A DNA stretch of 64,000 nt, from assembly GCA_017744915.1 (NCBI GenBank), contig JAGIAH010000003.1, forward strand, positions 124,001 through 188,000, in the 5' to 3' direction. Under the pieces are notes generated by a model that saw only the letters and a program-made list of their open reading frames with translations, did no database searches and was not told the origin of the DNA. Within the stretch, counting starts at the first letter, position 1, and each line of letters begins with the position of its first letter. A program made the translations under genes and the position numbers. This document shows positions 1-64,000 of this stretch, one piece after another. This DNA is from Agrobacterium tumefaciens. Its GTDB lineage: Bacteria > Pseudomonadota > Alphaproteobacteria > Rhizobiales > Rhizobiaceae.

Positions 1-35
1 TGCCTGACATCCTCAAGACGTGCTTCGATTTCCAT
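1..35 (-). CDS. N-terminus of a partial gene, possibly YggS-family PLP-binding protein
   Basis: A minus-strand frame runs off the left edge of the window. From the ATG at 33-35 it reads MEIEARLEDVR, preceded by an AGAAGG ribosome-binding site at good spacing; another in-frame ATG lies at 54-56. The opening resembles the start of YggS-type pyridoxal-phosphate homeostasis proteins, which I recall as divergent from leuS in rhizobia. Only about eleven residues are visible, so the family call is an inference from position and N-terminal pattern. Confidence 0.4.
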   Translation of the reverse strand, partial: MEIEARLEDVR

Positions 36-226
36 CACGAGACCTTCTTTTACCATTCAAACCGCTAACTAGACGCCGAATGCCTTGATGCCAAGCGGGT
101 TTAGCACCATTTGAGGCACGCTGGCCAAGATTGCACCTCCGAATGTCCCGCCAAACTTGACGCCCCGGTCGTTTCATGGTGAAGGTCAGCGCACATTTTT
201 CCCCTCGATACCCGGAATTTTAGACA

Positions 227-2857
227 ATGGCCATCGAACGTTACAATCCTCGCGACGCCGAGCCGCGCTGGCAGCAGAAATGGAACGAAGACAAGGTTTT
301 CGTCACCGACAACAGCGATCCGCGCGAGAAATATTACGTTCTAGAGATGTTTCCCTATCCCTCGGGACGCATCCATATGGGCCATGTCCGCAACTACGCC
401 ATGGGTGACGTCGTCGCCCGTTACAAGCGCGCCCGCGGTTTCAACGTCCTGCACCCGATGGGCTGGGACGCCTTCGGCATGCCCGCCGAAAATGCGGCCA
501 TGCAGAACAAGGTCCATCCCAAGGACTGGACCTACCAGAACATCGCCACCATGCGTGGCCAGCTGAAATCCATGGGCCTGTCGCTGGACTGGACCCGCGA
601 ATTCGCCACCTGCGACGTGGAATATTACCACCGCCAGCAGGCGCTGTTCGTCGACTTCATGGATAAGGGCCTGGTTTACCGCAAGCAGTCCAAGGTTAAC
701 TGGGACCCGGTCGACCACACGGTTCTGGCCAATGAGCAGGTGATCGACGGCCGCGGCTGGCGCTCTGGCGCGCTGGTGGAACAGCGCGAACTGACGCAAT
801 GGTTCTTCCGCATCACCGATTTCAGCCAGGACCTGCTGGACGAGCTGGATACGCTGGACCAGTGGCCGGAAAAAGTGCGCCTGATGCAGAAGAACTGGAT
901 CGGCCGCTCCGAAGGCCTGTCACTGCGCTGGCAGACCGTCACTGAGACGGCTCCGGAAGGTTTCTCCGACATCACTGTCTACACGACGCGTCCAGACACG
1001 CTGTTCGGCGCCTCCTTCCTGGCAATCGCCGCCGACCACCCGCTGGCAAAGGAACTGTCGGCGAACAACCCGGCGATTGCCGAGTTCTGCGATGAATGCC
1101 GCCGCCATGGCACTTCGCTGGCAGCGCTGGAAACCGCGGAAAAGAAGGGCATCGATACCGGCGTCAAGGTCGTGCATCCGCTGGATCCCAACTGGGAACT
1201 GCCGGTCTATGTCGCCAACTTCGTGTTGATGGACTACGGCACCGGCGCGATCTTCGGCTGCCCCTCCGGTGACCAGCGCGACCTGGATTTCGCCCGCAAA
1301 TATGGCCTGCCGGTCGTGGCGGTCGTCGCACCCGAAGGCCCGGATGCAGCAAACTTCACCATTGACGACACCGCCTTCACCGATGATGGCGTGATGATCA
1401 ATTCCGGTTTCCTGAACGGCATGAAGACGGCGGACGCCTTCGAAGCCGTCGTGCAGAAGCTGTCGGCGCAGATGCTGGGCAATACGCCGCAGGCCGAACG
1501 CAAGGTCAATTTCCGCCTGCGCGACTGGGGCATTTCCCGCCAGCGTTATTGGGGCTGCCCGATCCCGGTCATTCACTGCGAAGTCTGCGGTGTCGTGCCG
1601 GTTCCGAAAAAGGATTTGCCCGTCAAGCTGCCCGACGACGTGACTTTCGACGTGCCCGGCAACCCGCTGGATCGCCATCCGACCTGGCGCCATGTCTCCT
1701 GCCCGCAATGCGGCCATGACGCGCGCCGCGAGACGGATACGATGGACACCTTCGTCGATTCCAGCTGGTATTACACGCGCTTTACCGCGCCTTGGGAAGA
1801 CGCGCCGACCGATCCGAAGGTCGCCAATCACTGGCTGCCGGTGGATCAATATATCGGCGGTATCGAACACGCGATCCTGCATCTGCTCTATTCGCGTTTC
1901 TTCACCCGCGCGATGCGCGAGACCGGCCATGTGGACGTCAAGGAACCCTTCAAGGGCCTGTTCACGCAGGGCATGGTGGTGCATGAGACCTACAGCCGTG
2001 GCGAAGGCATGACACGCGAATGGGTGCCGCCTGCCGATCTCAGGATCGAGGAAAATGACGGCACGCGCCGGGCGTTCCTGCTTTCTTCCGGTGAAGAGGT
2101 GAAGATCGGCTCCATCGAAAAAATGTCGAAGTCGAAGAAGAACGTGGTCGACCCGGATGACATCATCGCATCCTATGGCGCCGATACCGCGCGCTTCTTC
2201 GTCCTGTCGGATTCGCCGCCCGATCGCGATGTCATCTGGTCGGAAGCCGGCGTCGAAGGTGCGAATCGATTCGTCCAGCGCGTCTGGCGCATCATCGGTG
2301 AAGCGGCTGAAGAGTTGAAGGGCGTGAAGCCGAAGCCGGCGACCGAAGGCGAAGGGCTGGCAGCCTCCAAGGCGGCGCACAAGACCCTGAAGGCCGTTCA
2401 GGACGATCTGGACAAGCTCGCTTTCAACAAGGCCATCGCCCGCATCTACGAGCTGGTCAATGCGCTGGCCGGTCCGCTCGCGGACGTCGCTTCCGGCAGC
2501 AAGTCGGAGGACGCCAAGGCGGCGGCACGCGATGCCGTCGAAATCCTCATCCGCATCATCGCCCCCATGACGCCGCATCTGGCGGAAGAATGCTGGTCGG
2601 CATTGGGCAATGAGGGGCTCGTGGCGCAGACGCCGTGGCCGACCTTCGTGGCTTCGCTGGTAGAGGAAAACGACGTGGTCATGCCGGTGCAGGTCAATGG
2701 CAAGAAGCGCGGCGAATTGACAATCGCGCGCGATGCGGATCAAGATGCGGTCCGCACGGCTGCCCTTGCGCTGGATGCCGTCAAATCCATTCTTGCCGGT
2801 GGCGAGCCCAAAAAAGTCATCGTGGTTCCGCAGAGGATTGTGAACATTGTTGTCTGA
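227..2857 (+). CDS. leuS: leucyl-tRNA synthetase
   Basis: Charges tRNA-Leu with leucine in the cytoplasm. The 876-residue length is normal for bacterial LeuRS. Class I signatures are present: the HIGH-type motif HMGH at residues 50-53 following PYPSGR, and KMSKS at 632-636. Between them lie the CP1 editing domain (about 225-420, with [10 protein letters not shown]) and a zinc-binding-type Cys segment (CEVCGVVP and CPQCGH). The C-terminal anticodon-binding domain ends in [10 protein letters not shown]. The ATG start follows a pyrimidine-rich leader without a strong Shine-Dalgarno. The stop codon overlaps the start of lptE, so the two are translationally coupled, and holA follows in the same direction. 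Confidence 0.97.
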
Positions 2858-3395
2858 CGTTTTTTCGAGATGGAGCCGCGTCGCGGCAGCAATTTCCGTC
2901 GTGATGATGGCTGGTCTTCTGGCGGGTTGCCAGGTGCGCCCGCTTTACGGCGAGGCTTCCGGGACCAAGGAAAGGCTGGCGGCCGTCAGCATTTCCGAGA
3001 CCGGTGGCCGAGCTGGTCAGGAAGTCCGCAACCAGTTGATCTTCCTGATGGCCGGCGGCGCGGGCCAACCGGCCACGGCCCAGTATAACGTCAAGGTTTT
3101 CGTAAGTTCGAGCGCCACCTCGACGGAAGTGCAGAATTACGATCTGACGACCCGCTCGAACAACAATTACGACGGACCCTACCCCGGCCGCGTCGTTATG
3201 AGCGGTCAATATGTCCTGACGCGCATTTCCGACGGTCAGATTCTGCGTTCCGCGCGCCGCAGCGTGACGGCGCAGGTGGATCTGCCGCAGCAGGAATTCG
3301 CCAAGATCCGGGCAACCCGCGATGCCGAGAACCGCGCGGCCCGTGAACTGGCTGAAATCATCCGCACCGATATCGCCGCCACCCTCGGCCGCTGA
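2847..3395 (+). CDS. lptE: LPS-assembly lipoprotein LptE
   Basis: Outer-membrane lipoprotein expected to plug and assemble the LptD lipopolysaccharide translocon. The 182-residue product has a signal peptide with a lipobox (LLAGC, lipidated Cys28) followed by QVRPLYG, typical of alphaproteobacterial LptE/RlpB. The start is a TTG inside the last codons of leuS, giving an 11-nt overlap; no ATG lies closer to the signal peptide. The C-terminal segment with [18 protein letters not shown] is a conserved-looking helix. The leuS-lptE-holA order is common in proteobacteria, which supports the call because LptE sequences diverge strongly. Confidence 0.9.
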
Positions 3396-3406
3396 GAGCG
3401 GCGGCC

Positions 3407-4444
3407 ATGGCGGAGATAAAGTCGCATGAGTTTGAGCGCTTCGCCGAAAATCCGGCGGAGCGCTTTCGCGTTTTTGTTCTCTACGGACCGGATCGTGGCC
3501 TGGTATCGGAGCGGGCAGGCGTCATCGCCAAAAAGACCGGCATCGATCCCGATGATGCTTTCGCATCGCTGAAGCTGACCGCATCCGATCTACAGGGCGA
3601 TCCCGGACGCCTGCTCGATGAAGTAAACGCCATCGGCCTTTTCGGTGGTGAAAAACTCGTGTGGGTCAAAGGCGCCTCCGCCGAAAAGGCGCTGGTGGAC
3701 GCCCTCCAGATTCTGGCGGACACGCCGCCGGAGGCGAGCTTCCTGATCATCGAAGCGGGTGATGTCAAAAAGGGCACAGGGCTGCGCAAGATCGCGGAAC
3801 CTGCGCGCTCGATCGCCGCAATCCCCTGTTATGTGGACGATGCGCGATCCTTGAATGCACTGATCGATCAGGAACTCTCCGCAGATAGTCTGCGCATTGC
3901 GCCGGCTGCACGGCAAAGACTGATCGAATCGCTCGGCGGCGACCGTATCGCCTCGCGCAACGAAATCCGCAAGCTTGCGCTTTATGCCCGGGGTGCGGAG
4001 GTAATCGAGGAAGATGACGTTCTGGCCATCATCGGCGATGCCAGCACCGTTTCCGCCGACGATGCCGTCGACGCCATCCTGAAAGGCGACAGGAACGCCT
4101 TTTTCCACGCCACCCAGAAGATCATTTCATCAAAAACACCGATCTTCCTCGTGCTTCAGGGCTGCCTCAAGCAATTCCAGTTGCTCGACCAGATGCGGGC
4201 CGAAATGGATGAGAAAAAGCAGCAGGCCGGTCAGGTCATGCAGACGCTCGGACGCCATATCCATTTTCGCCGGAAACCGATCATCGAAAGAGCGCTGCGG
4301 ACGTGGCAGCCAGCGGCGATCGCCCGGGAAATGAACCGTCTGCAGGCCGCCATCCTGCAAAGCCGCCAGCGGCAAAGCCTGGAGGAAAGCGTGGCCCTTC
4401 TGACATTGCTGTCGACCACACTTCAGTCCGGCCGAGGCGGATGA
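3407..4444 (+). CDS. holA: DNA polymerase III delta subunit
   Basis: Clamp-loader delta subunit, which opens the beta sliding clamp during replication. The 345-residue protein has the family layout: an N-terminal AAA+-like domain lacking a Walker A P-loop (RVFVLYGPDRGLVSERAG), a middle segment and a helical C-terminal collar domain. It starts 11 nt after lptE in the same transcription unit and is followed directly by a strong hairpin terminator. The gene order leuS-lptE-holA matches the usual proteobacterial arrangement, supporting the assignment. Confidence 0.93.
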   Translation: MAEIKSHEFERFAENPAERFRVFVLYGPDRGLVSERAGVIAKKTGIDPDDAFASLKLTASDLQGDPGRLLDEVNAIGLFGGEKLVWVKGASAEKALVDALQILADTPPEASFLIIEAGDVKKGTGLRKIAEPARSIAAIPCYVDDARSLNALIDQELSADSLRIAPAARQRLIESLGGDRIASRNEIRKLALYARGAEVIEEDDVLAIIGDASTVSADDAVDAILKGDRNAFFHATQKIISSKTPIFLVLQGCLKQFQLLDQMRAEMDEKKQQAGQVMQTLGRHIHFRRKPIIERALRTWQPAAIAREMNRLQAAILQSRQRQSLEESVALLTLLSTTLQSGRGG

Positions 4445-4446
4445 AC

Positions 4447-4479
4447 AAAAGCCCTCGTGCTGATGCAACGAGGGCTTTT
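4447..4479. terminator. bidirectional intrinsic terminator between holA and fdxA
   Basis: Perfect 8-bp stem GCCCTCGT (4451-4458) / ACGAGGGC (4468-4475), flanked by AAAA on the left and TTTT on the right, so it can terminate both the plus-strand holA unit and the convergent ferredoxin gene. Confidence 0.9.
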
Positions 4480-4499
4480 CAAATATTGGTTCGGGAGAG

Positions 4500-4838
4500 T
4501 CAGTCGCCCTTGCCGGGCTCAGCAGAGAAATAAAGCTCGAGCTTGCCTTCGACGCCGTCCATTTCCTTGGCTTCCGGCATCGGGTCGCGCTTGATCGTGA
4601 TGTTCGGCCAGATCGCGGCATATTCGGCGTTGAGCTTCAGCCACTTGTCGAGACCCGGCTCCGTATCGGGCTTGATGGCCTCAGCGGGACATTCCGGTTC
4701 GCACACACCGCAATCGATGCATTCATCGGGATTGATGGCGAGGAAATTTTCACCCTCGTAAAAGCAGTCAACGGGGCAGACCTCAACGCAATCGGTATAT
4801 TTGCAGCGGATGCAATTGTCGGTCACGACATATGTCAT
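4500..4838 (-). CDS. fdxA: 7Fe ferredoxin (3Fe-4S/4Fe-4S), FdxA type
   Basis: Small cytoplasmic electron carrier of 112 residues. Cysteines C9, C12, C17, C21, C25 and C40, C43, C46, C50 match the spacing of Azotobacter-type 7Fe ferredoxin, which carries one 3Fe-4S and one 4Fe-4S cluster. The open frame extends 16 codons upstream, but the ATG at 4836-4838 is preferred because CTGGAG sits just upstream and family members start MTYVVTDNC. It is convergent with holA and lies downstream of the S4-domain protein and helicase on the same strand. The physiological partner cannot be read from sequence. Confidence 0.95.
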
Positions 4839-4995
4839 GATGAACTCCAGAATATGCAGGCCGGGTCTTTGGGCTTCGGAACACAAGCCGTCGCCCGGAA
4901 TTCAGACAGGGCAATTTCGCAAGTGACGTAATGCCTTTGCTTGCAGATAGCAAGGATAACAATTCTGAAAAACGGATGCGACCTAGAGGTTTATT

Positions 4996-5412
4996 CTAAT
5001 CTTTGTTTCCGTCACTGTCAGACAGAAACCTGTCGAGCGCCCTGCGCTCCTTTTTGGTCGGACGTCCGCTACCGGGCTCACGCAGCGCCTGCTCGAGAGG
5101 GGTGAGCCTGTCGGACGGCTCCCGCGGCGGTGTCTGGTCGTCATAAAGAAGCCGGGCTTCCTCATAAGGTCCACGTCGCACTCCGCCGGATTTGACGACG
5201 AGCACCCTGTCCATCCGCTCGAAACCGATCTCCAGCCTGTCGCCCACCTTCAGCATGAAGCTGGGCTGGCGGACGGCAGTGCCGTTGACCTTCACCTGGC
5301 CCGACTGGATATAGCTCTGGGCCAGCGACCGGGATTTGGCCATGCGGGCAAAGAACAACCACTTGTCCAGACGCTGTCGCGTACTTTCGAGTGGCTGTTC
5401 GTTGCTTCCCAT
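4996..5412 (-). CDS. S4 RNA-binding domain protein, Hsp15-like
   Basis: A 138-residue protein whose residues about 11-60 form an S4 domain (RLDKWLFFARMAKSRSLAQ, then SGQVKVNG), as in heat-shock protein Hsp15, which binds the 50S subunit carrying stalled nascent chains. The C-terminus is basic and Pro/Arg/Lys rich (RPTKKERRALDRFL), also seen in Hsp15 relatives. The gene begins 4 nt after the stop of the upstream helicase, so they are almost certainly cotranscribed. The combination suggests a shared role in RNA or ribosome metabolism; that link is inference. Confidence 0.88.
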   Translation of the reverse strand: MGSNEQPLESTRQRLDKWLFFARMAKSRSLAQSYIQSGQVKVNGTAVRQPSFMLKVGDRLEIGFERMDRVLVVKSGGVRRGPYEEARLLYDDQTPPREPSDRLTPLEQALREPGSGRPTKKERRALDRFLSDSDGNKD

Positions 5413-5416
5413 GGGC

Positions 5417-8400
5417 TTACTTCTTCAGCTGCTCCTTGAGCGCAGCGAGCTTCGCGAAAGGCGAATCCGGATCCATCGGCTTCTCCTTGCGCGGCGGCTT
5501 GGCTTCGAAGCGCTGCTGACCCTGCGGCTTTCCGCCACGGTCGTTGCGTTCCGGCCGGTCCTTGCGCTCCCCGCGATCGTGACGATCATTGTTGCGGTTG
5601 TTGCCGCGATCGGGACGACCACCATCACGCTTACGCTCGCCATCGCCACCGCGATTGGCCGCTTCGCGATTTGCACCGTCACGATTTGTACCGTCACGAT
5701 TGTCGCGACGGCCTTCACCACGACGCTCACCCTGCTCACGTGCACCTTCACGACCCTGACCGCGATGGCCGGGGCGACGGTTTTCGCCACGCTGATTTTC
5801 GTTGCGGCCACCCGGGCGCCACAGAAGAACGGGCTTCGGCTCGGAAGGCTCAGCACCTTCGGCAGAAGCGGTCTCGCTTGCGGCAACCTCTTCACCGGCA
5901 GCTTCCGCAACCGGAGCCTCGGAAGCTTCGCCTTCAGCGGCAGCAACCGTTTCGGCCTGCTGCTCTTCGGAAGCGGGCTCGTCCTGCTCGGTCTCGGCGC
6001 TTTCGTCTTCGCCCGTCACCGCTTCTGCGACGGCAGGAGCGGCAGCACCGGCCTGGCTCGCGAGGAAGGCCTGCGCCTCCTCGGCCGTTACCTGATCGGC
6101 ACGGTAACCGAGGCCCTTGAGAATTTCTTCCATGTCATCGAGCGTTGCGCCGAGAATGGAAAGCATGGCGGTCGTCGTCGTGAAACGGCGGCCGTCATAA
6201 GCACCTTCCGGGCGCGGCTGCTGGCCGGGTTTCCACTGCAGCAGCGGACGGATGAGATCGGCCAGACGCTCGAGAATGTCGATACGCACGGCGCGCTTTC
6301 CGAGGAAACGGAAACCGGCAAGCTTGTAGAACATCCGCTCGAAGCTCGCATCTGTCACGACCGAGGTGCGGCCTGCGGCCAGCACCGGAATGAGATCGCC
6401 ATAACCCGGCTTGCCGAGGCCATCATTCTTCAGCGCCCAAAGCAGCGTGACGAGCTCCGCCGGAGCGGGCTTCAGAAGCGCGGGCAGGAAGACATGATAG
6501 GCGCCGAAACGCACGCCATAGCGGCGCATGGAAGCGCGCGCATCCTGATCGAGCGACTTCACGTCCTCGGCAACGTCGCGGCGGAACAGGACACCAAGAT
6601 TTTCGACGAGCTGGAACGCCAGCCCCTTCGCCAGACCCTGAAGGTCTTCGGCGCGGGAAATGTCATCCAGCGGCTTCAGCACGGTCGCGATCTGGTGGTT
6701 CACGAAACGCTCGATCCGCGCGAGCGCGTGATCACGGGCATTGCCGTTCAGCTGCTCGTCGGCAAGCAGGATCACCCGCGGCTTCATGATGTTGTCGCCG
6801 GCCGAAAGGCGGGCAACCGGCTCGCCCAACCAGCGCACCAGACCATCGGAGCTCAAAGCGAGATCGCCATTTCCACTGGCATGCAGACGCGCGGCACGCG
6901 CCTCGAATTCGAGCGCAAGCGCCTTCTGCGCTGCAGCCTGCACGGCCTTCTGATCCGGCCCTTCCATTCCCGGCACCGGCGTGAACCGGAACCCGGCCAA
7001 TTGGCCGACGTGATGGCCTTCTACGAAGACATCACCATTTACACTGATTTCAGCTTCAAGCATCGCATTCTCTCTCAGGCGCCTCATGAGCACAGATGTC
7101 CTGCGATCAACAAAGCGTTTCGTCAACCTTTCATGTAGCGCATCGGACAATCGATCCTCGATTTCCCGAGTCTTTTCTTGCCAGTGTGTCGGATCGGCAA
7201 GCCATCCTGGGCGGTTCGATACATAAGTCCATGTTCTGATCTGCGCAATCCTCGCAGACAAGGTATCGATCTCTCCATCCGTGCGGTCGGCGCGGCGCAC
7301 CTGCTCGGCCATGAAATCCTCGTTCACCGCCCCGCGCTTGACGAGGTCGAAATAAAGCGTGGAGATCAGATCGGCATGCTGTGCGGGGGCGATGCGGCGA
7401 TAATCGGGCAGCGCGCAGGCCTCCCAGAGTTTTTCCACCCGCGCATCCGTCGTCGTCACGTCGATGATCTCGGGGTAGCGCGACAGATATTCCAGCGCCT
7501 GCTGGTCGATGGCCGGCAGGGCGCGCGAAAGCCCCTGGATCGTCGGGGCGGCATCAAGGCTCGTACGCAGATTGGCGATGGAGGAAAAATCGAAGTTTTT
7601 CGTCCGCCATTGCAGCACCTTCACGGCATCGAACTGATGGGTTTCGATTCGCTCCACCAGCTCGTCGTCGAACGGATCGACGCGACCCGTCACGCCGAAT
7701 GTGCCGTCGCGAAGATGACGGCCGGCGCGGCCGGCGATCTGGCCGATCTCGCCCGGATTGAGATTGCGGAACTGGTAACCGTCAAATTTGCGGTCCTGCG
7801 CGAAGGCGACGTGATCGACATCGAGGTTGAGGCCCATGCCGATGGCGTCCGTCGCCACCAGATATTCGACGTCGCCCGATTGATAGAGCCCGACCTGCGC
7901 ATTGCGCGTGCGCGGCGAAAGCGCGCCGAGCACCACGGCCGCTCCACCGCGCTGGCGGCGCACCAGTTCGGCGATGGCATAAACCTCGTCTGCGGAAAAG
8001 GCGACGATCGCCGTGCGCTGCGGCAGGCGGGTGATCTTCTTCTGGCCGGCATAAAAAAGCTGCGACAGGCGCGGCCGCTCCACCACGGTTATTCCGGGCA
8101 GCAGCTTTTCAAGGATCGGGCGCATCGTGCCCGCTCCCAGAAGCAGCGTCTCTTCCCGCCCGCGCAGATGCAGCACCCGGTCAGTAAAGATATGACCGCG
8201 TTCAAGATCACCGGCCAATTGCACCTCGTCGATGGCGACGAAAGCGGCAGTCGTCTCGCGCGGCATGGCTTCCACGGTGCAGACGGAATATTTGGCCTTG
8301 GGTGGCGCGATTTTTTCTTCGCCGGTGATCAGCGCCACATTCGGCGCACCCACCTTCTCGACCAGACGGGTATAGACCTCCCGCGCCAGAAGACGCAGCG

Positions 8401-8527
8401 GCAGGCCAATGACACCGCTGCCATGCGCGACCATACGCTCTATCGCGTAATGGGTCTTGCCGGTATTGGTGGGGCCGAGAACGGCCGTGACACCGCGGCC
8501 GCTCAGGATCATGGGGCGAAAATTCAA
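5417..8527 (-). CDS. SUV3-like DEAD/DEAH-box RNA helicase with Arg/Gly-rich tail
   Basis: ATP-dependent helicase of 1036 residues related to the mitochondrial degradosome helicase SUV3. Walker A GPTNTGKT is at 18-25, the DEVQ motif at 100-103 and motif VI QIAGRAGR at 263-270. A long middle region follows, then from about residue 830 a low-complexity tail, first acidic and Ala/Glu rich, then rich in Arg, Gly, Asn and Asp with many RG and DRG units, ending in SPFAKLAALKEQLKK. Such tails commonly bind RNA. The start is a TTG at 8525-8527; an in-frame ATG at 8510-8512 is an alternative. Rhizobial homologues have been named MgpS, from memory. The substrate is not determinable here. Confidence 0.9.
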   Translation of the reverse strand: MNFRPMILSGRGVTAVLGPTNTGKTHYAIERMVAHGSGVIGLPLRLLAREVYTRLVEKVGAPNVALITGEEKIAPPKAKYSVCTVEAMPRETTAAFVAIDEVQLAGDLERGHIFTDRVLHLRGREETLLLGAGTMRPILEKLLPGITVVERPRLSQLFYAGQKKITRLPQRTAIVAFSADEVYAIAELVRRQRGGAAVVLGALSPRTRNAQVGLYQSGDVEYLVATDAIGMGLNLDVDHVAFAQDRKFDGYQFRNLNPGEIGQIAGRAGRHLRDGTFGVTGRVDPFDDELVERIETHQFDAVKVLQWRTKNFDFSSIANLRTSLDAAPTIQGLSRALPAIDQQALEYLSRYPEIIDVTTTDARVEKLWEACALPDYRRIAPAQHADLISTLYFDLVKRGAVNEDFMAEQVRRADRTDGEIDTLSARIAQIRTWTYVSNRPGWLADPTHWQEKTREIEDRLSDALHERLTKRFVDRRTSVLMRRLRENAMLEAEISVNGDVFVEGHHVGQLAGFRFTPVPGMEGPDQKAVQAAAQKALALEFEARAARLHASGNGDLALSSDGLVRWLGEPVARLSAGDNIMKPRVILLADEQLNGNARDHALARIERFVNHQIATVLKPLDDISRAEDLQGLAKGLAFQLVENLGVLFRRDVAEDVKSLDQDARASMRRYGVRFGAYHVFLPALLKPAPAELVTLLWALKNDGLGKPGYGDLIPVLAAGRTSVVTDASFERMFYKLAGFRFLGKRAVRIDILERLADLIRPLLQWKPGQQPRPEGAYDGRRFTTTTAMLSILGATLDDMEEILKGLGYRADQVTAEEAQAFLASQAGAAAPAVAEAVTGEDESAETEQDEPASEEQQAETVAAAEGEASEAPVAEAAGEEVAASETASAEGAEPSEPKPVLLWRPGGRNENQRGENRRPGHRGQGREGAREQGERRGEGRRDNRDGTNRDGANREAANRGGDGERKRDGGRPDRGNNRNNDRHDRGERKDRPERNDRGGKPQGQQRFEAKPPRKEKPMDPDSPFAKLAALKEQLKK

Positions 8528-8969
8528 CGTAGTATCCGCGAATCGACTTCATCTGCTTGTCGTACCGCCAATCATCACAGATGCGGGCCGCACGCACCAC
8601 ACATGGCAATGCCCGCCGACAAAGGCAATAGGCCTCACCCGTAAAGTAGCGGAGGAGGATTTCGCAGACGAATTTTCCGTTCAGATTCAGTGACTTGAAG
8701 GTTCAAAAAGAATCCGGCGAAAATGGAATCGATTCGGCTGCGGAACAGTCTGCGAACGAATCGAATACGAATCGCTGACTCAGCCTGATTCCGCTTTTGT
8801 TCTCCGCAATATCTGGTTGGAGAAGCCATACCTCATACCAGATTGTGAATCCGGGTAAGTCATTGCCCGGATTCAGCTTTCCGTGACCGGCAAAAGACAG
8901 AGAATGCCCCAACAGCCTGTCAAGCGACAATCGTCAGGAGACCTCTCCACCGCCCGGCGAAGGGTCAGG
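8528..8969. other. 442-bp intergenic region dense in GANTC sites
   Basis: No convincing gene lies here: the short minus-strand frames at 8635-8829 and 8703-8930 overlap each other and lack a family signature. The region contains eleven GANTC sites (starts at 8540, 8684, 8710, 8726, 8731, 8758, 8769, 8777, 8787, 8847, 8870), an 11-bp-spaced direct repeat ACGAATCG (8756 and 8767), and a hairpin at 8846-8875. It separates the 3' end of the UbiH-type gene from the 5' end of the helicase on the same strand, so it should carry the helicase promoter. Confidence 0.75.
8846..8875. terminator. candidate factor-independent hairpin downstream of the UbiH-type gene
   Basis: Perfect 10-bp inverted repeat TGAATCCGGG (8846-8855) / CCCGGATTCA (8866-8875) with a 10-nt loop. 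It sits just after the end of the minus-strand hydroxylase gene, as expected for its terminator, but no clear U-tract follows on that strand, so the role is uncertain. Confidence 0.45.
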
Positions 8970-10184
8970 TCAGAGCGCCTCCCCGGCAAGAAGGCGCGGC
9001 GCATTCGCATCTGTCGTGCCGGCGGCCTGGCCGATGAAATAGGATTTGAGACCCGGCAAACGATCCACCACGCCCAGACCGAAATCGCGCATGATGCGGA
9101 TGGGTCCGACATCGTTGGAGAAAAGCCGGTTCAGCACATCCGTCGTCACACCCATGCGCAGCGTGTCGAAACGACGCCAGGACTGATACCGCTCAAGAAC
9201 GTTGAGAGAGCCGATATCGAGACCGAGACGGTCGGCCTCGACCACGGTTTCGGCGAGCGCCGCCACATCCTTGAAGCCGAGATTGAGGCCCTGTCCGGAA
9301 ATCGGATGGATACCGTGCGCCGCATCACCCGCAAGCGCAAACCGTGGCGCAACGAAGGAGCGCGCCAGTGTCAGACCGAGCGGAAAGGCGCGGCGGGGAC
9401 CAACCGGGCGGACGGGACCGAGCTTGTGGCCGAACCGGCGCTCCAGCTCTTCCTCGAATACCAGATCGTCGGAGGCGGCCAGCCTTTCGGCGTCGGCCGT
9501 GCGTTCGGTCCAGACGAGCGAGGAACGGTTTCCCTTGAGCGGCAGAATGGCGAAGGGGCCGGAGGGCAGGAAATGTTCTTCAGCACAGCCCTCATGCGGT
9601 CGCTCATGCTCGACCGTGGTGACGATGCCGGACTGATCGTAATCCCAGCGCACGGTCTTGATGCCGGCCATGTCCCTGAGCGCCGAGCGAACCCCGTCAC
9701 AGGCAATGAGCAACCGCGTTTCGAGCGACGAGCCGTCCGAAAGGCCAATGGTCGTCGATTGCGGCCCTGCGGTAAAGCCTGAAACGCTGAGACCATGGCG
9801 CATTTCGACACCGAGACGCTCGCACAGGCCACGCAAGGCACCCACCAGAGCGACGTTCGGAACCATATGGGCAAAAGGCCTGCCCGCTTCCACCGCGCCA
9901 TCGAAGGTCAGGAACACCGGGCGAACCGGATCGGCGGTCTTCGAATCGGTAACGATCATCTTGTGGATCGGCTGAGCCTCGGGCTCGATCTCGTTCCATA
10001 TGCCGAAGACATCGAGCATGCGCGTGGCCGCGGCAATGATGGCGGAGGCGCGCATATCCTTCTTCCAGACGTCCTCGGGAGCGGCCTCGACCACCTGCAC
10101 ATCAAGGTGCGGGGCCGCCTGCTTAATTGCGACAGCAACGGAAAGACCGACATATCCGCCACCTGCAACCACCACGTCCAGCAT
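8970..10184 (-). CDS. ubiH: FAD-dependent ubiquinone-biosynthesis hydroxylase (UbiH/UbiF/COQ6 family)
   Basis: Flavoprotein monooxygenase of 404 residues, expected to hydroxylate the ubiquinone precursor ring at the membrane. The N-terminal Rossmann motif is VVAGGGYVGLS; the second FAD motif is GDAAHGIHPISGQGLN, the signature of this family; an ACDG motif lies between them. The ATG at 10182-10184 is chosen because AGGAG precedes it and the dinucleotide fold starts immediately; an upstream extension to 10235 is unlikely. It diverges from tesB with an 86-bp spacer. Which ring position it modifies cannot be told from sequence, so the H assignment is nominal. Confidence 0.85.
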   Translation of the reverse strand: MLDVVVAGGGYVGLSVAVAIKQAAPHLDVQVVEAAPEDVWKKDMRASAIIAAATRMLDVFGIWNEIEPEAQPIHKMIVTDSKTADPVRPVFLTFDGAVEAGRPFAHMVPNVALVGALRGLCERLGVEMRHGLSVSGFTAGPQSTTIGLSDGSSLETRLLIACDGVRSALRDMAGIKTVRWDYDQSGIVTTVEHERPHEGCAEEHFLPSGPFAILPLKGNRSSLVWTERTADAERLAASDDLVFEEELERRFGHKLGPVRPVGPRRAFPLGLTLARSFVAPRFALAGDAAHGIHPISGQGLNLGFKDVAALAETVVEADRLGLDIGSLNVLERYQSWRRFDTLRMGVTTDVLNRLFSNDVGPIRIMRDFGLGVVDRLPGLKSYFIGQAAGTTDANAPRLLAGEAL

Positions 10185-10270
10185 CGCGCTTCTCCTCAAA
10201 TCTTGTGCACGCATCGTCGGCGCACTATAGACCATGTGACGTCTTCCTACAGCCGGAGCAGGCCGAAAAA

Positions 10271-11155
10271 ATGTCGCATCCCTCGCAAACGTCAGACCCG
10301 ATGGTCAATCTCATTGCCACGCTCAATCTCGAAAAGCTGGAAGAGAACCTGTTCCGCGGGGAAAGCCCGCAGATCGGCTGGCAGCGGGTTTTTGGCGGCC
10401 AGGTCATCGCACAGGCCCTGATCGCCGCACAAAGAACCGTGGATGACGACCGTTTCGTGCATTCACTGCATGCCTATTTCATGCGCCCCGGCGATCCGCT
10501 GGTGCCTATCGTCTATCAGGTGGAGCGCATCCGCGACGGCGCAAGTTTCTGCACCCGCCGCGTGGTCGCCATCCAGCATGGCAAAGCCATTTTTTCCATG
10601 TCGGCCTCGTTTCAGATTTTCGAGGATGGCTTCGACCACCAGATCAAGATGCCTGATGTGACGCCGCCCGAAAAACTGATGAGCGAGGAGCAGATGCAGG
10701 CGGCCTTCCTCGCCAAGGCGCCCGCTTCCATCCGCAAATACTGGAGCAACAAGCGGCCTATCGAGATAAGGCCGGTCTCGCTGACCCATTATATCTCGAA
10801 GGAAAAGCTGGAGCCGCAGCAGGATATCTGGGTCCGCGCCGTTGGCGACGTGCCGAACGATCCGCGTCTGCAATCGGCCATTCTCGCCTATCTTTCCGAT
10901 ATGACGCTGCTCGACACCTCGCTCTACGCCCATGGCACGACCATCTTCGATCCGTCCATTCAGGTGGCGAGCCTCGATCACGCCATGTGGTTCCACCGCC
11001 CCTGCCGGCTGGACGACTGGCTGCTTTACACGCAGGACAGCCCCAGTGCGTCCGGTGCGCGCGGCCTGACCCGTGGCAATATTTTCACCAGACAGGGTGA
11101 ACTGGTCGCCTCCGTCGCGCAGGAGGGCCTGATCCGCAAAAGGGCAAATGATTAA
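10271..11155 (+). CDS. tesB: acyl-CoA thioesterase II
   Basis: Cytoplasmic thioesterase of 294 residues that hydrolyses acyl-CoA to free acid and CoA. It has the tandem hot-dog architecture of TesB: the first half carries GGQVIAQALIAAQ and HSLHAYFMRPGDP, the second SLDHAMWFHRPCRLDDWLLY, with the family's catalytic Asp/Thr/Gln positions plausibly in the Asp of SLDHAMWFH and the polar segment after DWLLY. The ATG at 10271 is preferred over the longer open frame from 10127, which would overlap the divergent ubiquinone gene. It is followed by the nitrogen-regulated glnK-amtB unit. Confidence 0.93.
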   Translation: MSHPSQTSDPMVNLIATLNLEKLEENLFRGESPQIGWQRVFGGQVIAQALIAAQRTVDDDRFVHSLHAYFMRPGDPLVPIVYQVERIRDGASFCTRRVVAIQHGKAIFSMSASFQIFEDGFDHQIKMPDVTPPEKLMSEEQMQAAFLAKAPASIRKYWSNKRPIEIRPVSLTHYISKEKLEPQQDIWVRAVGDVPNDPRLQSAILAYLSDMTLLDTSLYAHGTTIFDPSIQVASLDHAMWFHRPCRLDDWLLYTQDSPSASGARGLTRGNIFTRQGELVASVAQEGLIRKRAND

Positions 11156-11157
11156 AT

Positions 11158-11189
11158 AATGTGCTTTTTCTAAAAATCGCACATTTTAT
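11158..11189 (+). terminator. possible weak terminator after tesB
   Basis: Inverted repeat AATGTGC (11158-11164) / GCACATT (11179-11185) with a 14-nt A/T-rich loop, followed by TTT. It starts two bases after the tesB stop. It could instead be an operator, since similar GTGC/GCAC dyads occur in nitrogen-regulated promoters; the arm spacing is not that of a standard NtrC site. Confidence 0.35.
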
Positions 11190-11277
11190 GGACGCTTTTT
11201 TTGGCGACAAATGCCCCTTTTTCAGACGCCCGTCATATAAGTTTTATATTTCAATAAGTTACGTGCACATCCAAAAC

Positions 11278-11293
11278 TGGCACGCCCTTTGAA
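11278..11293 (+). promoter_or_regulatory. sigma-54 promoter of glnK-amtB
   Basis: TGGCACgccctTTGAA matches the -24/-12 consensus TGGCAC-N5-TTGCA with one mismatch in the -12 element. It lies 86 nt before the glnK start codon. Sigma-54 plus NtrC control of glnK-amtB is the norm in proteobacteria, so this promoter should be switched on by nitrogen limitation. No unambiguous NtrC site was found upstream. Confidence 0.85.
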
Positions 11294-11319
11294 TGTATGT
11301 CCGCAGTCGCTGTTACTGA

Positions 11320-11718
<399 letters not shown>

Positions 11719-11747
11719 AGCACGGCTGACAGGGGAGTTTTCAAACT

Positions 11748-13097
11748 ATGCAACTCAACAAGTTTTTGACGCTCGGCAAGCTGGGCGCCGCAGCGACGGC
11801 CCTGATGGCCCCGGCCATCGCCTTTGCCCAGGACGCAGCGCCGGCAGTGGCGGCAGCGGCTCCTGTTCCGGAAAAAGCCGACACCGCCTTCATGTATATC
11901 GCGACCATCCTCGTGCTGTTCATGATCATTCCCGGTCTGGCGCTGTTTTACGGCGGCCTAGTCCGCACCAAGAACATGCTCTCCGTTCTCATGCAGTGCA
12001 CGGTCATCGGCGCGGTCATGATGCTCGTCTGGGTCATCTACGGCTACTCCTTCGCCTTCGGCGGCGGCACCGGCCCCTATTTCGGTGGCTTCGGCAAGCT
12101 GTTCCTGTCGGGCGTTTCGCTTGACAGCACCTCCGCGACTTTCTCGCAGGGTGTCGTGATCTACGAATACACCTTCATCGCCTTCCAGATGACCTTTGCG
12201 GCCATCACCCCGGCCCTGATCATCGGTGCTTTTGCAGAACGCGTGAAGTTCTCCGCGGTCATCCTGTTCACCATCCTGTGGGCCACCTTCGTTTATTTCC
12301 CGATCGCACACATGGTCTGGGATGCAAACGGCCTGATCTTCGGCATGGGCGCTCTCGACTTCGCCGGCGGCACCGTCGTTCACATCAATGCCGGTATCGC
12401 TGGCCTGATCGGTGCGATCATGGTTGGCAAGCGCACCGGCTTCGGCAAGGACATGATGGCTCCCCACTCCATGACGCTGACGCTGGTTGGCGCGGCCATG
12501 CTGTGGTTCGGCTGGTTCGGCTTCAATGCCGGTTCCAACCTCGAGGCATCGGGCGGTGCGGTTCTCGCAACCATGAACACCTTCCTCGCAACCGCTGCAG
12601 CCATCGTTTCCTGGTCGCTGGTTGAAAGCTTCACCCGCGGTAAGGCCTCCATGCTGGGCGCCGCCTCGGGCATGATCGCCGGCCTCGTCGCCGTCACGCC
12701 TGCTGCAGGCTCCGTCGGCCCGATGGGTGCGATCGTTCTCGGTCTCATCGTTTCGCCAATCTGCTACTTCTTTGTCTCCGTGGTGAAGAACAAGTTCGGT
12801 TATGACGATACTGCCGACGTCTTCGGCGTCCACGGCATCGGTGGCATCATCGGCGCACTCGGCACCGGCATCTTCACCTCGCCGCTGCTTGGCGGCACCG
12901 GCAAGGCCGATTTCTCCATCGCCTCGCAGGTCTGGACCCAGTTCGTTGCTGTCGCCATCACCATCGTCTGGTGCGCCGTCGTCTCGGCTATCCTCTACAA
13001 GATCGTCGACGTGATCGTTGGTCTTCGGGTCCCGGTCGAAGCCGAACGCGAAGGTCTCGACCTCGCAACCCACGGCGAAGCCGCTTACCACTCCTGA
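11748..13097 (+). CDS. amtB: ammonium transporter AmtB
   Basis: Inner-membrane ammonium channel of 449 residues. An N-terminal signal-like segment (KLGAAATALMAPAIAFAQ) precedes the Ala/Pro-rich periplasmic start and eleven hydrophobic helices, as in Amt/Rh proteins. The twin pore histidines fall in GGTVVHINAGIAGL and DVFGVHGIGGIIGALGTG. It is cotranscribed with glnK, whose product closes the channel when nitrogen is ample. A strong intrinsic terminator lies 40 nt downstream. Confidence 0.97.
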   Translation: MQLNKFLTLGKLGAAATALMAPAIAFAQDAAPAVAAAAPVPEKADTAFMYIATILVLFMIIPGLALFYGGLVRTKNMLSVLMQCTVIGAVMMLVWVIYGYSFAFGGGTGPYFGGFGKLFLSGVSLDSTSATFSQGVVIYEYTFIAFQMTFAAITPALIIGAFAERVKFSAVILFTILWATFVYFPIAHMVWDANGLIFGMGALDFAGGTVVHINAGIAGLIGAIMVGKRTGFGKDMMAPHSMTLTLVGAAMLWFGWFGFNAGSNLEASGGAVLATMNTFLATAAAIVSWSLVESFTRGKASMLGAASGMIAGLVAVTPAAGSVGPMGAIVLGLIVSPICYFFVSVVKNKFGYDDTADVFGVHGIGGIIGALGTGIFTSPLLGGTGKADFSIASQVWTQFVAVAITIVWCAVVSAILYKIVDVIVGLRVPVEAEREGLDLATHGEAAYHS

Positions 13098-13136
13098 TAT
13101 CAGGGAAAAGGGGTTCTCCATCCCCTCTCCCGCAAG

Positions 13137-13163
13137 AAGGCCCGCTCCGGCGGGCCTTTTTCT
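13137..13163 (+). terminator. intrinsic terminator of glnK-amtB
   Basis: Perfect 9-bp stem AAGGCCCGC (13137-13145) / GCGGGCCTT (13150-13158) with a 4-nt loop, followed by a T-rich tract TTTTTCTTT on the plus strand. Confidence 0.9.
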
Positions 13164-13202
13164 TTGCCGTAAATCCGTGCGCGGCCTCAAAAAGCCGCAT
13201 GG

Positions 13203-13217
13203 TTAACACGACATTAA
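13203..13217 (+). promoter_or_regulatory. CtrA-type box upstream of ftsK
   Basis: TTAA-N7-TTAA (13203-13206 and 13214-13217), extended by C to the full TTAAC half, matches the alphaproteobacterial CtrA binding consensus exactly. It lies about 90-110 bp ahead of the ftsK start region, with another GGTTAG-like half site just downstream. The match is seen directly; regulation by CtrA is inferred. Confidence 0.55.
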
Positions 13218-13305
13218 CCAGCAAGCGGTTAGTTTTCCCTGTCAATCCGGGATCAGGTCACCCTGCCGGATCTTGCCGAAACCACAAAACAACGGGTTCA
13301 GGGAC

Positions 13306-15981
13306 ATGGGCAGAATGCATTCTCCGACATTCGATGGTCGTCACACGCGCTTCGTGTTGACGGCGTTTTTCGTGCGTCAGATCATGGCTCTTGCCGGTTT
13401 CGCTCTTTTGGCCACGATAGCACTGGGAATTGCCGCGCTCGCCACATGGAATGTGGCGGATCCGAGCCTCTCCTACGCCACGGGCAACCAGCCCACCAAT
13501 CTTCTAGGTTACAGCGGCGCGATCTTCGCCGATATCGTGATGCAGTTCCTCGGGCTTTCCGCAATCATCGCATTCCTGCCCATCATCGCTTGGGCAATCG
13601 CGCTCATCGCCGGACGCAAGTTCAATCGCATACCCGCCCGCCTCGTCGCATGGGTTGCGGGCGCCATCGTCTGCGCCGCCTCGCTCGGCTGTTTTCCGGC
13701 ACCCGTCACGTGGCCCCTGCCGAACGGCATCGGTGGCGTCATCGGTGACATGATCCTGCGCTTTCCCGCGCTTTTTATCGGCGCTTACCCCACCGGCACA
13801 GTCGCCACCGTGCTCGGCGTCATATTCGCGGCTCCCGCCGCCTGGCTGATGCTGTTCGCTGCCGGTATTATCGGTGGCCTGGACGACGAGCTGGAGCGGG
13901 AAGAAGTTGTCCCGGTCGCCACCAGCAAAGCCCGCGCTGCCCGTGAAGCCGAAGAGGATGATGAGGACGATGGTGAAGGTTTCTTCGCCAACATGCTCGC
14001 CTTCGGCGCTCTGACGCATTATTGGTACATCACCCAGGCGCGTTTCCGCCGCCTGTTCGGCCTTAAGTCGAAATCCCTGCATGAGGAATTCGAACACCCC
14101 TACGACTTCAACGAATATGAATTCGGCACGCTGAACGAACCTTCGCGCCTGAAGACCGCGATCAATCGTCTCGACCAGCGCGCAGAACCGTCTTTCGAAG
14201 AGCGTGCCGCATCGCGCCGACAGATGTCGCCGCCCTCCATCGCGCTCGATCATGACGACGACATGGACGACGAGCCGCCTTTTGACACAGACGGACGCAA
14301 CCTGCCGAACGGCATTCTTTCCGACGACGAATCCGACCAGAGATTTACCGCCAGACAGGCCCCGGGACGCGGGCAGACCAAAATTACCGCGCCTTCCGCG
14401 CGCCCGAAACCAAGCGAGCGCGTGGCAAGAGAGGCGCAGGCCTCCTTCATCGCCGCCGACGGTTTCCAGCTGCCCACCGTCCATCTTCTGGCCGAGCCGA
14501 AGAATGTCGTGCGTGACAATATGCTGAGCGAGGAAGTTCTCGAGCAGAATGCGCGTCTTCTGGAAGGCGTTCTCGAGGATTTCGGCGTCAAGGGCGAAAT
14601 CATTCACGTCCGCCCCGGCCCGGTGGTGACACTTTACGAGCTGGAGCCGGCGCCCGGCATCAAATCCTCACGCGTCATCGGCCTTGCGGATGACATCGCC
14701 CGCTCCATGAGCGCGATCGCCGCCCGTGTCGCCGTCGTTCCCGGCCGCAATGCCATCGGCATCGAACTGCCGAACCAGACGCGTGAAACCGTGTTCCTGC
14801 GGGAACTGATCGGCAGCCGTGACTTTGAAAACAGCAAGGCCAAGCTTGCCATGGCGCTCGGCAAGACCATCGGCGGCGAACCCGTCATCGCTGATCTCGC
14901 CAAGATGCCGCACCTGCTCGTTGCCGGCACCACCGGTTCCGGTAAATCCGTCGCCATCAACACCATGATCCTGTCACTGCTTTACCGCATGTCGCCGGAA
15001 CAGTGCCGCCTGATCATGATCGATCCGAAAATGCTGGAACTGTCGATCTATGACGGCATTCCGCATCTGCTCTCCCCCGTCGTCACCGATCCCAAGAAGG
15101 CCGTCGTGGCCCTGAAATGGACGGTGCGCGAGATGGAAGAGCGTTACAAGAAGATGTCGAAGATCGGCGTGCGCAACATTGACGGCTTCAACAGCCGCGT
15201 GCAGCAGGCTCTGGACAAGGGCGAAATCCTCACCCGCACGGTGCAGACCGGCTTCGACCGCCAGACCGGCGAGGCGATCTACGAAACGGAAGAATTCGAT
15301 CTGAAGCCCCTGCCCTATATCGTCGTCATCATCGACGAAATGGCCGACCTGATGATGGTGGCCGGCAAGGACATCGAAGGCGCGGTGCAGCGTCTCGCGC
15401 AGATGGCGCGTGCCGCCGGCATCCACGTCATCATGGCCACCCAGCGGCCGTCCGTCGACGTGATCACCGGCACGATCAAGGCCAACTTCCCGACCCGTAT
15501 CTCGTTCCAGGTCACGTCGAAGATCGACAGCCGCACCATCCTTGGAGAACAGGGCGCCGAACAGCTGCTCGGCAAGGGCGACATGCTCTACATGGCAGGC
15601 GGCGGACGCATCCAGCGTGTGCATGGTCCCTTTGTCTCCGACAATGAAGTTGAAGAGATCGTCGCTTATCTGAAAACACAAGGCGCGCCGGAATATCTGG
15701 AAGCCATTACCGAAGAAGACGACGAGGACGGTGCTGGCGGCAGCCCGGCCGGCGGCGGCAGCTTCTCCGATTCCGAAGACCCCTACGATCAGGCCGTGGC
15801 CGTCGTGCTTCGCGATGGCAAAGCCTCCACCTCCTATGTGCAGCGGCGCCTCGGCATCGGCTACAACCGCGCCGCCTCGCTGATCGAACGCATGGAGCAG
15901 GAGGGCATTATCGGCCCCGCCAATCATGCCGGAAAACGCGAAATCCTCGTACCGACAGAAGCAGACATCATCGAGCGATAG
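13306..15981 (+). CDS. ftsK: DNA translocase FtsK
   Basis: Septum-anchored DNA pump that clears and aligns chromosome termini for dimer resolution. Hydrophobic helices lie in about residues 25-185, followed by an acidic/Arg-rich linker, then the motor: Walker [10 protein letters not shown] near residue 541 and Walker [10 protein letters not shown] near 670. The C-terminal winged-helix gamma domain ([23 protein letters not shown], shown by its DQAVAVV and [14 protein letters not shown] parts) binds KOPS-type sequences. Three starts compete: TTG 13273, ATG 13306 and ATG 13315; the last has the best spacing from AGGGA. The length of about 890 residues suits an alphaproteobacterial FtsK. Confidence 0.95.
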
Positions 15982-16081
15982 AGCCGCAACCAAGCGGGGC
16001 CGAGAAGCGTTATTACACGCTTTCAACGTCATGAAGCCGCCGCCTTTTATGCGGACAATCGCTGCGATGAAGGAGAACAGA

Positions 16082-16756
16082 ATGAACGACCTCACCACCG
16101 GCGAAACGGCCAATGCAAACGCGGCGCAGAGCGGCGTGACGCGACGTGGCGTGCTGACGGCATTTTCCATGGCTGCGGTGATCGCCGGCCTCGCGCCGCT
16201 CGACGCATTCGCCCAGGCAGCCGGCAATACCGCAACCGCGCAGAAAATCGCCAACCACTTCTCTTCGGTCAAAACCATGATGGGGGAATTCGTGCAGTTC
16301 GGCCCGCGCGGTGAGCAGACCGGCGGCAAATTCTACATCGAACGCCCCGGCAAGCTTCGCTTCAATTATGAAGACCCCTCGCCCATGCGCGTCATCGCCG
16401 ACGGCAAGAATGTCGTCATCGGCAATATGAAGCTGAAGACATGGGATCTTTATCCGCTGTCAAAGACCCCACTCAGCCTGCTTCTGTCCGACAAGATCGA
16501 TCTCGGCAACCAGAAGGTCCGGGACGTGAAGGAAGAATCCGACCTGACCACCATCGTGCTCGGCGACAAGAGTGTGTTCGGCGATTCCACCATTACCCTG
16601 ATGTTTGATCCGAAAACCTTCGATCTGCGGCAATGGACCACGACTGATGCCCAGAACAAGGACACGACCGTCATGATCTTCAACGTCCAGACCGGCGTGA
16701 ACCTCGATGAGCGTGTCTTCAACATCAACTACGAAGAAGTCCGCAAAGGCGGCTGA
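16082..16756 (+). CDS. lolA: LolA-family outer-membrane lipoprotein carrier
   Basis: Periplasmic protein of 224 residues expected to ferry lipoproteins from the LolCDE exporter to the outer membrane. It begins with an unusually long N-terminal region before a hydrophobic signal (RRGVLTAFSMAAVIAGLAPLDAFAQA); the RR dipeptide ahead of the hydrophobic core could make it a Tat substrate. The mature part contains FVQFGPRGEQTGGKFYIERPGK-type LolA sequence (FVQ and GGKFYIERPGKLRF). The ATG at 16082 is preferred because AAGGAG precedes it; the frame is open further upstream into ftsK. A strong terminator follows. Confidence 0.9.
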   Translation: MNDLTTGETANANAAQSGVTRRGVLTAFSMAAVIAGLAPLDAFAQAAGNTATAQKIANHFSSVKTMMGEFVQFGPRGEQTGGKFYIERPGKLRFNYEDPSPMRVIADGKNVVIGNMKLKTWDLYPLSKTPLSLLLSDKIDLGNQKVRDVKEESDLTTIVLGDKSVFGDSTITLMFDPKTFDLRQWTTTDAQNKDTTVMIFNVQTGVNLDERVFNINYEEVRKGG

Positions 16757-16781
16757 GGCTTCAAGCCCGGGAAACGCTTCG

Positions 16782-16807
16782 AAAGGCGGCCTTGCGGCCG
16801 CCTTTTT
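16782..16807 (+). terminator. intrinsic terminator after lolA
   Basis: Stem AAAGGCGGCC / GGCCGCCTTT (16782-16791 and 16796-16805) closing a 4-nt loop, followed by TT on the plus strand. Confidence 0.88.
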
Positions 16808-16916
16808 CATTTTGCCGCTAAAATACATTCCCGTTTTCGTCACGATGTTATAAGCCTGCGCCCCGGAAACTTGCCGCGAACCATGCGGTTCAAGGCCGTA
16901 AAAGCGGAGCACATGC

Positions 16917-17720
16917 ATGTCGTTTTCGATAACCACCTGGAACATCAATTCCGTAAGGCTCAGAATGCCGATCGTCGAACAGTTTCTGGTGCGTTACAAA
17001 CCCGACATTCTCTGCCTGCAGGAAACGAAATGCCCGAATGGCGAGTTTCCGATGAAGCCGCTGAAGGCGCTGGGCTACGAACACGTCATCATCCACGGCC
17101 AGAAGGGCTATCACGGCGTCGCCATCGCCTCGAAAATTCCGCTGACCGAAGATCACCGGCAGGACTATTGCGGTGTGGGTGACGCGCGGCACATTTCCGC
17201 GATTTTCCAGGTCGGATCGCGCCGCGTGCGGCTGCATAATTTCTACGTTCCGGCCGGCGGCGACGAGCCGGATCGGTCGATCAACCCGAAATTCGGCCAC
17301 AAGCTCGATTTCATCGAGGAGATGAAGGCGCTACGCGCCGATGGCGCACCCGGCACCTCGTCCATTCTCGTTGGTGATCTCAACATCGCGCCGCTTGAAA
17401 ACGACGTCTGGTCACATAAGCAACTTCTGAAGATCGTCAGCCATACGCCTATCGAAACCGAAGGCATGCTGGACATCATGAAGAAGGGCAACTGGCTCGA
17501 TCTGATGCGCCTGAACGTACCGGAAACGGAAAAGATCTATACTTGGTGGAGCTACCGCGCCAAGGATTGGGAAGCGGCTGATCGCGGCCGTCGCCTCGAC
17601 CATATCTGGTCGTCTCAGGATCTCGGTTCCTCGCTCGAAAAAATCGACATATTGCGCGAGGCCCGCGGCTGGAACCGGCCGTCGGACCATGTTCCGGTCA
17701 CGGCCCATTTCCGTTTCTGA
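16917..17720 (+). CDS. xthA: exodeoxyribonuclease III / AP endonuclease
   Basis: Base-excision repair nuclease of 267 residues that cuts at abasic sites and trims 3' ends. It carries the EEP-family catalytic signature: Asn9 in TTWNIN, Glu36 in LQETK, GDLNIAP for the central Asp/Asn pair, and the C-terminal SDHVP containing the catalytic Asp-His. The segment WWSYRAKDWEAADRGRRLDHIW is the typical RRLDHI region. The ATG at 16917 begins the family start MSFSITTWN. It stands alone on the plus strand, with the convergent cyclic-nucleotide-binding gene 21 nt away. Confidence 0.95.
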   Translation: MSFSITTWNINSVRLRMPIVEQFLVRYKPDILCLQETKCPNGEFPMKPLKALGYEHVIIHGQKGYHGVAIASKIPLTEDHRQDYCGVGDARHISAIFQVGSRRVRLHNFYVPAGGDEPDRSINPKFGHKLDFIEEMKALRADGAPGTSSILVGDLNIAPLENDVWSHKQLLKIVSHTPIETEGMLDIMKKGNWLDLMRLNVPETEKIYTWWSYRAKDWEAADRGRRLDHIWSSQDLGSSLEKIDILREARGWNRPSDHVPVTAHFRF

Positions 17721-17741
17721 AGAATGGGGTTTTGACTGGCG

Positions 17742-18197
17742 TCAGACGAAGCGGTTCTGCAAACGGGCCGCACCCGCCGCCAGCGACGCAATATTATCGC
17801 GAATACGCGCCGAGACGATATCGGCAACCTCTGGAAACTCCTCCACCAGTCGGTGAAAGAGGATGCGCGTTATCCGGATGACTTCGGAATCTTCCGCCGC
17901 AACGGCAGTGAATTTTCTTTCGCAGAGGGTGAAAAGCGCAAGTTCCGAAAGCAGCGCCCCCTTGCCGGGTGTCGCCTGCAGCACGGGCTTGCCATCCCGC
18001 CCGGCCGTAAAAAGCTCGAAATGACCGGCCGTCACCGCAAAGGCGCATTCGGCCGGCGAATGTTCCCGGAACAATGTCTGGCCTGCCGAGACGCGACGGC
18101 GTTCGGCACCGAAGGCGATGAGCCGCAACTGGTCGTCGCTGAACCCGGCAAACAACGGCACTTGCCCCAGCAGAATGATATCGTCCGTCAAGGCCAT
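17742..18197 (-). CDS. stand-alone cyclic-nucleotide-binding domain protein
   Basis: A 151-residue protein made almost entirely of one Crp/Fnr-type beta-barrel sensor domain (LLGQVPLFAGFSDDQLRLIAF, shown by VPLFAGFSDDQLRLIA; later LLSELALF and ERKFTAVAAEDSEVIRI) and a short C-terminal helix. No helix-turn-helix follows, so it is not a Crp-like transcription factor. The Glu and Arg that contact a nucleotide phosphate in Crp have plausible equivalents (SELAL, CERKF), but binding is unproven. It lies downstream of the response-regulator gene on the same strand with a 138-bp gap. Such proteins often act as allosteric partners; the partner is unknown. Confidence 0.85.
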   Translation of the reverse strand: MALTDDIILLGQVPLFAGFSDDQLRLIAFGAERRRVSAGQTLFREHSPAECAFAVTAGHFELFTAGRDGKPVLQATPGKGALLSELALFTLCERKFTAVAAEDSEVIRITRILFHRLVEEFPEVADIVSARIRDNIASLAAGAARLQNRFV

Positions 18198-18335
18198 GTC
18201 GTTCGTTACTCCGGAAAACCGCCTGCATCACTATAGCGGTTTTCCAATATCAGTCCTCAAAATACAAGATGTTGGAACGCCACGCATCTTTTCAGACGCG
18301 CGGCGTAAGCTTTCCAGCAATGAAAGGGCCCGCTC

Positions 18336-19019
18336 TCAGGGAACGATTTTATAGCCGCCGTTCTCGGTGACCAGAATTTCGGCATTGGAGGGGTCACGCT
18401 CGATCTTCTGGCGCAGGCGATAGACATGCGTTTCGAGCGTATGCGTGGTGACACCGGAATTGTAACCCCAGACCTCTTCCAGCAGGACATCGCGGGTCAC
18501 GACGGTGCTGCCGGCGCGGTAGAGATAACGAATGATCGCCGCTTCCTTTTCCGTCAGTCGGATTTTCTTGCCGTCTTCCGTCGTCAGCAGCTTCTGGCTG
18601 GGCTTGAACTGATAGGGACCGACGGTGAAAACCGCGTCCTCGCTCTGCTCATATTGGCGCAGCTGCGCCCGGATGCGCGCCAGTAGCACGGCGAAGCGAA
18701 ACGGCTTCGTCACATAGTCATTGGCGCCTGCTTCCAGCCCGAGGATCGTATCGGAATCGGTGTCATGACCGGTAAGCATAATGATCGGCGCCTTGAAGCC
18801 GCCCTTTCGCAATAGCTTCACCGCCTCTCGACCGTCCATGTCCGGAAGACCGACATCCATGATCAGAAGATCGACCTGGGCGGTCTTGGCGGTCTGCATC
18901 GCCTGCGCGGCATTTGCACCGCTGAGCAGCGAGAATTCCTCATAGGGAGACAGTTGCTCGGTCAGCGTCTCCCGAAGATCGTCGTCGTCGTCCACCAGAA
19001 GGATAGTGCGAGCCGTCAT
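18336..19019 (-). CDS. OmpR-family response regulator (CenR/OtpR-like)
   Basis: Two-component transcription factor of 227 residues. The receiver domain has the acidic pocket D10-D12, phosphoacceptor Asp55 (IMDVGLPDMDG), Thr83 and Lys105 (TKPF). The C-terminal winged helix is of OmpR/PhoB type (RLTEKEAAIIRYLY, TLETHVYRLRQKIE). It resembles the envelope regulator called OtpR or CenR in Brucella and other alphaproteobacteria, from memory; no histidine kinase gene is adjacent, consistent with an orphan arrangement. The start ATG is at 19017-19019, and a probable repeat element lies just upstream. Confidence 0.92.
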   Translation of the reverse strand: MTARTILLVDDDDDLRETLTEQLSPYEEFSLLSGANAAQAMQTAKTAQVDLLIMDVGLPDMDGREAVKLLRKGGFKAPIIMLTGHDTDSDTILGLEAGANDYVTKPFRFAVLLARIRAQLRQYEQSEDAVFTVGPYQFKPSQKLLTTEDGKKIRLTEKEAAIIRYLYRAGSTVVTRDVLLEEVWGYNSGVTTHTLETHVYRLRQKIERDPSNAEILVTENGGYKIVP

Positions 19020-19044
19020 TCGGATTCTCAGCCTTTCTTACTTT

Positions 19045-19150
19045 AGCGCACAGGCCCGAAAATCGCGTTCGATTTTCGCAAAGCACAATGCCTAGTTTAA
19101 AAGAGTTAGAGCGTTCTCTCTACGCCCAAAAGGACGCATGGTACTCTAAT
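19045..19150. repeat. probable short rhizobial intergenic palindromic element
   Basis: Contains a perfect 9-bp inverted repeat CGAAAATCG / CGATTTTCG (19057-19065, 19070-19078), then AGTTTAAAAGAGTTAGAGCG and a second imperfect dyad (GCGTTCT ... AGGACGC). The combination resembles a dispersed Rhizobiaceae intergenic repeat family that I recall but cannot compare here. It fills the gap upstream of the response-regulator gene. Confidence 0.45.
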
Positions 19151-19251
19151 TGTCAGCCAATTCAGCGGTTTGCCGATAAAAGGTCAACCCATTGCCATGA
19201 TATAACGAAGTGCTATGACTTCACGTTAGATAACCTGCAAAGCAAAATCTC

Positions 19252-19809
19252 GTGAAAAACATGAGCAAACAGCCCGTGAAGCAACATAAACGCGCATTGA
19301 CGCTCATGGTTCGGCCCGCACCCTTGAAAATAAGCCGGGCGATCGTCCAGTTCGGGCATCTCACCTTTCCCGCCGCCATCGGGCGCAATGGCCGCACCGT
19401 GCTGAAACGCGAGGGAGACGGAAAATCCCCCATTTCCATCATCCGCCTGCTGCACGGATTTTATCGTGGCGACCGTAACACCGGCGTCACCACGGCTTTG
19501 CCGATGCAACGGACGCAAAAGTCCATGCTGTGGTGCGACGAGCCCCGTGACGCCAATTACAACAGGCTGGTCAAGGCGCCCTTTGCCCCAAGCCATGAGG
19601 AGATGATGCGCAAGGACGGCCTCTACAATGTCTGTCTGGTGCTGGACTGGAACATCACCTCAAGAAGCCGCAACCGCGGCTCGGCGATCTTCATGCATCT
19701 GATCCGGCCGGGATACGAACCGACCGCAGGCTGCGTCGCCCTGCACCCCCGCGACATGCGGCGCATTCTGCCGCATCTGCGCAAGGGCATGAAAATACGC
19801 ATCCTGTGA
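19252..19809 (+). CDS. L,D-transpeptidase (YkuD-domain) protein
   Basis: A 185-residue protein whose C-terminal half carries the YkuD catalytic motif: His149 in FMHLIRPG and Cys161 in TAGCVAL. The family cross-links peptidoglycan or attaches proteins to it; in Agrobacterium, L,D-transpeptidases are linked to polar growth. No classical signal peptide is evident, unusual for an enzyme of the periplasm, although the N-terminus is basic (KQPVKQHKRALTLMVR). The start is GTG 19252 or ATG 19261; neither has a strong ribosome-binding site. It ends just before a strong terminator shared with the convergent carD. Confidence 0.85.
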   Translation: MKNMSKQPVKQHKRALTLMVRPAPLKISRAIVQFGHLTFPAAIGRNGRTVLKREGDGKSPISIIRLLHGFYRGDRNTGVTTALPMQRTQKSMLWCDEPRDANYNRLVKAPFAPSHEEMMRKDGLYNVCLVLDWNITSRSRNRGSAIFMHLIRPGYEPTAGCVALHPRDMRRILPHLRKGMKIRIL

Positions 19810-19833
19810 TGAGCGCCTTATCGACCAGGCAAC

Positions 19834-19863
19834 AAAAAACCCGCCATCAAGGCGGGTTTTTTT
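19834..19863. terminator. bidirectional terminator between the YkuD gene and carD
   Basis: AAAAAACCCGCC (19834-19845) / GGCGGGTTTTTT (19851-19862), 5-nt loop, perfect pairing with a poly-A entrance and a poly-T exit, so it works on both strands. Confidence 0.93.
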
Positions 19864-19882
19864 AGAAGGAAAAGGCCGGTTA

Positions 19883-20452
19883 TTAAGCGGCTTCGTCCTG
19901 AGAATCGTCCTCTTCAACGGTCTTGCCGCGCTTGGGGCCCTTGGCAAGGTTGACTTCCACCAGGCGGACAGCCTCGGTTTCGGACATCTTGTTGACGGCG
20001 GCGATTTCGCGCGCCATGCGATCGAGAGCAGCTTCGTAAAGCTGACGCTCGGAATAGGACTGCTCCGGCTGGTTTTCCGCACGGTAGAGATCGCGTACAA
20101 CTTCCGCAATCGCGATGAGATCGCCGGAATTGATCTTCGCATCATATTCCTGCGCGCGGCGCGACCACATGGTACGCTTCACACGCGCCTTGCCCTGCAC
20201 CACTTTCAGTGCCCGCTCAACAAAATCGCCTTCGGAAAGCTTGCGCATGCCGATGCTGACGGCTTTGGCGACGGGAACTTTAAGACGCATCTTGTCTTTT
20301 TCGAAATCAATGACAAAAAGCTCAAGCTTCATGCCGGCGACTTCTTGTTCCTCGATGGCAGAAATGGTACCGACACCATGAGCGGGATACACAATCGCTT
20401 CACCGGTTTTAAAACCGTGATGTGCTGGAGATTTCTTCTGCTGGGTCGTCAT
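19883..20452 (-). CDS. CarD/CdnL-family RNA polymerase-binding regulator
   Basis: Transcription factor of 189 residues. The N-terminal domain (FKTGEAIVYPAHGVGTISAIEE in part: EAIVYPAHGVG) is the RNA-polymerase-interacting fold shared with TRCF, and the C-terminal helical region (YRAENQPEQSYSERQLYEAALDRMAREIA in part) binds promoter DNA in CarD/CdnL proteins. In alphaproteobacteria such proteins stabilise open complexes at housekeeping promoters including rRNA. The tail is acidic (EEDDSQDEAA). The ATG at 20450-20452 opens onto a 540-bp divergent spacer to the glutamate dehydrogenase gene. Confidence 0.93.
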   Translation of the reverse strand: MTTQQKKSPAHHGFKTGEAIVYPAHGVGTISAIEEQEVAGMKLELFVIDFEKDKMRLKVPVAKAVSIGMRKLSEGDFVERALKVVQGKARVKRTMWSRRAQEYDAKINSGDLIAIAEVVRDLYRAENQPEQSYSERQLYEAALDRMAREIAAVNKMSETEAVRLVEVNLAKGPKRGKTVEEDDSQDEAA

Positions 20453-20994
20453 TCGTTCTAAAAACTCCCTGTTACATACCCGGGGATGCCGGGGTTGGGT
20501 CGGTCAGGCCCTGATGAGACGGGGGAACCGTCAGGTGACTCCGCACTGGTCCAGCCGTGCACGCAAAAAAACACCTTCCCGTCTTGCGGGGTTCGATAAC
20601 GTAAACGCTCGATATGTCACGGAAACCGCGTGCAAAAGAGGTGTTGCTTTCGTGGTGTTTTTGGGCACACAAATGCCACGCTGTGGATCAGTGTCGTTGG
20701 TGTACCACAAAAATAGGCGCAAATCAATAATTTGCTTCGACCGTGGCCGCAACATCACATGGCAGCCAAAGAACCGCCTAAAAATTAGCCGCTAAAATAC
20801 TATCAAATGCTTCGCGACAGACCCTCATGGCAAAAGAAGCAAAAAAATTTCACTTACCGACTGAAGAAACACGAAAGCCTCTTAAACTCTTCGTAATTCC
20901 ACGCCAATATCCGATTCGACTGAAAAGGCAAAATCCGTAAATTGGCGGTGCTTTTTTACATTAAAGTGTGATTTTTTGGAGGAATCCACGTCAA
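20453..20994. other. 542-bp divergent intergenic region between carD and NAD-glutamate dehydrogenase
   Basis: No convincing gene is seen; the short frames at 20472-20672 and 20514-20795 are antisense to each other and lack family features. The right third is markedly A/T rich compared with the flanking genes, as expected for a promoter region. GGAGG at 20978-20982 is the ribosome-binding site of the dehydrogenase. Any leader RNA here would be long; I could not identify a known riboswitch. Confidence 0.6.
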
Positions 20995-23900
20995 ATGGGC
21001 TACAGAAATAATCCAAAACGCGAAAAACAGATCGAAAAAGCGCGACAGCAGGCAATTGCCGAAAATGTCCAATTTCTTGATCCAGGTATTCTTTATGGAA
21101 GGTCAAGCGCCGACGATATAGAATATTATTCCGCGGAGATGCTGGCGGCGAGCGCAGCCCACAGCTTCGAGGCGCTTTCGCACTGGACCGGAGAAGCGCC
21201 CCACATCAGCATCACCCCGGTGGAAGGAGTTTCGCCGCGCGATATTCCGGTAACGGTTCTGACCATTATCGGCCGCAACATGCCCTTCCTCTACGATTCC
21301 GTCATGGGCGAAGTCACCAGCAGCTATCGCGGCCTTTACCTCGCCGTGCACCCCATTCTCGTTCGCGATGAGGACGCACAGGCCGGTTACCGCCTTGCCG
21401 AACCCGAGGACGATCCCGCCGAGAATATCAGCCTTATCCAGCTGCATATCGCGCCGCTGACGCCGCAGGCCGCCGCAGCGCTGGAAGAGCGGCTGCGCTT
21501 CGTGCTCACACAGGTGCAATCCGCCTATCGCGACTGGCGCCCGATGCTGGCGAAACTCGATGAAGCGCTGGATGAATTGTCCAAGCGCGGCTCGTCGCGG
21601 CGCAAGACTGAGCGGGCGGAAGCCGTCGAATTCCTCAACTGGCTTCGCAACGACAATTTCACCTTCCTCGGCATGCGCGACTACACCTATTCCGGCAAGG
21701 GAAAGAACGCGAAGGTCGAACGCGGTGACGGCGTCGGCCTCGGCAGCCTGAGTGATCCCGATGTGCGCGTCCTGCGCCTCGGCAAGAATGCCGTGACGAC
21801 GACGCCCGAAATTCTCGCCTTCCTCGACGGCCCGGATTTCCTCATCGTCACCAAGGCGAATGTGAAATCCATCGTGCACCGCCGCGCCTATATGGATTAT
21901 ATCGGCATCAAGCGCTTCGACGAGGACGGCAACGTCATCGGCGAATTGCGCATCGTCGGCCTGTTCACGGCGACGGCCTATACACGTTCGGTCAAGCAGA
22001 TCCCGCTGCTGCGCGCCAAGGTGGCGGAAGTCGAGCGGCATTTCGGCTTCGATCCGAACAGCCACTCCGGCCGAATCCTGCAAAACACGCTGGAAGCCTA
22101 TCCCCGCGACGATCTCTTCCAGATCGAGACCGATCTCCTCATCCGCTTCATTGAGCAGATCATGGAACTAAGCGACCGGCCGCGTGTGCGCGTGCTTGCC
22201 CGTATCGACCGTTTCGACCGCTTCGTCTCCGCCATCATCTTCGTGCCGCGCGAGGAATATAACTCCTATGTCCGCGAGAAGATCGGCGACTATCTGAGCA
22301 AGGTCTATGATGGGCACATTTCCGCCTATTACCCCGCCTTCCCGGAAGGCGCCGTCGCCCGCGTGCATTTCATCGTCGGCCGCACGGAAGGCAAGACGCC
22401 GCGCATCGCCCAGGACAGGCTTGAAGACGCCGTCAGTGATATCGCGGCACGCTGGATAGACCATTTCATCGCCCTTTCCGAACCCGGCGCGCCGGTGCTG
22501 GAGGTCGATCAGGCCTATCAGGAAGCCTTCACGCCGGAAGAGGCGATCGGCGACATGCCGGATATTCTGGGCGCTGCGAAGGGTGAGCCGGTCCGCATCG
22601 AATTTTACCAGCAGGAAGGCCAGTCGACCGAAACGCTGTCGCTGAAGATCTTCCACCGCGACGGCCACCTTCCCCTCTCAAGGCGCGTGCCTCTGCTCGA
22701 AAATCTGGGCTTCAACGTCATCAGCGAACGCACCTTCGATATCGGTGTCGTTTCAGAAGACGAAAAGCGCGACATCGTGCTGCACGATATGGAACTCTCC
22801 GTCGCAGCCGGCACGACGCTCGACCTTCCGCATTACGGGCCAAAACTCGAGGAAGCTTTCCTTGCCGCTTTCTCCGGCAAGGTGGACAATGACAACTTCA
22901 ACCGCCTGATCCTCGCCTGCGGCCTGACCGTGCGCGAAGTTTCCGTGCTGCGCGCCTATGCCCGTTATCTGCGCCAGACCGGCATCGTCTATTCGCAGGA
23001 GCATATTTCCGAAACGCTCTATAAATATCCGGCGATTTCCCGGAATATTTTCGCGCTGTTCAAGGCTGGCTTCGATCCATCCGTCGAAGAAAAGAAGCGG
23101 GTGAAGAAACTCGCGGAGATTCACAAGGCGATCGAAGCCGCGCTGAGCGGCGTTCCCAATCTCGATGAGGACCGCACGCTGCGGCGTTACGTCAACGCCA
23201 TCGATGCGACGCTGCGCACCAACTACTTCCAGAAAAATGCCGACGGTACCCCGCGTGACCTTCTGGCATTCAAGTTTGATCCGAAACATCTGGATGGCCT
23301 GCCCGACCCCCGCCCCTTCCGCGAAATCTTCGTTTACGGCACCGAAGTCGAAGGCGTGCACCTGCGCTTCGGCAAGGTGGCGCGCGGCGGTCTACGCTGG
23401 TCGGATCGCGGTCAGGATTACCGCACCGAAGTGCTTGGTCTCGTCAAGGCGCAGCAGGTAAAGAATGCCGTCATCGTGCCGGTCGGCGCCAAGGGTGGCT
23501 TCTTCCCGAAGAACCTGCCCGCCGGCGGATCCCGCGACGAGGTCTTTAATGCCGGCCGCGAGGCCTACAAGACCTATATCCGCACCTTGCTGTCGATTAC
23601 CGATAATATCGTTGACGACGCCATCGTGCCGCCGGCCGATACGTTACGGCTCGACGGTGACGACCCCTATTTCGTTGTCGCCGCCGACAAGGGAACGGCT
23701 ACCTTCTCCGACACGGCGAACGGCCTTGCCCGCGAAGCCGGTTTCTGGTTGGACGATGCCTTCGCATCGGGTGGTTCCGCCGGTTACGATCACAAGAAGA
23801 TGGGCATCACCGCCCGTGGCGCCTGGGAGACAGTAAAGCGCCATTTCCGTGAAATGGACACCGACATCCAGACCACGCCGTTCACCGTGGCCGGTGTGGG

Positions 23901-25755
23901 CGACATGTCCGGCGACGTGTTCGGCAACGGCATGCTGCTATCGGAAAAGATCCGGCTGATCGCCGCCTTCGATCACCGCGACATCTTCATCGATCCGGAT
24001 CCCGATACCGACAGGTCCTTTGCCGAACGCAAGCGGCTTTTCGAACTGCCACGCTCCAGCTGGCAGGATTATGACCGTTCGGCTCTCTCGGCTGGTGCGA
24101 TGATTATCTCCCGCTCCGAAAAATCGGTGACGCTGACGCCGGAAGCTGTGGCCGCCATCGGCATCGACAAATCCGTCGCCACGCCCTTCGAGATCATGAC
24201 GGCCATCCTGAAGGCGCCGACCGATCTCCTCTGGTTCGGCGGCATCGGCACCTATATCAAGGCGGCGGTGGAAACCAATGCCGAGGTGGGTGACAGGGCA
24301 AACGACCCGATCCGCGTCAACGCCACGGAGCTGCGCGCCAAGGTCATTGGCGAAGGCGCCAATCTCGGCATCACCCAGAAGGGCCGCATTGCCTATGCGC
24401 TTGCGGGCGGGCGTTGCAACTCTGATGCCATCGACAATTCAGCAGGCGTCAACTCCTCCGACGTAGAGGTCAATATCAAGATCGCGCTTGCTTCCGCCGT
24501 CAACAGCGGTCGCCTGACGATGCCGAAACGCAACCAGCTTCTTGCCTCCATGACGCCGGAAGTGGCCCAGCTGGTGCTGCGCAACAACTACCTGCAATCG
24601 CTGGCGATCTCGCTGACGGAGCGGCTGGGGCTGGCGAACCGCGAGGAACTCGGCCGCCTGATGGGTGCGCTGGAAGCGAGCGGGCAGCTGAACCGCAAGG
24701 TGGAAACTCTGCCGAACAATGCCGAGTTCAGCGAAAGATACGCCGCTGGCAAGCCGCTCACCCGGCCGGAAATCGGCGTGCTGCTGTCCTATGCCAAGCT
24801 GACCCTGTTCGACGCATTGGTAGCGAGCCCGCTTCCGGATGAGCCCTATCTCCAGCATCTGCTGGCCGACTATTTCCCGGCCAAGATGCAGAAGAACTAT
24901 GCGGACGATATCAAGGCGCATCGCCTGCACCGCGAAATCGTCGCGACCGCGCTCGCCAATGCCGTGGTCAATCGCGGTGGCCCGGGCTTCGTGCAGAAAC
25001 TTGCGGATGCAAGCGGTCTGCTCGCCGCCGACGTGGTCAAGGCGGCGGTGATCGTCGAGGACGGTTTCGGCCTCAAACGCCTGTGGGGCGAGGTCGATGC
25101 GCTTGACGGCAAGGTGGGCGGTGAGGTCCAGAACGGGCTTTATGCCACGATCACCCGCATCTTCTCCGATGCGAGCAGGCTTTACCTGCAGACCGGCAGC
25201 GCCGGCGCGGCAACGGGTGACATGGCGGGGGAGATCGAACGCCTGAAAACCGCGATCAAGACGCTGTCGCCGGCGGCGGCGAAATATCGCCGCGAGCTCG
25301 GCATTACGGAAATCGACGGGGTTCCTGCCGGTCTTCTGGAAGAGCTGGATACGCTTTCCCTGCTGGTCTATGTGCCGGAGATCATGCGTATCGCGGAAAG
25401 TGCGGGTACAACGCTCGCCCGCGCCGCCGAAAGCTATGCCACCGTCTCCTCGACCTTCCGTGTGGCGCGTCTGCTGGATGCCAGCCAGCGCATCACGCCG
25501 GCGGACCACTATGAGAGCCTGGCTCTCCTGCGCAGCCAGGACCAGATTTCCTCGTCGAGACGCCGTATCGTCATCTCGGCCCTGACCGAGTATGCGAAGG
25601 AGAAGGACCCGGTTCAGGCATGGTATGCCGCCGACCGCGTGCGGGTGAACCGCATCGTCTCCGAACTCGGTACGCTCAGTGAAAGCGGCGACACCAACCT
25701 CGCCCGCCTGACCGTAGCAGCCGGGCTGCTTGGTGATATCGTTCAGGCACGCTGA
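20995..25755 (+). CDS. NAD-specific glutamate dehydrogenase, large 180-kDa class
   Basis: Oxidative deamination of glutamate to 2-oxoglutarate with NAD. The 1586-residue length identifies the L-180 class (called gdhB in some species) rather than the 450-residue hexamer. A long N-terminal half with ACT-like regulatory segments precedes the catalytic core, which contains LRFGKVARGGLRWSDR (in part GGLRWSDRGQDYRTE), VGAKGGF, and a Rossmann region around GDMSGDVFGNGMLLS. The frame is open to a GTG at 20968, but that lies before GGAGG; the ATG at 20995 fits. It stands alone, followed by a hairpin. Allosteric control is typical of the class. Confidence 0.95.
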   Translation: MGYRNNPKREKQIEKARQQAIAENVQFLDPGILYGRSSADDIEYYSAEMLAASAAHSFEALSHWTGEAPHISITPVEGVSPRDIPVTVLTIIGRNMPFLYDSVMGEVTSSYRGLYLAVHPILVRDEDAQAGYRLAEPEDDPAENISLIQLHIAPLTPQAAAALEERLRFVLTQVQSAYRDWRPMLAKLDEALDELSKRGSSRRKTERAEAVEFLNWLRNDNFTFLGMRDYTYSGKGKNAKVERGDGVGLGSLSDPDVRVLRLGKNAVTTTPEILAFLDGPDFLIVTKANVKSIVHRRAYMDYIGIKRFDEDGNVIGELRIVGLFTATAYTRSVKQIPLLRAKVAEVERHFGFDPNSHSGRILQNTLEAYPRDDLFQIETDLLIRFIEQIMELSDRPRVRVLARIDRFDRFVSAIIFVPREEYNSYVREKIGDYLSKVYDGHISAYYPAFPEGAVARVHFIVGRTEGKTPRIAQDRLEDAVSDIAARWIDHFIALSEPGAPVLEVDQAYQEAFTPEEAIGDMPDILGAAKGEPVRIEFYQQEGQSTETLSLKIFHRDGHLPLSRRVPLLENLGFNVISERTFDIGVVSEDEKRDIVLHDMELSVAAGTTLDLPHYGPKLEEAFLAAFSGKVDNDNFNRLILACGLTVREVSVLRAYARYLRQTGIVYSQEHISETLYKYPAISRNIFALFKAGFDPSVEEKKRVKKLAEIHKAIEAALSGVPNLDEDRTLRRYVNAIDATLRTNYFQKNADGTPRDLLAFKFDPKHLDGLPDPRPFREIFVYGTEVEGVHLRFGKVARGGLRWSDRGQDYRTEVLGLVKAQQVKNAVIVPVGAKGGFFPKNLPAGGSRDEVFNAGREAYKTYIRTLLSITDNIVDDAIVPPADTLRLDGDDPYFVVAADKGTATFSDTANGLAREAGFWLDDAFASGGSAGYDHKKMGITARGAWETVKRHFREMDTDIQTTPFTVAGVGDMSGDVFGNGMLLSEKIRLIAAFDHRDIFIDPDPDTDRSFAERKRLFELPRSSWQDYDRSALSAGAMIISRSEKSVTLTPEAVAAIGIDKSVATPFEIMTAILKAPTDLLWFGGIGTYIKAAVETNAEVGDRANDPIRVNATELRAKVIGEGANLGITQKGRIAYALAGGRCNSDAIDNSAGVNSSDVEVNIKIALASAVNSGRLTMPKRNQLLASMTPEVAQLVLRNNYLQSLAISLTERLGLANREELGRLMGALEASGQLNRKVETLPNNAEFSERYAAGKPLTRPEIGVLLSYAKLTLFDALVASPLPDEPYLQHLLADYFPAKMQKNYADDIKAHRLHREIVATALANAVVNRGGPGFVQKLADASGLLAADVVKAAVIVEDGFGLKRLWGEVDALDGKVGGEVQNGLYATITRIFSDASRLYLQTGSAGAATGDMAGEIERLKTAIKTLSPAAAKYRRELGITEIDGVPAGLLEELDTLSLLVYVPEIMRIAESAGTTLARAAESYATVSSTFRVARLLDASQRITPADHYESLALLRSQDQISSSRRRIVISALTEYAKEKDPVQAWYAADRVRVNRIVSELGTLSESGDTNLARLTVAAGLLGDIVQAR

Positions 25756-25770
25756 TCGCCACCCGAACAA

Positions 25771-25798
25771 CGCCATCCGGGTCATCGCCCGGATGGCG
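25771..25798 (+). terminator. hairpin downstream of NAD-glutamate dehydrogenase
   Basis: Perfect 11-bp stem CGCCATCCGGG (25771-25781) / CCCGGATGGCG (25788-25798) with a 6-nt loop, 16 nt after the stop codon. No T-tract follows, so termination efficiency is uncertain. Confidence 0.55.
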
Positions 25799-25861
25799 GC
25801 AAACGACGCACTTGCGCCAGCCTCGCGCATTTTATCCCCCGATTTCCCGATAGGACGATGA

Positions 25862-27238
25862 ATGACTGTCCCCTCCCCAAACGCGGAAACAGTGGTTGCC
25901 AAACGTGGCATCTGGGGCTGGGTCATGTTCGACTGGGCGGCGCAGCCGTTTTTCACGGTCGTCACCACCTTCATTTTCGGTCCTTATTTCGTCGCCCGCC
26001 TCACCGATGATCCGATTTCAGCGCAGGCGACGTGGAGCAACATGGCGACGGTGTCGTCGATCATCATCGCCCTCTTCTCCCCCATCCTTGGCTCCATCGC
26101 CGACCAATCCGGCGCGCGCAAACCGTGGATCGCCTTTTTTGCCGTCATCAAGATCGTCAGCCTGTTTTTCCTCTGGTTTGCGGCACCGGGCTCGCCAGTC
26201 ATCCTGCCGGTCATCTGCATGATCCTCGCCTCCATCGCGGCGGAATTCTCGATTGTCTTCAATGATTCCATGATGCCACGGCTGACCAATCCGCAAAATG
26301 TCGGGCGCATCTCCAATCTTGCCTGGGGGCTCGGTTATCTCGGTGGAATGGTGGTGCTGATTGCCGTGGTGGCGCTTCTCGCCGCCAACCCGCAGACGGG
26401 GCTGACGATCGCCGGTATCAAACCTCTTTTTGGTCTCGATCCGGCAAGCGGCGAGGACGCCAGAATAACCGGCCCGCTTGCCGCGCTCTGGTATCTCGTC
26501 TTCATTCTGCCGATGTTCCTTTTGACCCCGGATGCTGAAAAGGGCCTGCCCTTTGCAGCCGCGATCCGCTCTGGACTTGGTGAGCTGAAGATTACGCTCC
26601 GCGAGCTTCGCTACCGCCCCACGCTGTTGCGGTTCCTGATAGCACGCATGCTCTATCAGGATGGCGTCAATGGCGTGCTGATCCTCGGCGGCGCCTTTGC
26701 CGCCGGCATGTTCGGTTGGGCGACAATGGAAATCGGCCTCTTCGGTATCCTGCTCAATATCGTCGCCATAGCTGGCTGCTTTGCCGCCGGCCGCGTCGAC
26801 CAGAAGCTCGGCTCGCGCGTCACCATCCTCATCAGTCTGGTGCTGCTGCTGCTCGCCACGGTCGGCATTGTCTCGACGGAAAAGGGTTCCACCCTGTTCG
26901 GCTGGGTGCAATTATCGACCGCCGACAATGGCGGTATCTTCGCGACAGGCGCGGAAAAGGCCTATCTGCTGTATGGCGTGCTGATCGGCCTTGCTTTCGG
27001 TCCCGTTCAGGCCTCTTCACGCTCTTATCTCGCCCGCAATATCACCGTGGCAGAGGCCGGCCGTTATTTCGGCATCTATGCACTTTCCGGGCGCGCCACG
27101 AGTTTCATGGCCACGCTGTCGTTTTCCATAGCAACCTATATAAGCGGCTCCGCCCATATCGGCATGGCCACGCTCATCGTTTTCCTGGGGGCTGGGTTCC
27201 TGCTTCTGCTGCGCGTGCCGGAAAGAACGACAGGCTGA
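25862..27238 (+). CDS. MFS transporter, UMF1/Atg22-like family
   Basis: Inner-membrane transporter of 458 residues with about twelve hydrophobic helices. The start WGWVMFDWAAQPFFTVVTTFIFGPYF and the segment DQSGARKPWIAFF are typical of the UMF1 (vacuole effluxer Atg22-like) branch of the major facilitator superfamily. The substrate is unknown. ATG at 25862 is preceded by AGGA. It is convergent with phaR, with an inverted repeat in the 60-bp gap. There is no operon partner that would point to a substrate. Confidence 0.85.
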   Translation: MTVPSPNAETVVAKRGIWGWVMFDWAAQPFFTVVTTFIFGPYFVARLTDDPISAQATWSNMATVSSIIIALFSPILGSIADQSGARKPWIAFFAVIKIVSLFFLWFAAPGSPVILPVICMILASIAAEFSIVFNDSMMPRLTNPQNVGRISNLAWGLGYLGGMVVLIAVVALLAANPQTGLTIAGIKPLFGLDPASGEDARITGPLAALWYLVFILPMFLLTPDAEKGLPFAAAIRSGLGELKITLRELRYRPTLLRFLIARMLYQDGVNGVLILGGAFAAGMFGWATMEIGLFGILLNIVAIAGCFAAGRVDQKLGSRVTILISLVLLLLATVGIVSTEKGSTLFGWVQLSTADNGGIFATGAEKAYLLYGVLIGLAFGPVQASSRSYLARNITVAEAGRYFGIYALSGRATSFMATLSFSIATYISGSAHIGMATLIVFLGAGFLLLLRVPERTTG

Positions 27239-27253
27239 AAGTCTGAAGCAGCA

Positions 27254-27283
27254 GCCGATGCGGTAGTCCAATCCGGCATCGGC
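27254..27283. terminator. candidate bidirectional hairpin between the MFS gene and phaR
   Basis: Perfect 8-bp inverted repeat GCCGATGC (27254-27261) / GCATCGGC (27276-27283) with a 14-nt loop in the short gap between convergent genes. It lacks a T-tract on either strand. Confidence 0.45.
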
Positions 27284-27298
27284 CTGGATAAGGCAGAA

Positions 27299-27874
27299 TT
27301 AGAGCTGGTCGAGTTTTTGCTGCAATGCGCGTAGCTGCGCCTTCAGCTCATCGATCTCGGATGCATTCGGCTTGCGGGTTTCCTTCGGCGCCTGCGGCAT
27401 TGCGAAAGGCGTGAAACCCTGCATGGCCTGCCGGAAAAGTTCCGTGTTGCGGCGGATCTGCTCTTCCATCATCTGCAACGGCGCCTGAAAATTGCGGGCA
27501 AGCGAACCGTCGCCGAAAGCCTTGGCCATATGCTCCTGCATCTGGCTCTGCTGGTCGGAAAATGTCTTCATCGAATGTTCGAGGAATGTCGGCACGACCA
27601 TCTGCATCTGGTCGCCGTAATAGGAGATCAATTGCCGCAGAAACGCCGTCGGCAGCAGCGTATTGCCGGTTTTGGCCTCCTGCTCGACGATGATCTGCGT
27701 CAGCACCGCATGGGTGATGTCCTCGGACGACTTGGCGTCCTGTACCTTGAACTCCTCGCCGCGCTTGACCATCTGCGCGAGATCATCGAGCGTGACGTAA
27801 GTGCTCGTGCCGGTATTATAGAGCCGCCGGTTGGCATATTTTTTAATGATTGTTTCGCCGTCGTGTTTCGCCAT
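27299..27874 (-). CDS. phaR: polyhydroxyalkanoate synthesis repressor PhaR
   Basis: DNA-binding regulator of 191 residues that represses phasin and PHB genes until the polymer granule titrates it. The N-terminal domain (TIIKKYANRRLYNT, TYVTLDDLAQMV) is the PHB accumulation regulatory domain; the C-terminus (EIDELKAQLRALQQKLDQL) is a predicted coiled coil with heptad leucines. The ATG at 27872-27874 follows GAGGAGG; the upstream frame to 28006 would run through the promoter region. It is divergent from phbA-phbB, which supports local regulation of PHB synthesis. AniA of rhizobia is the same family. Confidence 0.94.
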   Translation of the reverse strand: MAKHDGETIIKKYANRRLYNTGTSTYVTLDDLAQMVKRGEEFKVQDAKSSEDITHAVLTQIIVEQEAKTGNTLLPTAFLRQLISYYGDQMQMVVPTFLEHSMKTFSDQQSQMQEHMAKAFGDGSLARNFQAPLQMMEEQIRRNTELFRQAMQGFTPFAMPQAPKETRKPNASEIDELKAQLRALQQKLDQL

Positions 27875-27974
27875 GCCCGCCTCCTCGCGATGATGGTATT
27901 TTCTTGTTTTTTGGTGTTCTTGCTCTTCCCGCGCGAAGTGTATGCGCAAAACAAGCCGTCTGACAAATGTTTTG

Positions 27975-28005
27975 TGCATCGCAACAGTTTGTTTTTTGCG
28001 CAGCA
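27975..28005. promoter_or_regulatory. candidate PhaR operators between phaR and phbA
   Basis: Two TGC-N3-GCA dyads, TGCatcGCA (27975-27983) and TGCgcaGCA (27997-28005), lie 22 bp apart, about two helical turns. A further TGCGCA is at 27943-27948. TGC-N3/4-GCA dyads are the reported type of site for PhaR in Rhodobacter, as I recall. Position in the divergent spacer fits an autoregulatory operator; binding is inferred. Confidence 0.4.
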
Positions 28006-28115
28006 ATTTTCGGCAAGATTCTCGTGTAATTTAGCAACATCTTTTAAAGTAACTTTCGCCATTTGACTTGCATTAAAAGCTTTGTCAGTCTCCGCCGCCT
28101 GTGAGGAGAATTGAT

Positions 28116-29297
28116 ATGACCCTGCCTTCAATTGTGATTGCCAGTGCCGCCCGCACCGCCGTCGGCTCTTTCAATGGCCACTTCGCCAACACGCCCGCCC
28201 ACGAGCTTGGCGCGACCGTTATCAATGCGGTGCTCGAGCGCGCCGGCGTCACCGCCAGTGAAGTCGATGAGGTCATTCTCGGTCAGGTTCTGACAGCCGG
28301 TGAGGGGCAGAACCCGGCACGGCAGGCGGCGATGAAGGCCGGCATCCCACAGGAAGCGACCGCCTTCGGCGTCAATCAGCTCTGCGGCTCCGGCCTGCGC
28401 GCCGTCGCGCTCGGCATGCAACAGATCGTCACCGGCGATGCGGCCATCGTCATTGCCGGCGGCCAGGAATCCATGTCCATGGCGCCCCACTGCGCGCATT
28501 TGCGCGGCGGTGTGAAGATGGGCGAGTTCAAGATGATCGACACCATGTTGAAAGACGGCCTGACCGACGCCTTTTACGGCTACCACATGGGCATCACCGC
28601 TGAAAATATCGCCCGGCAATGGCAGCTTTCCCGCGACGAGCAGGACCAGTTCGCCGTTGCATCGCAAAACAAGGCCGAGGCCGCACAAAACGCCGGTCGT
28701 TTCACGGACGAGATCGTGGCTTTCACGGTGAAGGGTCGCAAGGCCGACATCGTCATCGATGCGGACGAGCACATTCGCGCCGGCGCATCGCTGGAAACCA
28801 TGGCCAAGCTGCGCCCCGCCTTTGACAAGGAGGGTACGGTTACGGCCGGTAACGCCTCCGGCCTGAATGACGGCGCAGCCGCCACACTTTTGATGTCCGA
28901 GCAAGAGGCCGGAAGGCGCGGCATCAAGCCGCTGGCGCGTATCGCCTCCTGGGCGACAGCGGGTGTCGATCCGCAGATCATGGGCACCGGCCCCATCCCC
29001 GCCTCCCGCAAGGCGCTGGCCAAGGCCGGCTGGTCTATCGGTGATATCGGCCTTGTCGAGGCCAACGAAGCCTTTGCCGCCCAGTCCTGCGCGGTGGTGC
29101 GCGAACTGGGCCTCGATCCTGCGATCGTCAACGTCAATGGCGGGGCAATCGCCATCGGCCATCCGATCGGCGCTTCCGGCGCGCGTGTCCTGAACACCCT
29201 GATTTACGAGATGCGCCGCCGTAACGTGTCCAGGGGCCTCGCAACGCTCTGCATCGGTGGCGGCATGGGTGTCGCCATGTGCATCGAGGCTCTCTGA
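28116..29297 (+). CDS. phbA: acetyl-CoA acetyltransferase (beta-ketothiolase)
   Basis: Condenses two acetyl-CoA to acetoacetyl-CoA, the first step of polyhydroxybutyrate synthesis. The 393-residue thiolase has the nucleophilic Cys in NQLCGSGLRAV, the His in GGAIAIGHPIGASG and the C-terminal Cys in CIGGGMGVAM. ATG at 28116 is preceded by GTGAGGAG. The reductase gene phbB follows 127 nt downstream and phaR is divergent upstream, defining a PHB locus; the synthase gene phaC is not in this window. Alternative name phaA. Confidence 0.96.
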   Translation: MTLPSIVIASAARTAVGSFNGHFANTPAHELGATVINAVLERAGVTASEVDEVILGQVLTAGEGQNPARQAAMKAGIPQEATAFGVNQLCGSGLRAVALGMQQIVTGDAAIVIAGGQESMSMAPHCAHLRGGVKMGEFKMIDTMLKDGLTDAFYGYHMGITAENIARQWQLSRDEQDQFAVASQNKAEAAQNAGRFTDEIVAFTVKGRKADIVIDADEHIRAGASLETMAKLRPAFDKEGTVTAGNASGLNDGAAATLLMSEQEAGRRGIKPLARIASWATAGVDPQIMGTGPIPASRKALAKAGWSIGDIGLVEANEAFAAQSCAVVRELGLDPAIVNVNGGAIAIGHPIGASGARVLNTLIYEMRRRNVSRGLATLCIGGGMGVAMCIEAL

Positions 29298-29353
29298 AAC
29301 CACTTTACGGCTTTCCAAAAAGCAATTCCGGTTCGACGGACAATAGGGTAGAA

Positions 29354-29372
29354 GCGGCCTCCCATTGGCCGC
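29354..29372 (+). terminator. weak hairpin between phbA and phbB
   Basis: Stem GCGGCC (29354-29359) / GGCCGC (29367-29372) with a 7-nt loop, followed by ATTTCT. It may attenuate read-through from phbA to phbB or stabilise the phbA 3' end; evidence for termination is weak. Confidence 0.3.
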
Positions 29373-29424
29373 ATTTCTGTGGCCGTTGAGCACGGTTAAA
29401 GCAGTTCTGGAAATGGAGGCCGAT

Positions 29425-30150
29425 ATGAGCCGGGTTGCGTTGATTTCCGGCGGGACGAGCGGCATAGGCGCCGCGATTGCCCGCGCTTTGCAGGCGGCCG
29501 GTTACCGGGTGGCCGTCAACTACGCCTTCACGACGGACAGGGCGGAAGCCTTCCAGAAGGAAACCGGCATCCCGGCGTTCCAATGGGATGTGCGTGACTA
29601 CGACGCCTGCGTCGGTGGCATCGCCAGGGTGGAAGAGACCTTCGGGCCGGTCGAAATCCTCGTCAACAATGCCGGCATCACCCGCGATGCGATGTTTCAC
29701 AAGATGTCGCCGCAGCAATGGCGCGAGGTGATCGACACCAACCTCACCGGCGTCTTCAACATGACCCATCCCGTATGGCCCGGCATGCGCGACCGTGGCT
29801 TCGGCCGCATCGTCAACATCTCCTCCATCAATGGCCAGAAGGGCCAGGCGGGACAAGCCAATTATTCCGCCTCGAAAGCGGGCGATATCGGCTTCACCAA
29901 GGCGCTTGCCCAGGAAGGCGCCAGCCGCAATATCACCGTCAACGCCATCTGCCCCGGCTATATCGGCACGGAGATGGTGCGGGCGATACCGGAGAAGGTT
30001 CTGGCCGAACGGATCGTGCCGCAAATTCCCGTCGGGCGATTGGGCGAGCCGGAAGAAATCGCGCGCTGCGTCCTGTTTCTGGTGTCCGACGAGGCCGGCT
30101 TCATCACCGGCTCCACGATGACGGCCAATGGCGGGCAATATTTCGCCTGA
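29425..30150 (+). CDS. phbB: acetoacetyl-CoA reductase
   Basis: Reduces acetoacetyl-CoA to (R)-3-hydroxybutyryl-CoA, the PHB monomer donor, using NADPH. A classical short-chain dehydrogenase of 241 residues: cofactor loop SGGTSGIGAAIA near the N-terminus, NNAG motif (LVNNAGITRDAMFHKM), and catalytic Ser/Tyr/Lys in NISSINGQKGQAGQANYSASK (Ser in ISSING, YSASK). ATG 29425 is chosen because GGAGG precedes it; an in-frame ATG at 29413 is less well placed. Its position after phbA separates it from generic SDR reductases. Alternative name phaB. Confidence 0.94.
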   Translation: MSRVALISGGTSGIGAAIARALQAAGYRVAVNYAFTTDRAEAFQKETGIPAFQWDVRDYDACVGGIARVEETFGPVEILVNNAGITRDAMFHKMSPQQWREVIDTNLTGVFNMTHPVWPGMRDRGFGRIVNISSINGQKGQAGQANYSASKAGDIGFTKALAQEGASRNITVNAICPGYIGTEMVRAIPEKVLAERIVPQIPVGRLGEPEEIARCVLFLVSDEAGFITGSTMTANGGQYFA

Positions 30151-30301
30151 GGGCATCGATCCCCGCCCTGCCGGCCGGCGAAACCCAGTAAACTTTTCGT
30201 GATATCGCCGCCGGTAATTGTGCCGCGCACAAAAACTTGAAGAGAAAATACCGGAAAGATCAAAACCCTAAACTAATGAAAACACGATAGTTTCCCTATA
30301 G

Positions 30302-30320
30302 TTTAGAATGAGTCTAGAAA
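30302..30320. promoter_or_regulatory. ICE-like (Irr) box upstream of bfd-bfr
   Basis: TTTAGAATGAGTCTAGAAA closely fits the iron-control-element pattern TTTAGAA-N-rich-TTCTAAA recognised by the haem-responsive regulator Irr, with about two mismatches. It overlaps the end of a TATAGT -10-like hexamer (30297-30302). A second possible promoter, TTGACA (30350-30355) with TTTAAG (30374-30379), lies downstream. Iron storage genes are known Irr targets in alphaproteobacteria; the binding claim is inferred. Confidence 0.55.
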
Positions 30321-30417
30321 ACTTGCGACGGTTCGCCAGGAGGTTTTTCTTGACATTTGCTGTCCTGTTTTGGTTTAAGAATGAAAACAACGTGTTGCGT
30401 CATACAGGCAGTCCATC

Positions 30418-30729
30418 ATGCTGGTTTGCAGCTGCAATTACATTACCGATCATGAGATCCGGGACGTCATCAACGAACTCCTCGACGAGGACTGTTGGCA
30501 GCTCATCGTTCCTGCAAAAGTGTATCACGCCATGGAAAAACGTGGCCGCTGCTGCGGCTGTTTTCCGACCGTTGTCGACCTGATCATCAAAACCACCGAA
30601 GAATATCACGCCCGTCGCCACTCGACTGAGGCCGATGTTTTTGATTTTATGTCCCGCCTGAAGCAATTCCATGAAGAGAACAGGAGAGCGGACATTGAAA
30701 GGCGACAAAAAAGTCATCGAGCGGCTTAA
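30418..30729 (+). CDS. bfd: bacterioferritin-associated ferredoxin
   Basis: 2Fe-2S protein expected to reduce ferric iron in bacterioferritin and release it. The 103-residue product has the Bfd cysteine pattern: Cys4 and Cys6 (VCSCN) and a distal CCGC cluster (GRCCGCFP). It is longer than the roughly 65-residue E. coli protein, with an added charged C-terminal helix ([18 protein letters not shown]) that overlaps the start of bfr by 35 nt. The overlap implies cotranscription and probably coupled translation. The domain after residue 65 has no recognised function. Confidence 0.88.
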
Positions 30730-31180
30730 CGAAGCCCTTTTTCTCGAACTCGGTGCGGTAAACCAGTACTGGCTTCACTATCGACTGCTGGAAGACTGGG
30801 GCTACACGAAGCTCGCCAAGAAGGAACGCGCTGAGTCCATCGAGGAAATGCAGCACGCCGACAAGCTGGTCGCACGCATCATCTTCCTCGAAGGCCATCC
30901 CAACCTTCAAACCGTTGCGCCGCTGCGCATCGGCCAGAACGTCAAGGAAGTTCTGGAATCGGACCTCGCCGGCGAATACGACGCCCGCACGTCCTACAAG
31001 AAGTCGCGCGAAATCTGTTATGAGGCCGGAGACTACGTCTCCATGAAGCTTTTCGAAGAACTGCTGGCCGATGAGGAAGGTCATATCGACTTCCTCGAAA
31101 CCCAGCTCGAATTGCTCGGCAAGATCGGGGCTGAAAAATACGGCCAGCTCAACGCCGATTCCGCCAACGAAGCGGAATAA
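30695..31180 (+). CDS. bfr: bacterioferritin
   Basis: Haem-containing 24-mer that oxidises and stores iron. The start is TTG at 30695, preceded by AGGAG; numbering from it places ferroxidase Glu18, Glu51 and His54 and haem ligand Met52 exactly where E. coli Bfr has them, giving the usual 161 residues. The longer frame from ATG 30671 would add eight residues not seen in the family. The gene overlaps the tail of bfd. A strong hairpin follows, shared with convergent rppH. Confidence 0.96.
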
Positions 31181-31200
31181 GCCTTTACCATTGAAGAGAG

Positions 31201-31226
31201 AAAGGCGGCCATTGGCCGCCTTTTTA
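31201..31226. terminator. bidirectional terminator between bfr and rppH
   Basis: Perfect 10-bp stem AAAGGCGGCC (31201-31210) / GGCCGCCTTT (31214-31223), 3-nt loop, then TT. The distal arm touches the rppH stop codon at 31224-31226. Confidence 0.9.
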
Positions 31227-31736
31227 TTTGCCGGAAAGGTGCTGGAATTCCGTAACCACCTTCTCGTAGACCGCGCGCTTGAACGGCACGATCAATTCGG
31301 GAAGGCTTTCCATCGGCTTCCAGTCCCAGGCGTCGAATTCGGCTGTATGTCCCGTTGGTGGCGGATCGATCTGGATTTCGCTTTCGTCACCCTCGAAACG
31401 GAATGCGAACCAGCGCTGTGCCTGGCCGCGATATTTGCCCCTCAGACCTATACCGATCAGTTCGGGCGGTAGATCGTAGTGAATCCAGTCGCTCGCCTCC
31501 GCAAGCAGACTCACCGTTTTCATGCCCGTCTCTTCGTAGAGCTCGCGAATGGCGGCCGTCAAAGGCCGCTCGCCGTCGTCGATGCCGCCTTGCGGCATCT
31601 GCCACAAATGCGGTGAGCCATCATATTCGGAATTGCCTTCCTTGATACGCCGGCCGGCCCAGACAAGGCCCTCGGCGTTCAGAACCATAATTCCCGCACA
31701 GGGACGGTAAGGCAAATCTTCTGCTTTGATTGTCAT
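31224..31736 (-). CDS. rppH: RNA pyrophosphohydrolase (Nudix)
   Basis: Removes pyrophosphate from mRNA 5' ends, opening them to RNase E-type decay; the Bartonella/Brucella homologue is the invasion-associated IalA. The 170-residue protein has the Nudix box [20 protein letters not shown] followed by TGM, with all the canonical Gly, Arg and Glu positions. It begins [21 protein letters not shown], as in the RppH subfamily. It lies 46 nt downstream of yibQ on the same strand and is the last gene before a terminator. Confidence 0.95.
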
Positions 31737-31782
31737 GGGAAACCCGCACTATCTGGGCGCCGGAAATGGCCGCAGGCAAGGT

Positions 31783-32982
31783 TTACTGCCCTGCCTGCCC
31801 GGAAACAAGCGCAGAAACGCCGACGATCTCGATGCCGCGCCCGCCAGCCTCGCGCGACCACTTCGAGATCGCCGCAATGCTTTCATCGAAAGCCGAAGCA
31901 ACGCCGATCGCCTGGCCATTACGCCTCGCAATTCGCTCCAGCTCATCCAGCTTGCGCAGAATGGAAGCTTCTGTCACTTCGCCGTCGAGCAAAATATCGG
32001 CAAAACCCTGTGGGGCGGAAATCGCCTTGGCGATACCACCGCTCAGCGACTGCGCCGAAGAGCCATCATCCAGAAACAGCAGGCCGCGCTTGCCGATATC
32101 GCGCATCACCGGCTCCAGCGCCGCCTGCTCGGCAAGAAAACGCCCGCCAAGATAATTCATGATGCCGGTATAATTGGTGATTTTCGCCATGGAGCGATGC
32201 AGCCGGTCGATATTGACCTTGGCTGGATCGCCCGCCAGCAGCGTGTCCGGTCCGGGATTGGTACCCGGATAACCGAACGGTTCCAGCGGGATTTGCAAAA
32301 GAATTTCATGCCCTTCACGGCGCCCTTCCTGCATCCAGCGCTGCAGGCTGTTGCCGCTGGCGGCAAAACCGAGCGTCACCTCCGGCGGCAATTCCCGGAT
32401 CGCTTTTTGCGAACCCGTCTGGCTGAGACCGAGGCCACCGACCACGATCGCCACCCGAGTGCCGCGTGCGCCGGACCATGGCCGCGCATATTGCTCCATC
32501 GGCCGCAAACCATCCGCGCCGATGACCGGCAACCTGCCGAATGCGGTTTCTTCCAGCAATTCCTCATTAGGTCGCGTCGCCATACGCGGGTCCTGACCAT
32601 AGGTCTGGCCGCTCATCAGCACCGGCCCATCACCCTCGCGCGGGCGGGGAGAATAAACCGATACGACATTACCGTCCGGCATTGTCTCACGATTGATATT
32701 GGCGCCCGACCGCCCACTTTGCGGCTGCAGGCCAGCGGTGTCGCCGGGAGCCGTCACATCGGCCGGTGCCGCTGCAGGCGTCTTTTCGGCAAGCTGAGGT
32801 TTTGCCTCCGGCCCGGTCGCCGTCTTCTGCAAATTGCCGGGCGAAAGCGCCGTATAGACGGACAAGCCGCCGATTGAGAAAACCGCAAGCACCGACAGAG
32901 CCATAATGACGGAAAAGCGCCGGTTGATACCGGCGCTTTTTCTCTGACGACCCAAAAGCGGTTTTCGCAGGTCCGAAGGCAA
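31783..32982 (-). CDS. divergent polysaccharide deacetylase family protein (YibQ-like)
   Basis: A 399-residue protein with a short basic cytoplasmic N-terminus, one membrane anchor (about 26-48, IMALSVLAVFSIGGLSVYTAL in part), a Pro/Ala-rich linker and a periplasmic domain of the YibQ type (RVAIVVGGLGLSQTGSQKAI, FLDDGSSAQSL), related to carbohydrate deacetylases but with altered metal ligands. The TTG at 32980-32982 is preferred because rhizobial relatives begin with a similar DLRKPLLGQ-like segment. It follows ctpA and envC, giving an envelope gene group. Enzymatic activity is not established for the family. Confidence 0.87.
   Translation of the reverse strand: MPSDLRKPLLGRQRKSAGINRRFSVIMALSVLAVFSIGGLSVYTALSPGNLQKTATGPEAKPQLAEKTPAAAPADVTAPGDTAGLQPQSGRSGANINRETMPDGNVVSVYSPRPREGDGPVLMSGQTYGQDPRMATRPNEELLEETAFGRLPVIGADGLRPMEQYARPWSGARGTRVAIVVGGLGLSQTGSQKAIRELPPEVTLGFAASGNSLQRWMQEGRREGHEILLQIPLEPFGYPGTNPGPDTLLAGDPAKVNIDRLHRSMAKITNYTGIMNYLGGRFLAEQAALEPVMRDIGKRGLLFLDDGSSAQSLSGGIAKAISAPQGFADILLDGEVTEASILRKLDELERIARRNGQAIGVASAFDESIAAISKWSREAGGRGIEIVGVSALVSGQAGQ
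32913..32941. other. terminator-like hairpin inside the yibQ coding region
   Basis: AAAAGCGCCGG / CCGGCGCTTTT, an 11-bp perfect stem with a 6-nt loop, flanked by a T-tract on the plus strand. It falls in codons for residues about 15-24 of the YibQ-like protein. Confidence 0.6.
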
Positions 32983-33017
32983 TGAACGATCCGTCCAAAC
33001 GGTTGGGCAATAGACAG

Positions 33018-33041
33018 AATGCGCCGGCTGACCGGCGCATT
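33018..33041 (-). terminator. hairpin downstream of ctpA
   Basis: Perfect 10-bp stem AATGCGCCGG (33018-33027) / CCGGCGCATT (33032-33041), 4-nt loop, immediately after the ctpA stop. On the minus strand it is followed only by a weak pyrimidine tract, so partial read-through into yibQ is likely. Confidence 0.55.
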
Positions 33042-33044
33042 ATC

Positions 33045-34373
33045 TTACTGCTTGTTGACCACAGCCTTTTCCGGATTCGGCGGGAAAGACGGATCCGTCT
33101 TGGTGCCGCGCAACAGGTCCAGAGCATAGTTGAGCTGGATGTCGTCCTTGGCTTCCGGCGGCACATAAGCGGAGGAACCCGAACCTTCGTCGGTTTCGCT
33201 CTGGCCCTTGATGTGGCCGGAAAGACCGGATTCACCTTCGGTGGTTATCTTGCCCTGCAGCTCAGGCGGCAATGGCTGTTCCACCTTGATGTCAGGCTCG
33301 ATGCCCGTACCCTGGATCGACTTACCCGACGGCGTGTAATAGAGCGCCGTGGTCAGGCGCAGCGCGCCCGCTTCACCGAGCGGAATGATCGTCTGGACCG
33401 AACCCTTGCCGAAGGAGCGCGTGCCGACCACGGTCGCACGACGCAGATCCTGCAGGGCACCGGCAACGATTTCCGAAGCCGAAGCCGAACCGCCATTGAC
33501 GAGCACGATCACCGGCTTGCCATCGGTCAGATCGCCTGCCGTCGCGTTAAAGCGGCGGGTCTCGTCGGGGTTACGGCCACGGGTCGAAACGACCTCACCA
33601 CGCTCAAGGAAGGCGTCGGAGACATTGATCGCCTGATCGAGCAGACCGCCTGGGTTGAGGCGAAGGTCGAGCACATAACCCTTCAGCTTGTCGGCCGGCA
33701 CATCCGCCTTGATCTTCTTGATCGCCTTTTCGAGATCGTCATAGGTCTTCTCGGTAAAGGAGATGACGCGCAGATAACCGACATTGTCACCTTCAACACG
33801 GGACTTAACGGCCCGCACGGCAATGACATCACGCATGACGGTGAATTCGAGCGGCTTGTCGGCGCCCTGACGAATGATCGTCAGCTTGATCGGCGTCTTG
33901 ACCGCGCCGCGCATCTTTTCGACCGCCTGTTCCAGCTTCAGGCCACGAACCGGCGTACCGTCGATTTCCGAAATGAAGTCGCCAGCGAGGATGCCTGCGC
34001 GGGAAGCCGGTGTATCATCGATCGGCGTGATGACCTTGACGAGCTCGTTCTCCATGGTCACTTCGATGCCGAGACCGCCGAACTCACCCTTGGTCTGGGT
34101 GCGCATGTCGTTGGCATCCTTGGCATTCATGAAGCTCGAATGCGGATCGAGCGAGCTCAGCATGCCGTTGATGGCATTTTCAACCAGCTTCTCGTCATCG
34201 GGCGGCGTCACATATTGTGCGCGCACGCGTTCGAACACGTCGCCAAAGATCGACAGTTCCTTATAGGTCGAAGGCCCGGCCGCCTGTGCCGGCATGCTCG
34301 CCGAATAAATCACGCTCATCGCCGTGGCGCCCATAAGCCCACCGATAAGGAGAAGCGAAACCTTACGAATCAT
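33045..34373 (-). CDS. ctpA: carboxyl-terminal processing protease CtpA (S41)
   Basis: Periplasmic serine protease of 442 residues that cleaves C-termini of envelope proteins. A signal peptide (MIRKVSLLLIGGLMGATAMSV) is followed by a PDZ domain (GGLGIEVTMENELVKV in part) and the S41 core with Ser in NGGSASASEIVAGAL and Lys in RSFGKGSVQ. The ATG at 34371-34373 begins the signal peptide; the longer frame would lie inside envC. Its start overlaps the end of envC by 11 nt, indicating translational coupling. CtpA proteases control peptidoglycan hydrolase levels, which suits this neighbour. Confidence 0.95.
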   Translation of the reverse strand: MIRKVSLLLIGGLMGATAMSVIYSASMPAQAAGPSTYKELSIFGDVFERVRAQYVTPPDDEKLVENAINGMLSSLDPHSSFMNAKDANDMRTQTKGEFGGLGIEVTMENELVKVITPIDDTPASRAGILAGDFISEIDGTPVRGLKLEQAVEKMRGAVKTPIKLTIIRQGADKPLEFTVMRDVIAVRAVKSRVEGDNVGYLRVISFTEKTYDDLEKAIKKIKADVPADKLKGYVLDLRLNPGGLLDQAINVSDAFLERGEVVSTRGRNPDETRRFNATAGDLTDGKPVIVLVNGGSASASEIVAGALQDLRRATVVGTRSFGKGSVQTIIPLGEAGALRLTTALYYTPSGKSIQGTGIEPDIKVEQPLPPELQGKITTEGESGLSGHIKGQSETDEGSGSSAYVPPEAKDDIQLNYALDLLRGTKTDPSFPPNPEKAVVNKQ

Positions 34374-35760
34374 TGTGCGCCCTTCCGGTATTTTTTGCGG
34401 TCCACCACGGTTGGGAATCAACCGGCACACCATCTTTCCTAAATTCAATGTAGAGCGTTGGCCTGTCGGTTTCCAGCGCCAATGCTGCTGCACTCGCTAC
34501 TCTTTTTGCACCCATGGAGGCGATGGGTTCTCCGGAGAATACGAACATGCCCTGCCGTGTCCTCACATTGTCCATGCCCGTCATCACCACATGATATCCA
34601 TCACCCGTATTAAGGATGATCATCCGGCCATAACTGCGAAAATCTCCGGCAAACACCACGAAACCATCCGCAGGTGCCGTCACGATGGCTTCCGGTCCGC
34701 TCGCGACAACAATTCCCTTGGAAAAGTGGCCCGTGCCATCCGCATCACCGAAGCGCCGAAGCACTTCTCCCGCAACCGGCACCTCCAGCTTTCCCTTCAA
34801 ACTCGCGAAGGGATATGCGGGCGCAATGCGGTTTTTATCGGGCATTCCGGCCTCGGCCGCGGCGCGTTCCTTCTCCCGTTCCGCCTCGGAAAGACGGGCC
34901 AGACGCTGCTCTTCCGCCCGCGCCTTTTCCATCGCCTCACGCACCGAGGTAATCTCGCCTTCGAGCGAACTGACGAGCCCCTCAAGGCTTGTCGCCTTGC
35001 CTGCAAGCTCTTCGGATCGCTTGCGTTCCGCCTCCAGCTCCGCCGCCGTCTGGGTGTTCCTGCGGTCGTTTTCGGCAATCAGCAGGTCGAGGCGTTTTTC
35101 CTCCTCCAGACTTGCCGTCATCATACCCGTAAGATCGTCCTTTTCGCGAGCGATTGCCTGCCTGAGATCGGTCAATTCTTTGAGAGCGGTGACCAGCTTG
35201 TCGGTTTCGCCGCGAATGCCGGGCACGACTGCGCCGAGAAGAATGGCGCTACGCACGGAAGCGAGCGCATCTTCCGGCGAAACAAGGAGGGCAGGCGGCG
35301 GGTTCCTGCCCATGCGTTGCAATGCGGCCAGAACCTCCGCCAATACGCCGCGTCTTTCCCGCAGCGATGCCTTGACGCCATCCTCGCGCACCGAGAGCTT
35401 GGCCAGACGATCTTCGCCGCCGCTGATCTTGGCTTCCAGCGCCTTTCGGCGGGCGGCCGATGCGATCAGCTCCTCACGAATGCGGGCGCTGTCCTGATCG
35501 AGGGAGGCGATGCTCTCTTCAAGCTTCCTTGTCTTGTCTTCCGAAAGCCCGATGCTGTCGACCAGCTCCTCCAGATCCTGCCGGTTCTGGTCGCGGCGTT
35601 TCTCCAGCGCCTGCAGCGCATCCGGCGACGAATCATCGCTTGCCGCCGGAACGGCGCCCGCATCGTCCCGCGAATGGGCCGGACCGCTTCCCATGACGAA
35701 AGCAGCAAGAATCGCGCCCGCAAGGGCGGCGTGCCGTTTTCGTTGAGACCTGGTGTCCAT
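34363..35760 (-). CDS. envC: EnvC-like murein hydrolase activator, degenerate LytM domain
   Basis: A 465-residue secreted protein: signal peptide, two long coiled-coil segments rich in Glu/Lys/Arg (about 40-310), and a C-terminal M23/LytM fold (VPVAGEVLRRFGDADGTGH onward). The metal-ligand positions of active M23 enzymes appear lost: the HxxxD-like motif reads HFSKGIVV, the HxH position reads VVMTGMD, and the PHLHFE position reads PTLYIEF. That is the hallmark of EnvC, which activates amidases instead of cutting murein. The ATG at 35758-35760 precedes the signal peptide. It is coupled to ctpA. Confidence 0.85.
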   Translation of the reverse strand: MDTRSQRKRHAALAGAILAAFVMGSGPAHSRDDAGAVPAASDDSSPDALQALEKRRDQNRQDLEELVDSIGLSEDKTRKLEESIASLDQDSARIREELIASAARRKALEAKISGGEDRLAKLSVREDGVKASLRERRGVLAEVLAALQRMGRNPPPALLVSPEDALASVRSAILLGAVVPGIRGETDKLVTALKELTDLRQAIAREKDDLTGMMTASLEEEKRLDLLIAENDRRNTQTAAELEAERKRSEELAGKATSLEGLVSSLEGEITSVREAMEKARAEEQRLARLSEAEREKERAAAEAGMPDKNRIAPAYPFASLKGKLEVPVAGEVLRRFGDADGTGHFSKGIVVASGPEAIVTAPADGFVVFAGDFRSYGRMIILNTGDGYHVVMTGMDNVRTRQGMFVFSGEPIASMGAKRVASAAALALETDRPTLYIEFRKDGVPVDSQPWWTAKNTGRAHNDS

Positions 35761-35918
35761 TTGAACTTTCTTTGCTGCCGAAGCGGGAGCGCCGATATTA
35801 GGGATTTTGCCGTGATCTTCCAAGAGGCCTGAAAAGGCCGCCGTCAAAGCCGTTGGCAGCCAGCGGTGTCGCGGAGCTTCATGTTGAAATTGAGACAATT
35901 ACTGGAATCGAAACCCGT

Positions 35919-36401
35919 TCAAACACGGTGATAGGGATGGCCGGAAAGGATCGTGACGGCACGGTAAAGCTGTTCGGCAATCAGGATGCGAACGATCTGA
36001 TGCGGCCATGTCAGCTTGCCGAGATTGAGAACGGCCGTCGCCTTGTCATAAAGCGCGGGATCGAGCCCGTCGGCCCCACCTATGGCGATCACGAGATCAC
36101 GTTTGCCGCTATCGCGCAGATCGCCGAAAAACGAAGCGAAAGCCGGACTATCAAGCGCCTTCCCGCGCTCATCCAGCAGCACAAGGACGGCACCATCGGC
36201 CAGATGCTTTTCCAGCATCGCCGCTTCTTCGCGTTTGCGGGTCTCGGCATTGGAAGCACGGCTTTCGCCAACCTCGATCACCCGCGAAAACTCCAGCCCG
36301 ATCGCCGGGCCGGTCTTGGCCAGGCGCTCGATATAACGGGCCGCAAGATCCTTTTCAGGGCCGGATTTCAGCCGTCCCACCGCAAAAATTGAAATCCGCA
36401 T
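35919..36401 (-). CDS. rlmH: 23S rRNA pseudouridine-1915 N3-methyltransferase
   Basis: SPOUT methyltransferase of 160 residues that modifies helix 69 of 23S rRNA in the 70S ribosome. It begins MRISIFAVGRLKSGPEKDL and contains the SAM-binding GGADGL loop and LTWPHQIVRILIAEQLYRA, the RlmH signature. ATG at 36399-36401 gives the usual length; the open frame extends nine codons upstream. It lies downstream of rsfS and nadD, the common rsfS-rlmH pairing of bacteria. The next gene, envC, is 158 nt away. Confidence 0.96.
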   Translation of the reverse strand: MRISIFAVGRLKSGPEKDLAARYIERLAKTGPAIGLEFSRVIEVGESRASNAETRKREEAAMLEKHLADGAVLVLLDERGKALDSPAFASFFGDLRDSGKRDLVIAIGGADGLDPALYDKATAVLNLGKLTWPHQIVRILIAEQLYRAVTILSGHPYHRV

Positions 36402-36560
36402 CGCAAACCTGCATTCGTCGTGACCCAACAGGGTCCCGCTCTTAACAGCATAGTCTGCGGATTCCTATGCGGCCGGCCTGATTTCCGGCCAGATGCACCG
36501 TTTCCGAAGTCAGAAGCGATCTTCGGCAAACACGACGCACTCGCTCAAAGGCTCACCGCA

Positions 36561-37049
36561 TCAATGCAGCGTCTCTTCCGGCATATCCGGCGTCGCCCAC
36601 ATTTTTTCAATGTTGTAGAAGGCGCGGATTTCCGGGCGGAACACATGAACGATGATATCGCCGGTATCGATCAGCACCCAGTCTCCGGTCTCCAGACCTT
36701 CGACGCGGGCGTTACCGAACCCTTCATCCTTCATATCTTTGAGAAGATGTTCGCAAATCGCCGAGACATGCCTGTTCGACCGCCCGGAGACCACAACCAT
36801 GTAGTCTGCAAGCGCCGATTTTCCGGCAATGTCGAGAGATACGATATCTTCAGCCTTGGAGTCCTCGAGGCTCGCGAGGACGGTGTCGAGGGCATGGCCG
36901 GCGGCATCGGCGCCACTGTCCTGGCCCTTCGGGATAGCAACAAATGCTCTTCCCTTGGCGTGTACTGTTGTCAGAGGTTTTCCTTTCCAAGAATGACAAA
37001 ACAGGCACTGCGCGACGCGACTCTCTGCGTCACACAATGAAGGTGGCAT
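36561..37049 (-). CDS. rsfS: ribosomal silencing factor RsfS
   Basis: Binds ribosomal protein L14 and blocks subunit joining when nutrients are scarce. The RsfS core is clear from about residue 53 (ALDTVLASLEDSKAEDIVSLDI in part, then GKSALADYMVVVSGRSNRHVSA, GDWVLIDTGDIIVHVF). The start is unsure: ATG 37049 gives 162 residues, longer than the usual 105-130; a CTG at 36974, reading (M)TTVHAKGR, has AAAGGA at good spacing and would give 137 residues. It sits between nadD and rlmH. Confidence 0.93.
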   Translation of the reverse strand: MPPSLCDAESRVAQCLFCHSWKGKPLTTVHAKGRAFVAIPKGQDSGADAAGHALDTVLASLEDSKAEDIVSLDIAGKSALADYMVVVSGRSNRHVSAICEHLLKDMKDEGFGNARVEGLETGDWVLIDTGDIIVHVFRPEIRAFYNIEKMWATPDMPEETLH

Positions 37050-37118
37050 CAAAGCATTAACTTTTCAAGATATGGAGCCTTCGACGGCCGCCCCATACAT
37101 CATTTGTGATCGGACGTG

Positions 37119-37742
37119 TCATTTGCGCCCGTTACGCAAGGCCGTGGAGCTGAGCGTCGAACGCGGGCCGTGAATGAAAACCCAGGCGGGTGCGCGTTTT
37201 TTCCACAGAACCCCCGCATCATCCTCGTCTATCCGCGCCTGACTGAAAGCCTGCGCCATGGTGGAGGAGAGATAAGACAGGGTCGAACCCGGACGATCGA
37301 TCACCGCGATCGGGAAAGTCTCGGCGATGGTTCGCCATTTCTGCCAGCGGTGAAAGCTCTTCAGATTGTCCGCCCCCATGATCCAGATGAAGCGCACATG
37401 CGGATTTTTTGCCTTCACCTTGGCGAGCGTATTGGCCGTATAGCTGATGCCTAGTGATTTTTCGAAGGCCGTGACCTTGATGCGCGGATCGTGAACCAGC
37501 TTTTCGCAGGCGGCGATGCGATCTTCGAGAGACGCCAGTTCCGAACGGCTTTTCAGCGGATTGCCCGGCGTGACCATCCACCAGAGCTGATCGAGACCCA
37601 GCCTACGCAGCGCAATTTCCGCCACGAGCGCATGGCCTGCATGCGGCGGATTGAAGGAGCCGCCGAAAAGCCCGACGACCATGCCGCGTTCCACATGCGG
37701 CATGGTGAGATAACGTCTGTCGAGGCGCTTATCGGCCGGCAA
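37119..37742 (-). CDS. nadD: nicotinate-nucleotide adenylyltransferase
   Basis: Makes nicotinate adenine dinucleotide in NAD synthesis. The nucleotidyltransferase motif GGSFNPPHAGHALVA and the C-terminal STALR motif (SSTALRNGRK) are present. The TTG start at 37740-37742 lies 4 nt after the proA stop; an ATG at 37701-37703 (MPHVERGMVVGLFGG) is an alternative that fits the domain boundary. Length 207 or 194 residues. The proA-nadD-rsfS-rlmH order is conserved in alphaproteobacteria. Confidence 0.94.
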   Translation of the reverse strand: MPADKRLDRRYLTMPHVERGMVVGLFGGSFNPPHAGHALVAEIALRRLGLDQLWWMVTPGNPLKSRSELASLEDRIAACEKLVHDPRIKVTAFEKSLGISYTANTLAKVKAKNPHVRFIWIMGADNLKSFHRWQKWRTIAETFPIAVIDRPGSTLSYLSSTMAQAFSQARIDEDDAGVLWKKRAPAWVFIHGPRSTLSSTALRNGRK

Positions 37743-37745
37743 ATA

Positions 37746-39024
37746 TCACGTCCGTGTCTGGCCGGTGCCATGCACCCGGTATTTGAACGAAGTGAGCTGC
37801 TCGACGCCAACCGGACCCCGCGCATGCATCTTGCCGGTGGCGATGCCGATTTCCGCGCCCATGCCGAATTCGCCACCATCGGCAAATTGCGTCGAGGCAT
37901 TGTGCAGCAGAATGGCCGAATCGAGTTCGTTGAAGAAACGCTCCACAACGGCCGGATTCTCGGCGATCACCGCCTCGGTATGGTTGGACGAATAGGTGTC
38001 GATATGATCGATCGCACCGGAAATGCCATCCACCACGGCGACCGAAATGATCGCATCGAGATATTCGGTGCGCCAGTCCTCCTCCGTCGCAATCTTCAGG
38101 CCGTCAACGACATCGCGAACCGCCTGAGAACCGCGCACTTCGCAACCCGCGTCAAGTAGGGCTTTCACGAGCGGCTCAAGATGCGTGGAAACGGCAGCGG
38201 CATCCACCAGCAGGGTTTCGGCTGCACCACAAATACCGGTGCGGCGCATCTTGGCATTAACGACGATACGTTTTGCCATGTCGAGATCAGCCGAGGTATC
38301 GACATAGATATGGCAGATGCCTTCCAGATGCGCGAAGACCGGCACGCGGGCTTCAGACTGCACCCGCGCCACCAGGCTCTTGCCGCCACGCGGCACGATC
38401 ACGTCTACCGTGCCGTTCAAGCCGCTGAGAAGCGCGCCGACGGCAGCGCGGTCGGTTACCGGCACCAGCTGAATGACATGCTCGGGGAGCCCGGCAATCT
38501 TCAGGCCCTCCACCAGGCAGGCATGAATGGCACGCGATGAATGTTGCGAATCCGAGCCGCCACGCAGGATCACGGCATTGCCGGCCTTGAGGCACAAAGC
38601 ACCGGCATCCGCCGTCACATTCGGGCGGCTTTCATAGATCACGCCGATGACGCCAAGCGGCGTGCGCACGCGCTCGATCTTCAGCCCGTTGGGACGATCC
38701 CAGGCGGCAATGACCTCGCCGACCGGATCAGGCAGCGCGGCAACCGAGCGGATGCCTTCGGCAATGCCGGCGATGCGCGCATCATTGAGTGTCAGCCTGT
38801 CCACGAAGGAAGCGGCAAGACCGGCGCTTTCCGCCGCCACCAGATCCTTGCGGTTGGCGGCAAGGATCGCCTCCTTCGAAGCCTCGATGGCGGAGGCCAT
38901 GGCAAGAAGCGCACGGTTCTTCTGGCCGGTGCCGGCAATGGACAACGGTCGCGAAGCAGCTTTCGCCTGAGCGCCGATGGTCATCATCAGCGCATCGATA
39001 TCATGGCTCTGCTTCACGGCCTGT

Positions 39025-39032
<8 letters not shown>
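37746..39032 (-). CDS. proA: gamma-glutamyl phosphate reductase
   Basis: Second step of proline synthesis: reduces glutamyl-5-phosphate to the semialdehyde with NADPH. The 428-residue aldehyde-dehydrogenase-fold protein has the catalytic Cys in [15 protein letters not shown] and conserved [18 protein letters not shown]-type sequence ([11 protein letters not shown]). ATG at 39030-39032 is chosen because GAGG precedes it at proper distance; another ATG is at 39041. The start overlaps the 3' end of proB by 8 nt, so kinase and reductase are coupled, consistent with channelling of the labile intermediate. Confidence 0.96.
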
Positions 39033-41357
<2,325 letters not shown>

Positions 41358-41391
41358 TCAAAGACTATCGTGCGGGAAGCCCGTGCGCGAG

Positions 41392-41425
41392 ACAAGGCCG
41401 GTTTGGATCAAACCGGCCTTGTTTT
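41392..41425. terminator. strong hairpin between the GNAT pair and obgE
   Basis: Perfect 13-bp inverted repeat ACAAGGCCGGTTT (41392-41404) / AAACCGGCCTTGT (41410-41422), 5-nt loop, followed by TTT on the plus strand and preceded by none on the minus side. It lies between minus-strand genes and probably ends the GNAT transcript, though the T-run faces the other direction. Confidence 0.65.
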
Positions 41426-41430
41426 GATTG

Positions 41431-42021
41431 TCAGCGATGTGGCGGAATGAAATCCTCAGCCGTGATCACCGTATCGATATGCGCCACCATGGCGGCGCGC
41501 GCCGTGGCGTAAATCTGGTGGCAACCGGTCACCCGGAAGCCGAGTTTCTCCTGCACACGCAGCGAAGCGGGATTATCCGCAAACACGCCGGAATGAAGGG
41601 TTACCCCCGGCATGCGGCGGAAGAACCGCTCCACCACGCCGGCCACCGCCTCGGTCATGTAACCCTTGCCCCAGTAGAAGCGGTTCAGCCAGTAGCCAAG
41701 ATTCCACTCGCCATGCCGCAATTCCACCGAGACGACACCGATCAGGGTATCGTCGCCACTGGTAATGGCGAAATCCCAGTCGGGCAGGGTGCCGGAGGTG
41801 CGCAAGACCAGCCATTCCAGCGCATCCTGCTTGTGATAGGGCGCGGGAACGCGGGCCAGCATCCTGGTCACGGCGAAATCACCAAGCGATTCCGCGATGC
41901 TGCCGGCATCGGAAAGCCGCTGCGGCCGCAGCACCAGACGCCGCGTCTCGATGACGGGGCAGGGGCCGGGCGGCGCCGTGGTGGTGGCCGTCCGGCGACG
42001 GGTCAGTTCGAGCGCGCTCAT
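41431..42021 (-). CDS. GNAT-family N-acetyltransferase (RimJ/RimL-like)
   Basis: A 196-residue acetyltransferase. Core motifs: RLVLRPQRLSDAGS near residue 25, GYWLNRFYWGKGYMTEAV (acetyl-CoA binding motif A, GKGYMTEA), and NPASLRVQEKLGFRVTG (motif B). This pattern is of the RimJ/RimL/ribosomal-protein-Ser type. The start ATG at 42019-42021 overlaps the stop of the paralogous upstream gene by 4 nt. The substrate is unknown; ribosomal protein acetylation is plausible given rplU-rpmA upstream and obgE downstream. Confidence 0.88.
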   Translation of the reverse strand: MSALELTRRRTATTTAPPGPCPVIETRRLVLRPQRLSDAGSIAESLGDFAVTRMLARVPAPYHKQDALEWLVLRTSGTLPDWDFAITSGDDTLIGVVSVELRHGEWNLGYWLNRFYWGKGYMTEAVAGVVERFFRRMPGVTLHSGVFADNPASLRVQEKLGFRVTGCHQIYATARAAMVAHIDTVITAEDFIPPHR

Positions 42022-42650
42022 CCCATATCCCCCCAGCTCTTCAGCGAAACCCAGGTCTTGCGATCCAGCCGGTACCATTCGACCGGCACCATGCCGCCGA
42101 GCGCCAGCGAACCGACCATGCCGGAGCCCTGGAACTGGAAACCGCATTTCTGAATGACGCGGCGCGACGCGATGTTGGTGACCCGGCAACGGGCATCGAT
42201 CTGGTCGATTTCACGCGTGCGGAAAGCCATGTCGATCAGCGCATGCGCCGCTTCGGTCATGTAGCCGCGGTTCCAGTAGGGTTCCCCCAGCCAGTAACCG
42301 ATCTCCAGCGTCTTTTCGTCTTCCTGGGGTTCGAGCGCGCAGCAGCCTAGAAACTCGCCATTGTCCATGCGGGTAATCGCATAGACGCACTTGCCAATCT
42401 CGCCAGCTTTGGAGCGTCGCACAAAATCCGCGGCGTCTTTCGCCGTGTAGGGGTGCGGCATACGCGACACCATGGTCGCGATATTGGCATTGTTGGCAAG
42501 ATGGGCAAGGGCGTCGATGTCTTCTTCGTGAGGCTTGCGCAAAACCAGCCTCTGCGACAGTAAAACGGGGCAATCGCTCCTCGACCGATCGGGCCTCGGC
42601 CGCTCTTCGGGTGACCGTAATTGGTCAACCCTCAACAATTCAGCTTGCAT
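42018..42650 (-). CDS. GNAT-family N-acetyltransferase (RimJ/RimL-like)
   Basis: A 210-residue acetyltransferase paralogous to the next gene. Motifs: RLVLRKPHEEDIDALAHLA, GYWLGEPYWNRGYMTEAA (motif A NRGYMTEA) and NIASRRVIQKCGFQFQG (motif B). The first about 28 residues are extra, Arg/Pro rich and without a known fold (RSPEERPRPDRSRSD). It is separated from rpmA upstream by a terminator, so it may have its own promoter in 42651-42781. Substrate unknown. Confidence 0.88.
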   Translation of the reverse strand: MQAELLRVDQLRSPEERPRPDRSRSDCPVLLSQRLVLRKPHEEDIDALAHLANNANIATMVSRMPHPYTAKDAADFVRRSKAGEIGKCVYAITRMDNGEFLGCCALEPQEDEKTLEIGYWLGEPYWNRGYMTEAAHALIDMAFRTREIDQIDARCRVTNIASRRVIQKCGFQFQGSGMVGSLALGGMVPVEWYRLDRKTWVSLKSWGDMG

Positions 42651-42673
42651 GGTTCAGTCCCTCCTTGGGGGTA

Positions 42674-42709
42674 AAGAAAAAGGGGAGTTGGGTGGTGCCC
42701 CATCTCCCC
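42674..42709 (-). terminator. intrinsic terminator of rplU-rpmA
   Basis: Stem GGGGAG-T-TGGG / CCCA-T-CTCCCC (42682-42709) with one internal mismatch; on the minus strand it is followed by TTTTTCTTT (42674-42681 complement). Placed 70 nt after the rpmA stop. Confidence 0.82.
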
Positions 42710-42781
42710 TGTTTTCTTGACTGAACCTGATACGTCTCAGCCGGGTCGATGGGACACCGGCTGCATATGACGCTTACCGGC

Positions 42782-43051
42782 TTATTCTGCGGCTTCCGCT
42801 TTCGGAGCCACGGATACGAATACGCGGCCGTTGGCCTTCGTACGGAAGTTCACGTTACCTGCGGTCAGTGCGAAAATCGTGTGGTCCTTGCCGATGCCAA
42901 CATTGGCGCCCGGATGCCACTGCGTGCCGCGCTGACGCAGAATAATGTTGCCTGGAATGACAGCTTCGCCGCCGAACTTCTTTACGCCAAGGCGCTTGGA
43001 TTCGGAATCGCGACCGTTACGCGAGGAACCGCCAGCTTTTTTGTGTGCCAT
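42782..43051 (-). CDS. rpmA: 50S ribosomal protein L27
   Basis: Ribosomal protein of 89 residues near the peptidyl-transferase centre. It begins [20 protein letters not shown], the canonical L27 start without the cleavable N-terminal extension of Firmicutes, and continues [23 protein letters not shown] (in part). AGGAG precedes the ATG. It follows rplU by 40 nt as in nearly all bacteria. Confidence 0.98.
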
Positions 43052-43091
43052 TGGAGTTCTCCTTTAAACCTTGTTTCCCGTGTCGCGCCGA

Positions 43092-43406
43092 TCAGGCAGC
43101 AACGATGTCCGTGATGCGGACGACAGTGTGATGCTGACGATGGCCGCGCGAACGCTTGGAGTTCTGACGACGACGCTTCTTGAAGGCGATGACCTTCTTG
43201 CCGCGATTGTGCTCGACAACTTCAGCCTTGACGATGGCGCCCTTGACGAAGGGAGCACCGATCTTGGCGTCGGCGCCTTCGCCAACAACGAGAACTTCGG
43301 TGAATTCTACAGTTGCGCCTGCCTCTGCTTCCAGCTTTTCGATGGTCAGCACGGCGTCGGCCGCTACGCGGTACTGCTTACCGCCGGTCTTGATGACTGC
43401 GAACAT
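43092..43406 (-). CDS. rplU: 50S ribosomal protein L21
   Basis: Ribosomal protein of 104 residues binding 23S rRNA. It begins [20 protein letters not shown] and carries the conserved [21 protein letters not shown] region ([17 protein letters not shown]). It is the first gene of the rplU-rpmA operon. A few other rhizobial L21 proteins carry long acidic tails; this one does not. Confidence 0.98.
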
Positions 43407-43739
43407 TGTTTATCCTTTCATGTTCGTTCCGGCTCTGCCCGCAAATGCAAGCTGGCCGTCTTTTTATCAGTCGGAATTTGGTAGAAACCCGTCGGGACGG
43501 AATGTCCCTTTGAATATCTGCCGGTGAAGCCGCCTTTTTAAGGGGCGGAATAAACGGAAGGCGCACTACGCCATCAATTTGGGTGCCGATTACGCGAGAC
43601 GCCCGTTTATGTCAAGATGACGACGGCTTGAAAAGTAACTGTAACGCCAAGAATTTCATGCTTTTTCGGCGGCTGAAGCAGACGGGTCTCGAAATTTGCC
43701 CCGCAAGTGTTTATATGGGCCTTCCAACAAGGAGCAGAA
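43407..43739. other. 333-bp divergent promoter region of rplU and the small metallopeptidase gene
   Basis: No gene is seen. It should hold the rplU-rpmA promoter and 5' leader and the promoter of the plus-strand metallopeptidase. A short dyad CCGCC-N9-GGCGG (43530-43548) with an A/T loop lies in the rplU leader; it is better paired as plus-strand RNA, so I do not call it an L21 leader element. Confidence 0.55.
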
Positions 43740-44180
43740 ATGGCCCGCATAGACCAGACCGACGATTGGCGGGACCGCCATGCGCCGACACTTTCCGCCT
43801 TCGAGTCGCTTGCGATCGAGGCATATGGCCACCTGCCGGAAGAATTTCGCGCATTGACGAAGGATCTCATCATCGAGATCGCCGATTTTCCGACCGATGA
43901 CGTCTTCGAGGACATGGCACTCGAAACACCCTTCGATCTTCTCGGTCTCTTCGAAGGGCGCGGCATCTCCGAACGTTTCACCATGGAAACGGGTGAGATG
44001 GTGAACCGCATCACACTCTATCGCCGTCCCATTCTCGACTATTGGGCCGAGAACGAGGAAACGCTGGGCGACATCATCACCCACGTCCTCATCCATGAAA
44101 TCGGCCACCATTTCGGCTTGTCGGACGATGACATGGAGCGGATCGAGGAAAGTGCCGACGAGGCCGCCACCGATCGCTGA
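43740..44180 (+). CDS. small zinc metallopeptidase (zincin-like, HExxH)
   Basis: A 146-residue cytoplasmic protein with HEIGHHFGLSDDDMERIE, the HExxH zinc site and downstream Asp/Glu of the minimal metallopeptidase (zincin-like) family found widely in alphaproteobacteria and actinobacteria. Preceding segments (LPEEFRALTKDLIIEIADFP, LLGLFEGRG) match the family layout. ATG at 43740 follows AAGGAG. Substrate unknown. It is isolated between divergent rplU and convergent small gene. Confidence 0.88.
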   Translation: MARIDQTDDWRDRHAPTLSAFESLAIEAYGHLPEEFRALTKDLIIEIADFPTDDVFEDMALETPFDLLGLFEGRGISERFTMETGEMVNRITLYRRPILDYWAENEETLGDIITHVLIHEIGHHFGLSDDDMERIEESADEAATDR

Positions 44181-44198
44181 TCAGGTGGCGGCTGTCTC

Positions 44199-44405
44199 TC
44201 ATTGCTCTCCGAGCTTCATGTCCGGATGATATTCCTTGCCTTCGACCACCTTGGTCACGGCCTGGCCGCAATGCATGACGCCGCTTGCGGCGTTGAAGGC
44301 ATAGCTGGGTGAGCCGGCAAGCTCCCAACCCTTGTTCAGGGCTTCGGTGACCCGGTGACAGAATTTCGCGTCGTCCGGACCCGTGATGAAACGATAGACC
44401 TTCAC
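44199..44405 (-). CDS. DUF1737 domain protein
   Basis: A 68-residue protein beginning MKVYRFITGPDDAKFCHRVTEALNKGW (in part), typical of DUF1737, a small alpha/beta domain with no known function. The start ATG overlaps the stop codon of the CitE-like lyase by 4 nt, so the two are translationally coupled. The pairing suggests a functional link with the lyase; nature unknown. It ends 18 nt before the convergent metallopeptidase stop. Confidence 0.85.
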   Translation of the reverse strand: MKVYRFITGPDDAKFCHRVTEALNKGWELAGSPSYAFNAASGVMHCGQAVTKVVEGKEYHPDMKLGEQ

Positions 44406-45286
44406 GTCTGTTTTGCCTTTCTTTGTTCGATGGTATCGGCCATGGCGACCAGCCTTTCGGCCTCAACCACATGCAGCCGTTCAATCATGCGACCGTTCAT
44501 GTTGATGACGTTCAATTCCACAGATTCCGGTTTTGCGAAAGCGGCAATGATCTCGCGCGCTTCCGCAACCGCCGCCTCATCCGGGCCGAAGTGCCGGTTG
44601 GCCGCTTCGATCTGAGCCGGATGGATCAGCATCTTGCCATCGAAGCCCATGGCGCGCCCCTGTTCGCATTCGGCTTCAAAAGCCTCGATATCGCGAAAAT
44701 CATTCGAGACGCTGTCAATGACATCGAGCCCATAAGCCCGTGCGGCAAGAACCACCTGCATCATCCACGGCACAAGATAGGTGCGGCCGGGAAGGCGCGG
44801 AACCCGCGTTTCCTTGCGAAGATCGTTGAGCCCGATGACGAAAGCGGCAAGCCGGGCATTCGGCGTATGGGCCGCGTCGGCAATCGAGGCGGCGTTGAGG
44901 ACACCAAGCGGCGTTTCGATCATCGCCCAGATTTTCAGGTGCTCGGGCGCATCCGCCTCAGCCAGAAGATCGGCTACCTCATGAATGTCGGAAGGCTGCT
45001 CCACCTTCGGCAGCAGCACCGCATCCGGCCGGCAGGAAAGCACGAGCTGCAGGTCCGCCTTTCCATCCGGCGTCGAAAGTGGATTGATGCGGATAATGGT
45101 TTCCCGTCCGTCGAAAGACGGACCTGAGAACAGTTTTTCCAGATTGTCCCGCGCCTTGCCCTTCATATCGGGCGCAACCGAATCCTCGAGATCGAGGATC
45201 ACACCATCACAGTCGAGCTCCCGGATTTTTTCGAGTGCCCGGACATTGATGGCCGGAACTGACAGCAACGAACGACGTGGTCTCAC
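44402..45286 (-). CDS. HpcH/HpaI aldolase / CitE-like CoA-ester lyase
   Basis: A 294-residue TIM-barrel protein of the citrate-lyase beta-like family: RRSLLSVPAINVRALEK at the N-terminus, metal-binding ILDLEDSVAPDMKGKAR, RINPLSTP, IWAMIETPLG and GFDGKMLIHPAQIEAAN. Related enzymes cleave malyl-CoA, citramalyl-CoA or beta-hydroxyacyl-CoA esters; no alpha or gamma citrate lyase subunits are present, so it is not citrate lyase itself. A TGTCA-N8-TGACA dyad lies in its upstream region. Coupled to the DUF1737 gene. Confidence 0.9.
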   Translation of the reverse strand: MRPRRSLLSVPAINVRALEKIRELDCDGVILDLEDSVAPDMKGKARDNLEKLFSGPSFDGRETIIRINPLSTPDGKADLQLVLSCRPDAVLLPKVEQPSDIHEVADLLAEADAPEHLKIWAMIETPLGVLNAASIADAAHTPNARLAAFVIGLNDLRKETRVPRLPGRTYLVPWMMQVVLAARAYGLDVIDSVSNDFRDIEAFEAECEQGRAMGFDGKMLIHPAQIEAANRHFGPDEAAVAEAREIIAAFAKPESVELNVINMNGRMIERLHVVEAERLVAMADTIEQRKAKQT

Positions 45287-45323
45287 GGAAATATTTTCGG
45301 AAAAATTGACGATGCCGCACTTG

Positions 45324-45341
45324 TGTCAAGCTTTTGTGACA
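45324..45341. promoter_or_regulatory. candidate operator dyad in the citE-like / small membrane protein spacer
   Basis: TGTCA (45324-45328) and TGACA (45337-45341) form an inverted repeat with an 8-nt spacer in a 137-bp divergent region. It could bind a dimeric regulator serving either gene. No regulator gene is adjacent; the role is inferred. Confidence 0.3.
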
Positions 45342-45423
45342 TCTGCAAGCTGACAATCCACTGAATCCTCTTGCAAGCCGGAAGAAGAAGGCCCACATTC
45401 GTCTGGATAGAAAGGTTTGGATC

Positions 45424-45654
45424 ATGCAAGGCATACGTTCGTTTTTCATCGCCGCATCCGGCATTGCCATTCTGGCGATGGTTGCTCTTTTCACCGCGTC
45501 GCTGACAGTGGCATTTATCGGTGTGCTCGCAGTTCTGAGTGCTGCCCGCCTGCTTACCGCGCGTCTGAAGCCGGCCCCAATTCCGGTCAAGCCCCGTAAC
45601 CAGCGCGACATGCGCGTCTGGAACGACGGCAAGGGCACGATTATCGATCTCTGA
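45424..45654 (+). CDS. small membrane protein of unknown function
   Basis: A 76-residue protein with a hydrophobic stretch of about 36 residues (FFIAASGIAILAMVALF, SLTVAFIGVLAVLSAARLL), likely one long or two short transmembrane helices, and a soluble tail RNQRDMRVWNDGKGTIIDL. Sequence composition and AGAAAGG before the ATG support a real gene. I do not recognise a family; the conserved-looking VWNDGKGTIIDL end is notable. It sits 170 nt upstream of leuD with which it may share transcription. Confidence 0.7.
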   Translation: MQGIRSFFIAASGIAILAMVALFTASLTVAFIGVLAVLSAARLLTARLKPAPIPVKPRNQRDMRVWNDGKGTIIDL

Positions 45655-45762
45655 GGTCGGTTTAATCCGGTCAGGATGCGACAACACCCAACGAGGCGTA
45701 CCGAAGAACGCGGGTTTGCGCTTCTAAAGCGCCGAGTTTTGCAGTATTTCCCAGCAGAGAAC

Positions 45763-45794
45763 ATCCGGCAGGCTTTTGTTAGTGCCGGATTTTG
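45763..45794 (+). promoter_or_regulatory. attenuator-like hairpin in the leuD leader
   Basis: Perfect 8-bp stem ATCCGGCA (45763-45770) / TGCCGGAT (45783-45790), 12-nt loop, followed immediately by TTTTG, ending about 27 nt before the leuD ATG. It resembles an intrinsic terminator placed in a leader. A second small dyad GCGCTT/AAAGCGC lies upstream (45718-45732). Confidence 0.45.
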
Positions 45795-45820
45795 TTCAAG
45801 GGAAACACGGGAAGCGACAG

Positions 45821-46426
45821 ATGGAAAAATTCACCAAGCTGACGGGCGTCGCCGCGCCCATGCCGGTCGTCAATATCGACACCGATATGATCATTCCGAA
45901 AGATTATCTGAAGACCATCAAGCGCACCGGTCTTGGCAAAGGCCTTTTCGCCGAGTCCCGTTATCTCGAAGACGGTTCACCCAATCCCGATTTCGTGCTG
46001 AACAAGCCCGCCTACCAGAACGCCCAGATTCTCGTTGCCGGTGACAATTTCGGCTGCGGCTCCTCGCGCGAACATGCACCATGGGCACTGCTCGATTTCG
46101 GCATCCGCTGCGTCATCTCCACCAGCTTCGCCGACATCTTCTACAATAACTGTTTCAAGAACGGCATCCTGCCGGTCGTCGTTAGCCCCGAGAACCTCGA
46201 AAAGCTGCTTGACGACGCCTCACGCGGATCGAACGCGGTTCTCTCCGTCGATCTGGAGCGCCAGGAAATCAGCGGCCCCGATGGCGGTACGATCACCTTC
46301 GAGATCGATGAATTCAAGCGTCACTGCATGCTGAACGGCCTCGATGATATCGGCCTGACGCTGGAACATGCCGGCGCCATAGACACGTTTGAAAAGGCGA
46401 ACGCCTCGGTCCGCCCCTGGGCCTGA
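45821..46426 (+). CDS. leuD: 3-isopropylmalate dehydratase small subunit
   Basis: With LeuC isomerises 2-isopropylmalate to 3-isopropylmalate in leucine synthesis. The 201-residue swivel domain begins [27 protein letters not shown] and contains [17 protein letters not shown], the substrate-recognition loop of LeuD. ATG 45821 is preferred over an upstream frame start at 45776. leuC is not in the window, and leuB follows 220 nt downstream behind a terminator, so these leucine genes are probably separate units. Confidence 0.96.
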
Positions 46427-46443
46427 CTACATTTCCGCTCTTC

Positions 46444-46486
46444 AAAAAAGCCGATCCCGTACCAAACCGTACCGGATCGGCTTTTG
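46444..46486 (+). terminator. intrinsic terminator after leuD
   Basis: AAAAGCCGATCC (46446-46457) / GGATCGGCTTTT (46474-46485), 12-bp perfect stem with a 16-nt loop that itself repeats CGTACC; T-rich on exit. Works best on the plus strand. Confidence 0.85.
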
Positions 46487-46647
46487 CTTTGCTTGAAAAG
46501 CCCTTGAGGCGGAGATAAGAAGCCCCCGATCCCGTCCGGCAGCAATACGACTTGGCATGCGCAGGACGGAACGAGTTTGACGCCGCGCTCGCCGCCATTG
46601 AAAACCCTTCAGGATGTTTTCCGGCGCGCCGCCCAAGGAGGGTTCTC

Positions 46648-47760
46648 ATGACAGTCCGTTCGCTTTTCCTGCTGCCCGGTGATGGTATCGGCCCGGAAGC
46701 CATGGCCGAGGTCCGCAAGCTGATCGATTATATGAACAGCGCGCACAATGCCGGCTTCACCGTTTCGGAAGGCCTCGTCGGCGGTTCGGCCTATGACGCC
46801 CACGGCGTCGCGATTTCCGATGCAGACATGGAAAAGGCGCTTGCCGCCGATGCGATCCTGTTCGGTGCCGTCGGCGGTCCGAAATGGGATGGCGTGCCCT
46901 ATGAGCATCGCCCGGAAGCCGGCCTGCTTCGTCTGCGCAAGGATCTCGAACTTTTCGCCAATCTGCGTCCTGCCATCTGCTATCCGGCACTTGCCGCAGC
47001 CTCCTCGCTGAAGCCGGAACTGGTCGAAGGTCTCGACATCCTCATCGTCCGCGAACTGACGGGCGGTGTTTATTTCGGTGAGCCGAAGCAGATCATCGAT
47101 CTCGGCAACGGCCAGAAGCGCGGTATCGACACGCAGATCTATGACACCTTCGAAATCGAGCGCATCGCCAGCGTCGCCTTCGAACTGGCCCGCACGCGTG
47201 ACAACCGCGTCTGCTCGATGGAAAAGCGCAATGTCATGAAGTCGGGCGTGTTGTGGAACCAGGTTGTCACCGAAACCCACGCTGCGAAATACAAGGATGT
47301 TCAGCTGGAGCATATGCTGGCGGATGCCGGCGGCATGCAGCTGGTGCGCAAGCCCAAGCAGTTCGACGTCATCGTGACCGACAACCTGTTCGGCGACATG
47401 CTGTCCGACGTGGCCGCCATGCTGACAGGCTCACTCGGTATGCTGCCGTCTGCCTCGCTCGGTGCACCTGATGCCAAGACCGGCAAGCGCAAGGCCATGT
47501 ATGAGCCGGTGCACGGTTCGGCCCCCGATATTGCCGGCAAGGGCATTGCCAACCCGATCGCCATGATCGCGTCCTTCGCCATGTGCCTGCGCTACTCTTT
47601 CAACATGGTGGATGAAGCCACCAAGCTCGAAGCAGCAATCGCCAACGTATTGGACAAGGGCATCCGCACCGCCGACATCATGGCCGATGGTTGCCGTCAG
47701 GTCGCCACCTCTGAAATGGGTGATGCGGTTCTCGCCGAATTCAAGGCGCTTTCGGCGTAA
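46648..47760 (+). CDS. leuB: 3-isopropylmalate dehydrogenase
   Basis: NAD-dependent oxidative decarboxylation of 3-isopropylmalate to 2-oxoisocaproate. The 370-residue product begins [19 protein letters not shown] and has [23 protein letters not shown] (in part) and [14 protein letters not shown], the substrate and NAD regions of the LeuB/Icd family. ATG at 46648 follows AAGGAGG; the longer frame from 46552 is unlikely. Its 3' end overlaps the convergent cytochrome peroxidase gene by 20 nt. Confidence 0.97.
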
Positions 47761-48991
47761 CGCTTGATGAAACGGGCTGGGCAGGCGGCACCGCCGTCTG
47801 CCCGGCCTCCTTCGGCAGAAGATGTTCATACCGCCTGTCGGTCAGCGTCTTCAAAAATGCCACGATGGCGTCCACCCGCTTGTCATCCAGCGCCGGCGCG
47901 GATGTCAGCTCTGTCATGGCGATGTTCTCAGGCACTTCCGGCGCATCCCATGTCTTGCCGGTTTCCGGATTGATCTGACGGCTGGGCTTCTTGCTCTTAT
48001 ATTTCACGTAAAACAGCACCACCGTTCGCAGGTCCTTGAATACGCCATTGTGCATATAAGGACCGGTCACGGCGACGTTGCGCAACGTTGGCACCTTGAA
48101 CTTGCCCCGCTGGGCAGGATCGCCGGCGACGGCCGGATTCTGCGCCAGACCCAGATCGACAGCATCCGGCTTCGAGCCATTCACCGCCCTGACCGCCGTA
48201 TTGGCGGGAACGCCGATGTTGAAATATTTGTGGTTGGTGAAGAGGCCGTCTTCCAGACCCTTTGCGCCACGGATTTCATGGCAGGTATTGCAATTGGTGA
48301 ACTGCGTAGACGAAATCAGAACGCGGCCCAGTTCCTCCTGGTCGGTCAGCTTTTCTTCGCCGCGCAGGAAGCGGTCATATTTGGAATCGAAGGTGGAAAA
48401 TTCGTCCGAGTGCTCGAAGCTCGCCAGCGCCTTGGTCATCGCGGCATAGGCGGTTTCATCGCTCTGGAACACATCCTTGCCGAACTGCGTGCCAAAGGCC
48501 GCGACGTAATCCGCGTTCTCCCAGAGCCGTTTCACGACAGCGGCCTTATCCGGCATGCCCATTTCGAGGGGATTGAGCGGCGGCCCGCCCGCCTGATCCT
48601 CCAGCAACGAGGCACGGCCATCCCAGAACTGCCCGCCCACATACTCTCCCGCCGCGTTCTTGCTGAAAGGCGGCGTGAACTTCGCGTAAGCCGCAGTGGG
48701 CGCATTGCGGTCGCCAAGAGAAATCCCGTCATCGCCCAGCGATACATCCCGCCCGACCTTTTCGCTCTCCCGCGCATCGGAAAACCCGGCCGCCTGCATA
48801 TGGCAGGTGGAACAGGCCATGGTGCGGTTCATCGAAAGATTGGGGTCATCGAAGAGAGCCGCACCGAGCTTTTCCAGCGTCGCATAATCTTCACCGCCAT
48901 GGGCAGCGGTGCCGTCGAACCCGGCGCCCAAAGGGGCTAGAAGAATGGGTGCCGCGAGAGCGACAGAGAGAAAAAATCCGGGTTTCATCAT
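47741..48991 (-). CDS. di-heme cytochrome c peroxidase / MauG-family protein
   Basis: A 416-residue secreted protein: signal peptide ([18 protein letters not shown]), first haem site ACSTCH near residue 55, second NCNTCH in the C-terminal half, plus SRNAPT-like [15 protein letters not shown] and [16 protein letters not shown], the conserved loop with a distal Met/His. This is the bacterial cytochrome c peroxidase (CCP)/MauG group, which reduces peroxide or performs radical oxidation. Which activity it has cannot be decided. Two adjacent ATGs (48991, 48988) start the signal peptide; an earlier frame start at 49075 is less likely. Confidence 0.88.
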
Positions 48992-49212
48992 CGGTAGGCA
49001 CGCTCGAAATAAAATGCGCAGTAACAGGCTCAAACCGGGAAATGTCAGGCGGTTTTCGGTCCCGTCGCGCTTCACCGGACTGGGCAGCGAGCGCTAACTC
49101 GCTTTTCCATATCCCATAAAAAGACCTATAGCACTTTCCCGTGATCGGAGCCTACAAACTTTCGCAGCTTGCTCCACTTTGCCGCACGTCCCTCGGCCAG
49201 AACCGCAAACGA

Positions 49213-50529
49213 TCAGCCGCCTCTGGCTATGGCGTGGAAGAAAGCGCCCGAGACAAAACCTCTCCTGCCGCCCGATGGCCCGAGCGGGCGGCCCTGCCCG
49301 TCGGCGATCCGGGCAAAGGGCTCATCGCGGCCGGGATCGGTGACCCGGGCATAGTGAAACTCGTGGCCGCGCAGAACATCCCCCGCCACGCCGAGCGGGC
49401 CGTCTGCCGCGATCGTCGCCTGCCGGTAACCGAGATTCATCTTGCGTGTCGCAAAGCTCGTGGCGTGCGACAGGAGACCAGTCATGGCATGGGTCACGCC
49501 GTCAGCATCCTCCAGCGCCTCGCCGAGCACCATGTAACCGCCGCACTCGCCATGCACCGGCTTAGTCTCTGCAAAACGGGAAATACCCGCCTTGAAGCCG
49601 GCAGCGCCGGCAAGTTTTCCGGCAAAAAGCTCGGGATAGCCGCCCGGCAGCCAGCAGATATCACAGCTCTCATCGGGCGCCTCATCGGCGAGCGGCGAAA
49701 ACGGCACGATCTCTGCCCCGGCCGCACGCCAATGCTTCCTGAGATGCGGATAAAGGAAGGTGAAAGCGGCATCCTCCGCCAGCGCGATGCGCTGACCGGG
49801 TGGCGCAATTGCCGCCTCCACCGAACCAGAAGGCATCTCCACCGACGCGGCGAGTGAAAACAAGGCGTCGAGATCGATGGATTTTTCCATTGCATCCGCG
49901 AGCCGGTCTATATGTGCGTCAATTTCCGGATGTTCGCTCGCCTGCACCAGCCCCAGGTGCCGCTCCGGCAGGATGAGAGAAGGATCGCGCAGAACGCAGC
50001 CGACAACGGGCAAGCCGATTTTTTCGATGGCTTCGGTGCATAGCGTCCGGTGCCTTTCGCTGCCGGCCCGGTTCAGCACCACCGCCCCCATGGTGACATC
50101 AGGATCGTAGTGGGCAAAACCATGCGCAATGGCTGCCGCCGTCTGCGACTGACCGGAGACATCCAGCACCAGCAGCACGGGAATGCCGAACAGCCGGGCC
50201 AGATCCGCCGCCGAGCCGGTGCGGTTTTCCCCCACGGGAATACCATCGAACAGGCCCATGGCGCTTTCGATGAGAATGAGTTCCGCGCCCTCGGTCTGCT
50301 GCGAAAACAGATGCCGCAGCAGGTCCGGCTGCATGGCCCAGCTGTCCAGATTGAGACCCGGCGTGCCGGTGGCGAAGGCATGGAAACCGGGATCGATATA
50401 ATCCGGCCCGGTCTTGATGCCGCGCACCTTGACCCCGCGACGCGCAAAGGCGCGGAGCAGGCCGATGGTCACGCTGGTCTTGCCGGAGCCCGAGCGCGGC
50501 GCCCCAATGATGATTGCCCGCGCCGTCAT
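49213..50529 (-). CDS. cobB: hydrogenobyrinic acid a,c-diamide synthase
   Basis: Amidates the a and c side chains of hydrogenobyrinate with glutamine and ATP, just before cobalt insertion. The 438-residue protein has an N-terminal dethiobiotin-synthetase-like ATPase (GAPRSGSGKTSVTIGLLRA) and a C-terminal class I glutamine amidotransferase domain with the nucleophile in HGECGGYMVLGE. It overlaps cobA by 4 nt and is the last gene of the minus-strand cob run. Not to be confused with the sirtuin also named CobB. Confidence 0.95.
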   Translation of the reverse strand: MTARAIIIGAPRSGSGKTSVTIGLLRAFARRGVKVRGIKTGPDYIDPGFHAFATGTPGLNLDSWAMQPDLLRHLFSQQTEGAELILIESAMGLFDGIPVGENRTGSAADLARLFGIPVLLVLDVSGQSQTAAAIAHGFAHYDPDVTMGAVVLNRAGSERHRTLCTEAIEKIGLPVVGCVLRDPSLILPERHLGLVQASEHPEIDAHIDRLADAMEKSIDLDALFSLAASVEMPSGSVEAAIAPPGQRIALAEDAAFTFLYPHLRKHWRAAGAEIVPFSPLADEAPDESCDICWLPGGYPELFAGKLAGAAGFKAGISRFAETKPVHGECGGYMVLGEALEDADGVTHAMTGLLSHATSFATRKMNLGYRQATIAADGPLGVAGDVLRGHEFHYARVTDPGRDEPFARIADGQGRPLGPSGGRRGFVSGAFFHAIARGG

Positions 50530-51314
50530 GAACCGGACACTCCAAGACGGTCCCGCATCGAAACAATCTCGCCGATAACGATCAAAGCCGGCGCTTCGAA
50601 GCTTTCCCGCCTTGCATCGTCAGCTATGCTTTGCAATGTGCCGATGAAAATCCGTTCCTGCGCAGTGGTTGCCGACATGATGACGGCGACAGGCGTTTTT
50701 CCCGAACGTCCACCCTGCATCAGAAGACCGGCAATCGTGCCGATATTCTTCAGCCCCATATAAACGACGATGGGTTCCTGCGTTTTCGCCAGTGCCAGCC
50801 AGTCGAGATCCTCTTCGGTGCCTGCTGCGTGGCCGGTGGCGAGCGTCACGGCGCGGCTGATGCCGCGCATGGTGGCCGGAATGTGCGCCGAGGCGAGTGC
50901 AGTGAACGACGAGGTCATGCCCGGCAATATGCGAAACGGAATGCCGGCGTGGACAAGTGCTTCCGCCTCTTCACCACCGCGCCCGAAAATAAAGGGATCA
51001 CCGCCCTTCAGCCGCAGCACCTTTTTGCCCTGCCGGGCAAAATCGATCAGCGAAGCGGTAATATCATCCTGCATCGCGGAGGGCTTGCCGCCCCTTTTGC
51101 CGGCAAAAACAATCTCTGCCTGCGGACCGAGTGCCACGACATCGTCGCTCACCAGCGCATCGCGCACGATGATATCGGCCTGCGACAGCGCGAGCGCCAC
51201 TTCGAGCGTCAGATAACGCACGTCGCCCGGCCCTGCACCCGCGAGCCAGACGTGTCCGGCTTCGAAGATCGGACCTTTTGCGGCAATGTTATCTAAAATC
51301 TGCGGTATCGACAT
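50526..51314 (-). CDS. cobA: uroporphyrinogen-III C-methyltransferase (SUMT)
   Basis: Makes precorrin-2 from uroporphyrinogen III by two SAM-dependent methylations, the branch point into siroheme and B12. The 262-residue protein shows VWLAGAGPGDVRYLTL (SAM-binding GxGxGD), VFAGKRGGKPS and LRLKGGDPFIFGRGGEE, the SUMT signatures. The ATG at 51312-51314 lies 58 nt from the divergent cbiD start. The two genes face away from each other, which breaks the minus-strand array. Confidence 0.96.
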   Translation of the reverse strand: MSIPQILDNIAAKGPIFEAGHVWLAGAGPGDVRYLTLEVALALSQADIIVRDALVSDDVVALGPQAEIVFAGKRGGKPSAMQDDITASLIDFARQGKKVLRLKGGDPFIFGRGGEEAEALVHAGIPFRILPGMTSSFTALASAHIPATMRGISRAVTLATGHAAGTEEDLDWLALAKTQEPIVVYMGLKNIGTIAGLLMQGGRSGKTPVAVIMSATTAQERIFIGTLQSIADDARRESFEAPALIVIGEIVSMRDRLGVSGS

Positions 51315-51372
51315 TGTTCTTGGCTGCTTTTTAACGATGACGGAAAAAGCCGTCCCGGCTATAGGAATTCAT

Positions 51373-52503
51373 ATGGAAACGGATGGAAAGACCCTTCGCC
51401 GCGGCTGGACCACGGGCACCTGCGCGGCAGCCGCCACGAAGGCGGCCTGCGTCGCCCTTCTGACCGGCGAGTTTCCTTACCCTGTCGAGGTGGAACTTCC
51501 AAGCGGCGCGAGGCCGGCATTTTCCCTCGCCACCGAGGAAAAAGGTGAAAACTTCGCGCGCGCCGGTGTCGTCAAGGATGCTGGCGACGATCCCGACGTC
51601 ACCCACGGCGCGCTGATCGAAAGCACGGTCAGACGGGGCGAACCGGGAACCGGTATCACTTTCAGGGCCGGCAAGGGCGTCGGCACGATCACGAGGCCGG
51701 GCCTGCCCCTGCCACCGGGAGAACCCGCAATAAACCCCGTTCCGCGCAGGATGATCGAGACCGCCATTCGCGAAGTGGCTGGCGAGGATGCCGATTTCGA
51801 GGTCGAGATTTCCGTCCGCGATGGCGAGAAGCTGGCGGAAAAAACCCTGAATGGCAGGCTCGGCATCCTCGGCGGCATTTCCATCCTCGGCACCACCGGC
51901 GTTGTCATTCCCTTTTCCTGCTCGGCCTGGATTCACTCCATCTGGCGCGGCATCGATGTGGCCCGCGCGACCGGCTGCACCCATGTGCTCGGCGCCACCG
52001 GCAATACATCCGAAAAGGCCGGGCAGATGCTTTACGACCTGCCGGAAACCGCTCTGATCGACATGGGCGATTTCATCGGCGGCATGCTCAAATATCTGCG
52101 CAGCCACCCGGTCGAGCGGGTAACGATCGCCGGTGGCGTCGCCAAGATGACCAAACTCGCCCAGGGCATGCTCGACGTGCATTCCAAAAAGGGCCTTGCC
52201 GACCTTGAAGCATTGGCGGCATTGGCCACGGAGGCTGGAGGGGATGACAATCTCGCCATTGCCATCCGTCAAGCAAACATGGTTGCGCACGCCTTTCAGC
52301 TCGCCGAAAGCGCGGGGATAGACCTCGGCGCGATCGTTGCGGAAAAAGCCTGGGTGACCGCCGCGGCGGCACTGAAGACGCCGGCCATCGCACTCGATAT
52401 TCTGGTGTTTGATCGTCAGGGTGTCCTCAAGGGGCGCACCGCCTCCACACCGTCGCATCAGCCCGCAGCATCCTCCTTCGGGGATCTGAACCGGCGTACA
52501 TAG
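51373..52503 (+). CDS. cbiD: cobalt-precorrin-5B C1-methyltransferase CbiD
   Basis: Methylates C1 of the corrin ring. The protein (376 residues from ATG 51373) has the CbiD hallmark [18 protein letters not shown] near the N-terminus, [10 protein letters not shown] and [11 protein letters not shown], and [14 protein letters not shown] 51373 is preceded by TAGGAA; an ATG at 51337 is an alternative. It is on the opposite strand from the surrounding cob genes and its 3' end overlaps cobM by 46 nt. CbiD is the anaerobic-route counterpart of CobF; see findings. Confidence 0.93.
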
Positions 52504-53231
52504 TCGGTACTATAAAGCGCACTTTCGCGGAAATCCGTCGAGGACAGACCACGCCCGACGAAAATCAGCGCCGTGCGCTCCACCGGCTCGGCCACAAGCT
52601 TGCCCTCGATATCGAAAAGCGTGCCACGAATGACCCGTTCATCCGGCCAGGAGGCGCGCACGACAATGGCGACCGGGCAATCGGAGCCATAAAGCGGTGT
52701 CAGCTCCTCCACCACCTTGCCGATGGCATGGATGGCGAGATGGATGGCGAGTGTTGCGCCTGTCGCGCCGAAAGCCTTCAGCGTCTCACCCTCGGGCATT
52801 TTTGAAGCGCGGCCGGAAATACGGGTCAGCACCAGGCTCTGGGCCACTTCCGGCACCGTCAGCTCCCGCTGCAGGGTGGCAGCGGCGGCGGCGAAGGAGG
52901 GCACACCGGGGGTTACGGTATAAGCGAGACCCAGGCGCTCCAGCCGGCGGATCTGCTCACCCATGGCGCTCCAGACCGAAAGATCGCCGGAATGCAACCG
53001 CGCCACATCCTTGCCGGCCTTCGCAGCCGCCACGAACTCCGCCTCGATCTCGTCGAGCGAAAGTGCTGCCGTATCGACAATGCGGGCACCCGGCGGGCAA
53101 TAGTCAATCAAGGCCTTCGGAACCAGCGAACCGGCGTAAAGGCAGACCGGGCAGGCCGCGATAAGATCGCGCCCGCGCACCGTGATGAGATCGGCAGCAC
53201 CCGGACCGGCGCCGATGAAATGAACCGTCAT
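52458..53231 (-). CDS. cobM: precorrin-4 C11-methyltransferase
   Basis: SAM-dependent methylation of precorrin-4 to precorrin-5. The 257-residue protein has [46 protein letters not shown] and [12 protein letters not shown], the CobM/CbiF pattern. It overlaps cobE by 4 nt. Its 3' end lies over the 3' end of cbiD on the other strand. Confidence 0.96.
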
Positions 53232-53647
53232 TCTTGTTCTCCGTATTCGATGGCGCTGCAGCTACCACGCGGCGCGGCGATCGTCGTTGCGATAGCCACA
53301 GTTACCTCACCAACCACAAGGCGTGGCGCAACCAGCCTTGCACTTGCCCCAGCCGCCGCAAGCGCCGCTGCTTCGCTGACGCTTGGCGAACCAGCGTGAT
53401 CGAGGCTGGCCTGTGAAAATGTCATTGTCTCGGCGGCAACCGCTTCGAGCCGTTCCTGCGCTACGATTTCAAGCGGCAGAGACAGACCCTTCGCCGCCGC
53501 CACAAGACCGGCCTCCTCGGCCTTGAGCGGCGCAGTCGCCAGATGGTCGACCGTCATGCCAAAGGCACGCTCGGCAGCCCGCACAGCCGCGATAATCGCA
53601 TCCGAGGCGGCACCTTTGCGGCAGCCTATACCGGCCACGGTCACCAT
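53228..53647 (-). CDS. cobE: CobE / CbiG C-terminal-type protein
   Basis: A 139-residue protein beginning [18 protein letters not shown], with LSLPLEIV and [15 protein letters not shown], as in CobE and in the C-terminal domain of CbiG. CobE is required in the aerobic pathway but its reaction is not established. The ATG overlaps the cobL stop (ATGGTGA), and cobM overlaps its end by 4 nt. No CbiG N-terminal (lactone-opening) domain is attached. Confidence 0.9.
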
Positions 53648-54900
53648 GGCTTGACCCAGTTCCATTGTGTTACCGGCATGGCCGGACGCCAGCCGGACAT
53701 GGAACCGACAGCAGCAGCCCGCGAGACTTCCAGCCGGATCATCGAACCGCCGAATTTCGCATGGGTAGCCAGTAACACCGCCTCCATTTCCAGCGTCACC
53801 GCATTGGCCACCAGCCGCCCGCCCGGTTTCAGGGCGTCCATGGCGGCGTCCAGCACGCCCGTCTCACTGCCACCGCCCCCGATAAAAATCGCATCCGGCG
53901 GAGACAAGCCTTCAAAAGCCGCCGGTGCCCTGCCGATCATGACCTCGAGCCCTGGGACACCGAAAGCATCGGCATTGCGGGCGATCCGCTCTGCCCTTTC
54001 CGGATGCTGCTCGATGGCGATGGCGCGCAGCGAAGGGTGCGATAACATCCATTCGATGCCAATCGAGCCGGAGCCCGCACCAATATCCCACAGCAGCTCT
54101 CCCCGGCGGGGGGCGAGTGAGGAGAGCGTGACGGCGCGGATTTCACGCTTGGTGATCTGCCCGTCATGTTCGAACAGGCCGTCATCAAGCCCATGAGTAA
54201 ACGGCAGGACACGTGCGCCCTCATCCGCCACGACTTCGATCGCCACGACGTTCAGCGGATCAATATCTTTAAAGCCAAAATCAGCTGCCCGGACCTGCCG
54301 CCGCTCTTCCCGGTCGCCCCCCAATGCTTCAAGCAGGACGAATTCCGAACGGCCGAAGCCGGACTCGGACAGCAGCCGCGCAATCAAGGCCGGGTCGCGC
54401 TCATCGGAGGTCAGCGCGATGATCCGCGCGCCATGATGCAGATGTGGCCGCAACAGATCGATGGGGCGACCATGCAGCGAAACGCATTCAGCCGATTGCA
54501 GGGCCCAGCCGAGCCGAGCCGCGGCCAGCGAAAAGGCGGAAGGCGAGGGATAACAGACCGTTTCCTCCGCAAGAATCCGCCGCAGAAGCGTGACCCCGAC
54601 GCCATAAAAGAACGGATCGCCCGAGGCCAGCACACACACCCGGCGGCGGCGCAACGCGAGAACATCGCTCATTTCCACATCGAACGGCACCGGCCAGGCG
54701 CGGGCTTCGCCGCGAATGGCCGGTGCCGCCAGTTCCAGATGGCGTTTGCCGCCGAAAACCACCTCGGCCGCCTCTATGGCGCGGAGCGCGTTTTCACCCA
54801 GCCCCTTAAGCCCGTCCTCGCCGATACCGACGATGGAAAGCCACGGCTTTTCGTTCTTTTCAGTGGAAGCCTTTGCCGTTCCGGAATATTCAGACATCAT
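53641..54900 (-). CDS. cobL: precorrin-6Y C5,15-methyltransferase (decarboxylating)
   Basis: Bifunctional enzyme: methylates C5 and C15 and decarboxylates the ring-C acetate to give precorrin-8X. In order, residues about 18-220 form the CobL-N/CbiE methyltransferase (LSIVGIGEDGLKGL, VLASGDPFFYGVG), and about 225-419 the CbiT-like domain (ELLWDIGAGSGSIGIEW, IFIGGGG). The 419-residue length agrees with the fused form. The ATG at 54898-54900 is preceded by GGAG; it overlaps the cobK ATG on the opposite strand. Confidence 0.96.
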   Translation of the reverse strand: MMSEYSGTAKASTEKNEKPWLSIVGIGEDGLKGLGENALRAIEAAEVVFGGKRHLELAAPAIRGEARAWPVPFDVEMSDVLALRRRRVCVLASGDPFFYGVGVTLLRRILAEETVCYPSPSAFSLAAARLGWALQSAECVSLHGRPIDLLRPHLHHGARIIALTSDERDPALIARLLSESGFGRSEFVLLEALGGDREERRQVRAADFGFKDIDPLNVVAIEVVADEGARVLPFTHGLDDGLFEHDGQITKREIRAVTLSSLAPRRGELLWDIGAGSGSIGIEWMLSHPSLRAIAIEQHPERAERIARNADAFGVPGLEVMIGRAPAAFEGLSPPDAIFIGGGGSETGVLDAAMDALKPGGRLVANAVTLEMEAVLLATHAKFGGSMIRLEVSRAAAVGSMSGWRPAMPVTQWNWVKPW

Positions 54901-55681
54901 GACACGCTCCATACTCATCCTTGGCGGCACGGCGGATGCCCGCATTCTGGCCGGCCAGCTGGCCGAGGACTCCGGCTACCGAATTCTGCTGTCCATGGCC
55001 GGGCGCACGCTCTCGCCGGTGGAACAGCCCGTGCCGATGCGCAGCGGCGGATTTGGCGGCGCGACGGGGCTGGCGAATTTCATCCGCACAGAGGGTTTCG
55101 ATATTCTGGTGGATGCCACTCATCCCTATGCGGCCAGAATTTCCGCCAATGCCGTCGAGGCGGCAAGGCTTGCTGACATTCCACTGATCGTTCTTTCGCG
55201 TCCCGTCTGGCCGCGTCTGCCGGGTGATACATGGCAGAGCGTCCATACCATCGGTCAGGCCGTTGCCGCGCTCGGCAGCGACGGCAGACGCGTGTTTCTG
55301 GCCCTCGGACGGCAGGAGCTTCTTCCTTTCGAAGCCGCGCCCCAGCATAGCTACCTCATCCGCAGCGTCGACCCGGTGGAGCCGCCGCTGAAGGCGCCGG
55401 ATGCGCGTTACATCACTGTGCGCGGCCCTTTCCTGATGGAAGATGAAATCCGCATGCTGGAGGAAAACCGCATCGAGGTGGTGATATCGAAAAACTCCGG
55501 CGGCAGCGCCAGTTACGGCAAGATCGAAGCGGCGAGACAGCTTGGCCTGCCGGTCATCATGATCGAACGGCCGCAACAGTTGAACGATACGCCCGCGAAT
55601 AATGTGACCGTGCCGGATATCGCCAGTGCGCTCACCGCCATACGCCATCAGCTTTCCCTTTTCGAAAACCGTGGCGAATAA
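54899..55681 (+). CDS. cobK: precorrin-6A reductase
   Basis: NADPH-dependent reduction of precorrin-6A to dihydroprecorrin-6A. The 260-residue protein begins MTRSILILGGTADARILAGQL and has DATHPYAARISANA, VFLALGRQEL and ISKNSGGSASYGKIEAAR, the CobK/CbiJ pattern. It lies on the plus strand between cobL and cobJ. Its start codon shares bases with cobL's start on the other strand, and its last 34 nt lie over the end of cobJ. No convincing Shine-Dalgarno is seen, so expression may depend on the upstream sequence inside cobL. Confidence 0.95.
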   Translation: MTRSILILGGTADARILAGQLAEDSGYRILLSMAGRTLSPVEQPVPMRSGGFGGATGLANFIRTEGFDILVDATHPYAARISANAVEAARLADIPLIVLSRPVWPRLPGDTWQSVHTIGQAVAALGSDGRRVFLALGRQELLPFEAAPQHSYLIRSVDPVEPPLKAPDARYITVRGPFLMEDEIRMLEENRIEVVISKNSGGSASYGKIEAARQLGLPVIMIERPQQLNDTPANNVTVPDIASALTAIRHQLSLFENRGE

Positions 55682-56409
55682 ACGATCGGTTCCTTGCCGG
55701 AACGCGCGATCAGGCGGGTTTCCACCGAACCGACGACGATGCAGGTAGCCATGTCGGCCATGTCGCTCGACGCCTCCGATAGCGGCACGACCCGAATGCG
55801 CTCGTCCGCCCGGCCCGCGGCGCGGCCGAAGATCACCGGCACAGAGCCGGGCAAATGTTTGCGCAACAGATCAAAGGCAGTACCAAGCTGATGCGGCCGT
55901 GCTTTGCTGACGGGATTGTAGAAGGCCATCACGAATCCGGCTTCGGCCGCCGCAATCAGCCGTTTTTCGATGATGCCCCAGGGCTTGAGATTGTCCGAAA
56001 GCGAAATAGCACAGAAATCATGGCCGAGCGGCGCACCAGCTTTGGCGGCCACGGCCAGCATGGCGGTCACGCCCGGCACGACGGAAAAATCAATGTCGCG
56101 CCATTCAGAAGGGCCGTTTTCAATCGCCTCGCAGATGGCTGCCGCCATGGCGAAAACACCGGGATCGCCACCGGAAACCACGCAGACCTTGCCACCTTCG
56201 GCCGCAAGCGTGAGCGCCTGTTCGGCGCGGGAGATTTCCTCACGGTTGTCAGAGGCATGGCGCCGCTGGTGAGGCCCAAGCGACAGACGATCGAGATAGG
56301 GAATATAACCGAAAAAATCTTCCGAAGCCTCGACGGCGGCGAGTGCCTCGGGCGTCACCTGATCCACGTTGCCGGGACCAAGGCCGACAACGACGAGTTT
56401 GCCGGTCAT
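55648..56409 (-). CDS. cobJ: precorrin-3B C17-methyltransferase
   Basis: Ring-contraction methyltransferase forming precorrin-4 from precorrin-3B. The 253-residue protein has VVVGLGPGNVDQVTPEA, GYIPYLDRL, VVSGGDPGVFAMAAA and GHDFCAISLSDNLKPW, diagnostic of CobJ/CbiH. It overlaps cobI by 4 nt. Confidence 0.96.
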   Translation of the reverse strand: MTGKLVVVGLGPGNVDQVTPEALAAVEASEDFFGYIPYLDRLSLGPHQRRHASDNREEISRAEQALTLAAEGGKVCVVSGGDPGVFAMAAAICEAIENGPSEWRDIDFSVVPGVTAMLAVAAKAGAPLGHDFCAISLSDNLKPWGIIEKRLIAAAEAGFVMAFYNPVSKARPHQLGTAFDLLRKHLPGSVPVIFGRAAGRADERIRVVPLSEASSDMADMATCIVVGSVETRLIARSGKEPIVYSPRFSKRES

Positions 56410-57173
56410 GGCGCTTCGCCCCCAAAAGGTCTGGTTTTCCAGCCCGGCACCAGAACCAGCGAAAAATAGGGCGCGGGCGAGGCATCACGTTCAATGAGCC
56501 GCACGGCGTGGCTGTTCGCCATGGTGCCACGCTCGACATAAAGCGCCTCTTCCAGCTTGCCGGCCACTTCCAGCGCACGGCGGATTTTTGGCAGATTACG
56601 GCCGACCTTCATGATCACGGCGCCGTCCGTGCCGGAGAGCCGCTCCGCGAGCACGTCTTCCGCCAGCGTACCGGGAAGCACGCTCAATATGTCATCGCCC
56701 TGCACCAGCGGCAGGCCGGCCATCGACCAGCAGCCGGACATGGCCGTGATGCCGGCGACAACTTCCGCCTCATAGGACGGTGCAAGCCTCAGATGGAGGT
56801 GCATATAGGAGCCGTAAAACAGCGGATCGCCTTCAGAGAGCACGGCCACAGTGCGTCCGGCATCGAGATGCACGGCAATATCCTTTGCCGACTGATCAAA
56901 GAACGCGGCAATCGCACCGCGATAATCCTCGCCGTTCTTGTCGCTTTCGACGGTGACGGGATAGACCAACGGCATTTCCAGCGTACCGGGGCGAATGAAG
57001 GCTTCGACGATGCCACGGCCATTGCCGGTGCTGCCCTTCTTGCAGAAAAAGGCGAGAACGTCGGCATTTTCGATGGCACGCACGGCTTTCAGCGTCAGAA
57101 GTTCCGGATCACCGGGACCGGTGCCAACGCCGACGAGTTTACCCTTGGCCTGTTCAAAAAGAGCAGCACTCAC
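56406..57173 (-). CDS. cobI: precorrin-2 C20-methyltransferase
   Basis: Adds the C20 methyl to precorrin-2 to give precorrin-3A. The 255-residue protein has VGVGTGPGDPELLTLKAVRAI (in part), VLSEGDPLFYGSYMHLHLRL and VVAGITAMSGCWSMAGLPL, the CobI/CbiL pattern. It overlaps cobH and cobJ by 4 nt each, so the three are translated as a coupled chain. Confidence 0.96.
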   Translation of the reverse strand: MSAALFEQAKGKLVGVGTGPGDPELLTLKAVRAIENADVLAFFCKKGSTGNGRGIVEAFIRPGTLEMPLVYPVTVESDKNGEDYRGAIAAFFDQSAKDIAVHLDAGRTVAVLSEGDPLFYGSYMHLHLRLAPSYEAEVVAGITAMSGCWSMAGLPLVQGDDILSVLPGTLAEDVLAERLSGTDGAVIMKVGRNLPKIRRALEVAGKLEEALYVERGTMANSHAVRLIERDASPAPYFSLVLVPGWKTRPFGGEAP

Positions 57174-57802
57174 AGGCCAGCCCTCGCAACCGCGTTGATG
57201 GCCGCTGCCGTCATGGCCGAGCCACCCAAACGTCCCTTGACGATGGCATAGGGAATGCCGAGCGCACTCGCCTCCAGCGCATCCTTCGATTCCGCCGCAC
57301 CGACAAAACCGACCGGCATGCCGATGATGGCGGCCGGGCGTGGGGCGCCTTTTTCCAGCATTTCCAGCAGATAAAACAGCGCCGTCGGCGCGTTGCCGAT
57401 AGCGACCAGCGCACCTTCCAGATGATCCGCCCAGAGATCGAGCGCGGCAGCGGATCGGGTGTTGCCAATGTTTTTCGCAAGTTCCGGCGTGCGTGGATCG
57501 CGAAGCGTGCAGATGACAGCGTTATCAGCCGGAAGCCTTGCGTGCGTCACGCCATGGGCAACCATTTGGGCATCACACAGAACGGGTTTGCCGGCGAGCA
57601 AGGCGCCGCGCGCCGCCGAAACGAAATCCGGCGAGAAGCGGAAATGGCCTGCCGCCTCTACCTGCCCGCAGGCATGGATCATGCGAATGGCGATATCCGC
57701 CTGCTCTGCGGTAAAGGCGGATAAATCCGCTTCTTCGCGAATAATGGCGAAAGAGCGCTCATAGATCGCATTGCCATCGCGAATATAATCATAGTCGGTC
57801 AT
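57170..57802 (-). CDS. cobH: precorrin-8X methylmutase
   Basis: Moves the C11 methyl to C12, giving hydrogenobyrinate. The 210-residue protein has the catalytic His in MIHACGQVEAAGHF and GMPVGFVGAAESKDAL, both typical of CobH/CbiC. It overlaps cobG and cobI by 4 nt each. Confidence 0.96.
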   Translation of the reverse strand: MTDYDYIRDGNAIYERSFAIIREEADLSAFTAEQADIAIRMIHACGQVEAAGHFRFSPDFVSAARGALLAGKPVLCDAQMVAHGVTHARLPADNAVICTLRDPRTPELAKNIGNTRSAAALDLWADHLEGALVAIGNAPTALFYLLEMLEKGAPRPAAIIGMPVGFVGAAESKDALEASALGIPYAIVKGRLGGSAMTAAAINAVARAGL

Positions 57803-59157
57803 TGGTTATCCTGTCGAAGCGCCGCACCGATTTCCTCCCGGCCCAGACGGGCAAGAAGGTCGGCGGCGTTTTCACCGGGCTTATGTTCTTTTTCGTAGAG
57901 ACGGGCAAGCCGCGAAAGCGCAGCCTTCTGTTGCTCAAAGGGCAAAATCCCGACTGGCGGGTCACCGGCGCGGCCGGAAATCGAGAATGCCAGGCCATCC
58001 GAAGTGCCCGAGAGAGTCAAAAACGAGGGGGAGGGATGTGCGCAGCCCTTGCCGCAGCCGGAAATATGCAGCGTGAAGGAACCATCGAGCAACGCGGCAC
58101 ATTCTTCGGCAGCAAAAGCCGCCAGTTCGTGTGTGAGAAGAAAAGCCGAGGCACAGCCCGGCGCGCCGGGACAGACGGCGATGGAGGACCGCGCATCACC
58201 AGCAGTCGCGACGAAGCCGGATGCCCCCGCGGTCTTAAGCAAAGCCTCACAGGCCGACGACGACCCAAAAAATAGCAGGCTATGGTTTGGTGATGGCCGC
58301 AGGGCCTTGATACCAAGCGTATCGGCCCGCTTACAGAGATGCGCCAAGTCGGCACCTCGAACCTGTCCGAAAGCAGGCGCGATACCAACGGCGAAGCGGC
58401 CCTCTTCCGTCTTCATCATGCCCAAGGGTGAAAAAGGTGTCTGGGCTTTGCCCTCACTTACCCGATCCAGCAGGCGCTCACCGCAAACCGCCTTCACGGT
58501 CTGCTGATCCAGATCGCGACCACGGGCAAGCGGTCCCTTTTCAGCCAGAAAAACAAGAAGCGACAGGACCACACCGGCCGCCGCAACCGGCTCAACCAAT
58601 CCCGCATTCAACGCCTTGCTTTCCGGCCCGCCAACAAGCAATTGCCAGAAGGTTCGACCTTCCAGCCGGATCGCTTTCAAACGAATATCGGCCAGCAAGT
58701 CGCCCATGGAGAGGTGTCCGCCACCATCAATGACGACAGAGGTTTTGGCCGCGAGTTTGTCATGCAGCGCCAGGGCGTCAGCCCCTTTTCGAATCTCCTC
58801 GGCGATAAAACGACCATCCGCGATTTCCGCATCATCCCGACCGGCAAGGGGTGAAGTTTCGACCGCAAGCCCTTCGCGTAGCGGCAGATCAAGCGCCAGA
58901 ACATCTTTTTCCAGAGCGCAGGCGCTTTCCGGCGTCAGGCCACGAAACTGAAGGCTGCCGCGCGCGGTAATGTCAATCAACCCATTGCCGTGGCGCTCGG
59001 CGAGACCACAAAGCGTCACCATCGCACGGGGCGAGATATCCGCCTCGAACGCGACCCGCGACAAAAAACCGTCGCCGGTCTGCATGGGGGCGGACAAGGC
59101 CGGACAAAGGCCACGGCGGCCAAATGGCTGAACGGGATCGGCAGCGGCCACCATCAT
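57799..59157 (-). CDS. cobG: precorrin-3B synthase
   Basis: Oxygen-dependent oxidation of precorrin-3A, the diagnostic step of the aerobic pathway. The 452-residue protein belongs to the nitrite/sulfite reductase half-domain family: ferredoxin-reductase-like halves (GNGLIDITARGSLQFRGL in part) and the 4Fe-4S site made by CPGAPGC and SGCGKGC. Its presence argues for oxygen-dependent B12 synthesis. It overlaps cobN by 4 nt. Confidence 0.94.
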   Translation of the reverse strand: MMVAAADPVQPFGRRGLCPALSAPMQTGDGFLSRVAFEADISPRAMVTLCGLAERHGNGLIDITARGSLQFRGLTPESACALEKDVLALDLPLREGLAVETSPLAGRDDAEIADGRFIAEEIRKGADALALHDKLAAKTSVVIDGGGHLSMGDLLADIRLKAIRLEGRTFWQLLVGGPESKALNAGLVEPVAAAGVVLSLLVFLAEKGPLARGRDLDQQTVKAVCGERLLDRVSEGKAQTPFSPLGMMKTEEGRFAVGIAPAFGQVRGADLAHLCKRADTLGIKALRPSPNHSLLFFGSSSACEALLKTAGASGFVATAGDARSSIAVCPGAPGCASAFLLTHELAAFAAEECAALLDGSFTLHISGCGKGCAHPSPSFLTLSGTSDGLAFSISGRAGDPPVGILPFEQQKAALSRLARLYEKEHKPGENAADLLARLGREEIGAALRQDNQ

Positions 59158-62100
59158 GCACCCACCCTTTCGGATCGGGGCAGGATCAGCATTTCAAGCT
59201 CCGCATCCACAGCGTTGCGGCGGCTGTGCCAGAGGCCGCGGCGGCGGGCAGATAAAAAGCGCGTGGCCATCACCTCCGCCGCCTTCGGATTTTCCCGCAG
59301 GATAAAATCGCGCACTTCCTCATTGCCGAAATAGGCATCGTAAAGCGCCTCGATCAGCGAGGAGGACACCGCATGGGTGGTTTCGGCAAACCCAACCAGC
59401 CGGTCCACCGTCTCGGCAAATTCTGCCGCTCCGCGTGGGCCGTGCCGCATCTGGCCGGCAATGAAACGCGGATTGACGGCACGTGCGCGCACCACCCGCG
59501 TCAGCGCCTGCGTCATCGACCTTGCACGCGGGCGTGCCGGATCGGTCGTATCCAGCGCAACGATATCGGCGACGCCGCCAAGTGCTGCCTTCGCAGCGGA
59601 AAAACCGCCGATGAAGGCGACATCGGAAGAACCGTCGAGAAGATCACGACCGGGATCGTCGCCGGTATGAACCAGAAGATCGGCCCGACGCACCAGTTCC
59701 GTAAAGCCGGCGTCCTTGAAGATCTCAAGCCCATCGGCGCCGCCAAAGGCATGGTTCGCCGCATCGAGATACGCCTGCCCCAGCTCCTCGCGTTCATCCC
59801 ACGCACCACTGGCAAGCTTTTCCTCGATACCGGCGCCATAGGTACCCGGCGCAGAACCGAAGATGCGGGCAGGGATATGCCCAAGCGCTGCCGCCTCTTC
59901 CGCCAGCGGATTGTCGCCCGGCGCTTCATCCCGCCGTGCAACCGCCTTAGCGGCAGCATCGAGAAGCGCGATCAGCGCCGGGAACATGTCGCGGAACAGG
60001 CCGGAAATGCGAAACGTCACATCGACCCTCGGCCGCCCGAGGCTCGCCGGCGGCAGAACCTCGATGCCGGTGACGCGACCGGTAGCAGGATCATGGATCG
60101 GCCTTGCACCCATCAGATGCAGCGCCTGCGCCACATCCTCACCGCCATTGCGAAGGCTGGCGCTGCCCCAGAGATCGAACACCAGATGTTTCGGCCAGTC
60201 TCCATGGGATTGCAGATGATGCCGAAGCACTTCTTCGCCCGCCATGCGGCCCAACTCGAACGCGGTTGGCGTCGGCATGGTGCGGGGATCAGCGGCATAA
60301 AGGTTGCGGCCGGTGGGCAGGACATCGAGACGCCCTCGCGCCGGCGCGCCGGAAGGGCCGGGGGCGATGTGCCGGCCATCGAGCGCCGCGAGCAGCGCGG
60401 ACTTCTCGGCCTTGGCGCTCTGAAGCCGGAGAGGATCGGCCTCAGCTTCGGGCGAGCGGCCGAAAACATGCTGGCCGTCCTTGATGGCGAAATCCTTGAG
60501 GTCGCAGAGAAAGGCGTCGATGCGTGAGAACGCCGTATCGGCATCATCCTTCACGCCCACGCCCGCCTCCGCCGCCAGCCCGGTTTCCAGCGCCTTTTCG
60601 ACAATCAGCTTCGCCAGCCGGTCGCGACGACGGCGATCAAGGCCATCCGCCTGCGCATATTCATCGACCAGCTGTTCCAGCGCCGACTGTTCCGGCGAAA
60701 GCCCGGCATTGACCAACACCGGGGGTACATGGCCGATGGTGACAGCGGCGATACGCCGCTTGGCAACCGCCGCCTCACCGGGATTGGAGACGATGAACGG
60801 ATAGACCACCGGCAGCGGGCCGGTGACGATTTCCGGGAAACAATCGCGGGAAAGCGCAACCGTCTTGCCCGGCAACCATTCCAGCGTGCCATGCGCGCCA
60901 ACATGCACGATGGCATGCGCCGCTGCCACACGCTGCATCCATGCGCCGAAGGCGACCAGCGCGTGGCGTGGCGGCAGGGCGGGGTCGTGATAATCCACCC
61001 GCCGATCCTCGTTTCGTCCCCGATCCGGCGCGAGCGCTACGAAGACCTGGCCGAAGCGGGCAACGCGGAAATGGAAAGCGCCATCGGCGAAAGCTTCGTC
61101 CTGTTCCGCGGCTCCCCACGTCGCATGCACGGCGGTGGCAGCCGCCGCCGGCAAGGCTGCAAGAAAATCCCGATAGTCGGAAAGATCGACTGTCGCATTC
61201 TGGCTCTCGATACGATCGAGCAGCGCCCGCGCTGTTTCGGGAATCTCCTCCACCGCATAACCGGCATCCGCGAGATCGCGCAGCATTTCGAGCACGCTTT
61301 GCGGCACATCAAGACCAACGGCATAACCGGTGCGCCCCGGCGCGGCACCGGGATAATCCGGCATCAGGATGACGATGCGGCGATCCCGAGGTGGCGCAGA
61401 TTTCATTCGCAGAAAGGCCGCGATGCGGTTCGCCACCTGCTCGACACGATCCGCCTCGGGCACATTCAGAAGGCTGACGCCGCCATCCGTCCGTGCCTGT
61501 TTGAACGAAATCGCCCCTGCAAGAATCCGCCCGTCCAGTTCGGGCAAGACGACATGCATGGCAAGATCGGACGGATTGAGCCCGCGCGCATTTTCCGCCC
61601 AGCCGTCGCGCCGGGTGGTTGCCATCACCACCTGGAAAACGGGAGCGCGGAGGCGATCAAACAGTGTCTCGCCTCTATCATCCGTCTGGCTGGCAAAAGC
61701 CGTGGCGGCGATGATGGCGGCAGGCTGAAGAGCCGGCAGCACGGTTTCGAGGAAACGGATCGCTTCCCCGTCCTTCAACCCGCTGACAAAAATCGGCAGG
61801 GGCGCAAACCCACGCGCAGAGAGCGCCTGAAACAGCGCATCGACGGGTGCTGCATCTTCCGCCAGAAGCATGGAGCGGTAAAAGAGAATGGGCAGAACAG
61901 ACGCACCGGCAGGAATCCCGGCACAAGCCTCTTCCTGCCCCACGACACCCAGATCCGGCCGATAGAAGCCGGCTTTCGGCAGGGGTTCGGCCTTTATATC
62001 CGGCCATTCCCCGCCGCCCGCCAGAACAGCCAGGCCCGCGGCCAGACGGCCCATATTCTCCCCTCCGCCTTCGCGGAAGAAGGAGAGGACAGAGGCAAGC

Positions 62101-62504
62101 GCGTGCTCATCGACCGTAGAGGCCGCCTCGAGCTTTTCGTCCCTTTCGCTGCACTCCCCCGGCAAAAGCAGAAGCTTGATGCCCCGCCTGCGCGCCAGAA
62201 TAGTCAGCTGATCGACCCCATATCGCCACCGATCGGCGCCACCGAGAATCCGGATAAGAATGACGCGGGCATGTTCCGCCGTTTTTTCGATCCAGAGATC
62301 GACCGACATCGGGTGCCGAAGCTCGGACAGGTTTGCGGCGGAGAGGGAAGGGAGCTTATCTCCCGCCTGCCGCCACGCCCGCTCAAGCCCGGCAAGGTCA
62401 CTTGCCGAAAAAGACAGCACCACCACATCCGAGCGGGGCTGGTTGAGATCAACCGGCTCGATCAGGTCGTCCAGAGACGAGGATGTAGTGGCGAGAATAT
62501 GCAT
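59154..62504 (-). CDS. cobN: cobaltochelatase subunit CobN
   Basis: Large subunit of the ATP-dependent cobaltochelatase (CobNST) that inserts cobalt into hydrogenobyrinate a,c-diamide. The 1116-residue protein has the CobN/BchH pattern: VHVGAHGTLEWLPGKTVALS, PFIVSNPGEAAVAKRRI, LFDLWGSASLRNGGEDVAQAL (in part), and GSAPGTYGAGIEEK. It is shorter than the about 1275 residues of Pseudomonas denitrificans CobN, but ends and core look complete. cobS and cobT are not in the window. A probable repeat element lies directly upstream. Confidence 0.95.
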   Translation of the reverse strand: MHILATTSSSLDDLIEPVDLNQPRSDVVVLSFSASDLAGLERAWRQAGDKLPSLSAANLSELRHPMSVDLWIEKTAEHARVILIRILGGADRWRYGVDQLTILARRRGIKLLLLPGECSERDEKLEAASTVDEHALASVLSFFREGGGENMGRLAAGLAVLAGGGEWPDIKAEPLPKAGFYRPDLGVVGQEEACAGIPAGASVLPILFYRSMLLAEDAAPVDALFQALSARGFAPLPIFVSGLKDGEAIRFLETVLPALQPAAIIAATAFASQTDDRGETLFDRLRAPVFQVVMATTRRDGWAENARGLNPSDLAMHVVLPELDGRILAGAISFKQARTDGGVSLLNVPEADRVEQVANRIAAFLRMKSAPPRDRRIVILMPDYPGAAPGRTGYAVGLDVPQSVLEMLRDLADAGYAVEEIPETARALLDRIESQNATVDLSDYRDFLAALPAAAATAVHATWGAAEQDEAFADGAFHFRVARFGQVFVALAPDRGRNEDRRVDYHDPALPPRHALVAFGAWMQRVAAAHAIVHVGAHGTLEWLPGKTVALSRDCFPEIVTGPLPVVYPFIVSNPGEAAVAKRRIAAVTIGHVPPVLVNAGLSPEQSALEQLVDEYAQADGLDRRRRDRLAKLIVEKALETGLAAEAGVGVKDDADTAFSRIDAFLCDLKDFAIKDGQHVFGRSPEAEADPLRLQSAKAEKSALLAALDGRHIAPGPSGAPARGRLDVLPTGRNLYAADPRTMPTPTAFELGRMAGEEVLRHHLQSHGDWPKHLVFDLWGSASLRNGGEDVAQALHLMGARPIHDPATGRVTGIEVLPPASLGRPRVDVTFRISGLFRDMFPALIALLDAAAKAVARRDEAPGDNPLAEEAAALGHIPARIFGSAPGTYGAGIEEKLASGAWDEREELGQAYLDAANHAFGGADGLEIFKDAGFTELVRRADLLVHTGDDPGRDLLDGSSDVAFIGGFSAAKAALGGVADIVALDTTDPARPRARSMTQALTRVVRARAVNPRFIAGQMRHGPRGAAEFAETVDRLVGFAETTHAVSSSLIEALYDAYFGNEEVRDFILRENPKAAEVMATRFLSARRRGLWHSRRNAVDAELEMLILPRSERVGA

Positions 62505-62507
62505 CTA

Positions 62508-62566
62508 GAGCATTTCCAGTAAAAGTACGTCGCGGTTTTGCGTCCGGACAATGCGCAAATGGCTTA
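62508..62566. repeat. probable short dispersed intergenic repeat between cobW and cobN
   Basis: AGAGCATTTCCAGTAAAAGT followed by GCGGTTTTGCGTCCGGA and ATGCGCAAA; contains the dyad TTTGCG (62537-62542) / CGCAAA (62554-62559) around a TCCGGA palindrome. The AGAGCATTTCCAG...GTCCGGA pattern recurs in Rhizobiaceae intergenic regions in my recollection. It occupies the cobN leader, next to its start codon. Confidence 0.5.
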
Positions 62567-62568
62567 TG

Positions 62569-63606
62569 TCAGGCGGCCAGCATCTGTTCGATCTTTTCGC
62601 GGTTGATACCCTTTTCACCGATGACGACGAGGCGGCTGCGGCGCTCTTCACCCGCCGCCCAGGGGCGGTCGTAATAGTGGTTGACGCGGCTGCCGACAGC
62701 CTGCACCTGCAGACGCATGGGCTTGGCGGCGACTTCGATGAAGCCCTTAATACGCAGCACATTTTCGGCAGCGGCCGTCTCGGCGATACGGGCCGCCAGT
62801 GCCTCCGGATCGGTAACGGCCGGCAGGTCGATGACGAAGCTGTCGAAATCATCATGTTCATGGTCGAGTTCGCCATCATGATGGGTGCGGCGGTTTTCAA
62901 TATCCTCCTCCACCGCAAGGCCGAGGCCGATCAGCACGGCGGGATCGATGGCGCCATTCGAAGCGACAACGATCTTCGCCGCCTTCGGCAGATGTTCGAG
63001 GATATGCGCCCTGGCCTTGTCGAGGCCGGCATCATCCAGAAGATCGGCCTTGGTGAGCACGATGAGATCGGCGCAGGCGACCTGATCCTCGAAGACCTCT
63101 TCGACCGGATCGTCATGATCAAGTGCCTCATCATTGGCGCGCTGGGCAGCAAGCGCTTCCATGTCGTGGGCAACCTGACCTTCGGCCAGCGCCGCACCAT
63201 CCACCACGGCGACCACGGCATCAACAGTCACGCGGCTCTTGATGGCGGGCCACTGGAAGGCCTGCACCAGGGGCTTCGGCAGGGCAAGACCGGAAGTCTC
63301 GATGAGGATATGCTCCACCTTCGGCTGACGGCTGAGGATCTGTTCGATGGCGGGCTGGAAATCATCCGCCACCGTGCAGCAGATGCAGCCATTGGCCAAC
63401 TCGACGATGTTTTCCTCCGGGCAGCTTTCAATGCCGCAGCCTTTCAGAATTTCGCCGTCGATGCCGATATCGCCAAATTCATTGACGATGATGGCGAGCC
63501 GCTTGCCATCCAGCTTTTCGAGAAGGCCGCGCAGCAGCGTGGTTTTTCCGGCCCCCAGAAAGCCGGTGACGATGGTGCAGGGAACGCGGTCCAGAAGGGT
63601 GCTCAT
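62569..63606 (-). CDS. cobW: CobW, G3E-family GTPase metallochaperone
   Basis: Probable GTP-dependent cobalt chaperone feeding the cobaltochelatase. The 345-residue protein has Walker A GFLGAGKTTLLRGLL, the metal-site motif GCICCTV (CxCC) and TKAD, followed by the CobW C-terminal domain. A His/Asp/Glu-rich segment (DHDDPVEEVFED; HHDGELDHEHDDFD) resembles a metal-loading patch. It overlaps the DUF1636 gene by 4 nt and precedes cobN by 64 nt. Confidence 0.95.
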   Translation of the reverse strand: MSTLLDRVPCTIVTGFLGAGKTTLLRGLLEKLDGKRLAIIVNEFGDIGIDGEILKGCGIESCPEENIVELANGCICCTVADDFQPAIEQILSRQPKVEHILIETSGLALPKPLVQAFQWPAIKSRVTVDAVVAVVDGAALAEGQVAHDMEALAAQRANDEALDHDDPVEEVFEDQVACADLIVLTKADLLDDAGLDKARAHILEHLPKAAKIVVASNGAIDPAVLIGLGLAVEEDIENRRTHHDGELDHEHDDFDSFVIDLPAVTDPEALAARIAETAAAENVLRIKGFIEVAAKPMRLQVQAVGSRVNHYYDRPWAAGEERRSRLVVIGEKGINREKIEQMLAA

Positions 63607-63989
63607 GATCTCTCCTCGGTAAAATCGAATGGGGGAATGCGCGCCACCATGCCGCGCTTTAAGGGTTCGGGGCGGCCGCGCCAGGGCATCAGGCCATCGG
63701 ATGCGGCAGAAAGCAGTCGCGCGCCCGTCAGCAGGTCTTCCGCATCACCGGGCGTCAGCCCGCCAAACACATAAGACCAGCCACCGGCGCTGCGCAGCAC
63801 AGCGCTGAGGCCACGCTTGCAATTGGCAAGGCAATTGACGGAACGAACGGCAATGCCGGTTTCCTCCGCCTTTGCGATGACGGCATCGGCAAGACGCGAA
63901 CCGGGACGCGGTTCGGCAGTGGGATCAGCGTCATCGCGACAGCTGCGGCAAACGAAGACGGTCACGCCGGACGTCGTTTCGCCCTGCAC
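63603..63989 (-). CDS. DUF1636 (2Fe-2S/thioredoxin-like) protein, 5' end possibly outside window
   Basis: At least 128 residues, with VFVCRSCRDD and NCLANCKRGLSAVL giving a CxxC...CxxxC pattern as in thioredoxin-like 2Fe-2S ferredoxins; DUF1636 proteins are regularly found next to cobW/cobN. The first visible start is a GTG at 63987-63989 without a strong ribosome-binding site, and the frame stays open to the window edge, so the true start may lie beyond 64000. A role in cobalt handling or electron supply is inferred from the operon only. Confidence 0.85.
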   Translation of the reverse strand: MQGETTSGVTVFVCRSCRDDADPTAEPRPGSRLADAVIAKAEETGIAVRSVNCLANCKRGLSAVLRSAGGWSYVFGGLTPGDAEDLLTGARLLSAASDGLMPWRGRPEPLKRGMVARIPPFDFTEERS

Positions 63990-64000
63990 GTTCGCGTTTG

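Follow-up and report, generated by a model that had tools for sequence, protein, structure and literature searches.

A GANTC-dense composite element upstream of a SUV3-like helicase gene in Agrobacterium tumefaciens: a candidate CcrM/GcrA-type control region in Rhizobiales

Introduction

Why should eight CcrM-type GANTC sites be packed into 108 bp in front of a gene for a SUV3-like helicase? The window in which they lie is a stretch of 64,000 nucleotides of Agrobacterium tumefaciens, and an initial annotation, made from its letters, left three readings side by side: a methylation-sensitive control region, a protein-loading site, or a repeat element that merely contains GANTC. The first is now the best supported, given GANTCs that are conserved as units among closer relatives, a GcrA-type motif, genes for both CcrM and GcrA, and the neighbours of the other dense GANTC clusters sampled in this genome. 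The cluster is, in our judgement, probably the core of the control region of a putative helicase-S4-FdxA operon, and would act as an epigenetic promoter of the CcrM/GcrA type. The features concerned are:

8684-8791, no strand: GANTC cluster of 8 CcrM-type sites (motif count and background count)
5417-8527, minus strand: SUV3-like helicase, the gene with the element on its 5' side (Pfam DEXQc_Suv3)
4996-5412, minus strand: S4-domain protein, the next gene, same direction
4500-4886, minus strand: FdxA-type ferredoxin, the third gene, same direction (read from its sequence, without a family search)

The density of GANTC sites

The counts of the initial annotation were accurate. The eight sites start at 8684, 8710, 8726, 8731, 8758, 8769, 8777 and 8787, and the intergenic region (8528-8969) contains 11 in total, the three beyond the cluster starting at 8540, 8847 and 8870. 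The palindrome GAATCGATTC lies at 8726-8735, where it had been placed, and ACGAATCG is repeated with an 11-bp period (starts 8756 and 8767). The claim that this density far exceeds the background also holds: 8 sites in 108 bp compare with a maximum of 5 in a 104-bp span in a 1.2-Mb sample of the 4.9-Mb genome. GANTC is avoided overall, since the 64-kb window holds 86 against 330 in dinucleotide shuffles; the genome sample has 1,206, or 1.01 per kb.

Dense clusters of GANTC are few in the genome sample and adjoin cell-cycle genes; the one at 8684-8791 is the densest seen. The densest others, whose neighbours dnaA, minC and the argD-like aminotransferase gene were named by reading their sequences without a family search, are:

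C26:340552: five sites beside gcrA (C26:339875-340405, minus strand), between it and the divergent argD-like aminotransferase gene
C26:231840: four sites upstream of dnaA
C11:92031: four sites upstream of minC

Because it is placed between divergent genes, the five-site cluster may serve either gcrA or the argD-like gene. Upstream of gcrA in A. tumefaciens, 6 GANTC fall within 250 bp, and methylation lowers the activity of this region (PMC11514494, in excerpt). The cluster upstream of minC is a candidate methylation-controlled division promoter in its own right.

That the cluster would be kept in close relatives is borne out in part. All 20 of the closer same-genus orthologs that were aligned have 10-12 GANTC per region. 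Nine more distant loci of the same genus have 3-10 per region and at most 2-6 per 104 bp; there the core described below persists while the full density thins out.

Anatomy of a composite element within the cluster

What the initial annotation lacked, although it gave the cluster, was the 11-bp-phased architecture, the tandem copies in relatives and the LexA-type box. Inside the cluster lies a composite DNA element of about 90-120 bp, in which GAAC-type half-sites in 11-bp phase are followed by CGAATC[A/G] and then by TTTGTTC, with GANTCs at set offsets. We number it from the GAAC at window position 8754 (offset 0). Its parts and surroundings in the window are:

8733-8810, plus strand: conserved composite element, the sole match of the sequence model in the genome (E 2e-14, C20:132733-132810)
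8743-8757, minus strand: GAACN7GAAC on the plus strand, GTTCN7GTTC on the helicase strand, half-sites 11 bp apart; an exact alphaproteobacterial LexA-type box
8757-8763, minus strand: CGATTCG on the helicase strand, extended GcrA-type motif 1 (motif of PMC7987155, in excerpt)
8768-8774, minus strand: CGATTCG on the helicase strand, motif 2, the central site of the element
8777-8781, no strand: GACTC, the GANTC at +23, intact in 20/20 closer same-genus orthologs
8787-8791, no strand: GATTC, the GANTC at +33, intact in 20/20 closer same-genus orthologs
8796-8802, plus strand: TTTGTTC, the inverted outer half-site, +42 to +48
8811-8843, no strand: inverted pair ATCTGG...CCAGAT flanking the core
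8846-8875, no strand: inverted repeat TGAATCCGGG...CCCGGATTCA with one GANTC per arm (8847, 8870), both intact in 20/20 closer same-genus orthologs

Across copies, a GNNC half-site at -11 (GAAC in most proximal copies) precedes GAAC[AG]AA at offset 0, and a GNNC at +11 runs into CGAATC[AG] at +14 to +20. TTC follows at +35 and TTTGTTC at +42 to +48, with ATAT.TGG-like and CCAGAT-like motifs around +52 and +83. The outer frame, GAACRAA...TTYGTTC, is an inverted repeat. GANTCs occur at -7, +4, +15, +23, +33 and +93 in varying subsets, of which the window lacks only the one at -7. TTAA is found near -21 in 162 of 307 copies, and nowhere within the window's region 8528-8969. This 307-copy set is anchored on GAAC[AG]N9CGAATC, whose letters are thus fixed by construction, and includes one copy from a stretch labelled Gammaproteobacteria.

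Many relatives carry 2-4 copies in tandem, mostly 200-300 bp apart. At 249 loci with a located helicase start, the strict pattern was present in no copy at 34, one at 100, two at 88, three at 22 and four at 5; most of these loci were found by pattern, and the copy numbers are not population rates.

Distribution of the element

Searched as DNA, the intergenic region has matches in 34 of 39 genus genomes, this one included, and the core GAACN7GAACGAATCN4-5ACGAATCGC was present in all 29 relatives' loci returned (of 33 matches); some genus members beyond these 29 loci have the core with one or two mismatches. With up to three mismatches allowed, the core pattern was found in 216 of 297 family genomes and 83 of 109 genera; the reversed pattern, run as a control, gave matches in two rows. 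Carriers named by the pattern scan include Agrobacterium, Rhizobium, Ensifer, Mesorhizobium, Brucella, Bartonella, Labrenzia, Methyloligella and a metagenome-assembled Hyphomonadaceae genome. We also derived a sequence-only model (88 positions) from 98 diverse copies. It matched 92 of 121 Rhizobiales genomes, in 39 of the 52 sampled families; the other 29 genomes of the order gave no match in this search, whose filters lose weak matches. Outside Rhizobiales the element is sparse. A class-level search matched 12 of 106 genomes, two of which belong to Rhizobiales, and three of the matches from other orders are weak (E 1e-4 to 0.0095).

In this genome the model matches once, at 8733-8810, and the 442-bp region has no second copy, the next match being 19 bases long. 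With this single copy it is not a dispersed repeat, and the earlier suggestion of a repeat that merely contains GANTC is not supported.

Position relative to the helicase gene and the origin

Among the best whole-genome matches listed, which cover 88 of the 92 matching genomes (the best matches of the other four were left out), 86 lie within 1.2 kb upstream of a SUV3-like helicase gene and on the opposite strand, and they span 36 of the 52 sampled Rhizobiales families. In the remaining two assemblies the match and the helicase gene are on different contigs. The pattern scan, for which 80 of at least 119 stretches were listed and whose loci were selected for the pattern, agrees: the core is upstream on the opposite strand at all 72 loci with a helicase start, and the nearest exact-pattern copy is 41 to 810 bp from that start. 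Of the eight listed loci without a helicase start, two, labelled Gammaproteobacteria and Euryarchaeota, are probably chance matches. The order-level set comprised 90 loci from 118 genomes (28 left out), reduced to 78 by the removal of 12 without a helicase start; 59 have the strict anchor.

The gene on the other side of the element varies between genomes. Here it encodes a UbiH-like FAD enzyme, which adjoins the element at 6 of 30 family loci, all in this genus; in a relative (L408) an acyl-CoA dehydrogenase-like gene flanks the helicase-side element. Because the helicase side is constant and the opposite neighbour varies, the element is best read as a cis-regulatory region of the helicase gene. 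The helicase, S4-domain and ferredoxin genes form a putative operon, and in L408 the gene run extends to a CarD-like protein (read from its sequence). The constancy of place also weakens the protein-loading reading: across 36 of the 52 sampled families the element precedes the same gene in the same orientation. A CcrM/GcrA-controlled promoter would have a GANTC within about 40 bp of a sigma70 transcription start; a sigma70 promoter scan of 8400-9100 gave no match, using a consensus that may not fit this organism, and a terminator scan of the same interval found none.

The locus is origin-proximal, as judged through parS, which is taken as a mark of the replication origin. Sixteen genomes were picked by hand, chiefly because their assemblies have few contigs. 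Twelve of them have an exact parS match, and in every one of these the distance between element and parS, obtained by subtraction, is 35-440 kb; for five genomes of this genus it is 55-80 kb.

The element can also sit beside other genes, as a copy in a genome without a detected helicase and extra copies in some genera indicate. G500, in which no SUV3-like helicase was detected, has a strong element (E 8.5e-13) between an acyl-CoA dehydrogenase gene and a LolA-like gene (L396, L405). In genus g128 (L344, L345, L346) paired copies occur away from the helicase; an AsnC-like regulator and a solute-binding protein (read from sequence) are encoded near the copies at these loci, and at L346 mltA and smr are 1.5-3.3 kb from them. 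The 8.9-Mb genome G414 (L349, L350) has four extra copies in two places, as if the element had spread there.

Constraint on GANTC and the GcrA-type motif

A first pointer to methylation is that GANTC behaves as a unit. In the 307 copies a whole GANTC is present at -7, +4, +23, +33 and +93 in 58, 178, 108, 74 and 70 copies, above the 10, 101, 44, 23 and 9 expected from independent columns; the GANTC at +15 is fixed by the search anchor and falls outside this comparison. The independent-column test is not corrected for shared ancestry. Since shared ancestry inflates the excess, we added a test on single substitutions. These fall on the free N in 11 of 15 cases at -7 and 12 of 17 at +93; at +4, +23 and +33 the N is not singled out (10/34, 12/35 and 10/52).

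A second pointer comes from orthologs of the region. The seven GANTCs outside the core (8540, 8684, 8710, 8726, 8731, 8847 and 8870) are on average 89% intact in the 20 closer orthologs, against 44% for the other four-letter words of the region (P 0.0003; P 0.001 against GC-matched words). The weakest of them, 8726, is intact in 11 of 20. At the nine more distant loci of the genus most outer GANTCs are missing.

YGATTCG/YGAKTCK is the extended motif for GcrA activation at CcrM-methylated promoters in Caulobacter, and no extended motif was recovered for the GcrA targets of Brevundimonas (PMC7987155, in excerpt). On the helicase strand, the sequence at the element's central site is YGATTCG. At +20, a position free of the anchor, 305 of 307 copies have A or G (238 of 238 in an overlapping set), and 159 of the 178 GANTCs at +4 are also YGAKTCG on the helicase strand. 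In the region, 4 of 11 GANTCs are YGATTCG, compared with 105 of 1,206 in the genome sample (Fisher P 0.012). Genes for CcrM and for GcrA were each found in 118 of the 121 Rhizobiales genomes, including this one. With both so widespread, the correlation between their presence and that of the element is uninformative across these genomes. Nearly all of the 29 genomes in which the element was not matched nonetheless encode both regulators, which counts against the CcrM/GcrA reading.

When +15 is left free, 110 of 201 matches have GAATC there, and no other GANTC appears among the listed pentamers. This suggests that the reader protein wants a fixed sequence and not just any GANTC. Most of the remaining matches inspected are the same elements read on the opposite strand, as follows from the inverted repeat of the outer frame.

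Alternative explanations

The fixed pentamer is also what one would expect if the element were the operator of a regulator that binds 11-bp direct repeats, with GANTC merely a part of the recognition sequence and methylation irrelevant. OmpR-family regulators and alphaproteobacterial LexA bind repeats so spaced, and the GNNC half-sites at -11, 0 and +11, their near-constant spacing, the inverted TTTGTTC at a fixed distance and the retention of a strong copy in G500, a genome without a detected helicase, all fit such an operator. Against it stand the conservation among closer orthologs of GANTCs outside the core, the freely changing N at -7 and +93, and the purine that is nearly always found at +20, as the GcrA motif wants. 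We regard this explanation as unlikely, albeit the strongest competitor.

A second and less probable rival takes the proximal copy as a LexA (SOS) operator, GTTCN7GTTC, so that the helicase operon would belong to the SOS regulon and the overlapping GANTCs would be incidental. The window has an exact GAACN7GAAC, and 118 of 129 proximal copies contain the second GAAC; it recurs, however, in only 19 of 109 distal copies, and a LexA box accounts neither for the rest of the frame nor for the conserved GANTCs outside the core. LexA boxes do overlap GANTC and can mimic conserved GcrA sites (PMC7987155, in excerpt), and depleting CcrM in A. tumefaciens raises the expression of SOS-related genes (PMC11514494, in excerpt). 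Possibly the control region is a joint one, for GcrA-type and LexA-type regulation.

We give little credence to the proposal that this is a chromosome-maintenance site (for initiator titration, segregation or nucleoprotein loading) whose proximity to the helicase near the origin is coincidental. The distances to parS reported above speak for it, as does an enrichment of DnaA boxes and CtrA-type sites around the element in relatives: in the helicase-upstream regions of 125 non-redundant relatives, the CtrA-type TTAACCAT occurs 38 times (mean of 150 permuted words, 1.7) and the DnaA box TTATCCACA 8 times (200 permuted words, 0.46); the Markov and permutation controls behind this enrichment are not corrected for shared ancestry. 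Yet the element keeps to one gene and one orientation in 36 families while its distance to parS varies more than 10-fold, and TTATCCACA, TTATNCACA and TTAA are all absent from the window's region; for this last reason we do not invoke CtrA or DnaA sites here. The region was also considered as the chromosomal oriC itself and rejected. DnaA boxes are a defining feature of a chromosomal oriC, and there is none in 8528-8969; the 125 relatives' regions contain 8.

Least credible is a structured leader RNA or small RNA, which strong primary-sequence conservation upstream of an RNA-helicase gene might suggest: the best Rfam scores (12.5 and 11.8 bits) fall short of the gathering scores of 50 and 44, and consensus pairs are absent from the 307 non-redundant copies (both strands) and from the 98-copy alignment (plus strand), so that the element probably acts as DNA and not as RNA.

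A model for the CcrM/GcrA-type control region

We return to the preferred reading, a CcrM/GcrA-type epigenetic promoter whose architecture would be both old and more elaborate than usual. In this model the element is a composite stretch of protein-binding DNA in which GAAC/GNNC half-sites recur every 11 bp on one helix face, carrying one or two YGATTCG sites on the helicase strand, further GANTCs and the inverted TTTGTTC. Methylation, GcrA binding and an effect on expression are predictions from these sequence features. First, CcrM would methylate the GANTCs late in the cell cycle. Second, the passing replication fork would leave the locus hemimethylated, early and for long because it lies near the replication origin. 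Third, GcrA, together with sigma70-RNA polymerase, would read the methylation state of the YGATTCG sites, as their motif suggests, and transcription of the helicase operon would be set or timed as a result. The tandem copies of relatives would add further such modules. The effect could go in either direction, toward activation when methylated, as at many GcrA targets, or toward repression, as at the A. tumefaciens gcrA promoter.

GcrA is probably not the whole story. Its 7-bp motif leaves the 11-bp phasing of GAAC, the TTTGTTC, the TTAA that relatives have at -21 and the tandem copies unaccounted for. Because it explains neither phasing, TTTGTTC nor tandem copies, a second DNA-binding protein likely acts at the element.

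More tentatively, we suggest that the element could be an ancestral Rhizobiales epigenetic timer, modular and tandemly repeatable, in which fork passage is read through hemimethylated, phased GANTCs and an RNA-decay and translation operon is thereby tied to the cell cycle. This is a conjecture that we think may well be wrong. Were it true, the operon so timed would comprise the SUV3-like helicase, the S4 protein, the ferredoxin and, in at least one relative, the CarD-like protein, and it would be a core CcrM/GcrA target that survived an otherwise wholesale rewiring of the regulon. As a target of this regulon, an element that has the GcrA motif at its centre and precedes one gene in 36 of 52 sampled Rhizobiales families would be conserved to an unusual degree. 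Such an element could serve for studying how phased GANTCs are read, and it suggests that RNA helicase and ferredoxin functions may be among the outputs of the cell cycle.

Comparison with known systems

By title or the start of the abstract, the element is undescribed in the open-licence literature searched, and the listed matches to the string GAACGAATC look unrelated by the same measure. The main text of the paper on CcrM in A. tumefaciens contains no mention of "helicase".

Two known kinds of sequence resemble the element in part. The CIR sequences of Chen and Shapiro (2003) are said to be CcrM-associated long intergenic repeats, dispersed and multi-copy; they share with the element an intergenic position, length and CcrM sites, whereas the element is single-copy in this genome and goes with one gene. 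Alphaproteobacterial LexA boxes (GTTCN7GTTC; motif in PMC7987155, in excerpt) have an exact counterpart on the helicase strand of the proximal copy, but are absent from 90 of 109 distal copies, and the rest of the element is no part of a LexA site.

The closest likeness is to CcrM/GcrA promoters, such as Caulobacter ctrA P1, mipZ and podJ or A. tumefaciens gcrA and repABC-Ch2, which share with this locus a GANTC-dense upstream region and YGATTCG sites, and both of whose regulators are encoded here too. Proximity to the origin has been discussed for ctrA P1 (PMC3667746, in excerpt), and the element is likewise origin-proximal. The described targets differ in that they rest on one or a few short GANTC sites, whereas the element is multi-part, extends over about 90-120 bp, is often present in 2-4 tandem copies and precedes the same gene in 36 of 52 sampled families; the GcrA/CcrM regulon, by comparison, is reported to be heavily rewired between species (PMC7987155, in excerpt). 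The CcrM/GcrA-type control region is thus an already known kind of system, of which this elaborate and tandemly repeatable version, spread over much of the order, is apparently undescribed, and to which, on the sequence evidence, we assign the element as a candidate member.
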